Source: a virus
Strand: one strand, 5' to 3'
Length of the DNA stretch: 64,000 nt
Virus record (IMG/VR): IMGVR_UViG_3300036715_000875
Span: 1-64,000 of that record
The position numbers and the translations under genes were made by a program. The notes below the pieces were generated by a model. That model was given only the letters and a program-made list of their open reading frames with translations, was not told the DNA's origin and made no database searches. Of this stretch, positions 1 to 64,000 are shown in pieces. The first letter of the stretch is position 1. Each line of letters starts with the position of its first letter.

Positions 1-95
1 TTTAGTCTTTTCAGACACTCATCTTGTTTTCGTAGAGATATTATGACACAAGTATGTGAATCATTACTTTAAAGATTGATGGTAACAAGTGAGTC

Positions 96-203
96 TTATA
101 TTACTCTAAGAGTATATTCATGTATGGCTCTCAGGGTATCTTGGGATAGGGCAAAAATAGTACTCTGGAGCTTTTTTGTTAGCGGTACTCCCCGTGAATC
201 CAT
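96..203 (-). CDS. Possible small ORF downstream of the first gene
   Basis: A 35-codon frame (ATG at 201-203) encodes a plausible soluble peptide ending TLRVI. The frame stays open upstream to about 253, where the added residues (PDDIALVILQATVS) also look protein-like. No canonical start with a ribosome binding site is visible: the ATG has no Shine-Dalgarno sequence, and the upstream part would need an unusual start. It may be a decayed gene, the remnant of a longer protein, or chance. Function unknown. Confidence 0.2.
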   Translation of the reverse strand: MDSRGVPLTKKLQSTIFALSQDTLRAIHEYTLRVI

Positions 204-238
204 GGAGACAGTAGCTTGTAGAATGACTAAGGCAATGT

Positions 239-258
239 CATCTGGCTATTGCCAGATG
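239..258 (-). other. Perfect 8-bp hairpin after the first gene
   Basis: CATCTGGC, a TATT loop and GCCAGATG form a perfect 8-bp stem about 10 bases downstream of the stop codon of the gene at 269-514. No T-run follows on the minus strand, so it is not a canonical intrinsic terminator. It could protect the 3' end of the message. Confidence 0.35.
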
Positions 259-268
259 GGATATGGGA

Positions 269-514
269 TTACTCCCAGCCTTGGAAGATGCCAATGACAT
301 AGCCAGTGTCTGAGCATCTTTGAGTGAGTAAGTCATTATTCTCATAATACTTGAGGTCTAATAACATATCACCATTAGCATCATACCAATAATTATATAC
401 AAACTTACATACTATATCATCAGTTGTAAATTGTACAACACCATTATTTGATAAACATTCTTGTGAGGATATATAAATCAACGCTGTTCTATAGGCTTCT
501 TTATTCTTTTCCAT
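269..514 (-). CDS. Hypothetical small early protein
   Basis: The product has 81 residues, is soluble and acidic, and contains no motif I recognise. The start is well supported, with AAGGAG about seven bases upstream of the ATG. It is the last clearly supported gene of the leftward run of small genes. A stable hairpin (545-562) lies between it and its upstream neighbour. Its position suggests an early phage gene; no function is claimed. Confidence 0.7.
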   Translation of the reverse strand: MEKNKEAYRTALIYISSQECLSNNGVVQFTTDDIVCKFVYNYWYDANGDMLLDLKYYENNDLLTQRCSDTGYVIGIFQGWE

Positions 515-544
515 ATTGATCTCCTTCGGTGTCTAGCACCATCA

Positions 545-562
545 TACCATCCGAAGATGGTA
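545..562 (-). other. Intercistronic hairpin with CUUCGG tetraloop
   Basis: On the minus-strand transcript a perfect 7-bp stem (TACCATC/GATGGTA) closes a UUCG loop with the favoured C-G closing pair. It lies between two early genes. CUUCGG hairpins are known between genes in T4 messages. No T-run follows, so it is more likely an RNA stability or processing element than a terminator. Confidence 0.45.
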
Positions 563-570
563 CTGTGATA

Positions 571-825
571 TTAGTCTTCAAAGACGAATTTACTTAGTAG
601 GCCCTCACGAGCTATTAAAAACTTAAGAGCCTCTTCATTCACATTATACTTTTTGCATAAAAAGGGTAGTAGGTCATACCAAAGAAAGATTGAATCACAG
701 ATAGGTTCCATGTTCATATCTAACTCTATATGGTTAGGCCAGAGTGTATTATCTTTTATAGATATACCCTCAAAACATTCTATTGTCATTAGTCCTGGAA
801 AGACTACTATTATTGGCTGGTTCAT
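571..825 (-). CDS. Hypothetical small early protein
   Basis: The product has 84 residues with a hydrophobic N-terminal stretch (IIVVFPGLM) too short and broken for a certain membrane helix, and an acidic C terminus. The ATG is preceded by AAGGAGA at good spacing. The start overlaps the stop of the upstream gene by four bases, which indicates translational coupling. Family not recognised. Confidence 0.7.
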   Translation of the reverse strand: MNQPIIVVFPGLMTIECFEGISIKDNTLWPNHIELDMNMEPICDSIFLWYDLLPFLCKKYNVNEEALKFLIAREGLLSKFVFED

Positions 826-1073
826 CGTCTGTCTCCTTGTTCAAAGTTATCGTTAAGAGTTTCCATAACATAGTTATGAAAGTTTCTAAGATCGGCTATA
901 TCACCAGCTTCAGGCTGGAACTTATAATGTAATATACAGTTAAGCCAACCCTGTTGAGAGTTGGCTCCTTCTAACTCAGGACCGTCCCAGAGCTCAAGCT
1001 CTAGTAACTGCTCTAAGTCTTCTCTTATCTTAACCAGTATATTCTCTGTCTCTAGTGTGATTTGTGATAACAT
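822..1073 (-). CDS. Hypothetical acidic early protein
   Basis: The product has 83 residues, is strongly acidic in its first half (many Glu and Leu, probably helical) and ends in DRR. An AAGGAT ribosome binding site precedes the ATG, itself embedded in the end of the small membrane-peptide gene at 1074-1178. The 3' end overlaps the next gene. No known family recognised. Confidence 0.7.
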   Translation of the reverse strand: MLSQITLETENILVKIREDLEQLLELELWDGPELEGANSQQGWLNCILHYKFQPEAGDIADLRNFHNYVMETLNDNFEQGDRR

Positions 1074-1178
1074 TTAATATCCTTTACATTGATTAGCTAC
1101 TGATGCCCAGTAGCCAATGATATACATAGCATTACCTGCCAACACAATAATTATACCATAGATGATTTTCTTTTTCAC
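1074..1178 (-). CDS. 34-residue single-helix membrane peptide
   Basis: A GTG-started frame encodes VKKK, then a hydrophobic stretch (residues 5 to about 28: IIYGIIIVLAGNAMYIIGYW), then a polar tail ending CKGY. The basic N terminus followed by one membrane helix fits a small inner-membrane protein with the N terminus inside. AAAGGGG lies upstream of the GTG. The stop codon directly abuts the next start. The role is unknown; such peptides in early phage operons often act on host membrane functions, but nothing here shows that. Confidence 0.55.
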   Translation of the reverse strand: MKKKIIYGIIIVLAGNAMYIIGYWASVANQCKGY

Positions 1179-1179
1179 T

Positions 1180-1962
1180 TCAACCCCTTTTGTTTAGCCA
1201 TATATTAGCTCTCATATTATCTAGCCAAGTTCTTATAACCCATTTAGTAAAGCTCTCACCAAGATGATGTTCCTCACAAAATTCTTGAATAGAACTCCAT
1301 GACATACTACTCGAGTGAGCTTCCCATAACTTCTTGAATCCCTTTCTAATTATGAATGCGTTATCTTCTGTTACAATAAGATTAGGGATAATACTTGTAT
1401 ACTCCTTTATCTCAGAGTAATAGCTAAGATGAATAGGCGTCTTATTAAGCACAGCTACTAATGCAGACTCATCAGCTAGTAGATTTATATCCAAAGAATA
1501 TGTCTCTATCTCACCAAGGGATATATCAAGCTGGCCATAAAGATAAGACATACCTAAGTCTTCAACTAAAGGCTCTAGATCTTCTATCTCTAACAGTATA
1601 TACTCAGAAATTATATCCATATATTTAGCATCGTCGCTAAAATACCTACCGGCATTACCGCCACAGCTTTGACCAACACGTTTTTGTATTCTAAAACAAG
1701 TATCATTCATAGAGTCTTCAGCTATAGCTGGAACAATAATAGTCTCTCTTATCCATCTAACCATATCTTCTATAGTCTGAGACTCATGACTATTATGCTC
1801 AAAGACAAATTTATATATGTCATTAGAAAGCTTAATAAAGTATACCTCATCAAAACCCTGTACATCATACATATTTACATACCATGCTCCATAACACTCT
1901 TCAGGTGTTAAATTCTCAGTCTCTAATATATCCACAAACTCATCGTGTGTTGTAACTCTCAT
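1180..1962 (-). CDS. Hypothetical 260-residue early protein
   Basis: This is the longest gene of the left early region. The start is set at the ATG at 1960-1962, eight bases from a strong GGAGG (1971-1975). An upstream TTG in frame overlaps that ribosome binding site and is unlikely to be used. The sequence is acidic and mostly helical, with a patch of Trp and Cys residues. No domain is recognised. The leader upstream (1971-2005) is nearly identical to the leader of the gene at 3832-4077, so the two genes are probably controlled alike. Confidence 0.75.
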   Translation of the reverse strand: MRVTTHDEFVDILETENLTPEECYGAWYVNMYDVQGFDEVYFIKLSNDIYKFVFEHNSHESQTIEDMVRWIRETIIVPAIAEDSMNDTCFRIQKRVGQSCGGNAGRYFSDDAKYMDIISEYILLEIEDLEPLVEDLGMSYLYGQLDISLGEIETYSLDINLLADESALVAVLNKTPIHLSYYSEIKEYTSIIPNLIVTEDNAFIIRKGFKKLWEAHSSSMSWSSIQEFCEEHHLGESFTKWVIRTWLDNMRANIWLNKRG

Positions 1963-1970
1963 AATAATAA

Positions 1971-2005
1971 CCTCCAAGTTCTTTCAGGCAACATCCAGTA
2001 TTGTT
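1971..2005 (-). repeat. Duplicated 35-bp gene leader, copy 1
   Basis: The 35 bases ending in the GGAGG of the gene at 1180-1962 match 31 of 35 positions in the leader at 4086-4120. The downstream genes are unrelated, so the leader itself was duplicated or conserved. It may hold a translation-control or RNA-stability signal. Confidence 0.6.
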
Positions 2006-2008
2006 AAT

Positions 2009-2299
2009 TTACTTGCTATTACGGATAGCTTCTTTAACATAGGCAATAGCTAACTTACTATTACCGCCAATATTCCAGTCTTTATACCCAAAGTCTGTTT
2101 CGTCTACTTTCCAGTCATAGATACATACTGGAGTAGTATCATTGAATAAGATAACCCATTCACAGGTTGTCTTATCTCCTTCTACATTAGGCCCATATGT
2201 AGGTTTCCCAAAAGCTTTCTTAAGCTCAGCATAAGTAGTTCCAACATAGCCTTGTAAACATGTACCATCTTCGTGATACTCGGGTCTTGTAAATGTCAT
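2009..2299 (-). CDS. Hypothetical early protein
   Basis: The product has 96 residues, starting MTFTRPEYHEDGTCLQGYVG, and is rich in Tyr, Trp and Gly with a compact globular look. TGGAGA precedes the ATG, and the start overlaps the upstream stop in an ATGA arrangement. The first half (GYVGTTYAELKKAFGKPTYG) resembles short phage proteins with an 'AFGKP' motif, but I cannot name a characterised family. Confidence 0.7.
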   Translation of the reverse strand: MTFTRPEYHEDGTCLQGYVGTTYAELKKAFGKPTYGPNVEGDKTTCEWVILFNDTTPVCIYDWKVDETDFGYKDWNIGGNSKLAIAYVKEAIRNSK

Positions 2300-2661
2300 T
2301 AGAAATTTCTCCAGTCTGTATTAATTAGATCAGCCATAATTCTAATAAAGCCGTCAATCTCACTATCATGAAAGCCAATTAGCTTCATAACACCTATCTT
2401 TATATCAAGTACTTCTGGATAGAATCTATTAAAGTGCCATATCTCTATATAGTTATCTGCAGACCATGCTTGGTCATACTCCTCCTCAGTTAAGTTATCA
2501 CCTAATGGATTAACTAACTTACCATTATCTAACACAACAAGCTGAGCTATCTCTTCATTAAGAAGGATAGTTATATTAGATACACAAGCTGTTAAAGCAT
2601 AGACAATACAGCCACCACCGGTGTTCTCTCTAGTTATTTTAAACTCTAATGATTCTAGCAT
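2299..2661 (-). CDS. Hypothetical early protein
   Basis: The product has 120 residues. The start is taken at the ATG at 2659-2661, one base after the stop of the upstream gene and downstream of GGAGAG. A longer frame upstream would overlap the neighbour by 57 bases and has no ribosome binding site. The protein is acidic and has a glycine run (ENTGGGC) near residue 15. Function unknown. Confidence 0.7.
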   Translation of the reverse strand: MLESLEFKITRENTGGGCIVYALTACVSNITILLNEEIAQLVVLDNGKLVNPLGDNLTEEEYDQAWSADNYIEIWHFNRFYPEVLDIKIGVMKLIGFHDSEIDGFIRIMADLINTDWRNF

Positions 2662-2662
2662 C

Positions 2663-2902
2663 TTATCTCTCCAAGCAATGTTTATTGAATTCAATTGTAG
2701 CATCTTCATAGTTGCCACATTGTAGATATGTACCCATATAGGTACTACAGCCTTTCATTGGGTCTACAGTATAAGACCATATAACATACTTTTGTTCCCA
2801 GTAGCATAACACCTTAGAACCGGTGATCGCTACAACATTCTTACCTTCTTTATTAAGCAGCCGTACAGCTGCTGCCAATGGGCTAAATCCTACTGTTGCC
2901 AT
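2663..2902 (-). CDS. Hypothetical early protein
   Basis: The product has 79 residues, starts MATVGFSPLAAAVRLL and is cysteine-containing. AAGGAG lies eight bases before the ATG, and the start overlaps the upstream stop (TAATG). The middle (KNVVAITGSKVLCYWEQKYV) alternates hydrophobic and polar residues as in a small beta-rich domain. Family not recognised. Confidence 0.7.
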   Translation of the reverse strand: MATVGFSPLAAAVRLLNKEGKNVVAITGSKVLCYWEQKYVIWSYTVDPMKGCSTYMGTYLQCGNYEDATIEFNKHCLER

Positions 2903-3351
2903 TATCTTACTCCTTGGTATCTTAGTTCACTATCACGCTCAGTCTCTTGTTCAGTGATATAAAGCGTGTAGTCTTTATTATTCATTAATAGGTTATAACG
3001 ATCATCTAATCCACAGTTAATGAATGAGCCGTATGCAGCTAAGCTGCTAATAGAATGTCTAAACCATATCTTAATATTAGTGGCTTCTACTACTATATGA
3101 TCTACACCTCTAATACTATTTAACCACTCATATTCATCTGCACCCCAGAAGAAAGGGTTAAATAGCTCACCTTCCCATGAGGCTAAGGCCATATCTAGAA
3201 TATCGTGTAGATCAGCTGGATAGTCTAAGTCAGCTGTCTGAAAGTTAAACACACGGTCGATATCAACAGAGTCTGATATAATCAGATACTCTGAACTGTT
3301 CTCTGTGATCTGAAACTCTTGGTTTCTGTAGTTGTATTTGAATGATAACAT
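2902..3351 (-). CDS. Hypothetical early protein
   Basis: The product has 149 residues. The start is placed at the ATG at 3349-3351 because TTGGAGG (3358-3362 on the plus strand reads CCTCC) sits at ideal spacing. The frame is open 30 codons further, but that part overlaps the neighbouring gene. The sequence is acidic and aromatic, with a possible beta-sheet core. No known family. Confidence 0.7.
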   Translation of the reverse strand: MLSFKYNYRNQEFQITENSSEYLIISDSVDIDRVFNFQTADLDYPADLHDILDMALASWEGELFNPFFWGADEYEWLNSIRGVDHIVVEATNIKIWFRHSISSLAAYGSFINCGLDDRYNLLMNNKDYTLYITEQETERDSELRYQGVR

Positions 3352-3404
3352 GTTATGCCTCCAAGCATATAAATTTGAGTCCCTAAGGACTCTATAGAGC
3401 AGGC

Positions 3405-3830
3405 CTAAGCCTGATCTAAGAGTTCTTTGAGTATAGTACACTCTTCTTCTATCTGAGCTCTATTGCCCACTTCTGAGTCTGGTAGTATAACCGGTTGTAT
3501 AAAGCCATATTCATAGGGCTTATTACAATACTCTCGCACTGAATTCATTCCTATGTTAGTCTTTATACCATGCTTAGCACATATACCATGGACTAGTCTA
3601 AGATAAAAGCTCATACTAAAGTCTTTTAACTCTTTAGCCTGTATGATTGGAAAGTATATACCTTCTTGTAATCTAGGCTTCTTGACCATAAGCTTAATCA
3701 TACCTAGGTCCTCATACTTAGCTATAATAGCTAAGTCCTCAGGTGGAATAACTAAGCCTCCTGATCTATGTCTTGCTCCTATGTGGTCAGCAACAGCTAA
3801 TGCTGCTACCACTCTCTCATTTAGTCCCAT
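3405..3830 (-). CDS. Hypothetical early protein
   Basis: The product has 141 residues, mixed alpha/beta, with GGAGGTG before the ATG. It contains two cysteine-histidine positions (HGICAKHG around residue 88) that could bind metal, but no full zinc motif. The neighbouring gene at 3832-4077 ends just upstream, so the two are probably co-transcribed. Family not recognised. Confidence 0.7.
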   Translation of the reverse strand: MGLNERVVAALAVADHIGARHRSGGLVIPPEDLAIIAKYEDLGMIKLMVKKPRLQEGIYFPIIQAKELKDFSMSFYLRLVHGICAKHGIKTNIGMNSVREYCNKPYEYGFIQPVILPDSEVGNRAQIEEECTILKELLDQA

Positions 3831-3831
3831 A

Positions 3832-4077
3832 TTACACCTCCAGTAAGTAATTAGCTAATGCTTGTTTAAGGTCGCTATTATAAGCAGCCTTCTTAAGATG
3901 AGTTAGCGGTAATGTGCTATCAATCATGGTTATCAACTCCATGATCTCTTTATTATGCTTAAACTCAGCCTCTTTAGCTACATTAATAGCTACTTCCTTG
4001 ACTTCTTGAGTCGATAGTTCATTATGAGCTGATACATCAGCAACTAAAGCGATAAATAGTAGGGTTGACTGTAACAT
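3832..4077 (-). CDS. Hypothetical small helical protein
   Basis: The product has 81 residues. The ATG at 4075-4077 follows GGAGGT; an in-frame upstream TTG overlaps that site. The first 18 residues (MLQSTLLFIALVADVSAH) are hydrophobic and could be a signal peptide or a membrane anchor, although no positive residue precedes them. The rest is helical and charged. The leader (4086-4120) is shared with the gene at 1180-1962. Confidence 0.65.
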   Translation of the reverse strand: MLQSTLLFIALVADVSAHNELSTQEVKEVAINVAKEAEFKHNKEIMELITMIDSTLPLTHLKKAAYNSDLKQALANYLLEV

Positions 4078-4085
4078 TGTAGTGA

Positions 4086-4120
4086 CCTCCAAGTTCTTTC
4101 AAGTAACATCTCGTATTGTT
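4086..4120 (-). repeat. Duplicated 35-bp gene leader, copy 2
   Basis: This copy matches the leader at 1971-2005 in 31 of 35 positions and likewise ends in the GGAGG of the gene it precedes. Upstream of this copy lies an AT-rich stretch with TATAAT on the minus strand. Confidence 0.6.
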
Positions 4121-4138
4121 GAATAATATAACACATAT

Positions 4139-4144
4139 ATTATA
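4139..4144 (-). promoter_or_regulatory. Candidate -10 box for the 3832-4077 gene
   Basis: TATAAT on the minus strand stands about 19 bases upstream of the duplicated leader and about 60 bases from the start codon. The ACTT element found before replication genes is absent here, and no clear -35 box is seen, so the call rests on the hexamer and its position alone. Confidence 0.3.
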
Positions 4145-4174
4145 CTATGTTATTATTACCAAGTGCCTTATATC

Positions 4175-4294
4175 TTATCGTGTGAGCCTTATATAGAGAC
4201 TACATGTATGTAGTTTATTAAGCATTTCGCCTATTGTATAGCTCTTATATTCACTAATCTTCTTAATGAATCTATATTGTTGTATATCATTCAT
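4175..4294 (-). CDS. 39-residue basic protein, HTH-like
   Basis: The frame starts with ATG at 4292-4294, overlapping the stop of the upstream gene (ATGA), so translation is probably coupled. The product MNDIQQYRFIKKISEYKSYT continues into GEMLNKLHTCSLYIRLTR. It is basic, and its second half has the spacing of a short helix-turn-helix. It is similar in size and charge to its neighbour at 4291-4440. Function unknown. Confidence 0.45.
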   Translation of the reverse strand: MNDIQQYRFIKKISEYKSYTIGEMLNKLHTCSLYIRLTR

Positions 4295-4440
4295 ACCTTT
4301 ACCTCAAATGTTCGCATTGCTTTATAGTTAGACCCTGTATAGCTAGCTATATTGATACGTCTAGCCATCTCACCACTACTGATAAGAGGACAAGCCTTTA
4401 ATATGATCTTCATTAGTTTCTTTTGATCTTTAAGCAACAT
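4291..4440 (-). CDS. 49-residue winged-helix-like protein
   Basis: The start ATG (4438-4440) is preceded by AAGGAG at good spacing. The product begins MLLKDQKKLMKIILKACPLI and continues SSGEMARRINIASYTGSNYK. The pattern (two helices, then SSGEMARRI, then a short polar turn) resembles the recognition part of a winged helix, so it may bind DNA. It overlaps the genes on both sides, as in a compact operon. Confidence 0.55.
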   Translation of the reverse strand: MLLKDQKKLMKIILKACPLISSGEMARRINIASYTGSNYKAMRTFEVKV

Positions 4441-4594
4441 TTATAACTCCTTCGTTATTATAAGTGACAATTACGCCATCTTCTATACACTCTTTGACTA
4501 TTTCTAGCAACATTAATCTCTTTTCCTCTAAACTAATATCGTTTAGTATCTCTTTTATGTCATTTATTATGACAAGCTCAGTTCTTTCGTACAT
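4430..4594 (-). CDS. 54-residue acidic protein, first gene of leftward operon
   Basis: ACTTGGAGGT lies before the ATG at 4592-4594. The product is acidic and helical (MYERTELVIINDIKEILNDI at the N terminus) and ends GVINVA. It is the first gene leftward from the divergent region. The stop overlaps the start of the next gene by 11 bases. No family recognised; size and place fit an early regulatory or host-interaction protein. Confidence 0.55.
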   Translation of the reverse strand: MYERTELVIINDIKEILNDISLEEKRLMLLEIVKECIEDGVIVTYNNEGVINVA

Positions 4595-5074
4595 TTTGTG
4601 ACCTCCAAGTCAGTTGTTTTATTAGAGTCGGATACGGGCGGTATGTCTTTTCTGCATGCGCACGCACCACACACTCTATAGCCCCGCTACGCACCCGGGA
4701 ATTTTTTCCAAAATGGAAGTGGAATTAAGGCCCAATTATTACTATTTTCTGCTCAAATAACTAATACGAACTTATATTTTAACTAAATTCACATTAAATC
4801 TAGCTTAAAGTATATATTTTTCTGGCCCATACGAAAAACTATGCACGGTAGCGTGCTCTGAAAATATTTTTAAAATTTTTTCAGAATATTTTAATACGAA
4901 ATTAACTTAATATGTGTGTTTTCAAATCTGAATCATTTTTTGATTGTTTAAACGTAATTTAATTAAAGTCGATGGCATTCACAACTTATAACAAGTAATT
5001 TGGGGTTATCACTGACACCACACGCTGTAGAACACACAGTTCCTCGGGACAAATTTGTGACTTAAGGCAGGGCC
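4595..5074. other. Gene-free divergent region beside terminase genes
   Basis: These 480 bases separate leftward early genes from rightward structural genes. They hold no credible gene. The first 100 bases and the last 70 are richer in G and C than the rest of the window and share a related 16-base stretch (4665-4680 and 5016-5031, 13 of 16 identical). The middle is very AT-rich and carries three ATACGAA repeats 65 bases apart. A short hairpin (GCACG-GTAG-CGTGC) lies near 4845. Position directly before the small terminase gene suggests a packaging site (cos or pac), and the AT-rich centre could also serve as an origin. Promoters for both directions must lie here or be read from further off; I cannot fix them. 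Confidence 0.5.
4764..4900 (+). repeat. Three ATACGAA repeats at exact 65-bp spacing
   Basis: ATACGAA occurs at 4764-4770, 4829-4835 and 4894-4900, so both intervals are exactly 65 bases, close to six helical turns. The outer two copies extend to TAATACGAA followed by an AT-rich stretch. Regular spacing on one DNA face fits binding sites for an oligomeric protein such as small terminase or a replication initiator. Confidence 0.5.
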
Positions 5075-5497
5075 ATGTCTGAAAAGATCATCAGCGCTAA
5101 TATCATCAGAGCTTTACAGAAGCTGAAAAAGGACCCAGGAATGGCGTCCATGCTAGTAGACCCTGATTACATGGAAGAATTCAACCAACTATTTGACGTC
5201 TCCGAGACGAAGAGCCTGGATGAGTTCTCTCTAAAAACAGAATTCGTAGAGACTTATAAGATATTAAAAACAATGTTGCAGGAACTTGCGCTATCTAGCG
5301 AAAAAACAACTGACGACTTGAAAATTCTAAACTCTGCACAGAAGTTTTTAGAGTTCATTCTCAAGAATGAAGCTACGTTAAATGGCATTGACAGTGTCAA
5401 AAACTTTAAGGAAGCGGTATTTACCATCTTAGATGAGGCATCGCCAGAATTAAGAGACACCGTCATCACCAAATTGAACGAATTGGTAGAGGCATAA
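5075..5497 (+). CDS. Putative small terminase subunit
   Basis: The product has 140 residues, all-helical by pattern, directly upstream of the large terminase gene and directly downstream of a repeat-bearing non-coding region. By position and size it should recognise the packaging site and hand DNA to the large subunit. No helix-turn-helix is obvious. The N-terminal half contains ALQKLKKDPGMASMLVDPDY, and the C-terminal half could be the oligomerisation part. The ribosome binding site (AAGG) is modest. The assignment rests on synteny. Confidence 0.55.
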   Translation: MSEKIISANIIRALQKLKKDPGMASMLVDPDYMEEFNQLFDVSETKSLDEFSLKTEFVETYKILKTMLQELALSSEKTTDDLKILNSAQKFLEFILKNEATLNGIDSVKNFKEAVFTILDEASPELRDTVITKLNELVEA

Positions 5498-5499
5498 CA

Positions 5500-7134
5500 G
5501 TGGCTAGAGGTAATACTAAAACCACAGCTGTACTCAACAATTTTGTCAGTGAAGTTAATGCTAGATATGGCCGCGGTGACCTGAGCCTTAGTTCATCAGA
5601 TTGGGTAGTTAAATATACCAAACTGAAGGGTGTACATTACTCATTTCTAGACCATGAGTTCCAAAAGGCCATCATTGATGACCCTAACCCTCAAGTAATT
5701 GTGAAGAAGTGCGCACAAGTAGGTTTGTCGGAAGTAATGGTCCGACAAATCGTCTCTTTCCTTGCTCGTAATCAAGGTCTTACCGCTATTATAACTCAGC
5801 CAACACGGAAGAACGCACTAGACTTCTCCACCACCCGTATCGACGATATTCTTAAAGAATCACCACTACTCCACGCAATGCTAGATAGTCAAGTCGACTC
5901 TAAAGAGCTAAAGAAGCTGGGAAAATCATATATGTATATTAAAGGGACAATAGGAGCTAAATCAGCGATTTCCGTTCCGGCAGATATGCTAATTCATGAT
6001 GAGCTAGACTTCTCTGATCTTGATATTATCAATAAGTATTCGTCACGTGTCCAACACTCCAAGTATAAGATCTTCAAAAAGTTCTCTACGCCAACTATCC
6101 CTAACTTTGGGATAAGTAAAGAGTTTGATGTATCAGATCAAAAACATTATATGATGAAGTGTAAGCACTGTGGCCACTGGGGTATACCGTCATTCTTTAA
6201 TGATGTTGTTGTGGATAATCCGGCCTTCGCTGATAAGCCTCTTGAGTTAATTACTCACGACGACTTGGCGTATATACAGCCTAGTCAAGTGCACACGCTA
6301 TGTCCAAACTGTCGTAGACCGGTCACTTACCATGACTATACTAAGATGGAATGGGTAGCTACGTATCCAGGCCGAGCAATCTCAGGCTATCAGGTCTCGC
6401 CATTTAACACGCCATTCCAAGACCCTTATAGCTTGATCAAGATGATGAATACATATACGCGCTATGCTGACTTTGTTAACTTCTCTCTTGGTATGGACTA
6501 TGTTGATGCCTCGGCTATATTTGATACATCAAGGTTTCAACAAGCTGCCCTTGGTATTGCTCATAGCTATGGCCTCTTTATGGGTATTGACTTTGGTAAG
6601 AAGTGCTGGATAGTCATTGGCCAAAAGAACCTTAGAGGAGAAACACTCATCTATAAAGCTGAGAGTGTCTCTGAGGAACAAATTATATCTAAGGTAGTAG
6701 AATATACACGTGCATATCACATTGCAGGGCTTTGTGTGGATGCCTTGCCACAGACCAAGCTATCACGAGAAGTGTGTGAAGCTGCTGATTGTCCAGCCTA
6801 TACAGTGTACTATTCTGACATACAGAAGGACCTATATAACATTAAAGCTAATGAGATTGATGTAACTGTGAATAGAACTCAGCTCTTTGATACGATACTG
6901 GGAATACCAAAGCTAGTTGTTGACGATAAGATTGACGATAAGCAATACCTAAATCACCTTCAAGGGATGGTTAAACAACGTGATCTAGAAGATGAACATA
7001 AGTATAGATACGTTAAGGTTAAGGATGACCACTTACTCCACGCAACAGGTTATATGGCCCTTGCAGAGACTATATTTGGAAACTCTTCTAAGAAGTTTGC
7101 AATGCCTACTATTGATACAACTATATTCCAATAA
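5500..7134 (+). CDS. terL: Terminase large subunit
   Basis: This is the ATPase-nuclease that drives DNA into the prohead. The 544 residues match the family in size. The N-terminal ATPase has a lambda gpA-like Walker A (VKKCAQVGLSEVMVRQ, about residue 68) and Walker B (ADMLIHDELDFSD). A central zinc-ribbon pair (CKHCG, then CPNCRR about 60 residues on) is typical of GpA-like terminases. The C-terminal nuclease begins at LFMGIDFGKKCW. The start is GTG at 5500, two bases after the previous stop, so translation is probably coupled. Nine bases separate its stop from the portal gene. Confidence 0.93.
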   Translation: MARGNTKTTAVLNNFVSEVNARYGRGDLSLSSSDWVVKYTKLKGVHYSFLDHEFQKAIIDDPNPQVIVKKCAQVGLSEVMVRQIVSFLARNQGLTAIITQPTRKNALDFSTTRIDDILKESPLLHAMLDSQVDSKELKKLGKSYMYIKGTIGAKSAISVPADMLIHDELDFSDLDIINKYSSRVQHSKYKIFKKFSTPTIPNFGISKEFDVSDQKHYMMKCKHCGHWGIPSFFNDVVVDNPAFADKPLELITHDDLAYIQPSQVHTLCPNCRRPVTYHDYTKMEWVATYPGRAISGYQVSPFNTPFQDPYSLIKMMNTYTRYADFVNFSLGMDYVDASAIFDTSRFQQAALGIAHSYGLFMGIDFGKKCWIVIGQKNLRGETLIYKAESVSEEQIISKVVEYTRAYHIAGLCVDALPQTKLSREVCEAADCPAYTVYYSDIQKDLYNIKANEIDVTVNRTQLFDTILGIPKLVVDDKIDDKQYLNHLQGMVKQRDLEDEHKYRYVKVKDDHLLHATGYMALAETIFGNSSKKFAMPTIDTTIFQ

Positions 7135-7142
7135 GGATAATC

Positions 7143-8606
7143 ATGAACTTTTTAACAAGTCCTTTCGCGACACTATTTGGTAAGGTCGGAAACTCTAGCC
7201 CTTCTAAACCAGCAGCTACTGTTCCAGGTTTACAAGAGGGTTCCGTATTCTCACCTCAAGTATTCAGTATGTACCAAGACGTTGGAAACTTACGCGGCTT
7301 AGGGGACGTAAATGATGTTATTAAGCAGATGCACCGCTATGACCCTGACGCTGCTCAGTCTCTTTGGGCTGTATTACGCTTTGCTTCTACACCTCTTGAT
7401 ATTGTATTTAGAGATGAGAAAGGTGTCTATGATGCTGATAAGACTAGAGATTTCAAAACAATGCTTAAGGCTAACTGGCTAATTTCTACTTATGATGTAT
7501 CCGCTGAAGAGCTATCTGATATGATTATGCGCGAGCTATTCCTCTATGGAGCTGTAGGTTGTGAAGTAGTACTTAATGAAGCTAAGTTCCCAGTTAACTT
7601 TATTCTAGCTAAGAATAAAGATATTAAATGGAGACGTGAAAAAGGTAAGTATATACCATTTCAACCAAAGCAAGGCGGAGGAGAGACTAAGTTGAATATC
7701 CCAACCTTCTTCTTTCAATCTCTAGACCGCGAGGCTGATGCTCCAGTTGGAGAGTCACCACTATTACCAGCTATCCAAGCAATTACATTTAAACAAGCAG
7801 TCATCGCTGATATACAGAGAGTCATTAAACGAACTGGTTATCCGAGACTTAAGGTAACTGTAATGGAAGATATTCTACGTAAGAATGCTCCAATAGAAGT
7901 TAGGAGTGACCCACAACTTCTAGGTGAGTGGCTAGGAAAGCAGAAGTCTGATATTGCTAGTGGTCTTCAAAGACTTAAACCAGAAGACGCTGTAGTTATT
8001 TTTGATAGTCTAGAGATTGATACTCTAGAGAATAGTAACGCTGGGTCAGTTGACTTCAGACCAATTATGGAGATTCTAAATGGGCAAGTGGTATCAGCGC
8101 TTAAGTCTTTACCTTCAATCCTTGGGAAAACTGCTAGTGGAGGCTCTCAAAATATAGCCTCTGTTGAAGCTATGGTTTTCCTTAATACACCACGTTTCCT
8201 TCAAGACCGTTCTGCAAAGTTACTTTCTCAAGTATATACAATGTCTGCGCGCCTAATGGGGATGAACGGTTATATAGAAGTAAAGCATAAGCCAATTAAC
8301 CTAAGACCAGAGTTAGAACTAGAACCTCAAATGGTAGCTAGACAGAGTAGAATTCTACAACTCCAGTCTTTTGGGCATATCGATGATAGTGAGGCTGCAT
8401 TGGCCCTTGGTATTGAGCACTTACCATCTGAAGCTTTATCCGGTACACAGTTTTTAACTGGCGGGCCATCTGTAAATACCGGTAGCATATCTCCTAATTC
8501 TGACCCATTAGGACGAAGTATAACTGGAGGGTCTGGTGCAGGTGATACTACAGGTACACCAGCAGCCTCTAGAAGTACTAGAACAACACCAAAAACTAAA
8601 GGATAA
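7143..8606 (+). CDS. Portal protein
   Basis: The 487-residue product lies between large terminase and protease, the usual place of the portal, the dodecameric ring at the capsid vertex through which DNA passes. Typical features are the early segment with DPDAAQSLWAVLRFASTPLD and the middle segment with the long helix and SLPSILGKT turn. The last 50 residues are low-complexity Gly, Thr and Ser and probably disordered. AAGGATAA precedes the ATG. Confidence 0.85.
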   Translation: MNFLTSPFATLFGKVGNSSPSKPAATVPGLQEGSVFSPQVFSMYQDVGNLRGLGDVNDVIKQMHRYDPDAAQSLWAVLRFASTPLDIVFRDEKGVYDADKTRDFKTMLKANWLISTYDVSAEELSDMIMRELFLYGAVGCEVVLNEAKFPVNFILAKNKDIKWRREKGKYIPFQPKQGGGETKLNIPTFFFQSLDREADAPVGESPLLPAIQAITFKQAVIADIQRVIKRTGYPRLKVTVMEDILRKNAPIEVRSDPQLLGEWLGKQKSDIASGLQRLKPEDAVVIFDSLEIDTLENSNAGSVDFRPIMEILNGQVVSALKSLPSILGKTASGGSQNIASVEAMVFLNTPRFLQDRSAKLLSQVYTMSARLMGMNGYIEVKHKPINLRPELELEPQMVARQSRILQLQSFGHIDDSEAALALGIEHLPSEALSGTQFLTGGPSVNTGSISPNSDPLGRSITGGSGAGDTTGTPAASRSTRTTPKTKG

Positions 8607-8609
8607 ATA

Positions 8610-9650
8610 ATGGCAAAAGTACCAAGCGCTGGCTCATACATCAAGCCAGCAATTTTTATTGATCGTAAGCCAACCACTTATAATACAATGTTTAAAGCTG
8701 GAGCTCTAGTAGATGTAGCTCGTAAGATCAATGAAGCAGGCCTTCCATTGCTTATGAATCATAATTCAGGCAAGTTCCCTGTAGGTATGTGGTTTCAAGC
8801 TAAAGTTAATGAGGCTGAGCAGGTAGTTGCCCAGTTTTATATTCCAAAGGAGATTCCAGAATATGGAGATCTTACTTCTCGTATTGATACTGGTATCCTT
8901 GATAGTGTATCTATTGGATTCTCAGCCGGTGTACACGAATGCTCTATTTGTGGGAATGCTATTAGTGATTATAACCTATGCCCTCATGTACCAGGCAAGA
9001 CCTATGAGAATGCCACGTGCTATGTCCTACTAGATAATATTAGACCGTCTGAGGGGTCACTAGTTTACTCTGGTGCAGTACCTGCAGCTAAGATTCAGGA
9101 GGAGTTTACAGCTAAAGGGGACGGCTTTTCAAAAGAGGATTTCTTTAAGTCTAACCCGAATGCGTATGCAACTATTGATGTAGAGATTGTCCAGTCTGGC
9201 AATATTATACAAGACACGTACGATAACTTTGAAGAAGGAAATACAATGGATGCTCTCCAAGAATTACAAGAGAAATACGCTAAGAAAGTCGATGACCATC
9301 TTGTGCTAGCTGAAAAGTATGCAGAGACAGTTGAGAAAAATGCAACATTTGCATCTGAAGTCGCTAAGGTTAATGAGTATAAAGTAGCAGCTGATGAAGC
9401 TAATACTATGGCAGCTGCAGCGAAGGAAGAAGCTACTAAGATTCTTGAACAGTTTCAAACTGTTATTGAAGCTTTAGCACTTCCATTCGCTACAGACTAT
9501 AAAGCCCCAAGTGATTTCGAAGGCTGCGTAGCTGATCTTAATACGTACTTAGAAAAAGCAAAGGCTTTGCCAGTTGGCCAACAAACAGAACATCAAGATG
9601 AAGAGTCAGTAGCTGAGTTTTCAATCGCTGATGCAAATTACAAAGTATAA
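8610..9650 (+). CDS. Prohead protease fused to scaffold
   Basis: The 346-residue product has an N-terminal serine-type maturation protease and a C-terminal scaffold-like part. The protease half shows a His in LLMNHNSGKFPVG (about residue 50) and the Ser region DSVSIGFSAG (about residue 104), as in HK97-like prohead proteases. It also carries a likely zinc site (CSICGN, then CPH). Residues 213-346 are a charged coiled coil rich in Lys, Glu and Ala. An internal start at 9246 can make the scaffold part alone. AAAGGATAA precedes the main ATG. Confidence 0.85.
   Translation: MAKVPSAGSYIKPAIFIDRKPTTYNTMFKAGALVDVARKINEAGLPLLMNHNSGKFPVGMWFQAKVNEAEQVVAQFYIPKEIPEYGDLTSRIDTGILDSVSIGFSAGVHECSICGNAISDYNLCPHVPGKTYENATCYVLLDNIRPSEGSLVYSGAVPAAKIQEEFTAKGDGFSKEDFFKSNPNAYATIDVEIVQSGNIIQDTYDNFEEGNTMDALQELQEKYAKKVDDHLVLAEKYAETVEKNATFASEVAKVNEYKVAADEANTMAAAAKEEATKILEQFQTVIEALALPFATDYKAPSDFEGCVADLNTYLEKAKALPVGQQTEHQDEESVAEFSIADANYKV
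9246..9650 (+). CDS. Probable scaffold protein from internal start
   Basis: In frame with the protease, ATG at 9246-9248 follows AAGGAA (9235-9240) at ideal spacing, exactly where the coiled-coil region begins (MDALQELQEKYAKKVDDH). The separate 134-residue product would act as assembly scaffold inside the prohead and be removed by the protease. Lambda C/Nu3 uses the same arrangement. The internal ribosome binding site is seen; its use is inferred. Confidence 0.6.
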   Translation: MDALQELQEKYAKKVDDHLVLAEKYAETVEKNATFASEVAKVNEYKVAADEANTMAAAAKEEATKILEQFQTVIEALALPFATDYKAPSDFEGCVADLNTYLEKAKALPVGQQTEHQDEESVAEFSIADANYKV

Positions 9651-9660
9651 GGAGCTCTAA

Positions 9661-10065
9661 ATGTCATATCCAATTTTACGCCTAGATGGTCAATACACAT
9701 TACAACGTGTGATTACGTTGCCAAATAACACAGGTACAGCACTTGAAGTAGCCGATATCGGTAAACCAGTAACCCTAAATGCAACAGGAGAAGTAATTCT
9801 TACTCCAGCAGCTCAAGCAACTTTCTTTGGTATTTTACGTTCAGTAGAATCTGATGGTTTTGTTTCAGTTGATTTTAGTGGCGTACATAATCTTACTACT
9901 GATATCGCTATTTCAGCTGGTAAAGCAGTAACCATTAATAATGGTAAAGTAGTTTTAGCGGTTACTCCAGCAGCAGGTCAGTCTGAGCTTGTAACAAATT
10001 GTGTTGCCTTGACATCTACAACAGCTGTCGTCGGTTCAAAAATCTCAGTATTCTTTCTCATCTAA
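9661..10065 (+). CDS. Capsid decoration protein
   Basis: The product is a 134-residue all-beta protein between protease and major capsid genes. This is the place and size of head-stabilising proteins that bind the outside of expanded capsids. The sequence begins MSYPILRLDGQYTLQRVITL, alternates hydrophobic and polar residues throughout and has no cysteine-rich or catalytic motif. A strong TAAGGAG lies before the ATG. Preferred use of CGT for Arg, as in the capsid gene, indicates high expression. Confidence 0.7.
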   Translation: MSYPILRLDGQYTLQRVITLPNNTGTALEVADIGKPVTLNATGEVILTPAAQATFFGILRSVESDGFVSVDFSGVHNLTTDIAISAGKAVTINNGKVVLAVTPAAGQSELVTNCVALTSTTAVVGSKISVFFLI

Positions 10066-10074
10066 GGAGTTAAA

Positions 10075-11235
10075 ATGAAACATAAGTATGGACATGCGGT
10101 CGTAGCTACTTCAGGTGAAGTAGCCCTCGGCTTAGAAATGTATAAAACAGCAAATGAGTTGAAGTTGAGTTTTTCTCAATTACTTGAGCGTGTTAACCCT
10201 TCTAAAGAAGGCGAAACTCTTGATGCATTTGAGCGTCAGTTAAAGCGTTTTGGTATTGTGACTAAGTCTAAACCAGCAGAAGGTATCTACGCTTCTACAA
10301 TCCAAGATTTCCTTGATGCAAAATCAGACGAGAAATTTGAAAATGCACCATTACAGGTAGCGGCTTCTCCACGTATCTTGTTTCCTGAGTATATCTCTCG
10401 TGTTGCACGTATTGCTCTTTTGAAGAATACTGACTATAATGTTGATCAAATTGTTGGAACCACTCGTGTTATTCCTAACAGTACTTTCAAAGATTTCTGG
10501 ATTGATACAACTGCTGGTAAATCAGATGATCTTGCAACTGACCGTTATGCAATGGGCCGTACATCAGAGTTTGGTGCATTTCCTCGTGTTAAAATCGGCT
10601 GGTCTGAGACTGCAAAAAGTCTTTATAAGCGCGGTATCCAAATTGATATGTCATATGAGTTTCAACGTGAAGCAACTATGGATATTCTTAATATGGTAAT
10701 TGACCGTATCATGATGAGTCAACGTATTGACTTATTTAAGAAAGCTGTTGGTATTGCTTATAACGGAACAACTGTTGTTCAGTCAAGTGCGCTTGATTCA
10801 GCATCTATTGGTGGAGCACTTACGTATAATGCTTGGTTGAAATGGACTGCATCTTTTGCACCTTACTCTCCGGATGTATACTATATGAGTATCAATACAG
10901 CGATCAAAGTCATTACTATGGCTAAACCAAACATCGACCCAGTAGCTATTATGGCTTCATTGAACCAAGGTCCTGTAACTCAAGAAATTCAGGTTACTCG
11001 TGGAATCTGGAAAAATGTTACAATCTGGCCGTTCACAGACAGTACTTTGCCTGATGATTATATCCTTACTCTTGATAAGCAGTATGCTCTTGAGCGTGTT
11101 ATTCAAGCTGGAACGGATATTCAGGAAACTGAAAAAATCATTACTCAACAGTTTGATAGCGTTGTTATCTCTATCTCTGATGATATTTCAAAGATCTTCA
11201 CTGACGCGATCTTCTTACTCCATATCTCGGCGTAA
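10075..11235 (+). CDS. Major capsid protein
   Basis: The 386-residue product is of HK97-fold size and in the expected place after protease and decoration genes. The first 100 or so residues are charged and helical and may be a delta domain trimmed by the protease. The rest is mixed alpha/beta and includes FPRVKIGWSETAKSL and a long helix with QREATMDILNMVIDRIMMSQ. AAGGAG precedes the ATG by seven bases. Arg is coded mainly by CGT, unlike most neighbouring genes, as expected for the most abundant virion protein. Confidence 0.88.
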   Translation: MKHKYGHAVVATSGEVALGLEMYKTANELKLSFSQLLERVNPSKEGETLDAFERQLKRFGIVTKSKPAEGIYASTIQDFLDAKSDEKFENAPLQVAASPRILFPEYISRVARIALLKNTDYNVDQIVGTTRVIPNSTFKDFWIDTTAGKSDDLATDRYAMGRTSEFGAFPRVKIGWSETAKSLYKRGIQIDMSYEFQREATMDILNMVIDRIMMSQRIDLFKKAVGIAYNGTTVVQSSALDSASIGGALTYNAWLKWTASFAPYSPDVYYMSINTAIKVITMAKPNIDPVAIMASLNQGPVTQEIQVTRGIWKNVTIWPFTDSTLPDDYILTLDKQYALERVIQAGTDIQETEKIITQQFDSVVISISDDISKIFTDAIFLLHISA

Positions 11236-11244
11236 GGGTAACAG

Positions 11245-11436
11245 ATGAGAGTTCGAGCCACAGACAGTACTAAAGCGTACTATGATCGTGAACAAAATGT
11301 AGCGATTGATGGGACAGGGAGCTTCCCTGTCAAGCCAACTTCTCTTATCCGTGCCTTAATTGGTAGTGGTGATTTAGTAGAAGTAGAAGAGGTAGTAGCC
11401 GAGGTAACTGAGGCAGCTAAGACTTTAAAAAAATAA
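11245..11436 (+). CDS. Hypothetical small head protein
   Basis: The product has 63 residues. The N-terminal half (MRVRATDSTKAYYDREQNVA) resembles the short proteins often found after capsid genes that carry a small 'tyrosine-glycine' beta motif. The C terminus is an acidic helix ending KTLKK. AAGGG precedes the ATG. It may be a head-tail joining accessory protein; no firm assignment. Confidence 0.6.
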   Translation: MRVRATDSTKAYYDREQNVAIDGTGSFPVKPTSLIRALIGSGDLVEVEEVVAEVTEAAKTLKK

Positions 11437-11449
11437 CTAGGGATTGTAG

Positions 11450-11860
11450 ATGATAACACCAGAACAGATTCGGGCCTTATCTGGTCTATCATCCGCAGAA
11501 CTACCTGACGCTGTTATTACAGCGTCTTTTGTGTTAGACCGTGTAGAGGTAGACTGTAATATAGTTTTCCCTATTCTTGTTGATATAAAAGACTCTGGAC
11601 TTACAGACCTTGAAAAGCTAGAAGCTTTCAAGCAGCATGACTATAAAGTATGGAAGGCTATAGTATACTTAGAGAACTATATCCGTACAGCCATACCAAA
11701 AACTATAAGTGATAACTTTAATACCTTCACTCGTTTTGATACAGTGGATATAATGTTAGCTGCAGCTAAAACCTTTGTAAGTAATTTAGAGAGTCCTACA
11801 GTAGCTGTTGAATCAATATTCATAGTAGTATCTCCTGATACTGACCCAGTAACGAGCTAA
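11450..11860 (+). CDS. Putative head-tail connector (adaptor)
   Basis: This is a 136-residue helical protein beginning MITPEQIRALSGLSSAELPD, a typical opening of HK97 gp6-like connector proteins, which form a ring under the portal. The length and the place after the capsid gene agree. AGGGA precedes the ATG. The assignment is from pattern and synteny. Confidence 0.6.
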   Translation: MITPEQIRALSGLSSAELPDAVITASFVLDRVEVDCNIVFPILVDIKDSGLTDLEKLEAFKQHDYKVWKAIVYLENYIRTAIPKTISDNFNTFTRFDTVDIMLAAAKTFVSNLESPTVAVESIFIVVSPDTDPVTS

Positions 11861-11861
11861 C

Positions 11862-12407
11862 ATGGACTTATCACTTACTCGTGCACACTTCTTAAAAAGT
11901 ATTGATTTTACTATAGAGACGCATTATATTAAAGATTTATCTCACGCGTCTTATAGCTTAAATATGGACTCCCTAAAGAGTGCTTATATACTGCATATTT
12001 CTAACGAAAGCGACTTAGAATTAGAAGGGCACGAAATTAAAATAGGCTTACAGCCATTTATCGTGTATAGAAGCGCTATTGAGCCTATAAGTTTTCAGCA
12101 TTATACTTATGAGCTACTTCCTCTAACTACTTATATTGAACTTGCTATAGTAACTAAAGTAACAAACGCTATAGGAGCTGGAGCGCCTAGTATAGGTACT
12201 TATGTGAAGTTTAACTGTTCATTAAGAAATAACTCTGAGACAGGCTCTCAACCAGTACCAGTATTTCAGCAAGAGTTTTCAGTAGCTTCAAAAGCATATG
12301 ACCCAACTAAAGAGTATAAACTTAGGTACTTAGGAAGAGCTTATAAGCTTAAATCTAGGCTCATGGACAACGGAGCAACAAAACTATACGCAATAGAGGA
12401 TATATAA
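11862..12407 (+). CDS. Putative head completion / neck protein
   Basis: The 181-residue protein lies between the adaptor-like gene and the tail-terminator-like gene. It is mostly beta with a basic C terminus (KLRYLGRAYKLKSRLM). By order it should be a neck or stopper protein that joins head and tail. I see no motif that decides this. The start follows the previous stop by one base. Confidence 0.5.
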   Translation: MDLSLTRAHFLKSIDFTIETHYIKDLSHASYSLNMDSLKSAYILHISNESDLELEGHEIKIGLQPFIVYRSAIEPISFQHYTYELLPLTTYIELAIVTKVTNAIGAGAPSIGTYVKFNCSLRNNSETGSQPVPVFQQEFSVASKAYDPTKEYKLRYLGRAYKLKSRLMDNGATKLYAIEDI

Positions 12408-12408
12408 G

Positions 12409-12894
12409 ATGGCCACACTTATCGACGCAAACACAAGTATCTACAAGTTATTTAATGACTTCCTAGTAGAGCTAGCTTTAGACATAGATCTACCAGCATT
12501 CGAGTTTTTAGCTGTATCTTCTTTAGAGTCAGCTTACTTAACCCTTAGTAGTTCAACTAGTAAGATAGTTGTTGTACAGAAAGAGCAATCAAATACTGGA
12601 GCGTTCACTAAAATAGTCTATAGTTTAGTACCTTCATTTTCTGGTTTAACTGGGGCAGTAGATTATAACTCTATATTAACCCTAAAAGTATTTTCAGCCT
12701 TTATGGCTAAGTATCCTAGGTATACAGCAATCCAACTATATGAAGCGATTGGACTAATATCTACACCAAGTATTATTACACCTCTAGATAGTAAGATGGC
12801 TATCATTGAACTAAAACAAAGTATAGTTGGTGCGAGCACACTGCAGAATAACTTCACAGAGCTAGAAATTACGTTCCTAGGCTATCTAAGTTGA
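12409..12894 (+). CDS. Putative tail terminator
   Basis: This 161-residue protein sits directly before the major tail protein gene, where the tail terminator (ring that ends tube growth and joins the neck) is normally coded. It opens with a helix (DANTSIYKLFNDFLVELALD) and continues as a beta-rich domain, as expected of that fold. GAGGAT lies before the ATG. Confidence 0.5.
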   Translation: MATLIDANTSIYKLFNDFLVELALDIDLPAFEFLAVSSLESAYLTLSSSTSKIVVVQKEQSNTGAFTKIVYSLVPSFSGLTGAVDYNSILTLKVFSAFMAKYPRYTAIQLYEAIGLISTPSIITPLDSKMAIIELKQSIVGASTLQNNFTELEITFLGYLS

Positions 12895-12895
12895 G

Positions 12896-12910
12896 GTTGT
12901 CCAGAACAAC
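12896..12910 (+). other. Small hairpin in the leader of the major tail gene
   Basis: GTTGT, loop CCAGA, ACAAC form a 5-bp hairpin two bases after the upstream stop. The remaining leader to 12956 contains GATATAACAAAC, a possible -10-like stretch, and a strong AAAAAGGA. A separate promoter for the highly expressed tail gene is possible but not shown. Confidence 0.3.
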
Positions 12911-12956
12911 TAGCTGCATATAACTCGATGATATAACAAACTAAAAAGGACCTTCC

Positions 12957-13775
12957 ATGGCAAATACAGCTAAAACTGCAGAGTTTTTTATCGGTGACTT
13001 GGACATTCGTGTAAGTACTGATCTAACAAAAGCCGGCGAACTTGGGCCAGAGCATTCTATTGGTCTTTTGCAAGATGCAAAAGTTACAATGAATACTAAC
13101 CAAGTTAAACTTCAATCAGGTTTTCCTCAGCGTACGTATGCTTCTGTTGTAACTTCTCGTGAGTTAACAGTAGCAGGTTCGTTCAATGAGTATTCAATCT
13201 CTAACCTTGCACTTATGTATGGTGATAATGACGCTCTTGCAAAAGCTATTTTAGCTTCTCCAAAGTCTTCTGATCTTACAGCAGTAGCCGCTACAGCAAG
13301 TTCAACTTTGACAGTAACTCTTGGAACAGGCTTTACAGCTGGTGATACTGTTTATGTCTACTCTAAAGCTAACTCTTCAGATGTATTTGTAACCAGTGTT
13401 GTTTCTCTTGCGGTAAATGTTATTACTATTGCTGACCCACTTCCACGCGGATTTGCTATTGGTGATATGGTTTCTAAAGTTATTTCTGTTGAACTTGGTT
13501 CAAGTGATAACACTAAAGAGCTTACAATCCAAGTTGTTGGTACAATGCCTCTTGATGGTACTCCATTCGTCTATGACATTTGGAAAGGTGTTATTTCTGG
13601 TTCTGCAGAAGTTGCAGCTTCAACTCAAAACTTTGGTGCACTTGCGTTCCAAATTGACCCACTACAGCCAACAGCTTCTGAAATTGCTGCAGGTAAGTAT
13701 GGTATTACTGCTGTTAAGAAAGCAGTTGTCGCTCAGTATGCTCAAGGTCGTTTGACTAAGAATATCGTTGCGTAA
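12957..13775 (+). CDS. Major tail (tube) protein
   Basis: The 272-residue product lies before the frameshifted tail chaperones and the tape measure, the standard place of the tube protein. It is beta-rich. The middle (about residues 105-175, STLTVTLGTGFTAGDTVYVY and following) looks like an inserted small beta domain exposed on the tube. AAAAAGGA precedes the ATG. CGT is the main Arg codon, pointing to high expression. A UUCG hairpin follows the stop. Confidence 0.8.
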   Translation: MANTAKTAEFFIGDLDIRVSTDLTKAGELGPEHSIGLLQDAKVTMNTNQVKLQSGFPQRTYASVVTSRELTVAGSFNEYSISNLALMYGDNDALAKAILASPKSSDLTAVAATASSTLTVTLGTGFTAGDTVYVYSKANSSDVFVTSVVSLAVNVITIADPLPRGFAIGDMVSKVISVELGSSDNTKELTIQVVGTMPLDGTPFVYDIWKGVISGSAEVAASTQNFGALAFQIDPLQPTASEIAAGKYGITAVKKAVVAQYAQGRLTKNIVA

Positions 13776-13782
13776 CAATGAC

Positions 13783-13798
13783 GCTAGCTTCGGCTAGC
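13783..13798 (+). other. CUUCGG hairpin after the major tail gene
   Basis: GCTAGC-TTCG-GCTAGC is a perfect 6-bp stem with the exceptionally stable UUCG loop, starting seven bases after the stop codon of the tail protein gene. A mildly T-rich stretch follows, but no continuous T-run. It may block 3' exonucleases and so help keep the tail-tube message abundant, or attenuate transcription into the chaperone genes. Confidence 0.5.
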
Positions 13799-13822
13799 AT
13801 CCAATTGTTTGATAGTTTATGT

Positions 13823-13888
13823 TACTGCTCGGGGGATTGTGGCCCGAACGTTTTTCGAGCAGTATCCTAAGTTATTAAAGGGCCACAA
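13823..13888 (+). promoter_or_regulatory. Candidate RNA pseudoknot covering the chaperone RBS
   Basis: Two perfect 9-bp helices interleave. Stem 1 pairs 13823-13831 (TACTGCTCG) with 13856-13864 (CGAGCAGTA). Stem 2 pairs 13837-13845 (TTGTGGCCC) with 13880-13888 (GGGCCACAA). The order 1-2-1-2 is an H-type pseudoknot with loops of 5, 10 and 15 bases. Stem 2 contains the AAAGGG ribosome binding site and ends at the base before the ATG at 13889, so it would hide the site. T4 gene 32 has a regulatory leader pseudoknot; here the regulated gene would be the tail assembly chaperone. Confidence 0.6.
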
Positions 13889-14251
13889 ATGGAAGAATTA
13901 TATTTACACTTTGAGTTTTATGAGAATATCGCACCTGTTGATGTACTTATAACTTGGGGTATTCATAAAGAACTGAGCAATTACCTACTAGCGGATGAAA
14001 ATCTATTTAACCTATTCACTAATGACACTATCTCAGATATGGTTATAAACATATGCCTAGCTGAACGTGATATGTATGGTAAGGCTAGTAAGCCATTTGA
14101 TTATATAAACCTATTAACTACTAATAGTATGATCGCTAACCTAGAGTTAGTATTTAACTACTTTGAGAATTTTTTTTTCCAGAATCAGCTGCGCCTAGCG
14201 AAGACAACGGAGAAGTTACTGAGCGTGAGATCTCAGAATATAGCTCAATAA
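13889..14251 (+). CDS. Tail assembly chaperone, short form (G-like)
   Basis: The 120-residue acidic helical product is coded between the tube and tape measure genes, the place of lambda G and its equivalents. These bind the tape measure and bring in tube subunits. A run of nine T residues (14170-14178) near codon 95 is the frameshift site that makes the longer form. The in-frame end after the slip site (QNQLRLAKTTEKLL and on) is basic. AAAGGG is the ribosome binding site and is part of a predicted pseudoknot. Confidence 0.7.
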   Translation: MEELYLHFEFYENIAPVDVLITWGIHKELSNYLLADENLFNLFTNDTISDMVINICLAERDMYGKASKPFDYINLLTTNSMIANLELVFNYFENFFFQNQLRLAKTTEKLLSVRSQNIAQ

Positions 14252-14526
14252 ACCTACTATTAGAGGCTAACTCAGATAGTCTATTTCTATGGCTCTATGA
14301 TTATAGAACCGAAGACTATATGAAAGCTTCATTTATCCTCTCTTTAAACCAACTGAAAAAAGCCGCTTCCTTCAAATTGGAGATGACCAACAGCGCGCTT
14401 TATGATAAGTTCTTAATAATAGCAAAAGCATTTGGTAATGAAGTTAAAACGAACGATAGCAGAGCAGCCAGTAGGCTTCCTCCAGCGAGTTTTGAAGGTC
14501 TAGCCACATTTTTAGGGAGTATGTAA
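13889..14526 (+). CDS. Tail assembly chaperone, -1 frameshift form (GT-like)
   Basis: A -1 shift on T-TTT-TTC (14173-14179) joins the first 97 residues to a frame that is open from 14179 to the stop at 14524-14526, giving a 212-residue protein. The extension begins PESAAPSEDNGEVTEREISE (acidic linker) and ends with a helical domain (KASFILSLNQLKKAASFKLE). The extension has no start codon with a ribosome binding site of its own near the slip site. Its stop overlaps the tape measure start (TAATG). The pattern is the conserved one for siphovirus tail chaperones. Confidence 0.8.
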
Positions 14527-17500
14527 TGGAGTTTAATGCCAGAGACCTAATAGGTCAAATTATGGGAATAAAGAATGCCCAAGACGCTACCCAAGTTAGA
14601 GCAAGACTTAATAGTCTTAAAGGCAAAGTTACAGATACTCAGTATAATCAATTAACTAACGCATTAGAGTCAAAAACTAAAAATATGCCAAGTAACCCTA
14701 TAGGTAGACAGAGTAATGTAGACTTGAATAGCCTACAATGGGGAACTCCAAATATTGTTCAGCAAGCTAATGAGCTAAAGAGAAGTGCAGCTCTAGAGCA
14801 ATTAGCTCTAGATAAGCAAGTAGCTATGGATAATCTTATAGCTAAGACTACAGATCATGGCAGATCAATAACTCCAAATAAACCAAATAACTCTAGATAT
14901 AAGCCACTTAATCCAGCTGTAGCACCATATAGTACCTTAACTAAAGATACAAGTATATCTTGGGAAGTTAATGAGTTTTTAACTCGTTACTTTACTCAAA
15001 AGTCAGGGCTATCTGCAGATACTCAGTGGAAAGCGTTCGTTAGAGGTAGTAGTATGCCAAAGGGCATGCAGTACAATAGTAACTTAGAGCAACAGGTTCT
15101 TCAAGAGGTTAAAGCTTTAGAAGACCGCCTAGGTGGCTCAAATCAGGCAAAACAACACTTTAGTGGTATGTCATACCAGTCTACTGTGAGAGAAATCGAA
15201 GGTGTTAAAGTAGCTCTTAATACAGCTTTTTCTAATGATAAGAAGACTGCACTACTCTTCGCGCTAGATAAAGGCAATGAGGATACACTATCTAAGTCTT
15301 TAGCTCAGATGTTTAGCTTATATAAAGGCTTAGAAAAGATTGAAGTGGCTACTAAGTCAGGGGTTAAGACTTTTACACGAGATAGCAATATTATCTCTGG
15401 ACCTACTACTGATAATCTATTACAAGGTAAAGCTAAACTTGCGCAGAATGCTAATAGACTTAAGAAAGATCATATAGGTACAACAAACTATTATAAGCCA
15501 ACTCAAGCTGCAAAGACTACGTATGAGAATACTCAAGCAGAACTTCAGGCTATAGCACTTAAGCAACTTGAAGATCTATCTAAAACTGCAGTAGCTACTA
15601 TGCCAGTGGGAGTACTAGAAAAGTTTTTAGCTCATACCAAAGTAAAAGATTTAAAGAAGTATGGGTCATACTTTGGAGACCAGTTTAGTAAGTTAGCTCA
15701 GTATTCACTAAGTGATAATAATACTTTAAGTCAGACTTTATCCCCTGAGCAGGTTAAAAACATAAGACTAGCAACTGCTAGAAATCGTGCAGAAGAGTAT
15801 GCTGTACATGCTAGAGCAGCTCAGAAGCAAACTGTTAACCTAGGTAGTGAACTAGGGGTAAGTAAAAAGGCTATTATCACTGAGGCGAGTAAAAACCTTG
15901 GGCGAGATACTACAAAGCATCTAGAAGCACTACACGCTATTAACTCATTTTTTACAGAGTCTAAGCATGATGCTATAGCCTATGCTAGACAAACTGGAAG
16001 TAAAGAAACAAATCCTCAAGCCCTCTTTGATAAAAAGTATCCTGAGCGTATTGGGTTCTTAGACCTAATGAAAAGTTCAAGGCCAGAGGTTTATAAGTCT
16101 GCGGTATCAATGCTAATGGCAAATAAAAATAATAGAACTTGGTTAGAGTCGAGAGGCTTATTAGCTGAGAATACAGCTAACCCAATTCTTAACCTTAAGG
16201 GACTTGTACAAGAGAAGTTTACTAGAGTATTAGCTAGATCAATTTCTGATAATCCAAATTCTATAGATGGTAGAATGGACCCAGAGCTATTAAACTTATT
16301 ATCAAGTAAAGCACTAGGCCATGCTAATAAGATATTTGAGAGTGAACGTAATGTAGCTTCTCCAGTTGGAGCACTAGCTGTAAAGAAATTTGAGGGCCGT
16401 TTAATAGATAACCTTAATGATATGGTAGAAGGCCAGAAATTTGCTAAGGTGTATAACTCTGCAGGGTTCACACAAGTTGTTAATAAAACTCTAATGGGTG
16501 ATATTGACCTAGGTGATACAGTAGCCAATAGGGCTGAGCAGCAAGAAAAACTTCAGCAAGAGAGTTCTAGAATTTTTAGTGACATGATTAAAAATCATGA
16601 GGGTAAAGTTAAAGTTCAAGCTCTAGAGCAAATGAAGCAACAAGCTCATGAGCAGGCTATGTTTAACCTAGGCCTCGACTCTGACGGTATGCAGATTGAA
16701 ACCTTAAGTCTTAAGGAAAAATTCTTTGGTGCTCAATCTCAAGTTAATATTGGAAAACTGCTTAAAGCTAAGAATCTAGATAAAGTTAACTCAAGTAAAT
16801 TATCAGAGTTTGATCAACTACAGATAAAGATGGCCAAAGGTACAATGACTATTGAAGACCATAAGAATCTTATGGATACTGCAGCTGCACTTGGTATAGG
16901 TAATTCTAGTAATTTTGGCTCTATTGGTGGACTTCAGAAGATAATTAAAGGGCTTAGAGAAGGCCAGTATGAGTTTAACGCTTTAACTGTTGAGGGTAAG
17001 GCTGATCTTAGTTCTCCTAGAATTCATATTAGTAAAGAACTTCGTAAGAGTATTCTAGAAGGCTTTTCTTCTGACCCTAAGATTAATAAGCAACAACTAG
17101 CGGAGTATAATAAACTTGGATTATATAATGAAGTAGATGGAAGACTTGAAGTGTCTAAGATTATGAAGACAGCTTCTGAGTCAACTCTTATGATGGTTAA
17201 AGGGTCTCCAGAGGATAAAAAGACTAGACAGTACTTAACTGAGTATTTTGCTGGGTTAGATGTAGATCAACTTACAGTTGGAGAAAAGAAAAGAGCTGTA
17301 GCTATCCATACAGCATTAGCTAGTGGTGCAGCTGTAACTCAAAAGATGGTAGATATTAGAAAAAATGCTCAAGTAAAAGCTGACCCTCATAATATGATTG
17401 AAAATATGTATAATACTCTTAGCTTAGACCCTAAGAACGCGCAGTATACAACACTAAAAGCCTCACAACATAGTATTCTTAGAAAGAAGTCTGAGCTTAC

Positions 17501-20500
17501 CGATCAAGCGTTACAAAATATGCTTAAGTATGATTCAGTTAAGCAATTTTATAATAACCCAGAAGTAGCCGGTAAAGTTGATGGGTTCTACGCAAGTGTA
17601 CCAGTAGATGGAGCAGAGACTAACAAACTAATATCACGCTTAGGTGAGTTTGGAACTTTAGAGACAAGTAAGTTGAGAGACTTTAGAGGTATGAAGCTAA
17701 ATGATAAACTTAACCTAGTTGGTAAGGCTTTACATATAAAGTACCTAGATAGTCTAGGCACAGATGCTAATGGTAATAAGGTACATACAGCTAGATCAAT
17801 AGCATACTCTTCAGCTATGAATAAACTATCAGGAGATATAGCGTCTCTAACTAGTGGTCAAGTAGGCCGTACAGCAAAGCTTGATATAGTTAGTAAGCTA
17901 CGAGGCACCCCAGTAGCAAGCTTAGTATCCCAAAAGTACTTAGAGAATGAGATGGCTAATACAATAGCGTTTGCTCATTTAAACACTGGAGGAGACCGTA
18001 AGTTCCAGTTAGGGGATATAGTTGATGACTTATCTAAGGCAAGACTAAAAGCAGAAGCCCTAACTAACATAGAGCGTGACTTTGGTATACATAGAGAGGG
18101 TCTTGGAGCAGTTCAGTACCCATTTAAAGCATTAGCTGGACAAGGTACAACTGAGTTGAGAGCTTCTAGACTTAGTATGTTAGACTCACTTAGTAATGCA
18201 AGCCCTCTGGGTGGGCAGTTCTATGATAGTATAGACTTAGACCCAGGCGCATTAGGCTATGTAGCTAAAAGCACTAGGGAGGTAGCTATTAATAATCATA
18301 AGAGAAACCTAGCTACCTCAGCCCTTATGAAGGGTAGACAAGTAGAACTACCTTCTGAAGAACCTAGGCTAAGACCATTCATAAGAGCAGCTAGAGAAGG
18401 TAAAGTTAAGTTCTCAGCAACTGATCTACTAGAACTAGCTAAGCATGTACCATTCTTACGCTTAGCTACTGGAGGAAAGATTCCAGGTAAAGGCCATGTT
18501 GATGAAGTTCCTGCGCTATTAATGAAAGGTGAAATGGTAGTTGATAGAGCTACTACAGAGAGTTTAGGGATTCATACAAATAGCGATTATAAAAGATTTA
18601 AGCAAGCAATAGCTAATGGTAAAGTCAAACACTTTGCAGAGGGTGGTATGACAGATGAGGAGAAGCAAAAAATTCAAGATGCACTACTATCTCAAGGCAT
18701 TAGCCTAGAGTCAGCAGCTAAGATTCTAGAAAGTAGTGTTGGTAAGGCTCCTGGGGCTCGCCTAGGAGAGTCAGTACTAAGTCTAGGAGATGAACCTGAG
18801 TATAACCATACTCCTGCGGCAGTTGCTGTAGATAATGGAGTTAAGCCAAAAGCTCCTAGTGCATTGAAAGCTATTAATACTGATACCATAGCTAAAAAGA
18901 CTGAGAGTGCGAATGCTTTTAGGGAACTAACTAACCAGCTTAAACGAGGAACAATACTTGACGCTGCAACAATGCTTAGCCCTAAGAATCTTCTAGAACT
19001 AGAACAAGCTCATGGTTCAGGCTTTGTAAGTAAGCTGAAACCTTACCAAGAGTTAGTAGCTAATAGTGGTAGCTTATCTAAGGTAGACTCAATTGAGTCT
19101 ATATTATCAGTTAATAACTCTTCATCTTTAGGGGCAGATCAAGCGGCAATACTTAAGAAGATTAGTAGTAGTAAAGCGCAGACTCTTAATATAAAAGAGA
19201 GAACTGACTCAGCTAATGCAGACTTTGTTAGTAACATGAATAATACGGCTATGAATGAGTTAGCTGAAATGTGGAAAGACCCTCGTAAAGCTAAGAACAT
19301 GATGAGTAGAGTTCTAGAGGCTGAGACAACAGCTACTAATCCTAAGACAGTTAAAAATGTCTCTGATATGAAAGTAAAGATGACTGAGCTAATGCTAGGT
19401 TCATCTTATGGTGAAGTAACAGACGCTTTAAGAAAAGGTGATACTAGCACACTATCACCTTTAGGTAGAGCCGCTCTTGATGGACTATCATCTAACTCAC
19501 AGCAGTTACAAGACTTTAAGAAAGTAGCTACTCCAGATATAGCTGAAGGTGTGCATAAGTATTCTGGAGCCAAAGATGATGGGCTAACAAACGCTATGAA
19601 GCTTGTTAATAATAACTTAACTGAGGTGTCTAAGATTCTTAGAACTGAGGCTAAGCCAATAACTAATAGAGCTGAGTTTAACCAGTTTATAGGCGAGGTT
19701 CTTAAGAATAATGCTGATGGAGGTTTCACTGCAGCTAATGTTGATGGTGGAGCTAAAGGGGCAGCAAAAGCTAAAGATATGTTTAATACTCTAAAAGGTG
19801 GTATTGATAAGAATCAAGACTTTGACTCTTACCACTCTATGGGTGAAATGGGTAGACAAGCAGAGTCTGTACAGCGAATCAAAGAGTCATCACAAATGCG
19901 ATGGGCGAACTTTAAAGACTTAATGGTACAAAATACAGCCTTCGCAGCTTCATATGCAGTACTTGGTGGGGCTACTAGTTCAATAGTTGGAGCTACTCAG
20001 TTTATAGTTAATCTTGATGAGAAGATGAAAAACTTACAAGCTATTACAGGGTCCACTACTCCTGAAGTAGCTAAGATGGCAAGTACTATTAAAGAGGTAT
20101 CAACTCAAACTAAGTTCTCAGCTGGAGAGATTGCTGATGCGGCAACAGTTCTAGGGCAAGCTGGGTTTAGTGCGCAAGATATTTCAGAGTCTCTTGGTGG
20201 GGTTGTTAAGCTAGCAACAGCTACAGGGTCCAGCCTAGATGAGGCTACACAAACATTAACATCAGCCCTAACAATTTGGGATGCTCCTATGAAGGCCTCA
20301 GAGAGCTATGCTAATGAGTTTACAGCAGCAATCAATAAGTCTAAGCTTGATATTAACTCTCTAGGTATGGCATTACAGTATTCAGGTAGTATTGCTGCTG
20401 AAGGTGGTATACCTGTAGAAGACCTTGTAACTGTTACATCTCTAATGAAAGATGCGGGGGTTAAGTCAGCATCAACTTCTGGGACAGGCCAGCGATTAGT

Positions 20501-23500
20501 CTATAGTGATATTTTAGCCCCGTCGTCTAAGTTCACTAAGTCTCTAGCTCAAGTAGGTATAACTAAGAAACAAATGGGTGAAAAGTTTGATGAAGAAGGC
20601 GTACTTGGTGTCTTGAAGCTGATGCGTGATGAAGGGTATGGCTTTGGGCAAGCAACCTCTGGTATGGAAGTTCGTGAGAAGTCCGCCTACTTAACAGTAG
20701 CGGGGCAACTTGATAGAGCTAGTAACTTTAGATCAAGTATTATGGGGACTAATGCAGCTGGAGACGCTAATAAGGTTCAAATGTCTTCTCTAGCTAATCA
20801 AACTAAAAATATGTTTAACTCTTGGGGTATTGCACTAGATACTATGGCTGGAGATAAGTTATCCTCTGTTGGAAGATTCTTTGAAGCTATTACATATTCT
20901 CCAAATAAGACTAATAACTTACAAGTTGGAGCAGGAGTAGACTACTATAAAGAGACCCAAGATGGGATTAATGGAGGAAACTCTGGAGTAGGCGGAGCAA
21001 TTATTGGGGGACTAGCTATAGGTGGAGCTGGATATGCCTTACATAAGTTTGCTAAGAATAACCCAGGTGGAGGCCTAGGTAAGATAGGGAGTAAACTCTA
21101 CTCTCCTCCTATAGAAGGTGGAGGGTTTAAAACCGCTTCAGGTGGGTTCTTTGGTGGGGCAGTAGATAAATTTAAAGGCTTATCAGTAGGGGCAAAAGCA
21201 GGTGGAGCCTTAGGTATATTAGAGACTGGGTATAACTTAGTTCAAGCTAGTCAGTCTAAAACACCAGTTAGAACATTTATTCAGGATATGATGCCAACCT
21301 TAATAGGCATAGCTACTGCGGCTATAGCAGCCCCTCTTCTAGGCTTAGGAGCAGTTGCAGCTGGGGGTGTAGGAATCGGTGCAAGTTTATTAGGTGGGTC
21401 AGCTCTTAAAGGTAGTACTGATAAGGCTGTTGATAAAGTAGGTAATTTCTTTGGGACAGACTGGGGCAAGCCAACAGGTAACGAAATTCTACAAGACGCT
21501 GGAGCTCGGTTAGCGGGAAGTAAGTCTACTCTTAGTGACTTATATAAATACGAGAACGCTGTAGGTAAGGCAAAAAATAACCCTTTAAGAGATGGTAAAG
21601 ACGCTACAGAGGCAGATAAGGCTATTACTAGGTCTAATATAACTAAGCAGGGGTTACAATTTAATGAGTCATTTAAGGCTGAAATAGACCAGCTAGAGAA
21701 AGCAACTGGCCAAGTAACAGACTTCTCTAATGCAGGAAGTGCTGATGAGTTACAGAGCCAGCTTAAAAGCTTTAGAAAAAGCTTTAAAGAGAATATAGTA
21801 GTCAAGTCATTTAAACCTATGATGGAAGCTTTAGAAAAGACTTCAGCAACACCTATAGAAGACCTTACAGGTAAAACTGTAGGAGATGCTACTAAAGCTG
21901 CAGAGAGTAAGATAGGCTCTACACTTGCTAACTTAGCAACAGTAGCACCTGAGTTGCTTCTAGCTCAAGGTAAAGAACTAGATAAGGTAACTAGAAAGTA
22001 TTTTGCTGGAGCTCTTAAACAGGATACTAAGCTACTCCAAGATAAGCTAGCTGGAGAAGTCTCTAGTGGTGAGATAACTAAAACTGAGAGTGGTGCTAAG
22101 TATATTAAGGAAAAAGCAAAGCTAACGAATGAAAATACTAAGCGTGAAAAAGCAGTACTTGATAGTAGACGATCTGAAGCATTGACAGGGTATGTTAATC
22201 TTAACTCTTCAGATGAGGTAATGAAGTATGTAGCTGACTTGAAAGGAAACACTGCAAAAGGGGCTATTAGAACAAAAGCTGAAGTAGCAGATAATAAGTT
22301 CACACAAGCTGAGTTTGCTAGTATTGAAAAAGGTTCAGCTACTCAGTACCAAAGACATAGAGAAGAAGAGACTGGGATAGATAAGATTAAAGCTCAGGTT
22401 GTTGAGTTAGTGAATCAGACAGATGAGATTAACCAAGCGTTTAAAAGTTTCTACAAAGATACTATATCTCAAGTTGGCCAGCAAGCAGTAGACCTAGGAA
22501 GAAAGTTTGGTAATACCATGCTTAAGGAAGCTTCAAACCTTGGTAATAGCAATTGGGGTGATACAGCTGGGCTACAACATACTCTAGGGAGTATGGCAGT
22601 AAATGGCCTAAATGAAAAGTATATGAAAACTAGCCCAACAGACCTTGAGTCTAAGAGTGTTATTAGCCTACTTAATAAAAATATTAAGTTTAATACTCTT
22701 GGAGCTTTACAAGCCGGAGGAAATCAAGCTGGAGCTAAAGAGTTTAATGCTATGCTAGCAGCTGAGCCAATTGCAGCAGCTATTGCAGATATGCCTTCTA
22801 CTCTTGAAGGTTTAATTAATAAGCATGGACAAGATCCATTTATGCTTAAGCAGTTTAATGCTAGAAAAGATGCCTTAGAGAATAATGGTATTAATAGAAA
22901 TGTTGATATTGATGCTCTTAAAGGACTAAGCTTCGAAAATATTCTGGCTATGTCAACTAAGCAGAAAGAATCTATAGTTGACCCGCTAGCTAAAAAGAAG
23001 ATGGAGACTAGTAAGAATTTTGAAATTTATCAGCTTGATGCTAAATATGCCTCAATCAAAGAAATGCAAATTGGTGGTAAGAATATTTCTGAAAATCAGT
23101 CTGAAAAAGGCTATGCTCTAAAAGAGAATCATAGGCAGTATGAGTTAGGAATAGCAGCATTCAATAGAAGTCAAGAGTTCCAAAAGACTCAGTTGATGAC
23201 AAACTATTCTAGAAATATAAGGGACTTTAGCGCTAGGATAGACTTCCAGCGCCAAGAAATGGGAATAGGTTTTGCTCAGTCACAAGCAGCAGCTCAAAGA
23301 CAATATGACTTCCAACAGACTATGATAAGGATGCAAGCTGGATGGGCAAAAGCTGATGCGTTAAAAGGGTCAGGAGATAGTAAAGATGATGCAGGTAAGA
23401 AGAGAGACTATGCTATCCAAGACCTAAACCTAAATACTAAGTATAAGACTGAGGATGTTAATAAAGACTTCTCTAGAACAGTAGCGCAGCTGAATACAAG

Positions 23501-25634
23501 CCTTACTAGACAGATAGATGGCATTGATAGAGCTATGCAGTTCTCTAGAGATATGTTTAACCGTAGTATGGATAAGCCAGTTAATCTTACCCTTAATCCA
23601 GCAGCCTTTTTAAAAGTTGCGGATAACTTGAATGATAATACTCTAGCTCTAGATGCCCATAAAGCAGAGCTAGGTGCTAATACTACAGCTATCCAGCAAT
23701 TAGTAGGTCTTCAGCAAACTAAAGAATCTTTAGTAAAAGACGCTTATAAGTATGCTTATAAAAGTGTAGGTGGCGCAGTAACTAATGAAGATGGGACCAC
23801 AAGTGCTAAGTTTACTGAGATGTATGATAAATATATGCAAAATAATAGTGGGCAGTTATTAGATACTGTATTGAATCAGGCAATGAATAAAACTTTCGCT
23901 GGTGCAGGCTTTGATGCAACTAAAGCTCTAACAGACTCTAACTATATTGCTCAGTCAGTTGCGAATCCTGGAGAATCAACTACCCCTGCAGGTATTATGC
24001 AAGGTAGCGGATACTCAGTAGAAGACTTTGTTAATGCCCTATTTAAGGATGGTAGTGGTGAAATCCACGTAACTACATCTCAAGGGGTAGTACTTGAAGC
24101 TCAAGGTAACTTGGCTGGAGCCTTATTTGATTTAGAGACTCAGATGGTAAGCTATCAGAATCAAATATCTGAGGTAGGTATAGCTTTCTCTCAGAATATG
24201 GAGGACGCTAGACTATCGCTTAAGTATTCTTTAGATGATATAGCTACCGCTTATCAAAGAGGTCTTGATGCTATCAATACAGCCTATGCTAGAGATATTG
24301 AACAAATTAGTGATTCTTTACAGCGCGCTATGGAAGCTATCTCTACTAACCTGGATAGACAGGCAGAGTCAGCTGCTTTACAACATCAGTTCCAAATGCA
24401 AGAGGCTGCTATACAGTTCCAGCAAGCTTTAGAAGCTCTATCTAGACAAGAGGCATTTAATAAAGCACAAATGGAGCAAGGGCTTAAAGATGCTCTTACT
24501 GACTTAGCATCAACAGCAGAGTTTAAACTTGGGGAATCGGCTATAAATAATGACCAGAATATAATTAGTATTAACGATCAGTTCGGCAGGCTTATAGAAA
24601 AGCTTGACTTACAAAAAGAAGAAAACATTAGAGCTCTTGAGCAACAGTATAATGATACTCTATCTAAAGTTATAATAGATGCCCAAATAATGCTAGAGAT
24701 GTTTAATAGATCATTAAAGGCTGCATTAACTGAGCAACTACCAGATCTAGCTTATGCAGTTAAGTCTATTGAAGGAGGGATAAATAAAGCTGCAACTGAA
24801 ATGGACTGGAAGTTTGCAGGGGCAATTAAAGCTATCTCTGAAGGCTGGGATAAGGCATTCAAAGATGATGCAACATCTAAGGCTATTAGAGAACTTGGTG
24901 GGGCTACTCTTAGATCAATAGTTGACTCTATGGGTAAAGACCAAGATACAACTATTAAGGATGTCTGGGCTAAGTATGATGAGCCTATTAAGAACGCCTT
25001 TAAAGCCTCATATGACTCATTAGCAACTAATGTACAAACAGCGGCTACTGAGTCAGGAAAGAAAATTGTAGAAGCGGCAGCTGTAGTTCAGCAAAACTCA
25101 GTAGCACTAGACCAAGCATTAACTAAATTAACCACTTTTGGTGAAGCTAGAAGCTCTGACTTAACAAATATGACAACAACGCTAGCTAGTTTAGCAAGCA
25201 CAACTATAAATGCTATGTCTACAATGGCTACACAAATAGCGGCTGCAAGAGATTCTATAGCTCGTGCAGCATCAGCTGGAACAGGATATAACACTGGAGG
25301 GGCAATACCAGGGTATGGTGGAGGAGACTCAGTCCCAGCTATGCTAGAACCTGGTGAGTATGTACTACGTAAAGAGGCTGTAAGGTCTTTAGGAATAGAC
25401 TATGTGGCTGGACTAAATAATTCAATAGTCGGGGCTAAGCTTGGTGATGGATTGTCATCAATATCTATCAAGAATGTAACAAGTTTACCAACGCAAGCCA
25501 CAGAGGCTAAAAGTGGTGATAGTAATATCTCAGTAGGTATTTCAGTTCATCCAGAGATGACTATTAGGTCTATCCAGGATAATATAGAAAAGATTGCTGA
25601 TGGGGTTCATAAAGTATTTCAGGAGTATATGTAA
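14526..25634 (+). CDS. Tape measure protein
   Basis: This 3702-residue protein fixes tail length and is ejected with the DNA. About residues 1798-2110 match the TP901-type tape-measure core (FKDLMVQNTAFAASYAVLGG, then TSTGTGQRL-like and VREKSAYLTVAG segments). Hydrophobic Gly/Ala stretches near residues 2152-2172 and 2258-2292 could span membrane during DNA entry. Long coiled-coil stretches (for example near 2880-3000 and 3210-3330) fill the rest. A module TGG-x-IPG-x-G followed by D-x-VPA and GE-x-V occurs twice, near residues 1315 and 3589; it is usually at the C-terminal end. At 0.15 nm per residue the tail would be about 550 nm. Confidence 0.93.
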   Translation: MEFNARDLIGQIMGIKNAQDATQVRARLNSLKGKVTDTQYNQLTNALESKTKNMPSNPIGRQSNVDLNSLQWGTPNIVQQANELKRSAALEQLALDKQVAMDNLIAKTTDHGRSITPNKPNNSRYKPLNPAVAPYSTLTKDTSISWEVNEFLTRYFTQKSGLSADTQWKAFVRGSSMPKGMQYNSNLEQQVLQEVKALEDRLGGSNQAKQHFSGMSYQSTVREIEGVKVALNTAFSNDKKTALLFALDKGNEDTLSKSLAQMFSLYKGLEKIEVATKSGVKTFTRDSNIISGPTTDNLLQGKAKLAQNANRLKKDHIGTTNYYKPTQAAKTTYENTQAELQAIALKQLEDLSKTAVATMPVGVLEKFLAHTKVKDLKKYGSYFGDQFSKLAQYSLSDNNTLSQTLSPEQVKNIRLATARNRAEEYAVHARAAQKQTVNLGSELGVSKKAIITEASKNLGRDTTKHLEALHAINSFFTESKHDAIAYARQTGSKETNPQALFDKKYPERIGFLDLMKSSRPEVYKSAVSMLMANKNNRTWLESRGLLAENTANPILNLKGLVQEKFTRVLARSISDNPNSIDGRMDPELLNLLSSKALGHANKIFESERNVASPVGALAVKKFEGRLIDNLNDMVEGQKFAKVYNSAGFTQVVNKTLMGDIDLGDTVANRAEQQEKLQQESSRIFSDMIKNHEGKVKVQALEQMKQQAHEQAMFNLGLDSDGMQIETLSLKEKFFGAQSQVNIGKLLKAKNLDKVNSSKLSEFDQLQIKMAKGTMTIEDHKNLMDTAAALGIGNSSNFGSIGGLQKIIKGLREGQYEFNALTVEGKADLSSPRIHISKELRKSILEGFSSDPKINKQQLAEYNKLGLYNEVDGRLEVSKIMKTASESTLMMVKGSPEDKKTRQYLTEYFAGLDVDQLTVGEKKRAVAIHTALASGAAVTQKMVDIRKNAQVKADPHNMIENMYNTLSLDPKNAQYTTLKASQHSILRKKSELTDQALQNMLKYDSVKQFYNNPEVAGKVDGFYASVPVDGAETNKLISRLGEFGTLETSKLRDFRGMKLNDKLNLVGKALHIKYLDSLGTDANGNKVHTARSIAYSSAMNKLSGDIASLTSGQVGRTAKLDIVSKLRGTPVASLVSQKYLENEMANTIAFAHLNTGGDRKFQLGDIVDDLSKARLKAEALTNIERDFGIHREGLGAVQYPFKALAGQGTTELRASRLSMLDSLSNASPLGGQFYDSIDLDPGALGYVAKSTREVAINNHKRNLATSALMKGRQVELPSEEPRLRPFIRAAREGKVKFSATDLLELAKHVPFLRLATGGKIPGKGHVDEVPALLMKGEMVVDRATTESLGIHTNSDYKRFKQAIANGKVKHFAEGGMTDEEKQKIQDALLSQGISLESAAKILESSVGKAPGARLGESVLSLGDEPEYNHTPAAVAVDNGVKPKAPSALKAINTDTIAKKTESANAFRELTNQLKRGTILDAATMLSPKNLLELEQAHGSGFVSKLKPYQELVANSGSLSKVDSIESILSVNNSSSLGADQAAILKKISSSKAQTLNIKERTDSANADFVSNMNNTAMNELAEMWKDPRKAKNMMSRVLEAETTATNPKTVKNVSDMKVKMTELMLGSSYGEVTDALRKGDTSTLSPLGRAALDGLSSNSQQLQDFKKVATPDIAEGVHKYSGAKDDGLTNAMKLVNNNLTEVSKILRTEAKPITNRAEFNQFIGEVLKNNADGGFTAANVDGGAKGAAKAKDMFNTLKGGIDKNQDFDSYHSMGEMGRQAESVQRIKESSQMRWANFKDLMVQNTAFAASYAVLGGATSSIVGATQFIVNLDEKMKNLQAITGSTTPEVAKMASTIKEVSTQTKFSAGEIADAATVLGQAGFSAQDISESLGGVVKLATATGSSLDEATQTLTSALTIWDAPMKASESYANEFTAAINKSKLDINSLGMALQYSGSIAAEGGIPVEDLVTVTSLMKDAGVKSASTSGTGQRLVYSDILAPSSKFTKSLAQVGITKKQMGEKFDEEGVLGVLKLMRDEGYGFGQATSGMEVREKSAYLTVAGQLDRASNFRSSIMGTNAAGDANKVQMSSLANQTKNMFNSWGIALDTMAGDKLSSVGRFFEAITYSPNKTNNLQVGAGVDYYKETQDGINGGNSGVGGAIIGGLAIGGAGYALHKFAKNNPGGGLGKIGSKLYSPPIEGGGFKTASGGFFGGAVDKFKGLSVGAKAGGALGILETGYNLVQASQSKTPVRTFIQDMMPTLIGIATAAIAAPLLGLGAVAAGGVGIGASLLGGSALKGSTDKAVDKVGNFFGTDWGKPTGNEILQDAGARLAGSKSTLSDLYKYENAVGKAKNNPLRDGKDATEADKAITRSNITKQGLQFNESFKAEIDQLEKATGQVTDFSNAGSADELQSQLKSFRKSFKENIVVKSFKPMMEALEKTSATPIEDLTGKTVGDATKAAESKIGSTLANLATVAPELLLAQGKELDKVTRKYFAGALKQDTKLLQDKLAGEVSSGEITKTESGAKYIKEKAKLTNENTKREKAVLDSRRSEALTGYVNLNSSDEVMKYVADLKGNTAKGAIRTKAEVADNKFTQAEFASIEKGSATQYQRHREEETGIDKIKAQVVELVNQTDEINQAFKSFYKDTISQVGQQAVDLGRKFGNTMLKEASNLGNSNWGDTAGLQHTLGSMAVNGLNEKYMKTSPTDLESKSVISLLNKNIKFNTLGALQAGGNQAGAKEFNAMLAAEPIAAAIADMPSTLEGLINKHGQDPFMLKQFNARKDALENNGINRNVDIDALKGLSFENILAMSTKQKESIVDPLAKKKMETSKNFEIYQLDAKYASIKEMQIGGKNISENQSEKGYALKENHRQYELGIAAFNRSQEFQKTQLMTNYSRNIRDFSARIDFQRQEMGIGFAQSQAAAQRQYDFQQTMIRMQAGWAKADALKGSGDSKDDAGKKRDYAIQDLNLNTKYKTEDVNKDFSRTVAQLNTSLTRQIDGIDRAMQFSRDMFNRSMDKPVNLTLNPAAFLKVADNLNDNTLALDAHKAELGANTTAIQQLVGLQQTKESLVKDAYKYAYKSVGGAVTNEDGTTSAKFTEMYDKYMQNNSGQLLDTVLNQAMNKTFAGAGFDATKALTDSNYIAQSVANPGESTTPAGIMQGSGYSVEDFVNALFKDGSGEIHVTTSQGVVLEAQGNLAGALFDLETQMVSYQNQISEVGIAFSQNMEDARLSLKYSLDDIATAYQRGLDAINTAYARDIEQISDSLQRAMEAISTNLDRQAESAALQHQFQMQEAAIQFQQALEALSRQEAFNKAQMEQGLKDALTDLASTAEFKLGESAINNDQNIISINDQFGRLIEKLDLQKEENIRALEQQYNDTLSKVIIDAQIMLEMFNRSLKAALTEQLPDLAYAVKSIEGGINKAATEMDWKFAGAIKAISEGWDKAFKDDATSKAIRELGGATLRSIVDSMGKDQDTTIKDVWAKYDEPIKNAFKASYDSLATNVQTAATESGKKIVEAAAVVQQNSVALDQALTKLTTFGEARSSDLTNMTTTLASLASTTINAMSTMATQIAAARDSIARAASAGTGYNTGGAIPGYGGGDSVPAMLEPGEYVLRKEAVRSLGIDYVAGLNNSIVGAKLGDGLSSISIKNVTSLPTQATEAKSGDSNISVGISVHPEMTIRSIQDNIEKIADGVHKVFQEYM

Positions 25635-26254
25635 TGGCTGTTATTAAAAACTTTCTCTACGACAGTCTATCATATATGGTAACAACAGGTGTTAGTCCTG
25701 TTGTTGTAAATAACCAAGTATATTTGCCTAAAATAAGTATGCCAACTGTTCAATGGTCTATTAGCTTTGGGAATATAAAATCTGACCTAGCTAATTTTAT
25801 CCAAAATATGATCTGGGAAGACGTGAATAACTTATACCTAGCTTCTAATGTATTTCCATCTATGAAATTATTTAAAGTCACTGGTGGAGTATCACCATTC
25901 TATACTTATAGGTATACTCATGAAGAAGTTTTTTATGGGGGTAGCTACTATGATATCACTAATAGAAAGCTATCATTCACAACTGATGGAACTAGTGATT
26001 TTATAACTGATGGAGATCTTATCATAACAATAGCTTCTATAGGGACTATTAGTCTAGAAAATAAGAGAGTTCCTCATTATGTACATTTTACTGATGGAAC
26101 TTTTAAACTTAAGCATACAGCTATGGGCATAGTAGATACTAGTGCAATGTTTACTGAGTATTTTACCCCAACGTTAGATACGCTAATCACTGGTACGGGC
26201 CAGGTAATTACATATGTAGGACGCTCAAATGCTAGTGACTCTGGAATTTTATAA
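25634..26254 (+). CDS. Putative distal tail protein
   Basis: The 206-residue beta-rich protein directly follows the tape measure (TAATG overlap; AGGAG as ribosome binding site). In siphoviruses this place holds the distal tail or minor tail protein that forms the ring at the tip. The N terminus has a KISMPTVQWSISFGN segment; the C-terminal half has alternating beta pattern. I see no decisive motif. Confidence 0.5.
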   Translation: MAVIKNFLYDSLSYMVTTGVSPVVVNNQVYLPKISMPTVQWSISFGNIKSDLANFIQNMIWEDVNNLYLASNVFPSMKLFKVTGGVSPFYTYRYTHEEVFYGGSYYDITNRKLSFTTDGTSDFITDGDLIITIASIGTISLENKRVPHYVHFTDGTFKLKHTAMGIVDTSAMFTEYFTPTLDTLITGTGQVITYVGRSNASDSGIL

Positions 26255-27077
26255 CTCATTTAAAATAGCTAATCATAACCTTGATAGTACAGCTATATTT
26301 ATAGATAGGCTAGAGTTTACTGGACTATCTATAAAACGAGGTATAACAACTGATACAGCTACACTAGTGATTAGTAAAACAGTCTTTGATAGTTTAGGAA
26401 TGTCTCTAATATACTTAGTAATGAATACTCCAGTTAAAGTTAGCTTCTATGATCTTAATACTGAGACGTTTAGACCAGCCTTAGATGGATATGTAGCTAA
26501 GATGTCTAACAAGGGAACTGATAGTGTATCTATGAGTCTAGAGTCTAAGAGTTCTTTTCACTCTAAGCAATTCTTTGTACCTGATATAGACTCATCATGT
26601 CAGAATCAAGCTTACTCAAAGATGTGTGGCTTAAATAGAGATCTATTTAAAGGTGTAGACCCAGTTATATCAATAGACTGTTTAACTGGGGCGATAGATT
26701 ATACTCCAGCATTACAAGGAGCTTTTGGAGATATAGATAATATTTATCTAGCTCATATAGTCTTAGGTGGCTTATTTAATACCCGTGTAGTTAGTATTGA
26801 TAAAGTGGCTAATAAGTTTTATGTTCTATTAAACTACTATGACATGAGTATAACTACAAGTCTGACTGCCTATCTATACTGCAATAAAACATTTGGAATG
26901 TGTTATGAGAGGTTTAATAATGTTAAATCATTTTATGGGTTTCCTTCAATGAGCCAAGGGGTTAAAACATTTAATATATTCTCCGCTACAAATATTACCT
27001 ATTGTGGGCAAAATATAGCTACAACAGATACAGCTAGTTGTAGTAGTGATACTAATTTATTCGGGATACAATTATGA
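26229..27077 (+). CDS. Tail tip protein, DUF2163/BR0599-like
   Basis: The 282-residue protein ends with a cysteine motif (YCNKTFGMCYERFNNVKSFY, followed by GFP). This closely resembles the C-terminal signature of the DUF2163/phage BR0599 family, known from tail tips of gene transfer agents and related siphoviruses. There it belongs to the hub region and may bind an iron-sulfur centre. Here further cysteines lie at about residues 124, 133, 151 and in the last 30. It overlaps the previous gene by 26 bases and the next by four. Confidence 0.7.
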   Translation: MLVTLEFYNSFKIANHNLDSTAIFIDRLEFTGLSIKRGITTDTATLVISKTVFDSLGMSLIYLVMNTPVKVSFYDLNTETFRPALDGYVAKMSNKGTDSVSMSLESKSSFHSKQFFVPDIDSSCQNQAYSKMCGLNRDLFKGVDPVISIDCLTGAIDYTPALQGAFGDIDNIYLAHIVLGGLFNTRVVSIDKVANKFYVLLNYYDMSITTSLTAYLYCNKTFGMCYERFNNVKSFYGFPSMSQGVKTFNIFSATNITYCGQNIATTDTASCSSDTNLFGIQL

Positions 27078-29347
27078 CAGGACTATTAAATAGCTTCGTA
27101 TATGCGGAGAACCTTTGTACAGGCTCACAAGGAGATCAGCTCTCAAACTGTATAACAGAGAATCTAAGGTTTCTACCTTACTTAGATGATAAGACTGAAG
27201 CTACAGTTAAAGATATTGGGTTTATAAAGGCTAAGCAACTTCCATACTTATCAGGTAAAACCTATGTAACTCTACAGCCAATAGGCATAGCTAATGCCAC
27301 TGCTCAGATGATGCAGCAGAATGACTATGGGGTTATTTCATTCAGATGTCTAGAGGCATTTAGTCGCCCTATGTTAAGTATCCCTAGACTACAAGACCTT
27401 GGGCTTCTTGCAAAAGAAATTAATATTACTGAGACTATTATAGTAGAGCCTACAAGTGTAGTAACAGGAGGAGTACCTTTAAGAGACATTACAGCCTGTT
27501 TAGGGGATATCTGGTGTATAGCTGATGCTTATTTATTCAATACTAGAAATCTTTCGCTAAGCTATAGTACCAGTATTGCAACAGTTATTTCTGGACTTGA
27601 GGCGATAAAGAAGCTTATAAATGGGACTGGCGACTATTATACTCTTCCAAGTTTAGCTAGTAAAGTATCCACAGCTTTAGCTAGTGCAAATACAGCCAAT
27701 AGTACAGTTATAAACCAATTTGATCTGGCTATTGCTCATGTGACTTCTATGCCTGTAACATGGGATAGAACATATCTACTAGATACATTTAACTCTGCGA
27801 AGACTCTAATAGTTAGTTCCTTTGATTTAGCTACCTTAAATACTTCAATTCAAACTAATGTAGTCACGCCTCTTAGTGTCATAACAAGTGCAACAGATTT
27901 CACTATCTTTGACTTTAATATAACTGATGGTGTAGCTGTATGGATAACCGCGCTAGACTTATCTAATAGCCAGCAAAAGATCTTTTCTACTCAACAATTA
28001 TTGGGCTCTTGGGGAACTCCTCCATCATATGACCCTTCAGTGACTAACGCTAAACAGTACTTGATTAGAAACGTAGCAGTTATGTATATTTATGAAATAT
28101 TCAATGCAATAACTTATATTCTAGATAAAGTTCAAGTGCTTTATAACGTGTCTAATGTATCTCAGACTATTAATGAAATTACTGAATACGAAGCTAAATT
28201 AGCTATTTATGCTAGTTATCAGGACCATTCTTATAGTTCTATTATATCTCAGTTCACAGATATAACCTTATCAGTAGATAGTATATCTTATGGAGCTAAA
28301 TATACAGCTGCCTTAGAGGTACTAAATACCTTAGTAACTACTTTTAGTACTGGAACAGTTAAAGCAGATATACTAGCTCTAGACCCAGCACTAGATACCT
28401 ATAGAGTTTCAGTAGAGACTAGAATAGATGCTTATTGGGATGCAGCTGGAACTAGTTTTAAAATTCAATTATCAAATATGAAAACTTTAATAGAAGATGC
28501 TATTAGAGTACCAAGTGCTATAGACCTATCAGGGGGAGGGTTAGCCACAAACCCAAATACTCCAACGGCTGTTACCTACTCAGCTTCTGGAGAGGTAATG
28601 ACTTTAAACCTAGGGTATGACTTTAAAGATAAGAATAAGTATTACTTTGCTGATGTAGCTCTTGCAGTTGGCTTCGGTAGGCTTACACAGCTACATTCTA
28701 TTCAAATAGGAGAAGAGCTCTATTTAGCTGAGAATATGCTAGACTCTGCAGGAAACCCAGTAACTGGGATATCTGAGGCTGGGGCATCTAAGTACACCTT
28801 TACTCGTAATGTATTACCTACCTATAGTCCAGTAGTTCAAATGTATATTTACCCTGGATTGCCTAACCAACCATATTGCCCTACAGTAAATGCCTATAAT
28901 AACTTCGCTGTAACTAAGTATTCTGGAATGTTTACAAAGCTACTACCTATATCTGCACAGAATCCCACGGGTTCAACTATGGGACTATATGTATTTACAG
29001 GGTATAAACCCTTAGAAGCAACTGTAGAAAATATATACCAGCTTGGCTCTATAGATATAAATTCTATAAATCTAAATGACCCTACTATAGATGATAAGTC
29101 TTATGAGGCAATGCTACAGAGGCAAGTAGTAAGTCTAACAAACTCAAATTCTCTATTAAGAGATGGTGTTATAACCACAGATGACTTAAAGTACTATTTT
29201 AAAGCAGAGATATTTGATACTACTAACACTATGTCATTATCTAATCTAGCCATTGTTGAGTTCATAAATTTCCCCTTAGGGTCTTCAGTTAAAGTCCCTG
29301 AGATTATTATGAACTTCACTGTAGCTGACCCATATCCAAAGGCTTAA
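27074..29347 (+). CDS. Large tail hub / tail structural protein
   Basis: The 757-residue protein follows the DUF2163-like gene, where such phages code their hub. The N-terminal 120 residues contain three cysteines. A middle part (about 170-480) is helical and looks coiled, and the C-terminal 250 residues are beta-rich with TFTRNVLPTYSPVVQMYIYP. No enzymatic motif is seen. It probably links tail tip and fibres; the exact role is not known. Confidence 0.6.
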   Translation: MTGLLNSFVYAENLCTGSQGDQLSNCITENLRFLPYLDDKTEATVKDIGFIKAKQLPYLSGKTYVTLQPIGIANATAQMMQQNDYGVISFRCLEAFSRPMLSIPRLQDLGLLAKEINITETIIVEPTSVVTGGVPLRDITACLGDIWCIADAYLFNTRNLSLSYSTSIATVISGLEAIKKLINGTGDYYTLPSLASKVSTALASANTANSTVINQFDLAIAHVTSMPVTWDRTYLLDTFNSAKTLIVSSFDLATLNTSIQTNVVTPLSVITSATDFTIFDFNITDGVAVWITALDLSNSQQKIFSTQQLLGSWGTPPSYDPSVTNAKQYLIRNVAVMYIYEIFNAITYILDKVQVLYNVSNVSQTINEITEYEAKLAIYASYQDHSYSSIISQFTDITLSVDSISYGAKYTAALEVLNTLVTTFSTGTVKADILALDPALDTYRVSVETRIDAYWDAAGTSFKIQLSNMKTLIEDAIRVPSAIDLSGGGLATNPNTPTAVTYSASGEVMTLNLGYDFKDKNKYYFADVALAVGFGRLTQLHSIQIGEELYLAENMLDSAGNPVTGISEAGASKYTFTRNVLPTYSPVVQMYIYPGLPNQPYCPTVNAYNNFAVTKYSGMFTKLLPISAQNPTGSTMGLYVFTGYKPLEATVENIYQLGSIDINSINLNDPTIDDKSYEAMLQRQVVSLTNSNSLLRDGVITTDDLKYYFKAEIFDTTNTMSLSNLAIVEFINFPLGSSVKVPEIIMNFTVADPYPKA

Positions 29348-29349
29348 CT

Positions 29350-29970
29350 ATGGAACTAACTAACTTCACTAATTTTAGAAATGACTTTCTATCGGACTTA
29401 GAATCTATAGATAGGTTTTCTTTACAGAATGCCCCTCTAGACTATGGGTTAAATCTGCAGTTTAAAACTTTAAGGGACTTATTTGCCTACTTAGTAGGTA
29501 TACATAATATGGAACCTATATTTGGTAATGTAAACACTTTCATAAAGCCAAATGCCCTACTAGCTAACTATACTAAAACCTATGAGCAGTTTATCACTGA
29601 GTCAACCATAAGTGGTGTTAATACGTTTAGCTTCTTACCTATAACAGGACTAGATGAGTCAGGGCTAACTTTCTTTGATAGTGGTTTATATGGAGAGAGA
29701 AATAACTATAAGCCATTAGGTGCAGTAGGAGAGGCTATACTAGACTCTAAGATAACTATGTCTCTTCAAGAAGCTATACAGTTCTTTGATTCCAATTTTA
29801 AAAATAAGTATTTTAAAGGGGCAGTAGTGTTTACTAGCGTCAAGTTCTATACAAAAGGCGAGGTTATTTATATTTCAGATAAGAATTTCTATATCCTAGT
29901 AACCTCCTATAAAGATGAACGTGAAGGTGTTTATTCTTACTCTGGCGTACTAACTGTGAAGGGTTCCTAA
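29350..29970 (+). CDS. Tail protein of unknown role
   Basis: The 206-residue product lies between the hub-like protein and a collagen-like fibre, beginning [25 protein letters not shown] precedes the ATG, and the stop overlaps the next start (TAATG). The C-terminal third has a beta pattern ([20 protein letters not shown]). It is probably a minor tail protein that anchors the fibre; family not recognised. Confidence 0.5.
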
Positions 29971-31454
29971 TGATAAACTATTACCACGCATATAATACTA
30001 TAGACCCTACTAAGCCATATTCTATTCATATGGTAGAGGCTGGACTATCAACAGCTAATATAGCTCTATATGTTAATAATACTTTTATCAAGTATTTTAC
30101 ACCCAATAAAGTATCAGGTGGGAGTTTAGTAGTAACTAAAAAGTTTAACCACGGCTATAATATACTAGAGAATTTACACTCTGGTACGATAGCTACTTAT
30201 ATAGACCCTAGAATAGATAGCGCTATATTTAATGAAAATACTTACATTTATGTAAAGAATACCCTAGGTAAGTTTTTACATAGGGTACCAGATACTACAG
30301 ATAGTTATGAGTGGCATGATACTAGCCGGACTAAGTTTTTCTTTAATCCTTATTTTTGGGACTCTAAGTATCTATGGGAAAGACTCTTTGGGTATGTACC
30401 CACAGGTATTAGCTTAACTAGCCAATGGCCTGAAGTAGACGAAATAAATCTATTCTCAAAAAGAACTTTAGTAGTGCAAGATACCTGGACTGGTATGAGA
30501 ACTATTACTACTATAGTACCAAGTAATATTAACTATTTTACAAATAACCTTACTGGAACAGAAGTCACTATTAATCTAAGCCATGAACTAGACCTAGACT
30601 TAGAAACTGGAGATGAGGTAATTTTTACTAATGGTAAAGATAGACTAGCCTTTACATATAACCCTGAGAATAACGCTAGTGTTAAAATTAATGGTATCTT
30701 AGTCCCAGGAGTAGTTAATATTCCTAACTATACTAGACCTATAATACATATACCTGTAGTTACTATCCAACCTAATAAGACCTTACTTTTCACTAAGAGT
30801 TTGCTTAATGGCGTGAATAACTTTACAATTGACTATAGAGGAGTTATTTATCCAGTTAGTGTCACAACAACGGCTCACCCAAATAGCTTAACTATGTATG
30901 ATCTAGCACCACTATATGATATGACACAAGAGCATATAATACAGGGACCACTAAGTCTACCTGGAGACGAAGACCTTTTATCAGGCTTTGTTGGTCCTGC
31001 TGGACCAGCGGGCCCCGCAGGTTTTACCGGGCCTAGTGGCCCTCAAGGTCTTATAGGTCCAGCTGGACCTGTAGGTTTTACCGGACCTAAGGGTCCTACA
31101 GGTCTTACAGGTCCTGCAGGTCCTGTTGGACCTAAGAGTAGTAAGGTAGTAAAGTATAATATCACAGGACCTCTAGAGTCATCTATAGGTAGCTTAAGGT
31201 GGTATCCTGAAGATCTAGTCACTCTTACAGGAGTGTATTTTATACTAGGAGCTCCTAGTACAGGAGTTCCTAGTATAGATGTGAAAAAGAATGGACTAAC
31301 GGTTTTAACTACTCTAGTTTCTGCTAATGTAGGCGCATATAAGTCTACAATAGTTAATCTAAATGTACCGTTAACAACGCTAGACTATTTAACTGTTGAT
31401 ATAGTCAACCCAGGTAATGCCGTAGACGCTACCATATGTATAGTATATTTTTAA
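29970..31454 (+). CDS. Tail fibre protein with collagen-like segment
   Basis: The 494-residue protein has a beta-rich N-terminal body of about 335 residues. Then come seventeen consecutive Gly-X-Y triplets (residues 339-389, coded by 30984-31136) and a C-terminal globular domain of about 100 residues. Collagen-like triplets form trimeric rods in phage fibres, and the C-terminal domain is the likely trimer-forming or receptor-binding head. Many triplets carry Pro in the second position. Confidence 0.7.
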
Positions 31455-31463
31455 GGAGTCATC

Positions 31464-33500
31464 ATGTCAGTAACCGTAAATAACACAGGTCCAGCTTCGC
31501 GCCAAATAGTAGTATTAGATGAAGTTACTTCTCAAGGTATAATCGCAGGAATCAATACTGCACTTATAGCCCTTGGCTGGACACTATTTGATTCAGCTAC
31601 ATCAGGGTCAAGAGGTATGTTAACAACTAAAGTATACTCGGCTGTGAATAATGATAATGCCACTACACCAACGACTAAGTATATGATTTTACGCTATGAT
31701 TTACCGAAAGCGTATTTCTATGTAAGCTGCTGTGAGTCCTGGGATGCAGTTAATAAGCTAGCACTCAATGAGTCGTCTTTACCTAAAACTAGGTCATTCC
31801 CAATACCTCTACAGCAAAGTTCATATACTTTATATATCTTTGCCTCAGCTAGATATGCTGCGTTTATGCCAGTACTTGGACAAGAGCCAGGTATGTGGCA
31901 AGGTGTATTTGAATTTGAACGAGAAGCTACAGAAGATATTACAGACCTAGCCATACCTTGTTTTGGTTGGACAAGTGCAGTCACCTTAGGTGCTAACTAT
32001 GGTAATGCTCCTGCTGCTACAGGTACATATGGTGCAGCTCCTCAAGTATTCTCTGTACCTAGGGATAGACTTGGTAATACTGGAGTTCTTGCCTCTCAAA
32101 GATTTGCTATTTCTACAGCCTTTGGTGTGTACCCTCCACCAAAAGATATAGTCCCTAACTTATATACTGCAGGAGGGCTCACAACAGCTATAGCACCGGC
32201 GAATGGTATGCTCCAGGCTTTTGGTACAAACCTCAGTTATACTTGGAATGTCTCTAAGAGAGTTATTAGTAATTTAAAGCTTACAGGGATAGACGCTGCC
32301 TATGTTGCTGGTAGGTTATATGGCCTAAAAGTTATACCTTCTCTAGGTAATGCTCTTGATACAGTAAGTATTCCAATTGACTCATCTGGTTTTTTCGTTG
32401 ACTCTGGAGGGGTCTCAACTAGTCATATTATGCTAACCCTACCAGGAGGGTACCCTGATACTAACTTAGTAGCCGCAAATAGGCTCATTTATACCCTCTT
32501 AAACTCTGGGCCAGCTACGGCAGTTGCAGCTGGAATGGTTCTTAAGGGAACTTTACTCTACTACGTAACTGGGAGTCAATTACGGAAAGCTTCAACAATT
32601 ACTGGTTTTGACTCATTAGTAGCTACTTTACCGTCTGCAGGTAATGATTTAATATTTGATGGGACAAACACGCTCTATATTAGTACAGCTTCAGGGGTAT
32701 CTAGACTAATAGTTAGTACTGAAGTTCTAACGAATCTTGATATAGCTGGAGGAATTGCATCCTTAGGCATAGATGATAACTTTTTATATGGCGCTTATAT
32801 GACAGTTAGTACAACTCCAGCATTGGCTATAATTGATCTAGGTGCATTTAGTCTTACTAGAACTTATACTTCTACATTTAATACTACTACAGCCTGTAGA
32901 TTTACAGGTATTTTTGTAAGCGATTATACTGGGGCTGTAATAACAACTAATTTAGGGAATAATATTGCAGCCGCCGCGAACTATAAAGCCTGGAGAATCT
33001 TGGGAGCAGATGCTTCCGGAGCAGTGTCATCTTTTGCAGTTTCAGTGGCTGCATCTTTAACCCTAGGGACTAGTGCTCATTATGATGGTACAGCTCTTTG
33101 GTTATGTGGGTCTGATAACAATGCCTATGCTATCTCTGTGGACCAATTAACACTACTAGCAACTGTAGCTATGGGAGCAATCTCAACAACTGGAGGTACG
33201 GTCGCTACCTTTATATCTCCAGTATTTAGAGGTATGTTTGCTCTAACTAATAATGCTACTGCCGCACACTATTTTACAAACTTTAGGCACGGCCAAGCAA
33301 CTGGGGCAACCTTAACAGCAAGTAGTGTAGGGTCAGCTCTTACAGGGGCAGGAAATAACGCGGTAAATGTCCCTTCTATTAGTGATGGTATTAGTCTGTA
33401 CCGCTGTAACACAGGTAATGCGATTTCTAAGTTTTCATCTCAGTACATTGGTAGAAGCTCTATAGGTACAGCTGCTGCGAATATCTTATTACCTTTCTAA
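31464..33500 (+). CDS. Large beta-rich virion protein
   Basis: The 678-residue protein opens with MSVTVNNTGPASRQIVVLDE and has an early segment (about 20-200) seen in phage tail proteins, with aromatic residues and ECESW-like turns. From about residue 270 it carries repeated beta strands (for example DGTNTLYISTASGVSRLIVS) spaced about 50-60 residues apart, as in a beta-propeller. Such a domain fits receptor or surface binding. AAGGAG precedes the ATG. Confidence 0.55.
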   Translation: MSVTVNNTGPASRQIVVLDEVTSQGIIAGINTALIALGWTLFDSATSGSRGMLTTKVYSAVNNDNATTPTTKYMILRYDLPKAYFYVSCCESWDAVNKLALNESSLPKTRSFPIPLQQSSYTLYIFASARYAAFMPVLGQEPGMWQGVFEFEREATEDITDLAIPCFGWTSAVTLGANYGNAPAATGTYGAAPQVFSVPRDRLGNTGVLASQRFAISTAFGVYPPPKDIVPNLYTAGGLTTAIAPANGMLQAFGTNLSYTWNVSKRVISNLKLTGIDAAYVAGRLYGLKVIPSLGNALDTVSIPIDSSGFFVDSGGVSTSHIMLTLPGGYPDTNLVAANRLIYTLLNSGPATAVAAGMVLKGTLLYYVTGSQLRKASTITGFDSLVATLPSAGNDLIFDGTNTLYISTASGVSRLIVSTEVLTNLDIAGGIASLGIDDNFLYGAYMTVSTTPALAIIDLGAFSLTRTYTSTFNTTTACRFTGIFVSDYTGAVITTNLGNNIAAAANYKAWRILGADASGAVSSFAVSVAASLTLGTSAHYDGTALWLCGSDNNAYAISVDQLTLLATVAMGAISTTGGTVATFISPVFRGMFALTNNATAAHYFTNFRHGQATGATLTASSVGSALTGAGNNAVNVPSISDGISLYRCNTGNAISKFSSQYIGRSSIGTAAANILLPF

Positions 33501-33503
33501 GCC

Positions 33504-33959
33504 ATGGCAGATATATCTATTGTGGTTGTATCAGCTTCAGTCTTAAAGCGTGGTGCTAGAGGACTTGTAATAGCACCTGCTAAGCTAGGTGTTAGAGTTA
33601 CTCAAGTAGTTGCATCAACAGTAGCTCAATTACGAGTAGCTAGAAACCTAACTAAGCCTATTTCAGCCTCCAGCTTAAAGCGTGGCGCTAGAGGACTTGT
33701 AATAGCACCTCCTAAGCTAGGTATCAGAGTTACTCAAGTAGTTGCATCAACAGTAGCTCAAGTACGAGTAGCTAGAAACCTAACTAGGCCTATTTCGTCA
33801 TCCGTCTTAAAGCTAAGTGCGGTGAGTCTATCTAGGCCTGTATCTACTAGAGCTCAGAAATCTAAAGGTAGTAGTATTAATCCACTATCTATACCTATTA
33901 AGGTATATAGTCCTGAGCCAATAGTATATACTAGAGCTACATCGTATACTTGGGGTTAA
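33504..33959 (+). CDS. Basic repeat protein after the tail genes
   Basis: The 151-residue product is strongly basic and built on a 44-residue tandem repeat: SLKRGARGLVIAP-type units begin at residues 14 and 58, and a shortened third starts at about 102. Each full unit has LKRGARG, then KLG, RVTQVVASTVAQ and RVARNLT. The high Arg/Lys and Val content suggests a beta-structured binder of acidic surfaces. The start lies just after the previous stop. No known family recognised. Confidence 0.55.
   Translation: MADISIVVVSASVLKRGARGLVIAPAKLGVRVTQVVASTVAQLRVARNLTKPISASSLKRGARGLVIAPPKLGIRVTQVVASTVAQVRVARNLTRPISSSVLKLSAVSLSRPVSTRAQKSKGSSINPLSIPIKVYSPEPIVYTRATSYTWG
33543..33806 (+). repeat. Two tandem 132-bp coding repeats
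   Basis: Units 33543-33674 and 33675-33806 are nearly identical at DNA level, with mostly silent or conservative changes. This indicates recent duplication inside the gene at 33504-33959. Confidence 0.75.
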
Positions 33960-34036
33960 GTAGCTGTATGCCTAGTAGGGTATGCCAAAGCTCTATAATA
34001 TACTAAGGGTAATTAATATTGATTAAGGTGTATAGT

Positions 34037-34561
34037 ATGAACATAGAGCAAGAAGCCGACTTTGAAAGACGACTTAGAATAGTTGAGAGCTTAGTAAGTA
34101 AGATTGAATATTTAATTAATCTTATGACTAATACATCTAACAGGGTGGATAGCCTAGAAGAGCATGATAAAGAAATTCTAGAGTTACTACATCATACTTA
34201 TCAGGTACAAGATAAAGATATCCAAGGGGCTCGTGAAGGGGCTATTAAGATAGCCACAGAGCATACAAACAAACTACATAGCATTGCTATTGAACAGACA
34301 AAAGATATGCACAGAGCAGCCATAGAACACTCTACAGAGAACCATAAACAAACTATAGCTCTACTAGCTGGGCAGTTTAGTTTATTTATAAGCGCTGTTG
34401 TTGGAGGGGCTTTATTTGTTTTATCTCTAAGTAACGCTATTGTAGAAGATCATACAGACGCTAAGAACATAACTAAAGTAGTAGAGAAACTTGATAGTAA
34501 GCTTGATATAGTAGTTAAAGAGATTCAGGATAATACAGTACAAGATGCTAGGTCAAAATGA
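34037..34561 (+). CDS. Coiled-coil membrane protein of lysis cassette
   Basis: The 174-residue protein (start ATG at 34037 after AAGGTG; an upstream TTG is rejected) has a long charged helical N-terminal part rich in His and Glu (to about residue 110). A single membrane helix follows (about 113-134, SLFISAVVGGALFVLSLSNA), then a helical tail. Place before the endolysin gene suggests a holin, a spanin-like or a tail-associated membrane protein. The charged 110-residue part before the helix is unusual for a holin. Confidence 0.5.
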   Translation: MNIEQEADFERRLRIVESLVSKIEYLINLMTNTSNRVDSLEEHDKEILELLHHTYQVQDKDIQGAREGAIKIATEHTNKLHSIAIEQTKDMHRAAIEHSTENHKQTIALLAGQFSLFISAVVGGALFVLSLSNAIVEDHTDAKNITKVVEKLDSKLDIVVKEIQDNTVQDARSK

Positions 34562-34905
34562 AAATAGAACTAAGTCTTCCAGATAACTATGATCGCCCAC
34601 ATAAGTGCGGCTGTGGAGCAGATAGTGCTAGAATTGACTTAGTACCAGATAGTATATTATTAGTATCAGTTAGGGATGCATGTTGCCCTCATGACTTTGA
34701 GTATACAGTAGGTGGTACACAAAAGGATAAGACAAGAGCTGATAGGAGATTTCTAGCTAATATGCTGAAGATTATTAACTCTCAGCCCTGGTACTATCCT
34801 AAGGAGATAGCAAAAGGTATAGCCTTTAGTTATTACTATGCAGTTAGACTAGAAGGTGATAAACACTTTAATTTTACACAGGAGAAGCCAGATGAAGCTG
34901 TCTGA
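34558..34905 (+). CDS. Lysis-cassette protein with HD...ADRRF motif
   Basis: The 115-residue protein contains CGCGADSARI near the N terminus, then ACCPHDFEYTVGG and TRADRRFLANML. This Cys-His-Asp then Ala-Asp-Arg pattern resembles small phage proteins of phospholipase A2-like or DUF1353-like type that are often coded next to endolysins. The enzymatic role is not shown. The start overlaps the upstream stop (ATGA), and the end overlaps the endolysin start. Confidence 0.5.
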   Translation: MKIELSLPDNYDRPHKCGCGADSARIDLVPDSILLVSVRDACCPHDFEYTVGGTQKDKTRADRRFLANMLKIINSQPWYYPKEIAKGIAFSYYYAVRLEGDKHFNFTQEKPDEAV

Positions 34906-35248
34906 AGAACAACAAAAATTTTCAAGAGACCTATGTATCTTTTTAACCTACGTCTTTTCACAAGGTTACGAAGTTACCTTTGGTGAAGTCCTTAGAACAG
35001 AGGCTCAGCAAAAGCTGTATATGGCCGGTGGCCAAAGTAAGACTATGGACTCAATGCACCTTATCAAGTGTGCAGCTGATCTTAGCTTCTTTAAAGATGG
35101 AAAGCTAGTAGCTACACCTAGGCCTCTAGGAAAGTACTGGGAAAGCCTTGATGAAGTTAACCGCTGGGGTGGTAGCTGGAGAGGCAAAATTGAGTCTGGT
35201 GCGAGTACATTTGTAGATGGACCACACTTTGAACGAAAGGTAGGATAA
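34892..35248 (+). CDS. Endolysin, M15-family peptidase
   Basis: The 118-residue protein cuts the peptide part of peptidoglycan. It has zinc-site motifs of M15 peptidases: SMHLIKCAADLSF (His56, Asp63) and GPHFE (His112), with the usual GEVLRTEAQQ opening. The size matches short phage L-alanyl-D-glutamate peptidases such as that of T5. The start is ATG at 34892 after AGGAG (34880-34884); a longer in-frame reading has no ribosome binding site. No signal sequence is present, so release needs a holin. Confidence 0.88.
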   Translation: MKLSEEQQKFSRDLCIFLTYVFSQGYEVTFGEVLRTEAQQKLYMAGGQSKTMDSMHLIKCAADLSFFKDGKLVATPRPLGKYWESLDEVNRWGGSWRGKIESGASTFVDGPHFERKVG

Positions 35249-35250
35249 CT

Positions 35251-35451
35251 ATGTATTGGAAAGACTTACTAAGCACTATTATACCCTTACTAGTAGAGCC
35301 ACTTATTAAAACCCTTATTAGTTCTTTAACTAAACATAAGGGCATAGATAATAGTATGGCTAAAGTCATGATAGAAGAAATTGGTAAAAGTGACTTGAAT
35401 GATATTAATCCACTAACAGCTGAGAGTCTAGCCAAAAGTCTAGACCGTTAA
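35251..35451 (+). CDS. Small amphipathic protein of lysis cassette
   Basis: The 66-residue product opens with MYWKDLLSTIIPLLVEPLIK, a hydrophobic stretch long enough to touch a membrane but containing Glu and Lys. A charged helical half follows. AGGATAAC lies before the ATG, three bases after the endolysin stop. It could be a holin-like or anti-holin protein; pattern and place only. Confidence 0.45.
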   Translation: MYWKDLLSTIIPLLVEPLIKTLISSLTKHKGIDNSMAKVMIEEIGKSDLNDINPLTAESLAKSLDR

Positions 35452-35478
35452 GGCTGCCATAACTATAGTATTCTATAG

Positions 35479-35523
35479 ATTAGTGGTATAAATAATTAAC
35501 CGGGCAAGTTATTATTCACTAAT
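35479..35523 (+). promoter_or_regulatory. Candidate promoter with flanking inverted repeat
   Basis: GGTATAAATAATTAA at 35485-35499 resembles an extended -10 and contains TATAAATA (35487-35494), the sequence of T4 late promoters. ATTAGTG (35479-35485) and CACTAAT (35517-35523) form a 7-bp inverted repeat around it, which could be an operator or a transcript hairpin. It would serve the highly expressed gene at 35538. A second such promoter was not found, so the resemblance to T4 may be chance. Confidence 0.35.
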
Positions 35524-35537
35524 TAAAAGGAACTACT

Positions 35538-37238
35538 ATGGCTCTAACTCCTTCCGACTGGACAATTGCATCTAATGGAGCAATCAGATATATTGGGGCA
35601 GCCCATGGCGTAGCGGGAGCATCGTATGCAACTGTTATTGAGCTACACAGATGGTTACAAGATAGAGCCGATGATGCTAGTGCATCTGGTGATGATATTC
35701 TTGATATCACCTACGTAACACCTTCAGGGCGGGATACTGATAACATTATTAATCTTCTAGGTACCTACAATATTGACCAAGTTGCTTCAGAGCATCTATA
35801 TGACGGCACAATCAAACAAACAAGTGGCGCTGATATCTGGGATGGTATTGTAAACTATGGAAATGAGGGTATTAATATCCAACTTATCCAAAATGGCACA
35901 CTGGTTGCTAATGCTTTTTGGAATGCTACCCCTAGCGGTCAAGTACTACCTGGTCTTAATCGAGACTTAGTTCAAGGTATCTCACATCGTTTTATGATTA
36001 AGACTCGTACTGCGGGAGTAGATATTGATAATAAACGTATTCTTGGTATTACTCGTGAGTATGGTAAAACATATGCAGAGTTCAACATCAATGCGACTGC
36101 CTCAGGCAATAACGTACTCGCACTTGTTAATGCTGTTGATGGTAACAATGGTACCGCTTCTGGGACAGTGGCAACTTGGACAACTATTACAAATGTTGAA
36201 GGCTATCAGGCAATTGATATTAATAATGATAGTATTAATGAGTATTACTTTTCTCAATGGAACCGAGATGTTTACTCTATCAATCAACTATATGAGCGGG
36301 CAAAGTACTTAACAAGATTTGGCTCTGCTAGCATACTATATGGTATGGATGCACAGATTTTCCGAGGCATTACTCATGAAGTTACAGTAAATACACCTAC
36401 TGGTACTATGCCAGCATTTGGTGCAGCTTCTTGGGCAACTGGTACAGGGCAAATGTTAGCAGTTAATAGCCCTACTGCAGGTACTAAAATGTGGATTCAG
36501 TTATTAACTGGTACTGCACCAGCTGCACTTGCTGTAATCACTGTTGGTGCTGCTACACTTAAGACTGTATCAGTGGTAGAGCGGACTGCATTGTTGAAGC
36601 AGCCATTTATTGGTACTTCTACTGGGTCTGCCCTTTCAGGTGCTTATGGTATTGGGGTAGAGAAAACTGACCTTGCGGCAGCTGATAAAGTATTTGACCT
36701 TACTAATACTCAATATTCTTCACCTGACTATCGTGTAACAACTGTTGCTGGTCTTATTAATACAGAAGACCGTGTTCTTGTTGGACCAGATAATGCTGGT
36801 ACATTACAGAATGGGCAATTCCAACTAAATGCTGGTATTACCTCTGGAGCCGCTACAATCGTATTGAAGGTTGGAACTGAAACTCCAGGGACTGGTACTC
36901 AATCTGCTACGGATACTCCAGCAACCGGTACAATCCGTGTTCAAGATAATAATGGAGTATATCAACGGGTTACATATACTGGTTTCTCAGTTGCAGCCAG
37001 TACTATGACATTTACTGGATGTTCAGGTGCACCAACAGCTGCTGCAAGTAATAAAGTCTTTATCTCTTATATTGATAATATTGCATCTGGAACTAGCATT
37101 ACCTTTGCAACTATCTATAATGGGGCTCGTACATTATTTGCTCGTGTTCGTGACGGTGGCGTAACTCCTATCAAAACCTTTGAAAATACTGTTGCGCTTG
37201 GCGGGTCAATCTCCGCAATTCGTACACCAGACCTTTAA
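35538..37238 (+). CDS. Abundant virion protein of marine-phage type
   Basis: The 566-residue protein opens with MALTPSDWTIASNGAIRYIG and then ASYATVIELHRWLQDRADDA, a start I know from uncharacterised virion proteins of many phages. The first about 300 residues are one domain; the remainder is beta-rich with Thr/Ala-rich strands, as in fibre or decoration proteins. The codon choice (more CGN, fewer AGA) resembles the capsid and tail tube genes, so it is probably a high-copy protein. A terminator-like hairpin follows the gene. Confidence 0.6.
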   Translation: MALTPSDWTIASNGAIRYIGAAHGVAGASYATVIELHRWLQDRADDASASGDDILDITYVTPSGRDTDNIINLLGTYNIDQVASEHLYDGTIKQTSGADIWDGIVNYGNEGINIQLIQNGTLVANAFWNATPSGQVLPGLNRDLVQGISHRFMIKTRTAGVDIDNKRILGITREYGKTYAEFNINATASGNNVLALVNAVDGNNGTASGTVATWTTITNVEGYQAIDINNDSINEYYFSQWNRDVYSINQLYERAKYLTRFGSASILYGMDAQIFRGITHEVTVNTPTGTMPAFGAASWATGTGQMLAVNSPTAGTKMWIQLLTGTAPAALAVITVGAATLKTVSVVERTALLKQPFIGTSTGSALSGAYGIGVEKTDLAAADKVFDLTNTQYSSPDYRVTTVAGLINTEDRVLVGPDNAGTLQNGQFQLNAGITSGAATIVLKVGTETPGTGTQSATDTPATGTIRVQDNNGVYQRVTYTGFSVAASTMTFTGCSGAPTAAASNKVFISYIDNIASGTSITFATIYNGARTLFARVRDGGVTPIKTFENTVALGGSISAIRTPDL

Positions 37239-37246
37239 ACTTATTG

Positions 37247-37275
37247 TCTCCTCTTTGGAGGAGATTCTTAATTTT
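37247..37275 (+). terminator. Intrinsic terminator candidate
   Basis: A perfect 7-bp stem (TCTCCTC/GAGGAGA, 37247-37253 with 37258-37264) and TTTG loop stand nine bases after the stop, followed by a T/A-rich stretch. It would end or weaken transcription after the abundant virion gene. The T-run is interrupted, so read-through to the next gene is likely. Confidence 0.5.
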
Positions 37276-37294
37276 AATAAAATTTGGAGACTAG

Positions 37295-39583
37295 ATGCCT
37301 AAAATTAGAGACTGGACTTGGCAATATGGTACAAGTACAAGTGCTACTACTATTGCCTGCGCACTACCATCATATCAACAGAATGATTTATTATTGGCAG
37401 TATGTAGTGCAGATACAGGAACTACGCAGGCATGGTCTGCTTCTGGTTGGACACAATATCTATCACAGTCAAACACATCTAACCTCGCAATAATGTATAA
37501 GATTGCTAGTGCATCTGAGACAGCCCCTACATTCACATACTCTAGCTCTGAAACTGCTGACGTAAGACTATTATCAATTATGGATATAGATACGACTACG
37601 CCATTTGCAGCCAATAGTAATCTAAGTACAGCAGCAGCTCGGGTAGCTATGTCTACTGTTGTTACGACCAGAGATAACTCATTGATATTATATATGGTCG
37701 CTACTAGTGCGGTATCTGTACCAGAGATTATTGAGGGGGCTGTTACTCTTGAAATGGGTTCTGATGGTACAGCACACTCTGATGGGTTATCTTGGGGGTT
37801 TCAGGCAAAAGCTGGAACTACTCCTAGTAATATCTATATGACAAATATTTCAGCCTCGGCTGCAATAGCGTTTACAGTAGCTATTAATCCCCCTAGTGGT
37901 GGGGCTACTGTAATACCTTCCTATTGTGCAGGGGACTTATCAATATACATTGACCCTATCAACGGTACTTCAGCATATAATGGAAATACTGCTTTTGCTG
38001 CAACTACTACAACATATTTTGGGTCAACATTAGCAGGTAATCCATTAGGAAATGGTACAGCTGCTGCAGCAACTGACGTTGGGATTAACTCCTTTCACTC
38101 TATGGGACAATTAACAGGGGTTGTAACTGATGGTACATATTCTGGGTCTACACTAGTCTTAGCTACTGCTAATAAACCTAGTGTTGCTGGTAAAAATATA
38201 TTATTACACGTAAAAACTTCAACACCAAAGGTTATTCAAACTACTGACCCAATTACAAAAGCAACCACAAAGGGTCTTGTTTTTGGTATGTGTAGTGTAG
38301 CAAATACAGACTATAAAGTATGGCACGTACATGGCGCTGGTACTGCTTGGGATAGTGCGTCACATCTTCCTATTGTTATTAATAGTAATGCAACAGGTGG
38401 ACTTATTCAAAATACTGGAACACTTAATGCAGCATCTATTCTAGCATTTGGTGTAGCTATTTCTGGATTTACTATAGCCCCTATTTGGCAGTTTGGGTCA
38501 CTTTGGGTATTAGATACTACAACTATAGCTGGAGGTAATGCTGTTCAACCAGTTGATATTGGAGGTATTTGGAAAGTATGTTCATCAGGTAAAGAGAGAA
38601 TGAGTGTTCTACAACAGGGAGCTTCTCAAGCCCTTGTTTTACAGCCTATTCAATTTGGTAATGGTGGAACAGATGCGCTTTACTTAGACCTAAGAGAAAC
38701 AGCTATTGAGTTTCCACAGCAGTATAACGTTACTAGTAGAAATATATTCTATTGCTCTGCAGATAATGTGGCTGGATTAACATATTATGCTGGAGCAACC
38801 GATACTATTATTCATAAAAATGCTGTTGTATCTAGTAAGTCAAAATTCCACTGGAGAATTAGTGCGTTATCTAGCACTAGTGCTACTTATGACTTTAGTG
38901 GGCTATCAATAATTGGAGCTGGAGATGTAGTTCTTAGGGCTGTAACTACTTTTAATAAAATGAGCTTTACAACTTGCCCATCAATTACACAGAATGGCGC
39001 GCTCATAACAAATAGTACTTTTACTAACTCCCAAATAAGTATGGATAATTTAGGGCAAATGTCTGGGTGTACACATATATCTACAGCCACTGGTTATGCA
39101 ATTATAATTACAACCCCAGGAACTTATACCTTTACAAATAATGTATTTACAGGCTATGGAGCTGCAGGTACAACTAATGCAGCTATCTATAATAACTCCG
39201 GTGGGGCAGTAACTATTAATGTTATTGGAGGTAGTGGAATTACAGTTAAGAATGGTACTTCAGCTACAACTACACTTGTAATTAACCCAGTAACTACTTT
39301 AATCACAGTTAAAGATATTAATACAGGGGCTGTATTAGTAGGAGCCAGAGTTTATTTAGCAACTTCTGGAGGGGCTTTAGGAACTGGTGTGGTTATCTTT
39401 AATGCTTTAACAAATACTAGTGGTCAAGTATCAGATACTAGGTCATATATAAGTGACCAACCTGTTACTGGAAGAGTTCGTTTCAGCACTTCTCCAAACC
39501 TTTATAAGACGGTGCCAATTTCTGAAACAATTAGTAGTACAAGTGGGCTGACTTTAAATATATCTATGATACCAGATGTATAG
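37295..39583 (+). CDS. Tail fibre / tailspike-like protein
   Basis: The 762-residue protein begins with an adhesin-like N-terminal part (MPKIRDWTWQYGTSTSATTI) rich in Ser, Thr and Ala. Residues from about 440 to 665 show short repeating strands of the right-handed beta-helix type (FTNSQISMDNLGQMSGCTHI and similar). The C-terminal 90 residues form an Ig-like or CNA-B-like beta domain (LITVKDINTGAVLVGARVYL). This layout suits a receptor-binding or polysaccharide-degrading fibre. No catalytic residues can be named. Confidence 0.6.
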   Translation: MPKIRDWTWQYGTSTSATTIACALPSYQQNDLLLAVCSADTGTTQAWSASGWTQYLSQSNTSNLAIMYKIASASETAPTFTYSSSETADVRLLSIMDIDTTTPFAANSNLSTAAARVAMSTVVTTRDNSLILYMVATSAVSVPEIIEGAVTLEMGSDGTAHSDGLSWGFQAKAGTTPSNIYMTNISASAAIAFTVAINPPSGGATVIPSYCAGDLSIYIDPINGTSAYNGNTAFAATTTTYFGSTLAGNPLGNGTAAAATDVGINSFHSMGQLTGVVTDGTYSGSTLVLATANKPSVAGKNILLHVKTSTPKVIQTTDPITKATTKGLVFGMCSVANTDYKVWHVHGAGTAWDSASHLPIVINSNATGGLIQNTGTLNAASILAFGVAISGFTIAPIWQFGSLWVLDTTTIAGGNAVQPVDIGGIWKVCSSGKERMSVLQQGASQALVLQPIQFGNGGTDALYLDLRETAIEFPQQYNVTSRNIFYCSADNVAGLTYYAGATDTIIHKNAVVSSKSKFHWRISALSSTSATYDFSGLSIIGAGDVVLRAVTTFNKMSFTTCPSITQNGALITNSTFTNSQISMDNLGQMSGCTHISTATGYAIIITTPGTYTFTNNVFTGYGAAGTTNAAIYNNSGGAVTINVIGGSGITVKNGTSATTTLVINPVTTLITVKDINTGAVLVGARVYLATSGGALGTGVVIFNALTNTSGQVSDTRSYISDQPVTGRVRFSTSPNLYKTVPISETISSTSGLTLNISMIPDV

Positions 39584-39592
39584 GGATTAAAA

Positions 39593-39802
39593 ATGGCAGA
39601 CGCATATCAAGAACTTAATCAGAGGAACTTTCAAGCTCTATCAGAGGGTCTTAAAAGTGTTAGAGCGCAATGTGAGGGTTTAGCTGAGGAAGTTAAGTCT
39701 ATGAGAGAAGCTAATAGTGATCTTTTACAGCAGGTAGCTACGCTTAGACAGCAGAATGGGTACTTACTTGCGAGATTCCATGGTACAGGGAGTACATCAT
39801 GA
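39593..39802 (+). CDS. Small coiled-coil protein
   Basis: The 69-residue product is one continuous heptad-type helix (residues about 5-60: ELNQRNFQALSEGLKSVRAQ and on) with a short polar tail. It may trimerise as a fibre connector or chaperone. The stop overlaps the next start by four bases. Function unknown. Confidence 0.6.
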   Translation: MADAYQELNQRNFQALSEGLKSVRAQCEGLAEEVKSMREANSDLLQQVATLRQQNGYLLARFHGTGSTS

Positions 39803-40326
39803 TTATAGATTGGGGAAATAAAATTATTAATGTAGAGAAGGCTGATCTTTTACAGCTCCAAACTATTCCTTACGAAATATTCCAATTGGATATCCCTACG
39901 TTTAAAGCTATTCTAGGTGATTTTATGAGTAGTGACCAAGGCATGATATACTCTAGTATATTTAACCATAATCCAGCTATAACTATTGGTGGTGTTACTC
40001 TAGCAAAAGTAGTAGAGATTCTAGACCCTTATACTATTACTTTTGAAGATGGTCAGTATGCAGTTAACTTAGTTGGGGCTAATAGTAATATTGGAGATAG
40101 AGTTAATCTTAACCAAGTATCTATTAGATCAGCTAACTCCGCGGGACTAGCTATAAGTAGTGGTGGAAATGTTACTAGTAGTGGTCTAACTCTAGAAGAG
40201 CATAATAGACTCATGGATATACCAACTAATCCTTCAGGACTAACTACAGCCCAGAATAATAAACTTATGAGCTTACCAGCTTCAGGAGTAATTGCTGATG
40301 CTGTATGGTCAAAGGCCTTATCATGA
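39799..40326 (+). CDS. Conserved minor virion protein
   Basis: The 175-residue protein beginning MIIDWGNKIINVEKADLLQL belongs to a widespread set of phage proteins with this opening and a central TFEDGQYAVNLVGANSNIGD segment. That segment suggests a beta-rich structural role near fibres or the connector. Its C terminus has the EEHNRLMDIP and AQNNKLMSLP repeats seen in phage fibre-associated proteins. The exact role is not established. Confidence 0.55.
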   Translation: MIIDWGNKIINVEKADLLQLQTIPYEIFQLDIPTFKAILGDFMSSDQGMIYSSIFNHNPAITIGGVTLAKVVEILDPYTITFEDGQYAVNLVGANSNIGDRVNLNQVSIRSANSAGLAISSGGNVTSSGLTLEEHNRLMDIPTNPSGLTTAQNNKLMSLPASGVIADAVWSKALS

Positions 40327-40595
40327 CAATGGGACAATGGCTACTCGGGGTAGCGACAGCAACAAACCCAGGCTCTACTCCTACTGGTACAGCCTTTGAC
40401 TTATTAACTTCTATAGGTGTAGTATATACCCCTTATTCTAATTTAGGTGCTAACCTAGAGGATATGACCTTTAGTACAGAGGTTGCTGAAAATGACTTTG
40501 ATGCAGATTTACCAGAGGTTATATTTAGTAGTAGTATAGAGGAAGTTGAAACTGAAGTTATACTATCTACTCAAATGGAGGCCAAAGTTGGCTGA
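40323..40595 (+). CDS. Hypothetical protein of fibre region
   Basis: The 90-residue protein starts at ATG 40323, overlapping the previous stop (ATGA). A seemingly longer reading from 40305 lies inside the neighbour and is rejected. The N-terminal part has TMGQWLLGVATATNPGSTPT; the rest is acidic. Its stop lies inside the start region of the next gene. No family recognised. Confidence 0.5.
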   Translation: MTMGQWLLGVATATNPGSTPTGTAFDLLTSIGVVYTPYSNLGANLEDMTFSTEVAENDFDADLPEVIFSSSIEEVETEVILSTQMEAKVG

Positions 40596-40884
40596 GAAAA
40601 CCTATAGAAGAACTGTTGGAGATACCTACATTCTAAAAGCTACATTTACTATCGCAGGAACCCCGGTTGACTTAACCGGCTATAGCCTAGCGTTTAACTA
40701 TAAGAATTCAAAAGTAGGTGGAACTATAGCTGGAGTAGTTACTGGAACTGGTACTGGAGAGTTTACACCATCAGCTTTAGACTTTCTAGACCCTGGAGAG
40801 TATAAGTTTAATATCAAGGCTACTAAAGGTACAGAGATCACTACTTATCTAAAAGGTAGGTTAATTCTGGAAGAGGACCTATAA
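40588..40884 (+). CDS. BppU-like Ig-fold baseplate/fibre protein
   Basis: The 98-residue protein starts with TTG at 40588 after GGAGGCC, overlapping the previous gene by eight bases. It has the pattern of the BppU N-terminal Ig-like domain: RTVGDTYILKATFTIAGTPV, then LTGYSLAFNYK and DPGEYKFNIKAT. Such domains attach receptor-binding proteins to the tail tip. The last coding base overlaps the next start. Confidence 0.6.
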   Translation: MAEKTYRRTVGDTYILKATFTIAGTPVDLTGYSLAFNYKNSKVGGTIAGVVTGTGTGEFTPSALDFLDPGEYKFNIKATKGTEITTYLKGRLILEEDL

Positions 40885-42872
40885 TGGATGTTTCGGGCTG
40901 GGAAATCGTAGAGCAAGAAAAGTGTAAGCTTATCTATGCTCAATTTTTTGATGGGGTTCAATGTTTTGATTCTGGGCTTGGAAGGCTTCATATAGCTACA
41001 CCAGATTTTGAGTTTAATACATATGACCCAGTGCTTAAGAAGCTAACTACCAAAACCTATTCTATTTATCCTGTCACACCTTCTGATCTTAACTATATCC
41101 AAAGACCTCTATTATTGCTTAACATAGATATGAGTATCTCTGGTCTAGTAGTTAAACTCACAGCTGATGCCTATGAAAAAACTAGGATTATACCTCTATT
41201 CTACTTAACCTCTTGTAATACAACGAACTATGATGGGCTTAATATCTGTCTAGCTATATATCAAGAAGAATTAGTCACATCAGTATCATTTGAAGCCGGT
41301 AGAATAGATTTTTTGTCTTCATCTGTTTTTAAGTATACAGACGTAAAAAATGTGGCCCATTTGTACCGCCTTAAAGACAATGGAAAGAATATTATCGTGT
41401 ATGACATACCAGATAATTTTTCAAATATATATTACTTTCCAGCCGCATACTACGTAGAGAAGCTTCCACCAGAGGTAGAAAGAGCCATAAGGCATAACTA
41501 TAAGTATGCTAAGCCTTATAAGACCTATGATATGTCTATTTTCCCTTGTACATATACAGGTAGCTCTACTAGATACCTATTTAACTCAAATATAGAGTAT
41601 ATAAAAGATTCTAATAATATATGGAGATTTATACTAAGGCTATATACAGAGAGCTATACTATGGTTGATAATAGATTATCACTATCTGTTATCTTAAGAG
41701 ACTCCGTAACTGGGCTATATAGAGTTGAGACTTATGCTTATGACTTCTTTACTTGGAAGAACCCTATAGACTTAGAAGCTTTAAGTGAAACAATTGATTC
41801 TAAATTTGGGTCTAGAGAGTTTTCTGGAATTATTGGCCCAGCGCAGTGTAAGGCTTACTTTATGGAGTATTTTAAAGACCCAGTACTATTAGAGGCTGTG
41901 TTTAAAGAAACAGTTGAAGTCCCCTCATATGGGTTTCCTACTTGCCCAAATGTAGCTACATATGACATAACTGTTTGTGAATGTACTGGAGGAAACCTTT
42001 GCTGGGATAAGTTTGTTTTACCTTGTGAAGAGTGTAACCCAGATACAGGTGTAATAAAGGATACTTGTACTGCTCCAGCTCGCTGTACTATATTTGACTG
42101 TCATACTAATGCTACACATTATGCTTGTATTTGTGGGTCAGAATTTGGTATAGACACATTTCCAGCTGTGCAAGCTACGTTCTTAACACCTAGTTGTAAA
42201 ATGATCAAATATGATAGATATATCTTAACTAGAGATGGTGATGTTAAAGGTCATGTTAGTTTGGCTGAACTACTACCTGCATCTGAAATGGGCATAATGA
42301 GTGGGCCATGGCTAAGGTTCTTTAATATTTATGATCTTATACCAGGAAATAAGTATGACTATGATGGGGTGACAAAGACTGTAGATCAGCTAGTATTTCT
42401 AGCTCTAAAATACCTAAAGGTAGACTTTATAGAAGTCCCAGCTAATAAGACTACTTGGAATAATCCACTTAGAGGCTATGTCACTTTAGATGATTTGCTC
42501 TCATCAGACTATATAGATATAAGCTACGAAGAGGTTATAGCCATGATACCTGGTGCAGGTAGCATGAAACTAGACTGGGGTACACAGCACTGGGATTCTA
42601 AGGGGGCATATACAGTACAAGGCCAGCCTTGTATGTACCAGAGTGTTACTATAACTGTAACTAAAGCTGGGTCTGTAACTCACGCGTATAATAGTATTCA
42701 AGGCTTTTACTTTATCTACCCTATGGTCACGGTACAACCAACAGCTCATGAAGCTATTCTAGCCTACTCAGAATATTGTGAAAAAGTTAAATGGCTAGGT
42801 CATCAAGATGCCTATACCTTTGCACTATATAAAGATACTATTTCTAAATCAGCCACGAGCCTAGAAATCTAG
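40884..42872 (+). CDS. Large virion protein with cysteine-rich segment
   Basis: The 662-residue protein begins MDVSGWEIVEQEKCKLIYAQ. Between about residues 355 and 430 it carries eleven cysteines in CxC, CxxC and similar spacings (for example PCEECN, DCHTNATHYACICG), likely metal sites or disulfides. The flanking parts are aromatic-rich and beta-like. It is the last rightward gene; its end overlaps the end of the convergent SbcC gene by 12 bases. Family not recognised. Confidence 0.5.
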   Translation: MDVSGWEIVEQEKCKLIYAQFFDGVQCFDSGLGRLHIATPDFEFNTYDPVLKKLTTKTYSIYPVTPSDLNYIQRPLLLLNIDMSISGLVVKLTADAYEKTRIIPLFYLTSCNTTNYDGLNICLAIYQEELVTSVSFEAGRIDFLSSSVFKYTDVKNVAHLYRLKDNGKNIIVYDIPDNFSNIYYFPAAYYVEKLPPEVERAIRHNYKYAKPYKTYDMSIFPCTYTGSSTRYLFNSNIEYIKDSNNIWRFILRLYTESYTMVDNRLSLSVILRDSVTGLYRVETYAYDFFTWKNPIDLEALSETIDSKFGSREFSGIIGPAQCKAYFMEYFKDPVLLEAVFKETVEVPSYGFPTCPNVATYDITVCECTGGNLCWDKFVLPCEECNPDTGVIKDTCTAPARCTIFDCHTNATHYACICGSEFGIDTFPAVQATFLTPSCKMIKYDRYILTRDGDVKGHVSLAELLPASEMGIMSGPWLRFFNIYDLIPGNKYDYDGVTKTVDQLVFLALKYLKVDFIEVPANKTTWNNPLRGYVTLDDLLSSDYIDISYEEVIAMIPGAGSMKLDWGTQHWDSKGAYTVQGQPCMYQSVTITVTKAGSVTHAYNSIQGFYFIYPMVTVQPTAHEAILAYSEYCEKVKWLGHQDAYTFALYKDTISKSATSLEI

Positions 42873-44792
42873 GTCTCCGTGAGATATGTAGATAAGCTGC
42901 ATATCAGTTGACTTAAGTATATCTAAGAGTAGAGACTCTTTAACGCTATCAAATGAAGCGGCTATTTCATCAAGCATCATCGTGTTGAAGTCTCCGAGTC
43001 TAGATATTTGAGCTACCGCTAAACGAAGCGCAAAGTTAACAGAATCTTCTTCAGAACCGCTATATAGGTCATAGTTTTCAATACTATAGTCTTTATTAAT
43101 TTGGACATGAGTAAATTTCCCTTCTGTTAAATAAGACATAATTTTACTGACGTTATCAGTCAATAGTGGAACTATGTTATCTGAGAACTCTTTACGATAA
43201 GCATCAATAAACTTAACTAGCCGGGACTGTTCAATTATTAAAGTTTCTTTATCTAAGAAATCTTTATAGTATTGGTCATGAATAGCCTGAGCTCTAAGCT
43301 GAGCTTCTAGCGCTTTACCCTTAATAAGGATAGAGTCATTAACTTCTACTAGTCTAGCTTTAAAACTTTGAAGGTCAACTTTAATAGGCTCTTCTGTTAC
43401 TTCAGAGTACTCTTCTAGTTTTTTAAATCTAGATACTCTTTCACGTAAATTAGATAGCTCTGTCTCAAGACTATGAATATCCACAGCTTCAATGTACTCA
43501 ACACTAGCTATATCAGCTAGCCTATCAAGATAAGGTTTTAGTGTAACAACTTTAATAGCCTCTTCTACATCTAAGTCCTTACCTAGAGGTAGTTCCTGTA
43601 CACGGGCTGATAGATTAAACTTATCTTGCTGAGCTATCTGTTCTGTAACCTTAGCCTGGAGCTCTTCAATATCTTTAGCTAGAATAGCTATTCTAGTTCT
43701 AGTCTTTTTAATATCTGGCATATCTTGGCCACATGAGCTACAAGTATCTGGACTATTAACCAACTGCTTATGCTCTCTAGTCATAGCCGTTAAGGATTCT
43801 TTTGCTTTAACTAACTTATCTCCATGATTCATAGCTATAACATTAGCTACTAAATCTAGGTCAGATTGCAATAAATTGTTATGTTTTAGTATACTTTTGT
43901 GATTCATTAGGTCTTGTATAGAATACTTGAAATATTCTTCGAGTACATTTATACCAGCTGTTTTTTTCAATAATATCTCTTTTTCATCAAAAAGTTTATT
44001 ATTAGCTTCAGCTTGTATAGATACTCTTAACTTAGCCTCTTCTTCAAGTATCTTAGTTTCAGTGTCTTCTAAAGTAGAGTGTTCTGGAATCAAACTAAGT
44101 AGGACTTGCTTCTTGTTCCACTGAGCAAGTTGAGTCTGGTATATAGCGTCTTGACCAACTAAAACTGTCAAGTCTTGGGATAGTGTATCATGTACTATTT
44201 TCAAGTCATCAAGTTCTTCAGTTAACTTAATAATAGTATCCTCAGAGTAAATAGCTTCATCGAGTTTATTCTTAAGACTAGATACTTCAGCCTTATTGAA
44301 CTTAATACTCTCGCTTACTGTTTTCTTTAGGGTATCAAGAATATCAATACGTAAAAGCTTCTCAACACGCTTAGTTCGCTCCATAGGAGAGAGCCCTGCA
44401 AAGCTATCAACGTCTTTTTGCCCAATATAAAATGATGTTTTAAAGAGCTCTGGTACTAGACCGTACCGCTGCTCTACCCATTCGTTAATACCAGTATGGC
44501 CACGAGCAATAATATTACCTTCAAGGTCAGATACTGTTTGCTTATTAGTATGGCGGCTAATAATATACTCGTCAAGATATAGGTCAACCCCACCATTGGT
44601 TTCATCGTTTCTTATCCATGCGTTACTTTTGCCCTTCTGAACTGAGCTTCCTTGTAAAGCATAAGCAATAGCTTCAACTATAGTACTCTTCCCTGTACCA
44701 TTTCTACCCTGTATAACATGAAGCCGTGGATTAAATTCAACAGTCTTAGTACCAAACTGTCTATAATTATATAAGTCAATTTTGTGTATCAT
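42861..44792 (-). CDS. SbcC/Rad50-like recombination ATPase (gp46-like)
   Basis: The 643-residue protein has Walker A GRNGTGKST near residue 30, a long coiled coil with a zinc-hook CSSC near residue 350, and a C-terminal signature region (SGSEEDSVNFALRLAVAQIS) before Walker B (MMLDEIAASFD). With the SbcD-like neighbour it forms an ATP-driven nuclease complex that processes double-strand ends for recombination-dependent replication, like T4 gp46/gp47. The ends of this gene and the convergent gene overlap. Confidence 0.88.
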   Translation of the reverse strand: MIHKIDLYNYRQFGTKTVEFNPRLHVIQGRNGTGKSTIVEAIAYALQGSSVQKGKSNAWIRNDETNGGVDLYLDEYIISRHTNKQTVSDLEGNIIARGHTGINEWVEQRYGLVPELFKTSFYIGQKDVDSFAGLSPMERTKRVEKLLRIDILDTLKKTVSESIKFNKAEVSSLKNKLDEAIYSEDTIIKLTEELDDLKIVHDTLSQDLTVLVGQDAIYQTQLAQWNKKQVLLSLIPEHSTLEDTETKILEEEAKLRVSIQAEANNKLFDEKEILLKKTAGINVLEEYFKYSIQDLMNHKSILKHNNLLQSDLDLVANVIAMNHGDKLVKAKESLTAMTREHKQLVNSPDTCSSCGQDMPDIKKTRTRIAILAKDIEELQAKVTEQIAQQDKFNLSARVQELPLGKDLDVEEAIKVVTLKPYLDRLADIASVEYIEAVDIHSLETELSNLRERVSRFKKLEEYSEVTEEPIKVDLQSFKARLVEVNDSILIKGKALEAQLRAQAIHDQYYKDFLDKETLIIEQSRLVKFIDAYRKEFSDNIVPLLTDNVSKIMSYLTEGKFTHVQINKDYSIENYDLYSGSEEDSVNFALRLAVAQISRLGDFNTMMLDEIAASFDSVKESLLLDILKSTDMQLIYISHGDLDF

Positions 44793-45699
44793 TTATAAAC
44801 CCTTCTAACATTTGCTCACTGAATCCTGCCTCAATGGCTGCTTTTGTAAAGTCTGCTAAGATATCAATCTTAAGGTCTTTACTCTCCATTTGAATATCAT
44901 CAATAGATACTTCTTTGGCTGTTTTAATATAGTATGCTTTAGACTCATCTATAATAACTGGCTCTTCACGTAGAAGAAGAACATCACAAGTAGATTCATC
45001 AGTACCTACTCCGTGATTTATATCTTTAAGACCTTCGCCAATTACATAGTAAGCCTTCTTACCAAGTTCAGCTATAGTCATAGGCATAATAGCACCAAGG
45101 TGAATAAACCCTTGTTCATCATGAAAAGTATGTTCATGCCCAGATAAGATCAGCATACCCTTCTTTTCAAACTTATTGAATAAGGCAGCTGGCATTGCGT
45201 TATCCATTTCATTACCCCAATCAGCCCAGTTACAGTGAAGACAGAGAATATCTCCCTCTTTACCCTGCTCTAGAGCATCTTGTAGAATACTTTCAAAGAG
45301 CTCTTGTGTGTCGCACCAGCCAATGCCATAGACATTAATAGCCACTTTATCTGGTACAAACATATGAGCCAGTTTATTTTTTGATACAATACAAACGTTT
45401 GGAAGCGTGGCTAGCTTTTCAAAGGCATACTCTCTCTCAACCTTAGGACGGTCATGGTTACCTTCAAGTATCCATACATTTGGTACATTAATAATAGTAG
45501 CAATAAACCTACCATAACTAAGGCTATCAGGATTTGCAGTATCAAATACATCACCCAGTAGTGTAAGTCTATCTGGCTTTTCTTGTTTAATAATCCCTGC
45601 AAGAATATCAAGAGGTTTATTATTCCAAATTTCTGGATTTCCATAGGTCACCTTTCGCTTTTTATCACAGTGTAGATCAGCTACAAAAATACTTTTCAT
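44776..45699 (-). CDS. SbcD/Mre11-like nuclease (gp47-like)
   Basis: The 307-residue metallophosphoesterase shows all family motifs: DLHCDKK near the N terminus, LLGDVFD, EGNHDR, LCLHCNW and SGHEHTFHD. The start ATG (45697-45699) follows GGAG and overlaps the upstream stop. The end overlaps the SbcC gene by 17 bases, so the two subunits are made together. Confidence 0.88.
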   Translation of the reverse strand: MKSIFVADLHCDKKRKVTYGNPEIWNNKPLDILAGIIKQEKPDRLTLLGDVFDTANPDSLSYGRFIATIINVPNVWILEGNHDRPKVEREYAFEKLATLPNVCIVSKNKLAHMFVPDKVAINVYGIGWCDTQELFESILQDALEQGKEGDILCLHCNWADWGNEMDNAMPAALFNKFEKKGMLILSGHEHTFHDEQGFIHLGAIMPMTIAELGKKAYYVIGEGLKDINHGVGTDESTCDVLLLREEPVIIDESKAYYIKTAKEVSIDDIQMESKDLKIDILADFTKAAIEAGFSEQMLEGFINDTQN

Positions 45700-46133
45700 C
45701 AGTGTCTCCAAAATTCAAATTTTATTTCATACTTATACTTAGCCAGCTCTTCCCATTTCCATGATGCAGCTGGTGACTTAAACTTATCCATAACTATAGA
45801 GAATGGTACAAAGTACCAAGATTGTGTAGGAAGGTGGTGGAGGATAAACATACTTCTCCACCCAGCCTTAATATAGCGCATAGCAAAACCAAGCTGAGAG
45901 CCAGATATGTTCTTTAATGGAAATCGTATAAGGTCTACTGAAGATTTAACTTCAACTAGCCAGGGCTGACTTCTCCAAGTAATATAGTAATCACTAGGAG
46001 CTGGCTGTACTAGATTACGAGCATCAGAAGAGTCAGTGAATCTACCATAGATAAACTCATGATTAGCTTCCATAATACATTTTAGATGGGCTAAATACTC
46101 TTTTTCAGAAGGCTTACCGTTATTTTTTGACAT
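45699..46133 (-). CDS. PD-(D/E)XK nuclease, resolvase-like
   Basis: The 144-residue protein has the core motif PSDYYITWRSQPWLVEVKSS: Asp, then Glu-x-Lys, as in Holliday-junction resolvases of the RecU type. The following FPLKNISGSQLGFAMRYIKA fits a conserved helix of that fold. The start is taken at the ATG of MSKNNGKP (46131-46133), seven bases after GGAG. Beside SbcC/SbcD it would cut branched recombination intermediates. Confidence 0.7.
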   Translation of the reverse strand: MSKNNGKPSEKEYLAHLKCIMEANHEFIYGRFTDSSDARNLVQPAPSDYYITWRSQPWLVEVKSSVDLIRFPLKNISGSQLGFAMRYIKAGWRSMFILHHLPTQSWYFVPFSIVMDKFKSPAASWKWEELAKYKYEIKFEFWRH

Positions 46134-46575
46134 ACTCATACTCCAGGTAGCTACCACAGTCTATATTGTTAGCTAACTCATAACCATTTAAAAAGTCAAC
46201 CGGAAACGTATACCCTGAATTAAGTTTAGCCATAGCTTGATGGATAATAAGTTTAGCTGGAGAATATTTTTTAAATGTCTCAACGCCTCCAAAATTAACT
46301 TCAATAGCTAGTGGACTAAGATCATCCAGCGGATTAACTGAGGCTACATTTTTAAACCCGTAGATTCTATCATACGTAGGAACATACCAAGTCTTAGCTA
46401 AAGCTAACAACTTTGGGAACTTAGAGATAGTCATAAATGTGCTATACCCCACAAGAACTGTTTTACCTGTAATGAACTCTTTTACCCACTGCTTATCTTT
46501 AGCTGGACCCCAAGAGACGTCTCCAGTATCATCTGCACAAAACCAGTCACTACTAACTAGCATAATTCCAATCAT
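46120..46575 (-). CDS. Divergent dihydrofolate reductase-like protein
   Basis: The 151-residue protein has the DHFR order of motifs: an N-terminal IGIMLVSSDWFCADDTGDVS (active-site strand and loop), GKTVLVGYSTFMTI (cofactor motif) and IEVNFGGVETFKKY (the Gly-Gly cofactor loop). DHFR reduces dihydrofolate to tetrahydrofolate, restoring the cofactor used by thymidylate synthase, whose homologue is coded two genes upstream. The sequence is far from bacterial DHFR, so activity is inferred. AAGGAT lies before the ATG. Confidence 0.6.
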   Translation of the reverse strand: MIGIMLVSSDWFCADDTGDVSWGPAKDKQWVKEFITGKTVLVGYSTFMTISKFPKLLALAKTWYVPTYDRIYGFKNVASVNPLDDLSPLAIEVNFGGVETFKKYSPAKLIIHQAMAKLNSGYTFPVDFLNGYELANNIDCGSYLEYEYVKK

Positions 46576-46880
46576 ATCTTATCCTTACCTTGGGGAAACT
46601 CTACCCCAAATTTATGTTTCAAGACTATGACAATAGCCTTGAACTGTTCGCGTTGTTCTAGAGTTGGGCTCTTAAGATGAATACCTTTTTTCCAAGCGTC
46701 AGCTAATCGCCACTGTTCAATAAACTCATACTCACTAACTAAAGGGTTACTTTTATAGGCCGCTGGAATTCCTGTACCTTTTAGTGTGCTAAAGTTAAGA
46801 GTACTTTTAAATGAAGTTTCCTCTTTAATCTCTTTAGTAGTCTTTAGACCAGACAAGTTGATCTTTCTACCTTCTAGCAT
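46572..46880 (-). CDS. Hypothetical protein in nucleotide gene cluster
   Basis: The 102-residue protein is basic at the N terminus, with a Trp-rich helical middle (EFIEQWRLADAWKKGIHLKS). AAGGAG precedes the ATG. It overlaps the deaminase gene by seven bases upstream and the DHFR-like gene by four downstream, so all three are coupled. Family not recognised. Confidence 0.6.
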   Translation of the reverse strand: MLEGRKINLSGLKTTKEIKEETSFKSTLNFSTLKGTGIPAAYKSNPLVSEYEFIEQWRLADAWKKGIHLKSPTLEQREQFKAIVIVLKHKFGVEFPQGKDKI

Positions 46881-47275
46881 GTTATCTCCTTAACGTCAAT
46901 GAACTTCTTACAATGTAATAATACCATAGGTTCTTTCACTAATCCTCTAAAGATTATTTTCTGAACCCCAAATTGGACTAAATGCTTAGCGCAGTTTTCG
47001 CAAGGGAAATAGTTAATATACAAGGTTGAACCTTGTATATCATTAATATCTCTGGCATTAGCTATGCCATTCATCTCTGCATGTATCACCCGCCAATGCT
47101 CAGTCTTACCTTCAGAATCTTCACAGCAGTTGCTATCGCCTTTGATAGTGCCATTAACTCCTGTAGCGATTATATGATTATCCTTGACAAATATAGCCGC
47201 TACTTGTTTCTTTTTACAATGAGACTGAGTAGCAAAAATATCTACTAAGTCTAACCAAAATAAATCGCCCCACAT
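46874..47275 (-). CDS. dCMP deaminase-family protein
   Basis: The 133-residue zinc deaminase has HAEMNG (His65, Glu67) and PCENCAKHLV (Cys92, Cys95) in the standard arrangement. The enzyme turns dCMP into dUMP, the substrate of thymidylate synthase. An extra Cys-rich turn (NCCEDSEGKTEHW) before the HAE motif matches the T4-type enzymes with a second zinc. The start lies two bases after the stop of the thymidylate-synthase homologue and depends on coupling, as no good ribosome binding site is seen. Confidence 0.82.
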   Translation of the reverse strand: MWGDLFWLDLVDIFATQSHCKKKQVAAIFVKDNHIIATGVNGTIKGDSNCCEDSEGKTEHWRVIHAEMNGIANARDINDIQGSTLYINYFPCENCAKHLVQFGVQKIIFRGLVKEPMVLLHCKKFIDVKEITC

Positions 47276-47277
47276 AT

Positions 47278-48114
47278 TTACTGAACTACTTCTGGCTTAG
47301 GATTCCAGTCATTAGGCTTATAAGTTAACATAGCATTAGAAGTGACACTAGCTACAAATAGATCTGGATATAAGCGAGCGTCTTCAATAGTATCCATAAA
47401 GGATACTGTCTCATTAGCTTTATTATATGGTGTTATGAGCATTTGACTACACATAACATAGTGATTCTCATAGATATGAGCGTGTGCTATAGCATAAGAT
47501 AGCACTCCTACTTGAACCTCTAGTGAGTTAGCAAGTAACTTTCCTAGTAGCGTATACATTAAAAAGTCATAAGGTAGTCCAACGATAATATCATTTGATC
47601 TTAGGGTTAAATGGATATTTAGTTTTCCATCGATAATATTAATCACCGCTGTATAAGGACAAGGTACGTTCTTAACTGGAATAACATTATCTCTACTTGC
47701 ATCCCAGCTCATTAACACTTGCTGACGAGATGAAGGGTCAGCTTTCAATTTATCAATGATATTAGCGATTTGATCTACTCCAAAGGCATGCTGCCATCTA
47801 TAGCCATAAGCTGTAGAAATAGTCCCAGGGTTATTATCATCTTCAAACATTTTCCAGATACCCGTGTACTTACTAATCCACTCTGTAGACTGTTCGCCAC
47901 TAAGCATCCAAGCTACTTCTGCAGCTCCTGTCTTTACAAAACTTTTTCTCAAGTGTAGTAAAGGATAGAAGTCCATATCCCACTTAAAGAACATTCCATG
48001 AAACGCTATAACATTTGTACCAGTTCGTTCATTAAATTGAGAAGTCCCATTATTTAGGACTCCATTAATAGCTTCTAAATAAAGCTCATCAAAATATGTG
48101 TGTACCTTGTACAT
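47278..48114 (-). CDS. Thymidylate-synthase homologue, probably dCMP-acting
   Basis: The 278-residue protein has the thymidylate-synthase core. Cys152 in NVPCPY is the catalytic thiol; RSND at 172-175 binds phosphate; AHIYENH corresponds to the THLYSNH helix. In the GLP motif it reads GLPYD (Asp183) where E. coli ThyA has GLPFN (Asn177). That Asn decides for uracil; T4 dCMP hydroxymethylase has Asp there and acts on cytosine. The His after the catalytic Cys is replaced by Pro. The enzyme may thus make 5-methyl- or 5-hydroxymethyl-dCMP. A plain thymidylate synthase is the alternative. The gene is immediately followed by the deaminase gene. Confidence 0.8.
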   Translation of the reverse strand: MYKVHTYFDELYLEAINGVLNNGTSQFNERTGTNVIAFHGMFFKWDMDFYPLLHLRKSFVKTGAAEVAWMLSGEQSTEWISKYTGIWKMFEDDNNPGTISTAYGYRWQHAFGVDQIANIIDKLKADPSSRQQVLMSWDASRDNVIPVKNVPCPYTAVINIIDGKLNIHLTLRSNDIIVGLPYDFLMYTLLGKLLANSLEVQVGVLSYAIAHAHIYENHYVMCSQMLITPYNKANETVSFMDTIEDARLYPDLFVASVTSNAMLTYKPNDWNPKPEVVQ

Positions 48115-50028
48115 TTAGTTTCCTTTCGACTGATAGCCACTTAAGGCTTTTTCAATTGCATTAGATATACTTCCAGCTTCAGATACTTCTACCTGATCTG
48201 CAAAGTTAATACCGACTGATACTGCAGCTTCTAAAGGTAATGAAAACCCTTTAGGTGTATATTCCATGATTTCTACAATCTTTGGAATATAGAGTTCAGC
48301 CATACTACTCTTCATAGAGAAAACAAATTCGTCATGAATAGGAGCCATAAAAGTTATACCAGAGTTAAAGAGTAATTCTTCATGGTCTAGTGTAGTCATT
48401 GAGAGTTTCATAAGCTCAGAACAGCTACCTTGAACAATTGAGTTAACAACTTTATTCTTGGCCTCAGCTCTAATAGCTTTAATTGGGCTCTGCATCTCAG
48501 GAAGGTGCCTTGTACGTCCAAACATAGTTCTTACGTATAGATTCTGCGTTGCGAATTGAACTTGCTCATTCCAGTAGTCATAGAAGTACTTTGAGTAACC
48601 ATTCTTATGTGCCATCAAGAAAGCTTCAGCTTCAGCTTCATAACAGTTTAGAAGATCAAACTTAGCTAATCGCTTTGGCGATGCCCCATACAATGCAGCA
48701 AAGTTAAGTGTCTTTCCTTTTTGACGAGCTTTCTTAGCGGCGGCATCGCCATTTGCGAGTAGCGCCTTCATCTCATCGTAGCTAACACCTAAGATATTCG
48801 TACCAGAAACGGTATGTAGATCTTTACCTGTATTATAAGCATCGAGTAGCTTAGGGTCTTGTGACAAGTGGCCAGCCATACGTAACTCAATTTGAGACCA
48901 ATCTACTGACACAATAATATCTTCGTCTTTTTCATAGTTAGGGATAAATACCTTACGGACTTTAACACCTTCACCGCGCTTTGAAATCTGCTGAAGATTA
49001 GGAGAACCCATAGAGAATCTTCCAGTAACTGTACCAGTCTGTCTTAACTCAGAGTGGATACGACCATCAGGATAGCGTAAGTTTGGATAGGCTTTATAGT
49101 AAAGCTTCTCTCGAGTCTCAACTGCTTTAGCTTCACCAAGTGCAGCTAACATAGGGTGTTCATGCCCATGGTCTAAGACTAAGTTAAATAAGGTCTCTTT
49201 ATCAGTGCTTGCTTGGCCAGACTTACCAACCTTAACAACCGGTAGCTTCAAGACATTGAATAATAGATGACTAAGTTGCTTAGGACTATTAAGGTTAACA
49301 CCTTGTAAGTCTGGGTGGGCTGATAATAGTTTACGCTCAGTGGCAATGTCAGCTGCTCTAATAGTATCAAGAAGTTCAAAGTCAACATTCTGACCGCTAA
49401 TATAGAGCTTGCTCGCAATAGCTGGAATATCCATTTCAAATGTTTCATAGTAATCCAAGTTAATCTTAGAAGCATATAGATCAAATAGCTTCAGTGTCCA
49501 GGTAGCATCTGACATACCATATTCATAGCCTTCTGCCCCTGTTATATCGGCCATACTTCCATCACCGACAGTCTCTTTATAGGAGGGCATCTCATGATGG
49601 AAAAACCGTTTAACAGAAGGCTTAAGGCCCTGAGCCATATTCTCATTCCAGTTTGTACCCATAACCATAGTATCCCATAGTTTACCTTTGAGTTCATAAC
49701 CGTGAAGCTTAAGTAGTGTGTACTCAAATGAGAAGTTGTGTGCAATCCATTCTTGTGATTTGTTGTTATCAAGAATTAGAGGAAGGTAATCATAACTTAA
49801 GTCTCCGTCTTTATGAGCGAAGTTAAAGTACATTTCAATACCAGAACGTGTAGCGAGCTGTAAGCTTGCAATAGCAGAGTTAATACGATTAAGAGGTTTA
49901 GTCTTCTCAGTACAGTTGTGAAACCAATCTAGCTTTGTGAATGTTTCAAGGTCGATAGACCAGATTTCTTCTGGGCTATCTTTAAGGATTGCTAAGGCCT
50001 CGTTTATATTCGAGCTTGTTACCAGCAT
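48115..50028 (-). CDS. Family A DNA polymerase with proofreading
   Basis: This 637-residue replicative polymerase carries a 3'-5' exonuclease (DLETF at residue 26, HNFSFEY, and YEYGMSDATW) and all polymerase motifs: A (VSVDWSQIELRMAG, about 376), B (RQKGKTLNFAALYG, about 436) and C (PIHDEFVFS, about 564). The 5'-3' exonuclease of bacterial Pol I is absent and coded as a separate gene upstream. The Phe in motif B matches enzymes that discriminate against dideoxynucleotides. It lies one base from the thymidylate-synthase homologue. Confidence 0.93.
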   Translation of the reverse strand: MLVTSSNINEALAILKDSPEEIWSIDLETFTKLDWFHNCTEKTKPLNRINSAIASLQLATRSGIEMYFNFAHKDGDLSYDYLPLILDNNKSQEWIAHNFSFEYTLLKLHGYELKGKLWDTMVMGTNWNENMAQGLKPSVKRFFHHEMPSYKETVGDGSMADITGAEGYEYGMSDATWTLKLFDLYASKINLDYYETFEMDIPAIASKLYISGQNVDFELLDTIRAADIATERKLLSAHPDLQGVNLNSPKQLSHLLFNVLKLPVVKVGKSGQASTDKETLFNLVLDHGHEHPMLAALGEAKAVETREKLYYKAYPNLRYPDGRIHSELRQTGTVTGRFSMGSPNLQQISKRGEGVKVRKVFIPNYEKDEDIIVSVDWSQIELRMAGHLSQDPKLLDAYNTGKDLHTVSGTNILGVSYDEMKALLANGDAAAKKARQKGKTLNFAALYGASPKRLAKFDLLNCYEAEAEAFLMAHKNGYSKYFYDYWNEQVQFATQNLYVRTMFGRTRHLPEMQSPIKAIRAEAKNKVVNSIVQGSCSELMKLSMTTLDHEELLFNSGITFMAPIHDEFVFSMKSSMAELYIPKIVEIMEYTPKGFSLPLEAAVSVGINFADQVEVSEAGSISNAIEKALSGYQSKGN

Positions 50029-50039
50029 TATAGTACCTT

Positions 50040-50774
50040 TTATTGAAGGATTAAGATTTGATTTGCATCAAGAAAGTCTTGAAGCGGGGTGTTGATTTTT
50101 TCTAACTCATTGATAGAATAGCCATAATATTGCATAGCTAATTTATGAGACATTATAGCATGAGGTGTAAATAAGTCACTCTCATCATATTGCTCATCAG
50201 ATAATAGTTTAGTTAGTATATCCCGCTCATCAGCTGATAGCTTCTGATAGGCTACTTTACCAAACCCCTTCTTACCAGGGATATTATCACTAGAGTCACC
50301 GACTAGTGTTTTATATAGTAAGATATGAGCTGGATTGGGGCTAAAGAACTTTTGCTCAATCAGCTGCTCATCTACCTTTGTATTACCATTGATATATACA
50401 GTCACACCATAACCGGTTAAGTGCCATAAGTCTTTATCATTTGAAACGACTACGTCACCTTTCTTCGCTTGGCATGCTATATAATCATCAGCTTCTCCAC
50501 CCTTAACCTCGATCACACTGACACTATCAAAGTGTCTTCCCATGCTCACGATATTATTATAGATAGAGAAATATACAGGGTCGTCGGTACTACCTCTACC
50601 AGCTTTATACCCTTCAAAGATTCCTTTACGGAAGTTTCTAGAGGAAGCTGTATCACAAACCATTTGAATCTTCTTACCTCGATGTTTTTCAAGGAGGGCT
50701 AAGAATAGCTCATAAGGGTCTCCACCGCCGTGGTAGATTCTCTTAATATAGTTATTAGTATCAATATAGACCAT
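50040..50774 (-). CDS. 5'-3' exonuclease / flap endonuclease
   Basis: The 244-residue FEN-family nuclease has MVYIDTNN at the start (metal-binding Asp5), GGEADDYIA near 90, VVSNDKDLWHL and a helix-3-turn-helix (GDSSDNIPGKKGFGKVAYQK). It removes RNA primers and 5' flaps, completing the split Pol I set with the downstream polymerase. Its start overlaps the kinase stop. Confidence 0.9.
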   Translation of the reverse strand: MVYIDTNNYIKRIYHGGGDPYELFLALLEKHRGKKIQMVCDTASSRNFRKGIFEGYKAGRGSTDDPVYFSIYNNIVSMGRHFDSVSVIEVKGGEADDYIACQAKKGDVVVSNDKDLWHLTGYGVTVYINGNTKVDEQLIEQKFFSPNPAHILLYKTLVGDSSDNIPGKKGFGKVAYQKLSADERDILTKLLSDEQYDESDLFTPHAIMSHKLAMQYYGYSINELEKINTPLQDFLDANQILILQ

Positions 50775-51276
50775 CTGGAATGGCCTTTCCCTTTGTTAAG
50801 GTAACACGTTCAATAGTCAACTCAGGAAATCCTTGAGTAAGATAGTGTGCAGCTTTTTCAAAGGCTTGACGGATAGCTTCATAGCCATGCTTTTCAAATG
50901 GGTCGTTCTCATCATAAGGAGCAAAAGGCTTATTTATAACATAGATAATCCGCTCGGGCATATTATCCTTATATACATAGGTAGTATACAAATGGATAAT
51001 ATCAGCGGGTTCCATATTATTGAGAAGATACCCTTGATAAGCTAGCATAGAAAGAATATCTCTATCCAAGACTATGTTCTTATCTTTACTCTCTTCCCAA
51101 AACTTTTGGGCATCGGCGAAGAATAGGAATGGGTTATTCATTTCACCAGAAAATATTAGAGGCCTGACAGTTGGTGATGGTAGGAATCGAAATTCTCTAC
51201 CAGTTTCTTCTGCCAATGCCTGGGCCATTGTTGTTTTACCACACCGATCAGGACCTTCAATAAGAATTACTCCCAT
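50761..51276 (-). CDS. dTMP kinase-family nucleotide kinase
   Basis: The 171-residue kinase has the P-loop EGPDRCGKTT (residues 7-16) and the DRDILSMLAYQG motif of thymidylate kinases. It is shorter than the bacterial enzyme (about 210). It should phosphorylate dTMP and perhaps the modified deoxynucleotide made by the thymidylate-synthase homologue. The start overlaps the upstream stop (TAATG). Confidence 0.82.
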   Translation of the reverse strand: MGVILIEGPDRCGKTTMAQALAEETGREFRFLPSPTVRPLIFSGEMNNPFLFFADAQKFWEESKDKNIVLDRDILSMLAYQGYLLNNMEPADIIHLYTTYVYKDNMPERIIYVINKPFAPYDENDPFEKHGYEAIRQAFEKAAHYLTQGFPELTIERVTLTKGKAIPDGLY

Positions 51277-51647
51277 TAGTATGAACCAGCTGCATTACCT
51301 ACAGCCCCTATTGTCTCTGTGGTTACTGGATGGCCATTATGCCCAACAGTTAAAGTATGCTCTGGGATAACTCCTTGAGACTGAAGCGCTTCTAAGGCTC
51401 GACGTTTTTCTTCACAAGATGAGCAAGGAACCCCAGTATCAGGTATGACTTGCTGAACTTCACCTGCGGTCTTACAGCCTTGACATTTATACGCTTCAAC
51501 AACCTGGGATACCATATGCTCACAAGTTTTAGTTACTCGGGCTACATTTTCATTAAAGATAGCGAAGGCCTCAAGGTCATTGAGGTCTACTCCTTTAGCT
51601 GCGGCCTTTTTATGCATGGCATTCATAATTAGTACATCAATACTCAT
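51276..51647 (-). CDS. Hypothetical zinc-ribbon protein
   Basis: The 123-residue protein has two CxxC pairs (YKCQGCKTAG near 55 and VPCSSCEEKR near 76), a likely zinc ribbon between an N-terminal helix and a Gly-rich tail. It lies between the ssDNA-binding candidate and the kinase, joined to both by overlapping stop/start codons (TAATG). A role in replication is likely from the context; the exact function is unknown. Confidence 0.65.
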   Translation of the reverse strand: MSIDVLIMNAMHKKAAAKGVDLNDLEAFAIFNENVARVTKTCEHMVSQVVEAYKCQGCKTAGEVQQVIPDTGVPCSSCEEKRRALEALQSQGVIPEHTLTVGHNGHPVTTETIGAVGNAAGSY

Positions 51648-52312
51648 TATGCTTTACCTACCATCTCAAATTCTGCAAGAGAGTAGCGTTGGTTCTGCTT
51701 GTTTTGAACACGCTTGACCGAGATTTTTGTAATAACATCTGATGTACGCTCACTATGGTCTTTTTTCAAAGCTGATACGTAATCTTTGAATGCGTACATT
51801 GATGATGGTGAAAGGCTAATTTTAGTAAGCTTTGGACCTTCTTCAGCGTAGTCCCAATCAAAATAAACTTCATATCTTGTTTGAATTTTGATCTTGTCTT
51901 CTTCACCAGGGTTAGCAGCTTTAGTCTGCATTAACAAACTGTTCATGTTATCACCACCGGTAGAATTGATACCGTCAAAACTTTCTGCAATCAAGTTAGA
52001 CTGTGTATCCCACAGCTGCCATACTTTCTTACCACCAGATAGAACAACTTCAATATCTTTATAAGACATCTCAGATGACTTGTTTAACAACTCAGTACCA
52101 TCAAGTACAAAGTAAGGCATGAATGAACCGATAGAATCAAGACCCTCAAAGTCATCATTAAAAGACTGAAGCTCACTTGCGCCTGGACGAGAGACAGCTA
52201 CTGCTGTTCCACCTGTAACATTCATATCAATAACTGCGTCTTCAACTGGAGTTGAAACATCTAAATCTTTAACACTCTTACGAGCAACGGGTGTGCCTTT
52301 TTCTTCAGCCAT
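51647..52312 (-). CDS. Putative ssDNA-binding protein
   Basis: The 221-residue protein has an acidic, flexible N terminus and a beta-rich core (from about residue 75: DIEVVLSGGKKVWQLWDTQS). It is the first gene behind a strong promoter with a roughly 75-base leader, upstream of the kinase, exonuclease and polymerase. Size, place and CGT-rich codons (high expression) fit a single-stranded DNA-binding protein. Most such proteins end in an acidic tail; this one ends EFEMVGKA, so the call is tentative. Confidence 0.5.
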   Translation of the reverse strand: MAEEKGTPVARKSVKDLDVSTPVEDAVIDMNVTGGTAVAVSRPGASELQSFNDDFEGLDSIGSFMPYFVLDGTELLNKSSEMSYKDIEVVLSGGKKVWQLWDTQSNLIAESFDGINSTGGDNMNSLLMQTKAANPGEEDKIKIQTRYEVYFDWDYAEEGPKLTKISLSPSSMYAFKDYVSALKKDHSERTSDVITKISVKRVQNKQNQRYSLAEFEMVGKA

Positions 52313-52394
52313 GGTATATCCTTGTTAATTGTGTATATTTTGGTTGGCACCCTAAGGTGACACCGTAAAACATACTATTGTCTCTTAAAATTAT

Positions 52395-52408
52395 ATTATA
52401 TCGCAAGT
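52395..52408 (-). promoter_or_regulatory. Promoter, ACTT-N4-TATAAT type
   Basis: On the minus strand ACTT (52405-52408), GCGA and TATAAT (52395-52400). A further TATAAT overlaps just downstream. The start codon of the ssDNA-binding candidate is about 80 bases on. The leader contains a short GGCACC/GGTG hairpin (52348-52363). No -35 consensus is seen. Confidence 0.65.
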
Positions 52409-52459
52409 TTATGAATAAAGACTTACAATATAATATGTTACGAAATTAATTCACTTAGC

Positions 52460-53044
52460 TTATAAGCGATGTAGGATGCCAAATTTTAGACCTAATACTA
52501 CCTGATCTTTCTTAGAAAGACCTCTAATGTATTCTAAGACTATCTCAAAGCGTTCATCTTCTATAACATCATCAAGCGTAGTATCAAAAGTGCTCGCTCC
52601 AAAGTCTAGCTGCTCTTCACTTTCATAGTTAGACATATTTTCTGTACTGAGTCCAAGAACTAGTTCAACTATATGTAACTCTATACTAAGTTCAGTAGCT
52701 ATTAATATAGCTTCTGGCTCGCGTTCATGTGTTAGTAGATACTTATCAATGTACTTATAAATCTTGAGCTTAAAGTTAACTATATGGCTAGGAAGTCTTA
52801 TAGTTCTAGACTTATTAGTTAAGGCTTCTATGATAGCTTGCTTACACCAGAAGTTAGCATAGGTAGAAAACTTAGTACCAAATGATGGGTCATATCGTCT
52901 AGCCGCTTTAATTAGGCCAATATTACCTTCCTGTACTAAGTCTTCATATGGAATATTCCTACTGCTATACTGTCTAGCCTTTATCTTAGGTATATGTAGA
53001 TGAGTCTCAATTAGTGTGACTTGTTCAAATGTTAGAGCTTCCAT
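52460..53044 (-). CDS. Sigma-70-family factor lacking region 4.2
   Basis: The 194-residue protein has a full region 2 (33-89: YEDLVQEGNIGLIKAARRYD, then FSTYANFWCKQAIIEALTNK and RTIRLPSHI) that binds core polymerase, melts and reads the -10 box. A region 3-like helix pair follows (EREPEAILIATELSIELHIV). Region 4.1 begins (GLSKKDQVVLGLKFG), but the protein stops after ILHRL, so the -35-reading helix-turn-helix is absent. All three frames after the stop lack it. It is similar in size to T4 gp55. AAAGGA precedes the ATG, which overlaps the helicase end. Confidence 0.85.
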   Translation of the reverse strand: MEALTFEQVTLIETHLHIPKIKARQYSSRNIPYEDLVQEGNIGLIKAARRYDPSFGTKFSTYANFWCKQAIIEALTNKSRTIRLPSHIVNFKLKIYKYIDKYLLTHEREPEAILIATELSIELHIVELVLGLSTENMSNYESEEQLDFGASTFDTTLDDVIEDERFEIVLEYIRGLSKKDQVVLGLKFGILHRL

Positions 53045-54444
53045 GATAACTGGTCCTTTATAGTGATAGATGCTTCAAAAAAGCTTGTATGTGTTTGATT
53101 ACCTTTTAGTATCTCTGAAACATAGTTTACATTTTCCATGATACTCTTTAATAGCGCTACAGCTGGTGTCTTCTCAGCTACCAGTACATAGATATTAGGT
53201 TCTCTTGTTTGGCCAGGTCTATGGACACGGTCCATACCCTGCCAGAAATTATCTACTTCATAGTCAAGCTCAAAGAATACTACATTAAAGCAGTGCTGAA
53301 GATCTAGACCGACACCCATACTCTTAGCATTACCAATAAGCCACTTAACCTTGCCTTCCTTAAAGTCAGCTATGGCTTTATCTTTATCTTTAGGAGAGAC
53401 TCTACCGTCTACTATTCCGTAGGTAATGCCTCTAGAATCAAAATAGTCTCTAATAAGATTAGAAGTGGTATGGTAATGAGCAAATAATATACCTTGTTCA
53501 TCTCCTATTTCCTCTAAAGTTATATCAAGCATATCAAAATAGGCAGACTTCTCATCAACACCGACTATCTCAGGTGAGACTGTAGCCTGTCTTACCTTAT
53601 GAAGCAGCGCGCTAGCTTGAGCAAAGATAAATTCATCTTCACCAATACCTAGCTCTAAGAATCCTAGGTCCCAAAACTCTTTGAGCTTCTTGTAATGCTT
53701 CTCTCCTAGACTGAATTGCTTAATGATTAATTGCTTTTCTGGGAGCTCTAAGACATCTTTCTTAAGCTTCCGTCTACAAGTTTTAGCAACAATCTCGTTA
53801 AGCTTATCCAAGTTCTTCCAACCGATAATGACTGGAAAACCTGTAGCGTCTTTTGCATACTTGGCGTGGTGTCTTAAGAAATTTTTCTCTGTAACATAGA
53901 TATTTGGATTAATCAGTTGCACTAGAGGAAATAAATCTAGTGGCGACTTTACAACTGGTGTACCATTCATCAACGCTAAGTAAGGGACTTTATAGGCTAC
54001 TTTTTGGAAAGCTTTAAAAGCCTTAGACTTAGGAGACTTAATGAACTTATACTCATCAGCTACAAGAGCCATCAAGTTATTCATATTAGCCTTAAGGTCT
54101 TGAATCTCCTTAGCCATAATAGCGTAAGATACAAGAACTATATCTGCAGACTTAAGAGTCTTAAGTATTTCTTTACGCTCATTAGGAGTGCCTCTATAGC
54201 ACACTACTTTACGATCAGACTTAAAATACTCTCCAAACTTTCTAGTCCACTCGTTAAACAAAATAGGTGGAATAACAACTATACTCTGACCCTCAAACTT
54301 TTCAGCTAGATAAGTTAAGAGTATGTATACGCTGAAGGTCTTACCAACACCTGGCTCGTGAAGAATTCCACCTCTTTTATTCTGGATAAAAAACTTTGCG
54401 TCATCCATCTGGTATTCAAAAGGCTCTAATATGTATTCAGTCAT
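53032..54444 (-). CDS. SNF2-type DNA helicase/translocase
   Basis: The 470-residue superfamily 2 ATPase has Walker A GVGKTFSVY (about 35), DEYK in place of DEAH (VADEYKFIKSPKS), motif III MNGTPVVKSPLD and the C-terminal motifs IGNAKSMGVGLDLQ and QGMDRVHRPGQT. These mark the SNF2/Rad54 group. Phage members work in fork restart or recombination. Its own ACTT-type promoter overlaps the end of the upstream primase gene. Confidence 0.88.
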   Translation of the reverse strand: MTEYILEPFEYQMDDAKFFIQNKRGGILHEPGVGKTFSVYILLTYLAEKFEGQSIVVIPPILFNEWTRKFGEYFKSDRKVVCYRGTPNERKEILKTLKSADIVLVSYAIMAKEIQDLKANMNNLMALVADEYKFIKSPKSKAFKAFQKVAYKVPYLALMNGTPVVKSPLDLFPLVQLINPNIYVTEKNFLRHHAKYAKDATGFPVIIGWKNLDKLNEIVAKTCRRKLKKDVLELPEKQLIIKQFSLGEKHYKKLKEFWDLGFLELGIGEDEFIFAQASALLHKVRQATVSPEIVGVDEKSAYFDMLDITLEEIGDEQGILFAHYHTTSNLIRDYFDSRGITYGIVDGRVSPKDKDKAIADFKEGKVKWLIGNAKSMGVGLDLQHCFNVVFFELDYEVDNFWQGMDRVHRPGQTREPNIYVLVAEKTPAVALLKSIMENVNYVSEILKGNQTHTSFFEASITIKDQLSWKL

Positions 54445-54462
54445 GATTATTTCTTTTTGTTT

Positions 54463-54476
54463 ATTATACCATAAGT
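54463..54476 (-). promoter_or_regulatory. Promoter, ACTT-N4-TATAAT type
   Basis: ACTT (54473-54476), ATGG and TATAAT (54463-54468) on the minus strand, followed by AA. It stands about 20 bases before the helicase ATG. Only a short leader without a strong ribosome binding site is left. The ACTT part runs up to the stop of the primase gene. Confidence 0.65.
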
Positions 54477-54477
54477 C

Positions 54478-57168
54478 TTACTTAGAAGACTCTGGAATGA
54501 AATTAGATAGGTTAACTTTATACTCTAGGCTCTTAGAAATACTTAAACAGGCTATTAGTCTAGTCTTACTACCAATAGTATTTTCACGCTTAATATAATC
54601 GCAGAACCCTTCTTTTTGTAGCATCTTGATAAATGATGTCATACCCATATCATATAGACTTAAGTGATAGTCTTTATTATACTTAGAGAATAGCGGGAAT
54701 ACAGTCTCTACATCTATGTATAGTTGGTCTTTAGGTATATCATAGGCATAGTGCACATTCTGTAATACTGGATATGGACTAGCCTGCACATCAGATAATA
54801 GATTCATGATATCAAGAATCTTGATAACGTCATTCTTGTTAATTATACTATCAATAACAGCGTTACCGTGCTGTATAAACTTCTCATAGTCTTTCATACT
54901 GTCTAGTATCTTATCTTTAATATCAACACCTTTAAGAGCCATAAACTCAATAAAGTAGTCAAAAGTGACTCTAAGTACTGTATGGTTAAATATAGGCCTT
55001 TCTGGGAGATTTAAAGACTTAATATACTCAGCGTGATAGCCCTCAAATTTACTCTTAAGTTCTTCTGGCTTTACAGACATAGCAAATGTTAAGAATTCTT
55101 TACCAAGACTTTCTAACTTCATATCTTTTAAAGCATCTAAGTGCTTCTTAGCATTTGGCTTTTCAGTCAAATACATACGAGTAAGCTGAACTTCAATAAC
55201 CCGATGTTGAACAGCTGTCTCAATGATAGATTGCTCACCAAGTAATACAATAGGAGCTCTATAGTAATATGGTATAATCTCTTGATTAGCTGTACCCCGC
55301 TCTCCTCGAGATGAATTATACGCACCACGAATTAGTCTTGAAACAAGCTGAGACTGGGTCTCTTTCATCATCATAGGTTTATACTCATCTAAGATTAGCG
55401 GTATAAGATTTGAGCTATTACAAGCAGCCATCAAAGAGAACTGTGTAACATCAGAAATAGACTTCAAGGCTGAGTCAGCCATAGCGAAAAACCTTCTAAG
55501 TAATAGCCCAGTAGACGTCTTACCTGCCCCTGCTTCACCAAAGAAAAATAGTAGTGGAAACTGACTATAGACCTTATCATAGTGAGGCTTAAAGAATGAC
55601 GATAAGAACCAACCCACAGAAGGAATAACTACCTGAGGTACATTGAAATCAATAATAGAATCAGCGATATTCTGAGCTTCTTCATGTGTGAGCTGTGGCC
55701 AATCAAAATCAAGCTTAGTATTAACAATTGTTAATGACTTGGCATTAACCTTAATCTTATCCATAACGCCACTTAAAGCAACACTACCAGAATCATTTGC
55801 ATAGTGCCACTCTTTATCAGCCCAGTGTAAACCGATAAAATCTTTGCCTATCTGTTCTTTAGGGTCTTCCTTTCTTAAATACCAACCAATCATTGCTAAC
55901 TCTCTTTCTGAGCACCAGACTGGAAAGTCTGGAGATAAAAATTTTGTGAAGCCATTCTTAGTGTTAAAGGCAGCTTCTGGTACTGAGATGTTTCTCTTCT
56001 TGCCTCTAGCATTAACTAGCTCCATATCATATAGAATCTCACCACTATCATGCTTAATATCATGCTTGATCTTCATAGTGAAACCTGTAAGTCTTCTTGA
56101 ACCTTCAGCTGCCTGTAAGTAGTAGCTATTATTCTTAATGAAGATACCAAATTCCTCATCCATTTCCTCAGCGTCTTCTCCTACTTTAATAGGACAAGCC
56201 TTACAACTTGGTTCATCAACAATTTTACAAATAAATCCACAGTCAAACTTATACTCTGGATTCTCAACGACAAAGCCATAGACATTTTTAAAGTGGTCTT
56301 CTTTATCATCTTGGCTTTTATACACAGACGAATTATACTCCAGCATAGGCTTAAAGTACTTAAGAGCTTGGTCTGGTGACCAGTTCATTCTAGCTCCATA
56401 AGTAGCTGCATTAAGAACTAAGCCATTAAATCTAGCCTGACTATTAACCCCATCTAGATCACGAAGCCTAGAAATACAGTCTGGAATATTCGCAGCTTGC
56501 AAGACTTTTGTATCAACTGTCTCTTTAGACTTAGGAATAACTATATCACAGGCTTTAAACCAGCTCTCAGCTAAAGGATTACGAGCTACTTTTCCAAACG
56601 GTTTAGTAACTTGTCTAGGAGCTCTACAAAGCTGAGCTACATAGTCTATTCCTTCAGTCAATACTTCTGTATATGTTAGCTCTACCTTATAGTTGCCGTT
56701 ATCACGTTCGATATTAGGCAGACGCCACATACGGCCTTTACCACCAGAGTATACAACCATGTCTAGAACTACGCCTGTAGCTCTACCAATGGATGCTGCC
56801 ATTAACTTATATCTATAAGGTAGTAAAGCTTTGAACTTATTATCCATAAACACTAATGGATTAAGCTCGATATGAAACCCTTTTTTACCGGTAGCAAATA
56901 TTTTTAAGTCTGAATCAGGCTTTAAGTTATATCCAGTTACTAGGTACTTAACTACTTTCTTTAGGTCATCTAAGGCTATTTCTATACTTTCATTATCAAT
57001 GTCAATATAAAAAGGTCCAAAATACTTCTGATCAAGTTTTGTCTCTAGGTCTTCAGGATTACTCTCAATAGACAGGACAGTCTCAAAATACATACCAGTA
57101 GGAGGGTTATGTTCATCAGCTAATATCCATTTAGCCTTACCATCTTTCTTGTAGTATTTTAAGCCCAT
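54478..57168 (-). CDS. Primase-helicase of archaeo-eukaryotic primase type
   Basis: The 896-residue protein joins an N-terminal primase and a C-terminal helicase. The primase has FYIDID (Asp56, Asp58), GKKGFHIEL (His99) and a third motif VLDMVVYSGGKGRMWRLPN, as in AEP/PrimPol enzymes, not DnaG. Cysteines (CGFICKIVDEPSCKACPI, about residue 310) probably bind zinc. The helicase has Walker A GEAGAGKTS (about 549) and Walker B ILDEYK. It would unwind and prime at the fork. GGGGGAATAG lies before the ATG, right after the upstream stop. Confidence 0.82.
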   Translation of the reverse strand: MGLKYYKKDGKAKWILADEHNPPTGMYFETVLSIESNPEDLETKLDQKYFGPFYIDIDNESIEIALDDLKKVVKYLVTGYNLKPDSDLKIFATGKKGFHIELNPLVFMDNKFKALLPYRYKLMAASIGRATGVVLDMVVYSGGKGRMWRLPNIERDNGNYKVELTYTEVLTEGIDYVAQLCRAPRQVTKPFGKVARNPLAESWFKACDIVIPKSKETVDTKVLQAANIPDCISRLRDLDGVNSQARFNGLVLNAATYGARMNWSPDQALKYFKPMLEYNSSVYKSQDDKEDHFKNVYGFVVENPEYKFDCGFICKIVDEPSCKACPIKVGEDAEEMDEEFGIFIKNNSYYLQAAEGSRRLTGFTMKIKHDIKHDSGEILYDMELVNARGKKRNISVPEAAFNTKNGFTKFLSPDFPVWCSERELAMIGWYLRKEDPKEQIGKDFIGLHWADKEWHYANDSGSVALSGVMDKIKVNAKSLTIVNTKLDFDWPQLTHEEAQNIADSIIDFNVPQVVIPSVGWFLSSFFKPHYDKVYSQFPLLFFFGEAGAGKTSTGLLLRRFFAMADSALKSISDVTQFSLMAACNSSNLIPLILDEYKPMMMKETQSQLVSRLIRGAYNSSRGERGTANQEIIPYYYRAPIVLLGEQSIIETAVQHRVIEVQLTRMYLTEKPNAKKHLDALKDMKLESLGKEFLTFAMSVKPEELKSKFEGYHAEYIKSLNLPERPIFNHTVLRVTFDYFIEFMALKGVDIKDKILDSMKDYEKFIQHGNAVIDSIINKNDVIKILDIMNLLSDVQASPYPVLQNVHYAYDIPKDQLYIDVETVFPLFSKYNKDYHLSLYDMGMTSFIKMLQKEGFCDYIKRENTIGSKTRLIACLSISKSLEYKVNLSNFIPESSK

Positions 57169-57420
57169 CTATTCCCCCAATGTTTTTTTAACCTCTAGTA
57201 ACGCTTTGGCTTTAGCCATATTCTTCTTTAACAAGGTTTGATAGAGAAGAATCTTTTTCATGTCAAGTTCAGAGTATAAGGCCTTCCCAGGTTTTCCTGG
57301 GACTTTTCCTTTCACTCCTGAGATACTTAGGTCATTACATAGATTGTAAAGGGTATTTATTTTATACCCACAAATAGCTCCAATAAACTCTATTGTATAG
57401 GCTGGCTCAGTTGTGTACAT
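57169..57420 (-). CDS. MerR-like small DNA-binding protein
   Basis: The 83-residue protein resembles the MerR winged helix: YTIEFIGAICGYKINTLYNL as the helix-turn-helix, then a Gly/Lys loop (VKGKVPGKPGKALYSELDMK) and a helix with KKNMAKAKALLEVKK. It lacks an effector domain. It overlaps the dUTPase gene and is followed directly by the primase gene, so it may regulate this operon or act as an accessory at the origin. Confidence 0.6.
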   Translation of the reverse strand: MYTTEPAYTIEFIGAICGYKINTLYNLCNDLSISGVKGKVPGKPGKALYSELDMKKILLYQTLLKKNMAKAKALLEVKKTLGE

Positions 57421-57949
57421 TGTATAATGCCTTCAATTTAGAGTAGATTTCTTCATAGCCATTACAGTAGGCCATTACATCTTTGAGATAATAGTTATCT
57501 TCTTTACCGGACCAAATCTTGGAGTAAGTTCCATTGCCATAGCCATTTTCTTGTCTAAGAACATTTAGAGCCTGCTTACCTATGATAATCTTAGTAACAG
57601 CAGGATAGTTGTGCATAACTGTAGCGATAAGGTCCTCAAAACGTAGCTCATGGATTAACTTAATCATAGAAGTTAAGAACATGAAGTCATCAGAAGTAGC
57701 CTCTGGCTGAGCTTTACCTGTTCGTAGCTCTGGACGGTAGTATAGACAATTCATACTAAAAATGGTCATATCGACCAACTCAACAACCATATTATCTTCG
57801 TCTCTTTCTGAGACTTTCCAGTCATGAAAACCTAGTGAGGCTGTAAACTCTCCCAACTCTTCAATCAATGCTTTGTACATTACCTCAAAAGTTGTCGCCT
57901 TAGCGTAAGTCTGCTGGAAGTGAACTTGACGGTCAATAATTTTATTCAT
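57407..57949 (-). CDS. Dimeric dUTPase/dCTPase-family pyrophosphatase
   Basis: The 180-residue all-alpha enzyme has EELGEFTASLGFHDWK and VELVDMTIF (the EExxE and ExxD metal motifs), and the family's C-terminal NGYGNGTYSKIWSGKEDN. Family members split dUTP, and in T4 gp56 also dCTP, to monophosphates. Here it would feed dUMP or dCMP to downstream enzymes and keep unwanted triphosphates out of DNA. The start is ATG at 57947-57949 after AAAGGTAA; the longer open frame runs back into the terminator and is rejected. Confidence 0.82.
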   Translation of the reverse strand: MNKIIDRQVHFQQTYAKATTFEVMYKALIEELGEFTASLGFHDWKVSERDEDNMVVELVDMTIFSMNCLYYRPELRTGKAQPEATSDDFMFLTSMIKLIHELRFEDLIATVMHNYPAVTKIIIGKQALNVLRQENGYGNGTYSKIWSGKEDNYYLKDVMAYCNGYEEIYSKLKALYNVHN

Positions 57950-57994
57950 AGGGTTACCTTTTTTCTTTAATGTGATTTCACTTTGTATACTATA

Positions 57995-58039
57995 ATAAAA
58001 AACCGGTGGCATACCGTAAATAACGATACGCTACCGGTT
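57995..58039 (-). terminator. Intrinsic terminator on the minus strand
   Basis: GCTACCGGTT (58030-58039) and AACCGGTGGC (58001-58010) form a 10-bp stem with one G-T pair, followed on the minus strand by six T residues (57997-58002). It ends the transcript of the SAP-like gene before the dUTPase operon. A TATAGT/TATTAT-like promoter for the dUTPase gene lies just beyond the T-run. Confidence 0.65.
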
Positions 58040-58221
58040 CAGGAGGTGAACGACTACGCTCTTAGAAGCATATTGCAAACGTCGTCTTGGGTACTCAATA
58101 ACTTGGAGGTCTTTTTGAGTGATCTTTTATATCGAAGGAGATCGAATATGCACGATTCGACCTAACAGAGAGATAAAATCTGTTAGGCCTAAACCTACAT
58201 AAGTAGGTGGAACAGAGAGGA
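58040..58221 (-). other. Structured gene-free stretch after the SAP-like gene
   Basis: No credible gene is coded. Read on the minus strand, the 3' tail of the SAP-like gene message would hold several hairpins: 58203-58207 with 58194-58198 (5 bp), 58179-58187 with 58161-58169 (9 bp perfect, CCTAACAGA/TCTGTTAGG), and 58155-58160 with 58142-58147 (6 bp). The terminator follows. This could be a stable 3' untranslated region or a small RNA. No tRNA cloverleaf could be fitted. Confidence 0.4.
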
Positions 58222-58695
58222 TTAAACCTCGTCTGAACCTTCAACTTCAGGAGCAGCTTCTTCAGCTGGAGCTTTTTCAGCTTTTTCTTTCTTCGCTTTT
58301 TTACGAGCAACAACCGGCATTGAACGCTGCTTCATCCAGTTAGCGTACCAGCTGATTGAGTTAGCTGTTGTATCAACACCTTCAGTTTCAGAAAGGAACT
58401 TAGCGAGTTCGCCATAGCTCAAATGCTCAAGAGAGTCATCTTGAAGAACTTTAATTGTCAAGAACGCTTTTGTTTGTGGGTTCTCACCGAGTGTACGACG
58501 ACGGCTCATTTTAACAACGTTACCTTCAGCATCAATAGTGAACCCATTCTCATTTAAGAATGCAACAAGAGCGTCTTTATCACCAGCTTCTTCCAAGTGT
58601 GCAGAGATTTTCTCCAACAAAATTTCTTTTGTATCTTTAGCTTCAATAGCTACGCCTAATTCTGTGGCCCGAACCACTAACTGTGATTTATTCAT
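58222..58695 (-). CDS. SAP/HeH-like putative nucleic-acid-binding protein
   Basis: The 157-residue protein opens with a short helix-extension-helix-like motif (KSQLVVRATELGVAIEAKDT). A central helical domain follows (about 60-125, with MSRRRTLGENPQTKAFLTIK) and then a Lys/Ala/Glu-rich tail (ARKKAKKEKAEKAPAEEAAP) that ends acidic. It has its own ACTT-type promoter and terminator and uses CGT for Arg, so it is probably abundant early. It could be a nucleoid-like or host-transcription protein; no firm family. Confidence 0.55.
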   Translation of the reverse strand: MNKSQLVVRATELGVAIEAKDTKEILLEKISAHLEEAGDKDALVAFLNENGFTIDAEGNVVKMSRRRTLGENPQTKAFLTIKVLQDDSLEHLSYGELAKFLSETEGVDTTANSISWYANWMKQRSMPVVARKKAKKEKAEKAPAEEAAPEVEGSDEV

Positions 58696-58725
58696 CTGTG
58701 TATCCTTATGTTTTTTGATATTAGT

Positions 58726-58739
58726 ATTATAGCGTAAGT
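58726..58739 (-). promoter_or_regulatory. Promoter, ACTT-N4-TATAAT type
   Basis: ACTT (58736-58739), ACGC and TATAAT (58726-58731), followed by AC. The start of the SAP-like gene is about 30 bases on, with AAGGAT in between. The element abuts the end of the ligase gene. Confidence 0.65.
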
Positions 58740-58742
58740 AAA

Positions 58743-59684
58743 CTAAATGTTACTTGCGATTTCATTTAGAGTAATTATTGTACACTGGTCTGCTGGCTTA
58801 TCAGTTCTCTCACGGACGAACTGAGGATGGCGGAGCTTCAAGTTCTTAGTAACTTCATTAGCACTAACTTCACAGACCATACCTTTGAGGGTGCCAGCGA
58901 TAGCTCTATCTGTAAAGTCTTGGCGCTGCTTATCAGTCATACCAGAACACTTACCAATTTCTTGGATATTTTTATTATGATCGTAAAGAGCAATGATAAG
59001 TGAACCGAGCTGGCCCTCATATTTACCTTTACCTTTTTCAATCCCTATTACAAAGGCATCAACTGTGAAAGCTTTCTTCACTTTAGTCCATGACTTTGCG
59101 TAGTCTTTCTCAGTAAGGTTCTTAACCATAATACCTTCTCCGCCATTGGAGCTGACTACATAGTCCCATAATGTTTGAAACTTACTAAGCTTCCAAGCTC
59201 GTGGCATAGCTAAATGACCCATTACGATAGTAGTGTCAAATTCTACAGTATTTTTGAAAAAAGACTTAAGCATATTTCGTCGTGCTTTATATTCCAATTC
59301 TTTGTATGACTCCCCAGCAAGCATTTGAATATCGTAAATTACGTAGTGCGCTTCAGCTAAACCTGGTGTATAGTTATTTGTACCCATTACTGAGCGTGCC
59401 ATTTCCCAACGAGTCACATGTGGTTCATCTAGGTGGATGACTTCGCCATCTAGAATAGTGCCACTAGGAAATGTCGCTAGCAATGCCTTTACTATATAAG
59501 GAACGTTAGTGGCTCTGTCGATACCATTTCTTGAAATTATCTTTACAGTGCCATCAAATATCTCTGCACCAAAGCGCGAGCCATCAAACTTTTCTTCAAT
59601 GATAAGATCTTCATTAGTTACCAATAAAGGTAACGACTCTAATGTAGCTTTCTTAGTAGCCCGTACAAAATCAAACGTTGGCAT
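58743..59684 (-). CDS. ATP-dependent DNA ligase
   Basis: The 313-residue ligase seals nicks in new DNA. It shows motif I EEKFDGSRFG (Lys32 takes the AMP), motif III-type AHYVIYDIQML, motif IV GGEGIMVKN and motif V WTKVKKAFTVDAFVIG, followed by a short OB domain. It is of the small phage type. The ATG at 59682-59684 is chosen; the upstream GTG lies in the preceding small gene. The ribosome binding site is weak (GGGTG), and the gene overlaps the upstream one by 14 bases, so coupling is likely. Confidence 0.88.
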   Translation of the reverse strand: MPTFDFVRATKKATLESLPLLVTNEDLIIEEKFDGSRFGAEIFDGTVKIISRNGIDRATNVPYIVKALLATFPSGTILDGEVIHLDEPHVTRWEMARSVMGTNNYTPGLAEAHYVIYDIQMLAGESYKELEYKARRNMLKSFFKNTVEFDTTIVMGHLAMPRAWKLSKFQTLWDYVVSSNGGEGIMVKNLTEKDYAKSWTKVKKAFTVDAFVIGIEKGKGKYEGQLGSLIIALYDHNKNIQEIGKCSGMTDKQRQDFTDRAIAGTLKGMVCEVSANEVTKNLKLRHPQFVRERTDKPADQCTIITLNEIASNI

Positions 59685-59814
59685 GAATATACACCCAAGC
59701 ACGTGCGCTACAAAATTGTGAAGGCTTTGGAAGACGTTTGTTATCCTTACCCATCATTGCATTAGTTAATGCTTTGAACTGCATAACCTGTCTTAGCTCA
59801 TCTATCTTATCCAT
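59671..59814 (-). CDS. 47-residue hypothetical protein before ligase
   Basis: ATG at 59812-59814 follows AGGGGTCC. The product begins MDKIDELRQVMQFKALTNAM and ends with a Cys, Arg and aromatic-rich stretch. Its stop lies 14 bases inside the ligase gene, a typical arrangement for translational coupling. The codon pattern looks coding, but no homologue is recognised. Confidence 0.5.
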   Translation of the reverse strand: MDKIDELRQVMQFKALTNAMMGKDNKRLPKPSQFCSARAWVYIHANV

Positions 59815-59822
59815 AAGGACCC

Positions 59823-60119
59823 CTAATAATAAATTTCGTGCGCGTGGCGCTGCCAGAAGCCTACTGCTGCAGGTACTGGGTTAAAAGCTAAGACAATGCG
59901 ATCAAGCTGAGTTAATAGGCTGCTGGCGATGCCTTGGCCTCTATACTCTTCTTCTATGAAGATATTAAATACCCTCACATGTAGCTCATCCATTTCAAGC
60001 TCGACTATGCCTACGGAATTTAACCCTAAGAATATCTCATACTCTTCTGTGTCTATATCTCCGAGGGCAGTGGCATTTGTCTGTTGACTACCGAGTTTAA
60101 CTAATTTTATCAAACTCAT
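59823..60119 (-). CDS. GNAT-family acetyltransferase-like protein
   Basis: The 98-residue protein has the acetyl-CoA loop of GNAT enzymes (IEEEYRGQGIASSLLTQLDR) and ends FWQRHAHEIYY. It is shorter than usual (about 140 residues), lacking part of the N-terminal strands, so it may be a reduced enzyme. The start at ATG 60117-60119 is chosen after AGAGGG; a longer frame lies inside the KTSC gene. Target unknown. Confidence 0.65.
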   Translation of the reverse strand: MSLIKLVKLGSQQTNATALGDIDTEEYEIFLGLNSVGIVELEMDELHVRVFNIFIEEEYRGQGIASSLLTQLDRIVLAFNPVPAAVGFWQRHAHEIYY

Positions 60120-60309
60120 AATGCCCTCTAATTTTTGCTTGAAAGTACTTACCGTGACTCTCTGCATCCATTAGTTCTGTATAAGTTTCAAACTCAACTT
60201 GGGCGTACTTATAGGTACTACCATTTTTAAACTCAATATATAGAAGCTGCTCATCTTGACTGTAGCCGATAGCTGCGATGTTTGATGACTCTACTTGTTG
60301 TAATTCCAT
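60097..60309 (-). CDS. KTSC-domain protein
   Basis: The 70-residue protein is one KTSC domain: SSNIAAIGYSQDEQLLYIEF, then NGSTYKYAQVEFETYTELMD and GKYFQAKIRGHYEF. KTSC domains occur in phage and bacterial proteins of unknown function and often follow RNA- or DNA-related enzymes. AGGAGG lies before the ATG (60307-60309), and an ACTT-type promoter is just upstream. The end overlaps the GNAT gene. Confidence 0.8.
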   Translation of the reverse strand: MELQQVESSNIAAIGYSQDEQLLYIEFKNGSTYKYAQVEFETYTELMDAESHGKYFQAKIRGHYEFDKIS

Positions 60310-60333
60310 TATGAACCTCCTGTGATTTGTATA

Positions 60334-60347
60334 ATTATACCACAAGT
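60334..60347 (-). promoter_or_regulatory. Promoter, ACTT-N4-TATAAT type
   Basis: ACTT (60344-60347), GTGG and TATAAT (60334-60339) on the minus strand. It precedes the KTSC gene by about 25 bases and would drive KTSC, GNAT, the 47-residue gene and ligase. Confidence 0.7.
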
Positions 60348-60377
60348 TTTCTTAATTTAACTTATACTAGAACTAAA

Positions 60378-61178
60378 TTAAAGGTTTGATATACGCCCTC
60401 TATAGCTCTCTGAAGTCTGAGTACCAAAGTATTGCCTTGTATCAAAATATGAAGTCCCTAGATTAGAGATAATAAATTGTTGACCACTATGGTCACTTAT
60501 TGGAAAGACTTCAGTATAACCCCCATCAGTCCAATAGTCTGCTCCAGCCTTTATTGCGTCTAGCGATGTTGAGTTAGGAATATATGTGTACCAGCGTCTA
60601 AAATTATAATACTGCTCATAATAGTCGTCAACTGCTTCCTTATAAGTGGGATGCCACAGATTATTTGGCCCTACCCAAGAGCCATTTGGAGGTGGAGTGT
60701 ACCCACCAGTATAGTTAGGAGCACCATAATAGTCTTCCATAAATGGGCCTATTATGTCAAACATATTCTCAGTAACTTCAGTAGCAGCGTCACAAAGAGC
60801 CGTAGTGAAATTATACTTTTTAACTTGAGCGTCTATAGATATACCTATTTCACTTATGTCTGTGGATATCCTAATTGTAAGTATATTTGTAGTTACATAT
60901 ACTACTAGTTCACTGACCCCTTTAGAATATAGCCAACAAATAACTCTAGGAGTACCAAAGTGACTTTCAGCGATGCTATAGCTAGGATTGAAAAAATTTG
61001 CAGCAATACCGTGCTTGGCGGTAGCTATATCGTATAGGTATATCCATTCATCGCTAAATATATGATACTTATATATTAATACATTATTAAGCCTAGCCTC
61101 TAGCAACGTATATTGTGCACAAGTAGGCGGTAAGATTAGCGGAATATTCTTATATGTGTTACAATCTAAACAGGCCAT
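60378..61178 (-). CDS. Hypothetical protein, possibly virion
   Basis: The 266-residue protein starts MACLDCNTYKNIPLILPPTC, with three cysteines in the first 20 residues. The C-terminal half is very rich in Tyr, Trp, Asn and Gly (TGGYTPPPNGSWVGPNNLWH), a composition common in fibre tips and receptor binders. AAAGGA precedes the ATG. It lies in a row of similar genes read opposite to the main virion genes. Family not recognised. Confidence 0.5.
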   Translation of the reverse strand: MACLDCNTYKNIPLILPPTCAQYTLLEARLNNVLIYKYHIFSDEWIYLYDIATAKHGIAANFFNPSYSIAESHFGTPRVICWLYSKGVSELVVYVTTNILTIRISTDISEIGISIDAQVKKYNFTTALCDAATEVTENMFDIIGPFMEDYYGAPNYTGGYTPPPNGSWVGPNNLWHPTYKEAVDDYYEQYYNFRRWYTYIPNSTSLDAIKAGADYWTDGGYTEVFPISDHSGQQFIISNLGTSYFDTRQYFGTQTSESYRGRISNL

Positions 61179-61187
61179 TATTTTCCT

Positions 61188-62132
61188 TTACACACAAGGT
61201 TTAGTAGCGCCATCACAGCACTCAGTATAGGTTTCATTCTGCCAGCTTGTATACTGAGAATATATATCTATCCAGTGGTAGTAGTCTATTTTAGTTGGCC
61301 CTGAGATAGAGCTACAAAAACTTGGCTGTACTTCATACCTATCAACCACGAAATATTGATATTGTGCAGTCGGCCCTGAAGGGACTATCACACCATTACA
61401 GCCTAAAATAGCAGCTAGAGAAGCGTTATACCCTGTACTATCAGAGGCCCCAGTACTATTATAGTTAGCTCCAGGGCAAAAGCCCATACCAGCTGATGAT
61501 ACAGAGTATGACCATGAATAATTATAGGTATTACACTGAGTACCATCGGTAGACCGCCAAAGACCCCCGTTATCTGACATCTTAGTTAATGGGCCTACTA
61601 CTCTAGTTCCTGGTTTCTCTCTAGTTAAATCATATCCTGTAATAATAAAATTACCATCACTGAATGTATAAGTACAGTTAGTATTCTTCGAAGGGACTCG
61701 TACTGCTTCATCTTGTAGGAAAAACCTTATACTAGCCTCAGATAAGTTAAGTAGTTCAACTGTCTCCACTTTATAGTTAAAATAGATTAAAGTAACCTTT
61801 TTATCAGTCAAGTTATACCAGTAATAATCTACATTATTAATACATAAATGCTCAGCTAGGAAAGCTCCACACCCAGGGGAGGTACAGTCTGTTGGAGCAC
61901 CCTTAGAATTTTTACAAGGCTCATCATAATCAACTAGGTATAGCTTTTCATAGTCTAAAATACCTAAATCACCCATAGCTTGAGAAAATATAGCGTCATA
62001 GTCACTCATTGGAGCTTCTATCTGCTCAAGTGTAGTAAATTCTTTAGCGCTATTTTCATTAAGCCAAGTTTGGTCTTTAGCTTCTGTAAAGTCTAAGTCT
62101 GAATTAGCATCATCTAGAGGTAAAGAAATCAT
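61188..62132 (-). CDS. Hypothetical cysteine-containing protein, possibly virion
   Basis: The 314-residue protein has an acidic N terminus, a Cys cluster near 75-100 (EPCKNSKGAPTDCTSPGCGA), and a C-terminal half rich in Ser, Gly, Tyr and Asn ending TECCDGATKPCV. The composition suggests a surface or fibre protein stabilised by metal or disulfides. The start overlaps the preceding stop (ATGA). No known family. Confidence 0.5.
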   Translation of the reverse strand: MISLPLDDANSDLDFTEAKDQTWLNENSAKEFTTLEQIEAPMSDYDAIFSQAMGDLGILDYEKLYLVDYDEPCKNSKGAPTDCTSPGCGAFLAEHLCINNVDYYWYNLTDKKVTLIYFNYKVETVELLNLSEASIRFFLQDEAVRVPSKNTNCTYTFSDGNFIITGYDLTREKPGTRVVGPLTKMSDNGGLWRSTDGTQCNTYNYSWSYSVSSAGMGFCPGANYNSTGASDSTGYNASLAAILGCNGVIVPSGPTAQYQYFVVDRYEVQPSFCSSISGPTKIDYYHWIDIYSQYTSWQNETYTECCDGATKPCV

Positions 62133-62371
62133 ATATCTTCTCTTTTACCAGCTGTATTTCTTAGTTTAGCCATAGCTGTATCAACTATTCGCCATATCCG
62201 CTGTCTTGATACCTGAACTATATCAGCTATATCCTCTACTTCATACTCTTTTGGCATTATAGAAATATCTAATGAACAGTTACCTTTTTTATTTCTATAC
62301 TGACAAAACCGTGAATTACAGGCTAGAGAGTCAGGAAGACTCTCAGGACATAGATCAATTGGCTTTAGCAT
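62129..62371 (-). CDS. Sigma region 4-like protein with Cys cluster
   Basis: The 80-residue protein has cysteines at 8, 18, 23 and 32 (metal or iron-sulfur site), then GNCSLDISIMPKEYEVEDIA and a sigma region 4.2 helix-turn-helix (VEDIADIVQVSRQRIWRIVD, ending AMAKLRN). The family of small Cys-rich proteins with a sigma-4-like end is known in bacteria and phages and is thought to bind DNA. It could read the -35 side of promoters or act as a co-activator like T4 gp33. The stop overlaps the next start. Confidence 0.72.
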   Translation of the reverse strand: MLKPIDLCPESLPDSLACNSRFCQYRNKKGNCSLDISIMPKEYEVEDIADIVQVSRQRIWRIVDTAMAKLRNTAGKREDI

Positions 62372-62684
62372 CTGACTCGCCAGCAGTTGTACCCATAATT
62401 TGGGCAGTTAGTTTTTCAAGGGAGTAATCCTTGTTTTCTACTGCAAAGCGAATCATCGTAAGCTCTTCAAGAAGCTCAGGATTATTTAGGCCAAGGCGGC
62501 TAACAAGCTTACTGATAAGCAACTTAATTGGAAAGTTATCCTTATTTGTATTCAAAAGCTGTAAGCTTTCACCAACAAGGGAAAGACCCTCAATAAACAT
62601 CTCATAAGCATCTTTTGTTGATACTTCCTCATCCGCTACTTGTACAGTATTATCTACTGGTACTAACTCTTCATCTTTTGGCAT
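62355..62684 (-). CDS. Hypothetical acidic helical protein
   Basis: The 109-residue product has a disordered acidic N terminus and a helical body (EMFIEGLSLVGESLQLLNTN) with no cysteine or motif. AAAGGA precedes the ATG. It overlaps the sigma-4-like gene by 17 bases and is probably co-transcribed from the promoter at 63386. A role as partner of that protein is possible but not shown. Confidence 0.6.
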   Translation of the reverse strand: MPKDEELVPVDNTVQVADEEVSTKDAYEMFIEGLSLVGESLQLLNTNKDNFPIKLLISKLVSRLGLNNPELLEELTMIRFAVENKDYSLEKLTAQIMGTTAGESDAKAN

Positions 62685-62694
62685 TTTTGTTCCT

Positions 62695-63357
62695 TTATGG
62701 TATTAAGATTGATGATCTAAAAGATCTATTTTTATGGATATCTATTGTATACGCGTATACTCTAGCTCCAGAAGCTCTAGCTGAGCTAAATGTAGCAGAG
62801 TTAAGTGCACCTGTATTAGCAGCTGTACCTGTAGCTAACGTTGTACCGTCCTCAGCCTCTATAACATAAGCGGACGGGGTGCTTAGGGTTATACTAACAT
62901 TTATTGAAGTGGGCGAGCTAAGAACTGGTCCAGCTTTTGTAATCTGAGCGAGATTAGGAATATTTACAGTAGTTAAGACTTCTACAGTTCCATTATCCGT
63001 GAATACTATCTCAGTATTACTGATTGACTTTATCTTTTTTAGCCCAAATGTTAGTACATTAGTTCCCTTTAAGGTAAACGAACTAGTCCCTATGTATAAA
63101 TCAGGATTTCCTAGAGTTGCGTCAAAAATAATAGGTAGATCAGAAGTTTTAACCCCTACCTGTAAAGCTCCTGAAGCATCTAGCACTTTACCAATCTTAG
63201 ACAAAGCTGCATAGTTTAACCAGAAAGTCTCTACACCAGAACCTCTATTAATGGCTACACCTAGCGCTGAAGGACTAATAACTACTTCTCTAGTTACTAG
63301 TGGGTCTGTAGCAAAAGCTGCGTGAGAAAGACTTCTAAGGAGAATACCTGCATACAT
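62695..63357 (-). CDS. Virion-like beta protein
   Basis: The 220-residue protein has a beta pattern throughout and a C-terminal fibronectin-like part (about 140-210, VLSSPTSINVSITLSTPSAY onwards). Such domains are found on phage virion surfaces. GAGGTG precedes the ATG, and an ACTT-type promoter lies just upstream. An alternative is a surface or binding protein not tied to the virion. Confidence 0.5.
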   Translation of the reverse strand: MYAGILLRSLSHAAFATDPLVTREVVISPSALGVAINRGSGVETFWLNYAALSKIGKVLDASGALQVGVKTSDLPIIFDATLGNPDLYIGTSSFTLKGTNVLTFGLKKIKSISNTEIVFTDNGTVEVLTTVNIPNLAQITKAGPVLSSPTSINVSITLSTPSAYVIEAEDGTTLATGTAANTGALNSATFSSARASGARVYAYTIDIHKNRSFRSSILIP

Positions 63358-63385
63358 TTTTACACCTCTGGTTAACTGAAATTTT

Positions 63386-63399
63386 ATTATACTACAAGT
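63386..63399 (-). promoter_or_regulatory. Promoter, ACTT-N4-TATAAT type
   Basis: ACTT (63396-63399), GTAG and TATAAT (63386-63391), followed by AAAA. The start codon at 63357 is about 29 bases on. It overlaps the end of the gene upstream and would drive genes leftward from 63357, including the sigma-4-like gene. Confidence 0.65.
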
Positions 63400-63403
63400 A
63401 GGC

Positions 63404-64000
63404 TTAGCTATACTTGTTAAACTCTTTACCCACTATAAGCTCTTTGGTAGCCAACTTTGTAAGGTCACTTATTAAAGAGTAAGAAGTGATATTATACACC
63501 CCTTCGTGTTTCCATACCATTGTTGCCCAGTAGTCTATGCCATTAATAATGATTCTGCCTGCTAGCTTAGCTTCTGATCTAGCTATTTCTATAGTATTAA
63601 AGTTATTGGTGGTATATATTGTGGCTATACTTGCACGCTTTTTAATTATCACAGGTATTGTAGCGTTTATTAAGGCTCCCTTAATCTGAACTATTGTTGT
63701 AGAAAGTATATCAATAGCTACTCCATTAAGCTTCCATACACCAGGGTCATAGCTTGAGGCTACTACAGATACTGAAGTACTATAGTCTCCATTTATAGCA
63801 TTAGCAAATGATACAATAGGGGTAGCTTCAACTTCACTTAATGGAGGTGTTTCAAAGTAATAGAAGCCATTAGCATCATAGTATATATTTTCTCCTCCCC
63901 TAATTACGTTTAAGTTTCCTATAACTGGAAGTTTTATAGCTGCAACACTTACGTAGCCCTGTAAAATAGCTATAAAATCTTCAGGTAAGATATTATGATT
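63404..64000 (-). CDS. Partial CDS running off the right edge, virion-like
   Basis: Only the 3' part of the gene is in the window: 198 codons plus the stop are open to base 64000, and the true start lies outside. An internal GTG at 63652 is not needed as a start. The product is beta-rich with Ile, Val, Gly and Thr (NINGDYSTSVSVVASSYDPG-type strands) and ends IVGKEFNKYS. It resembles surface or fibre proteins. Family not recognised. Confidence 0.6.
   Translation of the reverse strand, partial: NHNILPEDFIAILQGYVSVAAIKLPVIGNLNVIRGGENIYYDANGFYYFETPPLSEVEATPIVSFANAINGDYSTSVSVVASSYDPGVWKLNGVAIDILSTTIVQIKGALINATIPVIIKKRASIATIYTTNNFNTIEIARSEAKLAGRIIINGIDYWATMVWKHEGVYNITSYSLISDLTKLATKELIVGKEFNKYS

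Follow-up and report, generated by a model that had tools for sequence, protein, structure and literature searches.

In the IncI-alpha plasmid ColIb-P9, the apical loop of the repZ stem-loop pairs beside the downstream ribosome-binding site (RBS), and another structure, together with upstream translation, decides whether this pairing forms; the resulting pseudoknot activates. The SAM-V, translational SAM-II and preQ1 riboswitches form H-type pseudoknots in which the final strand either involves or masks the Shine-Dalgarno (SD) sequence, and in SAM-V a bistable balance sets translation (PMC6061858). In phage T4, a pseudoknot of about 28 nucleotides (nt) located 5' of the SD and of UUAAA elements nucleates the binding of gp32 to the gene 32 leader, with the SD in a less structured part of the message (PMC535899).

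Here we describe an RNA element, found between the tail tube and tail assembly chaperone genes of mostly uncultivated tailed phages, that resembles each of these systems in part. Like repZ, it has an apical loop that pairs near a downstream RBS, but the repZ pseudoknot leaves the SD free, whereas the loop helix of the element includes SD bases in all 12 loci compared and should repress; neither a leader peptide gene nor an antisense RNA was identified. With the three riboswitches it shares an H-type pseudoknot whose last strand involves the SD. It differs from them in lying in a phage structural operon rather than at a metabolic gene, in an extra long outer helix that competes with the pseudoknot, and in the lack of a conserved unpaired aptamer core, since loops and linkers vary in sequence and length across the 12 loci. 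No relevant Rfam family matched the element, the sole entry being a sub-threshold miRNA model elsewhere. With family-model match and conserved unpaired ligand-binding nucleotides both absent, the small-molecule sensor raised in an earlier note on this DNA finds no support. The same note took the T4 gene 32 leader as its model. That leader is likewise a phage mRNA with a pseudoknot upstream of the RBS and translational control, but it proved a poor guide to the design, because its small pseudoknot, 5' of an unstructured SD with UUAAA or UAAA repeats, is a protein nucleation site that does not pair with the SD (PMC535899); in the element the SD is itself a helix strand.

The tube-chaperone junction in the window

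Tailed phages need many tube subunits and few chaperone copies from adjacent genes; lambda has about 192 major tail proteins per tail, and both of its chaperone forms are absent from the virion (PMC5009743). The window analyzed here is a 64,000-nt stretch of a 74,883-base virus record. Its genes run from terminase, portal and major capsid protein through small genes to tail tube, the RNA element, chaperone and tape measure, and all features of the window given below lie on the + strand. The tube gene (12957 to 13775, 272 amino acids [aa]), which precedes the chaperone and tape measure genes, matches PHROG 28493 (E value of 1.5e-20), a family without assigned function, and its product is weakly similar to that of the same-position gene of Achromobacter phage JWF and Caulobacter phage Seuss; we infer its identity as tail tube from gene order. 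In profile comparisons, the short form of the chaperone (13889 to 14251, 120 aa) matched the tape-measure chaperone annotated in Pseudoalteromonas phage KB12-38 (hhalign, 96.6%) and, weakly, that of Seuss (70%).

Near the 3' end of this gene, a slippery run of nine T residues (14170 to 14178) is followed by a −1 frame that is open to 14526 and would yield the long chaperone form; the tape measure gene (14526 to 25634, 3702 aa) starts in overlap with the stop codon of that frame. T-runs occur at the corresponding place in those relatives whose loci extend that far, and slippage is annotated in the corresponding Seuss gene. The arrangement fits that of lambda G/GT (PMC5009743). It was sensible to propose, as the earlier note did, that chaperone synthesis is controlled beside a −1 frameshift site. 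Frameshifting sets only the ratio of the two chaperone forms and leaves the step from tube to chaperone unexplained; the covarying RNA element lies exactly at that step.

Two perfect 9-bp helices in interleaved order had been reported upstream of the chaperone start, and both were recovered: TACTGCTCG (13823 to 13831) pairs with CGAGCAGTA (13856 to 13864), and the apical-loop strand TTGTGGCCC (13837 to 13845), an anti-SD, pairs with GGGCCACAA (13880 to 13888). The second helix, S2, covers the GGG of the SD AAAGGG (13877 to 13882, assigned by inspection), and its last base lies immediately 5' of the ATG at 13889. A scan for interleaved perfect 9+9 bp pairs with a span of up to 80 nt found exactly one on the + strand of the window, where 60 dinucleotide shuffles gave a mean of 0.05; the lone match on the − strand is the same element seen from the opposite strand.

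The first of these helices, stem 1 of the earlier note, exists but was drawn too short, being only the middle of a long hairpin that we call S1. Inward, GGGGA (13832 to 13836) pairs with TTTTT (13851 to 13855) through four G-U pairs and one A-U pair, so that the 3' arm of the inner and middle helices, TTTTT followed by CGAGCAGTA, runs from 13851 to 13864. Outward, an overlooked helix pairs TTTGATAGTTTATGT (13808 to 13822) with TCCTAAGTTATTAAA (13865 to 13879). This outer 3' arm is the 15-nt segment previously called loop 3, which would cross stem 1 in a pseudoknot state. Thirteen of the 15 outer positions are paired, a result equalled by 9 of 2,000 flank shuffles, and the minimum-energy nested fold in the window is the long hairpin, not the pseudoknot (z = −3.4). 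The gap between the tube stop codon and S1 holds a further hairpin, H1 (GACGCTAGC-ttcg-GCTAGCATC, one mismatch; 13780 to 13801).

Conservation and covariation of the helices

Relatives were gathered with tube, chaperone and capsid queries. This gave 12 non-redundant loci with a readable tube-chaperone junction (the window, L002, L003, L004, L005, L006, L007, L016, L023, L026, L046 and L047); L017, whose intergenic sequence is identical to that of L016, was counted once. Every one of the 12 has a hairpin with an apical loop complementary to the chaperone SD region, that is, two interleaved helices with the SD in the second strand of helix 2. Both stems are kept throughout, with compensatory changes; the refuting outcome named in the earlier note, relatives lacking both stems, did not occur, in favor of the pairing over the chaperone RBS.

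The loop-SD pairs fall into four classes, with cores GTGGCCC/GGGCCAC (the class of the window pair TTGTGGCCC/GGGCCACAA), TGGCTCC/GGAGCCA, GTCCGCC or GTCCGCT with GGTGGAC or GGCGGAC (GGYGGAC), and GCCCGTC/GACGGGC. Canonical pairs occupy 83 of the 84 core cells over the 12 loci, and at least two pair types occur at most core positions. When loops and SDs were reassigned by permutation, 1 of 200,000 assignments matched or outdid the pairing of each loop with its own SD (summed over loci, with the kinship between loci left in place), and in representatives of the four classes the own SD was paired at least as well as any other. Because related loci share classes, the loci effectively represent at least three independent events, counted as changes of class.

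These results bear on the view that an ordinary hairpin or terminator happens by chance to carry a loop complementary to the SD, which we consider very improbable. In favor of it, terminators occupy this slot in relatives (see below), and both loops and SDs are short stretches rich in C or G, with 0 to 141 of 5,000 loop shuffles at a single locus pairing equally well; the match in 12 of 12 loci with four pairing classes, however, and the covariation strongly disfavor it, and neither in the window nor in L026 did the + strand show an intrinsic terminator (a GC-rich stem followed by a T-run) at the element. These sequence comparisons give good support to pseudoknot pairing over the RBS.

S1 is kept in a similar manner. 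An automatic hairpin search around the loop gave 19 to 28 paired positions with no more than two mismatches in every locus. Pairing was seen at 268 of 279 positions across loci of widely diverged sequence, a figure that is in part by construction, as the hairpins had been picked for pairing. Pairwise comparison gave 762 double compensatory and 84 broken positions; here the stems, which are of unequal length and could not be brought into register by MAFFT, were aligned gap-free from the loop and from the foot, and the same selection applies. Nested folding of six loci returned the long hairpin every time (z from −3.4 to −6.5), under a model that cannot represent pseudoknots. The alignments thus establish the helices, with their conservation and covariation, and base pairing kept while the letters changed points to a built-in control of the amount of chaperone relative to tail tube. 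We regard the element as real and conserved, and RNA control of chaperone initiation as plausible.

The earlier note had further suggested that the chaperone itself binds the structure. In such autogenous repression, the chaperone (or the tube protein) would bind and stabilize the pseudoknot; the element is confined to the start of the chaperone gene, and phage leaders under autogenous control exist, T4 gene 32 among them (PMC535899). Against this, loop and stem sequences vary freely among the relatives and leave no conserved unpaired nucleotides for a common protein site, and we consider the explanation quite unlikely.

Several features are restricted to single loci or subsets. An A-G mismatch marks the border between the inner and outer halves of the hairpin in 4 of the 12 loci (L007, L016, L023 and L026). 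The apical loop CCCGTCCGCC of L016 and L046 is able to pair with SDs of both the GGCGGAC and the GGACGGG type and looks like an evolutionary bridge toward the class of L026. L026 itself (JALWRR010000076.1), a near relative in the tail region, lies on a 71.7-kb contig binned as the MAG of an Asgard archaeon; it is probably a mis-binned phage contig. At 5892 to 5909 of L002, an in-frame ATG within the 3' arm of the hairpin precedes the likely chaperone start by 18 nt, and the choice of start could depend on folding.

Two exclusive folds proposed to set chaperone initiation

The third loop of an H-type pseudoknot has to bridge stem 1, and a stem of 19 to 28 bp measures about 53 to 78 Å. In all loci the foot of S1 adjoins the SD, and the −1 to +6 nt that separate it from the S2 strand are too short a linker for that distance. 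Complete S1 and the loop-SD helix are therefore incompatible within one molecule, even though in most loci no more than a single base, at the foot, belongs to both. The single static H-type pseudoknot of the earlier note stands as far as its loop-SD pairing is concerned but not as one fixed form. Both helices can coexist only with the outer half of S1 open: its 3' arm then provides a sufficient crossing loop, and about 10 to 16 inner pairs are allowed together with S2, which is 6 to 11 bp long and starts from apical loops of 7 to 14 nt. The outer half is AU/GU-rich (70 to 100% of the last 10 positions), and the apical loop is GC-rich.

We propose, with a probability of roughly 0.6, that this cis-acting element sets ribosome initiation on the chaperone gene by means of two exclusive folds. 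State A would be the S1 hairpin of 19 to 28 bp, with its foot beside a mostly single-stranded SD and translation on. In state B, the inner half of S1 would be kept and the outer half opened, the freed outer-arm nucleotides forming the crossing loop that enables the apical loop to pair with the SD; this H-type pseudoknot would block 30S binding and turn translation off. That state B represses we infer from the coverage of the SD by S2 in 12 of 12 loci. We read both states as functional because compensation has kept outer helix and loop-SD helix alike; the balance between them would be regulated, and its purpose would be a low chaperone-to-tube ratio. If so, the tube-to-chaperone ratio would be set at initiation and the ratio of chaperone isoforms by frameshifting just downstream, and the element would offer a compact natural model for switching between competing helices that have no bases in common.

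Nested folding favored state A in every locus. By a nearest-neighbor estimate, made before any pseudoknot penalty, the energy difference between the two states ranged from −7.1 (L002) to +7.8 kcal/mol (window). The usual penalty is about 7 to 9 kcal/mol; with it, state B is predicted to be unfavorable except in the window, where the two states are about equal. S1 is fully transcribed before the SD, so state B requires something to open S1.

The geometric problem does not arise if the loop acts in trans. Full S1, the minimum-energy fold, would then always be formed, and its loop would pair with the SD on a second copy of the late mRNA, or act as a processed fragment, to give concentration-dependent repression. 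Known kissing antisense loops span a range that covers loops of 7 to 14 nt with 6 to 11 bp of complementarity. A high transcript concentration would be required, however, and the window region showed no excess of promoters, with none for a separate small RNA predicted above chance; GGGCCACAA with one mismatch was no commoner than chance elsewhere in the window. We regard pairing in trans as unlikely.

For the switch in cis, H1 is a weakly supported candidate, the likeliest one, for the trigger of the balance. In each of the 12 loci the tube stop codon is followed directly by a stable hairpin, which often has a TTCG loop; in 9 loci the 3' arm of this hairpin overlaps the outer 5' arm of S1 by 1 to 9 nt (9 nt in L007). 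Through this overlap H1 would tie folding to ribosomes completing the tube gene, which could open H1 and so favor the extended hairpin. The overlap is 0 or negative in the other 3 loci, the window included, which weakens the idea. We discounted melting of S1 by a terminating ribosome as the only cause, since the tube stop codon lies >20 nt upstream of S1 in the loci inspected by eye.

The same hairpins could instead mark an RNase III type processing site, where cleavage of S1 would remove the anti-SD loop and expose the SD, with H1 protecting the tube message at its 3' end. A double strand of 19 to 28 bp with variable sequence, and the stable hairpin right after the tube gene in all loci, would suit such a site; it offers no sequence determinant that could be checked, however, and processing alone does not require covariation between loop and SD. 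We hold this explanation to be rather improbable.

A simpler scheme dispenses with any signal. An energy-tuned throttle without an effector, in which the pseudoknot with partly opened S1 holds initiation at a fixed low level, would take the place of the H1 trigger. Tube protein is needed in far greater number than chaperone, as in lambda (PMC5009743), and in distant relatives the slot seems to be served by something simple, a terminator. The throttle leaves unexplained why covariation has kept a long outer helix that excludes the repressive pairing, and we find it somewhat doubtful, though conceivable. The fullest form of the two-state reading is put forward only tentatively: the loci may represent an undescribed family of phage RNA switches in which a hairpin and an SD-sequestering pseudoknot are exclusive by geometry rather than by shared bases, an AU-rich outer hairpin and a GC-rich loop-SD helix stand near energy balance, and translation of the tube gene through H1 tips that balance.

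Specificity and the same slot in cultivated phages

A single rule was used to score 191 gene starts from 13 sequences (the window and 12 loci). The top nine were all chaperone starts, with scores of 17.5 to 25.5, and the next start scored 11.5; these nine do not include chaperone genes that a contig end truncates or that have an in-frame ATG further upstream. At sequence level, the element is thus confined to the start of the chaperone gene. Scans of viral contigs for the anti-SD/SD pattern recovered the known members, and we read the remaining matches as chance. One of them, on an unrelated viral contig (L093:5750-5860), combines a 10-bp hairpin, the loop of which is TTGTCCGC, with a matching GCGGACAA ahead of an ATG; it has no tail genes nearby, is probably due to chance and was dropped. 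A literature search that covered a minority of subscription journals found no paper describing such an element at a tube-chaperone junction.

With the tube gene as DNA and protein query, annotated phages gave no matches at normal thresholds; the Seuss-like group was reached only with a portal or capsid query or at a relaxed threshold. In four of the five distant cultivated phages examined from this group, the tube-chaperone slot holds a terminator, annotated in Achromobacter phage JWF and Caulobacter phage Seuss and predicted in Xylophilus phage Lumi and Pseudoalteromonas phage KB12-38. The terminator scan gave no score for Seuss or for EAb13; in the latter, a hairpin overlapping T-rich sequence was seen by eye. 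The terminators of Seuss, JWF, Lumi and KB12-38 are like the element in position and gene order, but consist of a short GC-rich hairpin followed by T-rich sequence, act on transcription and show no anti-SD loop; presumably they lower chaperone expression. The comparison suggests that terminator and RNA element are two different RNA devices for one need.
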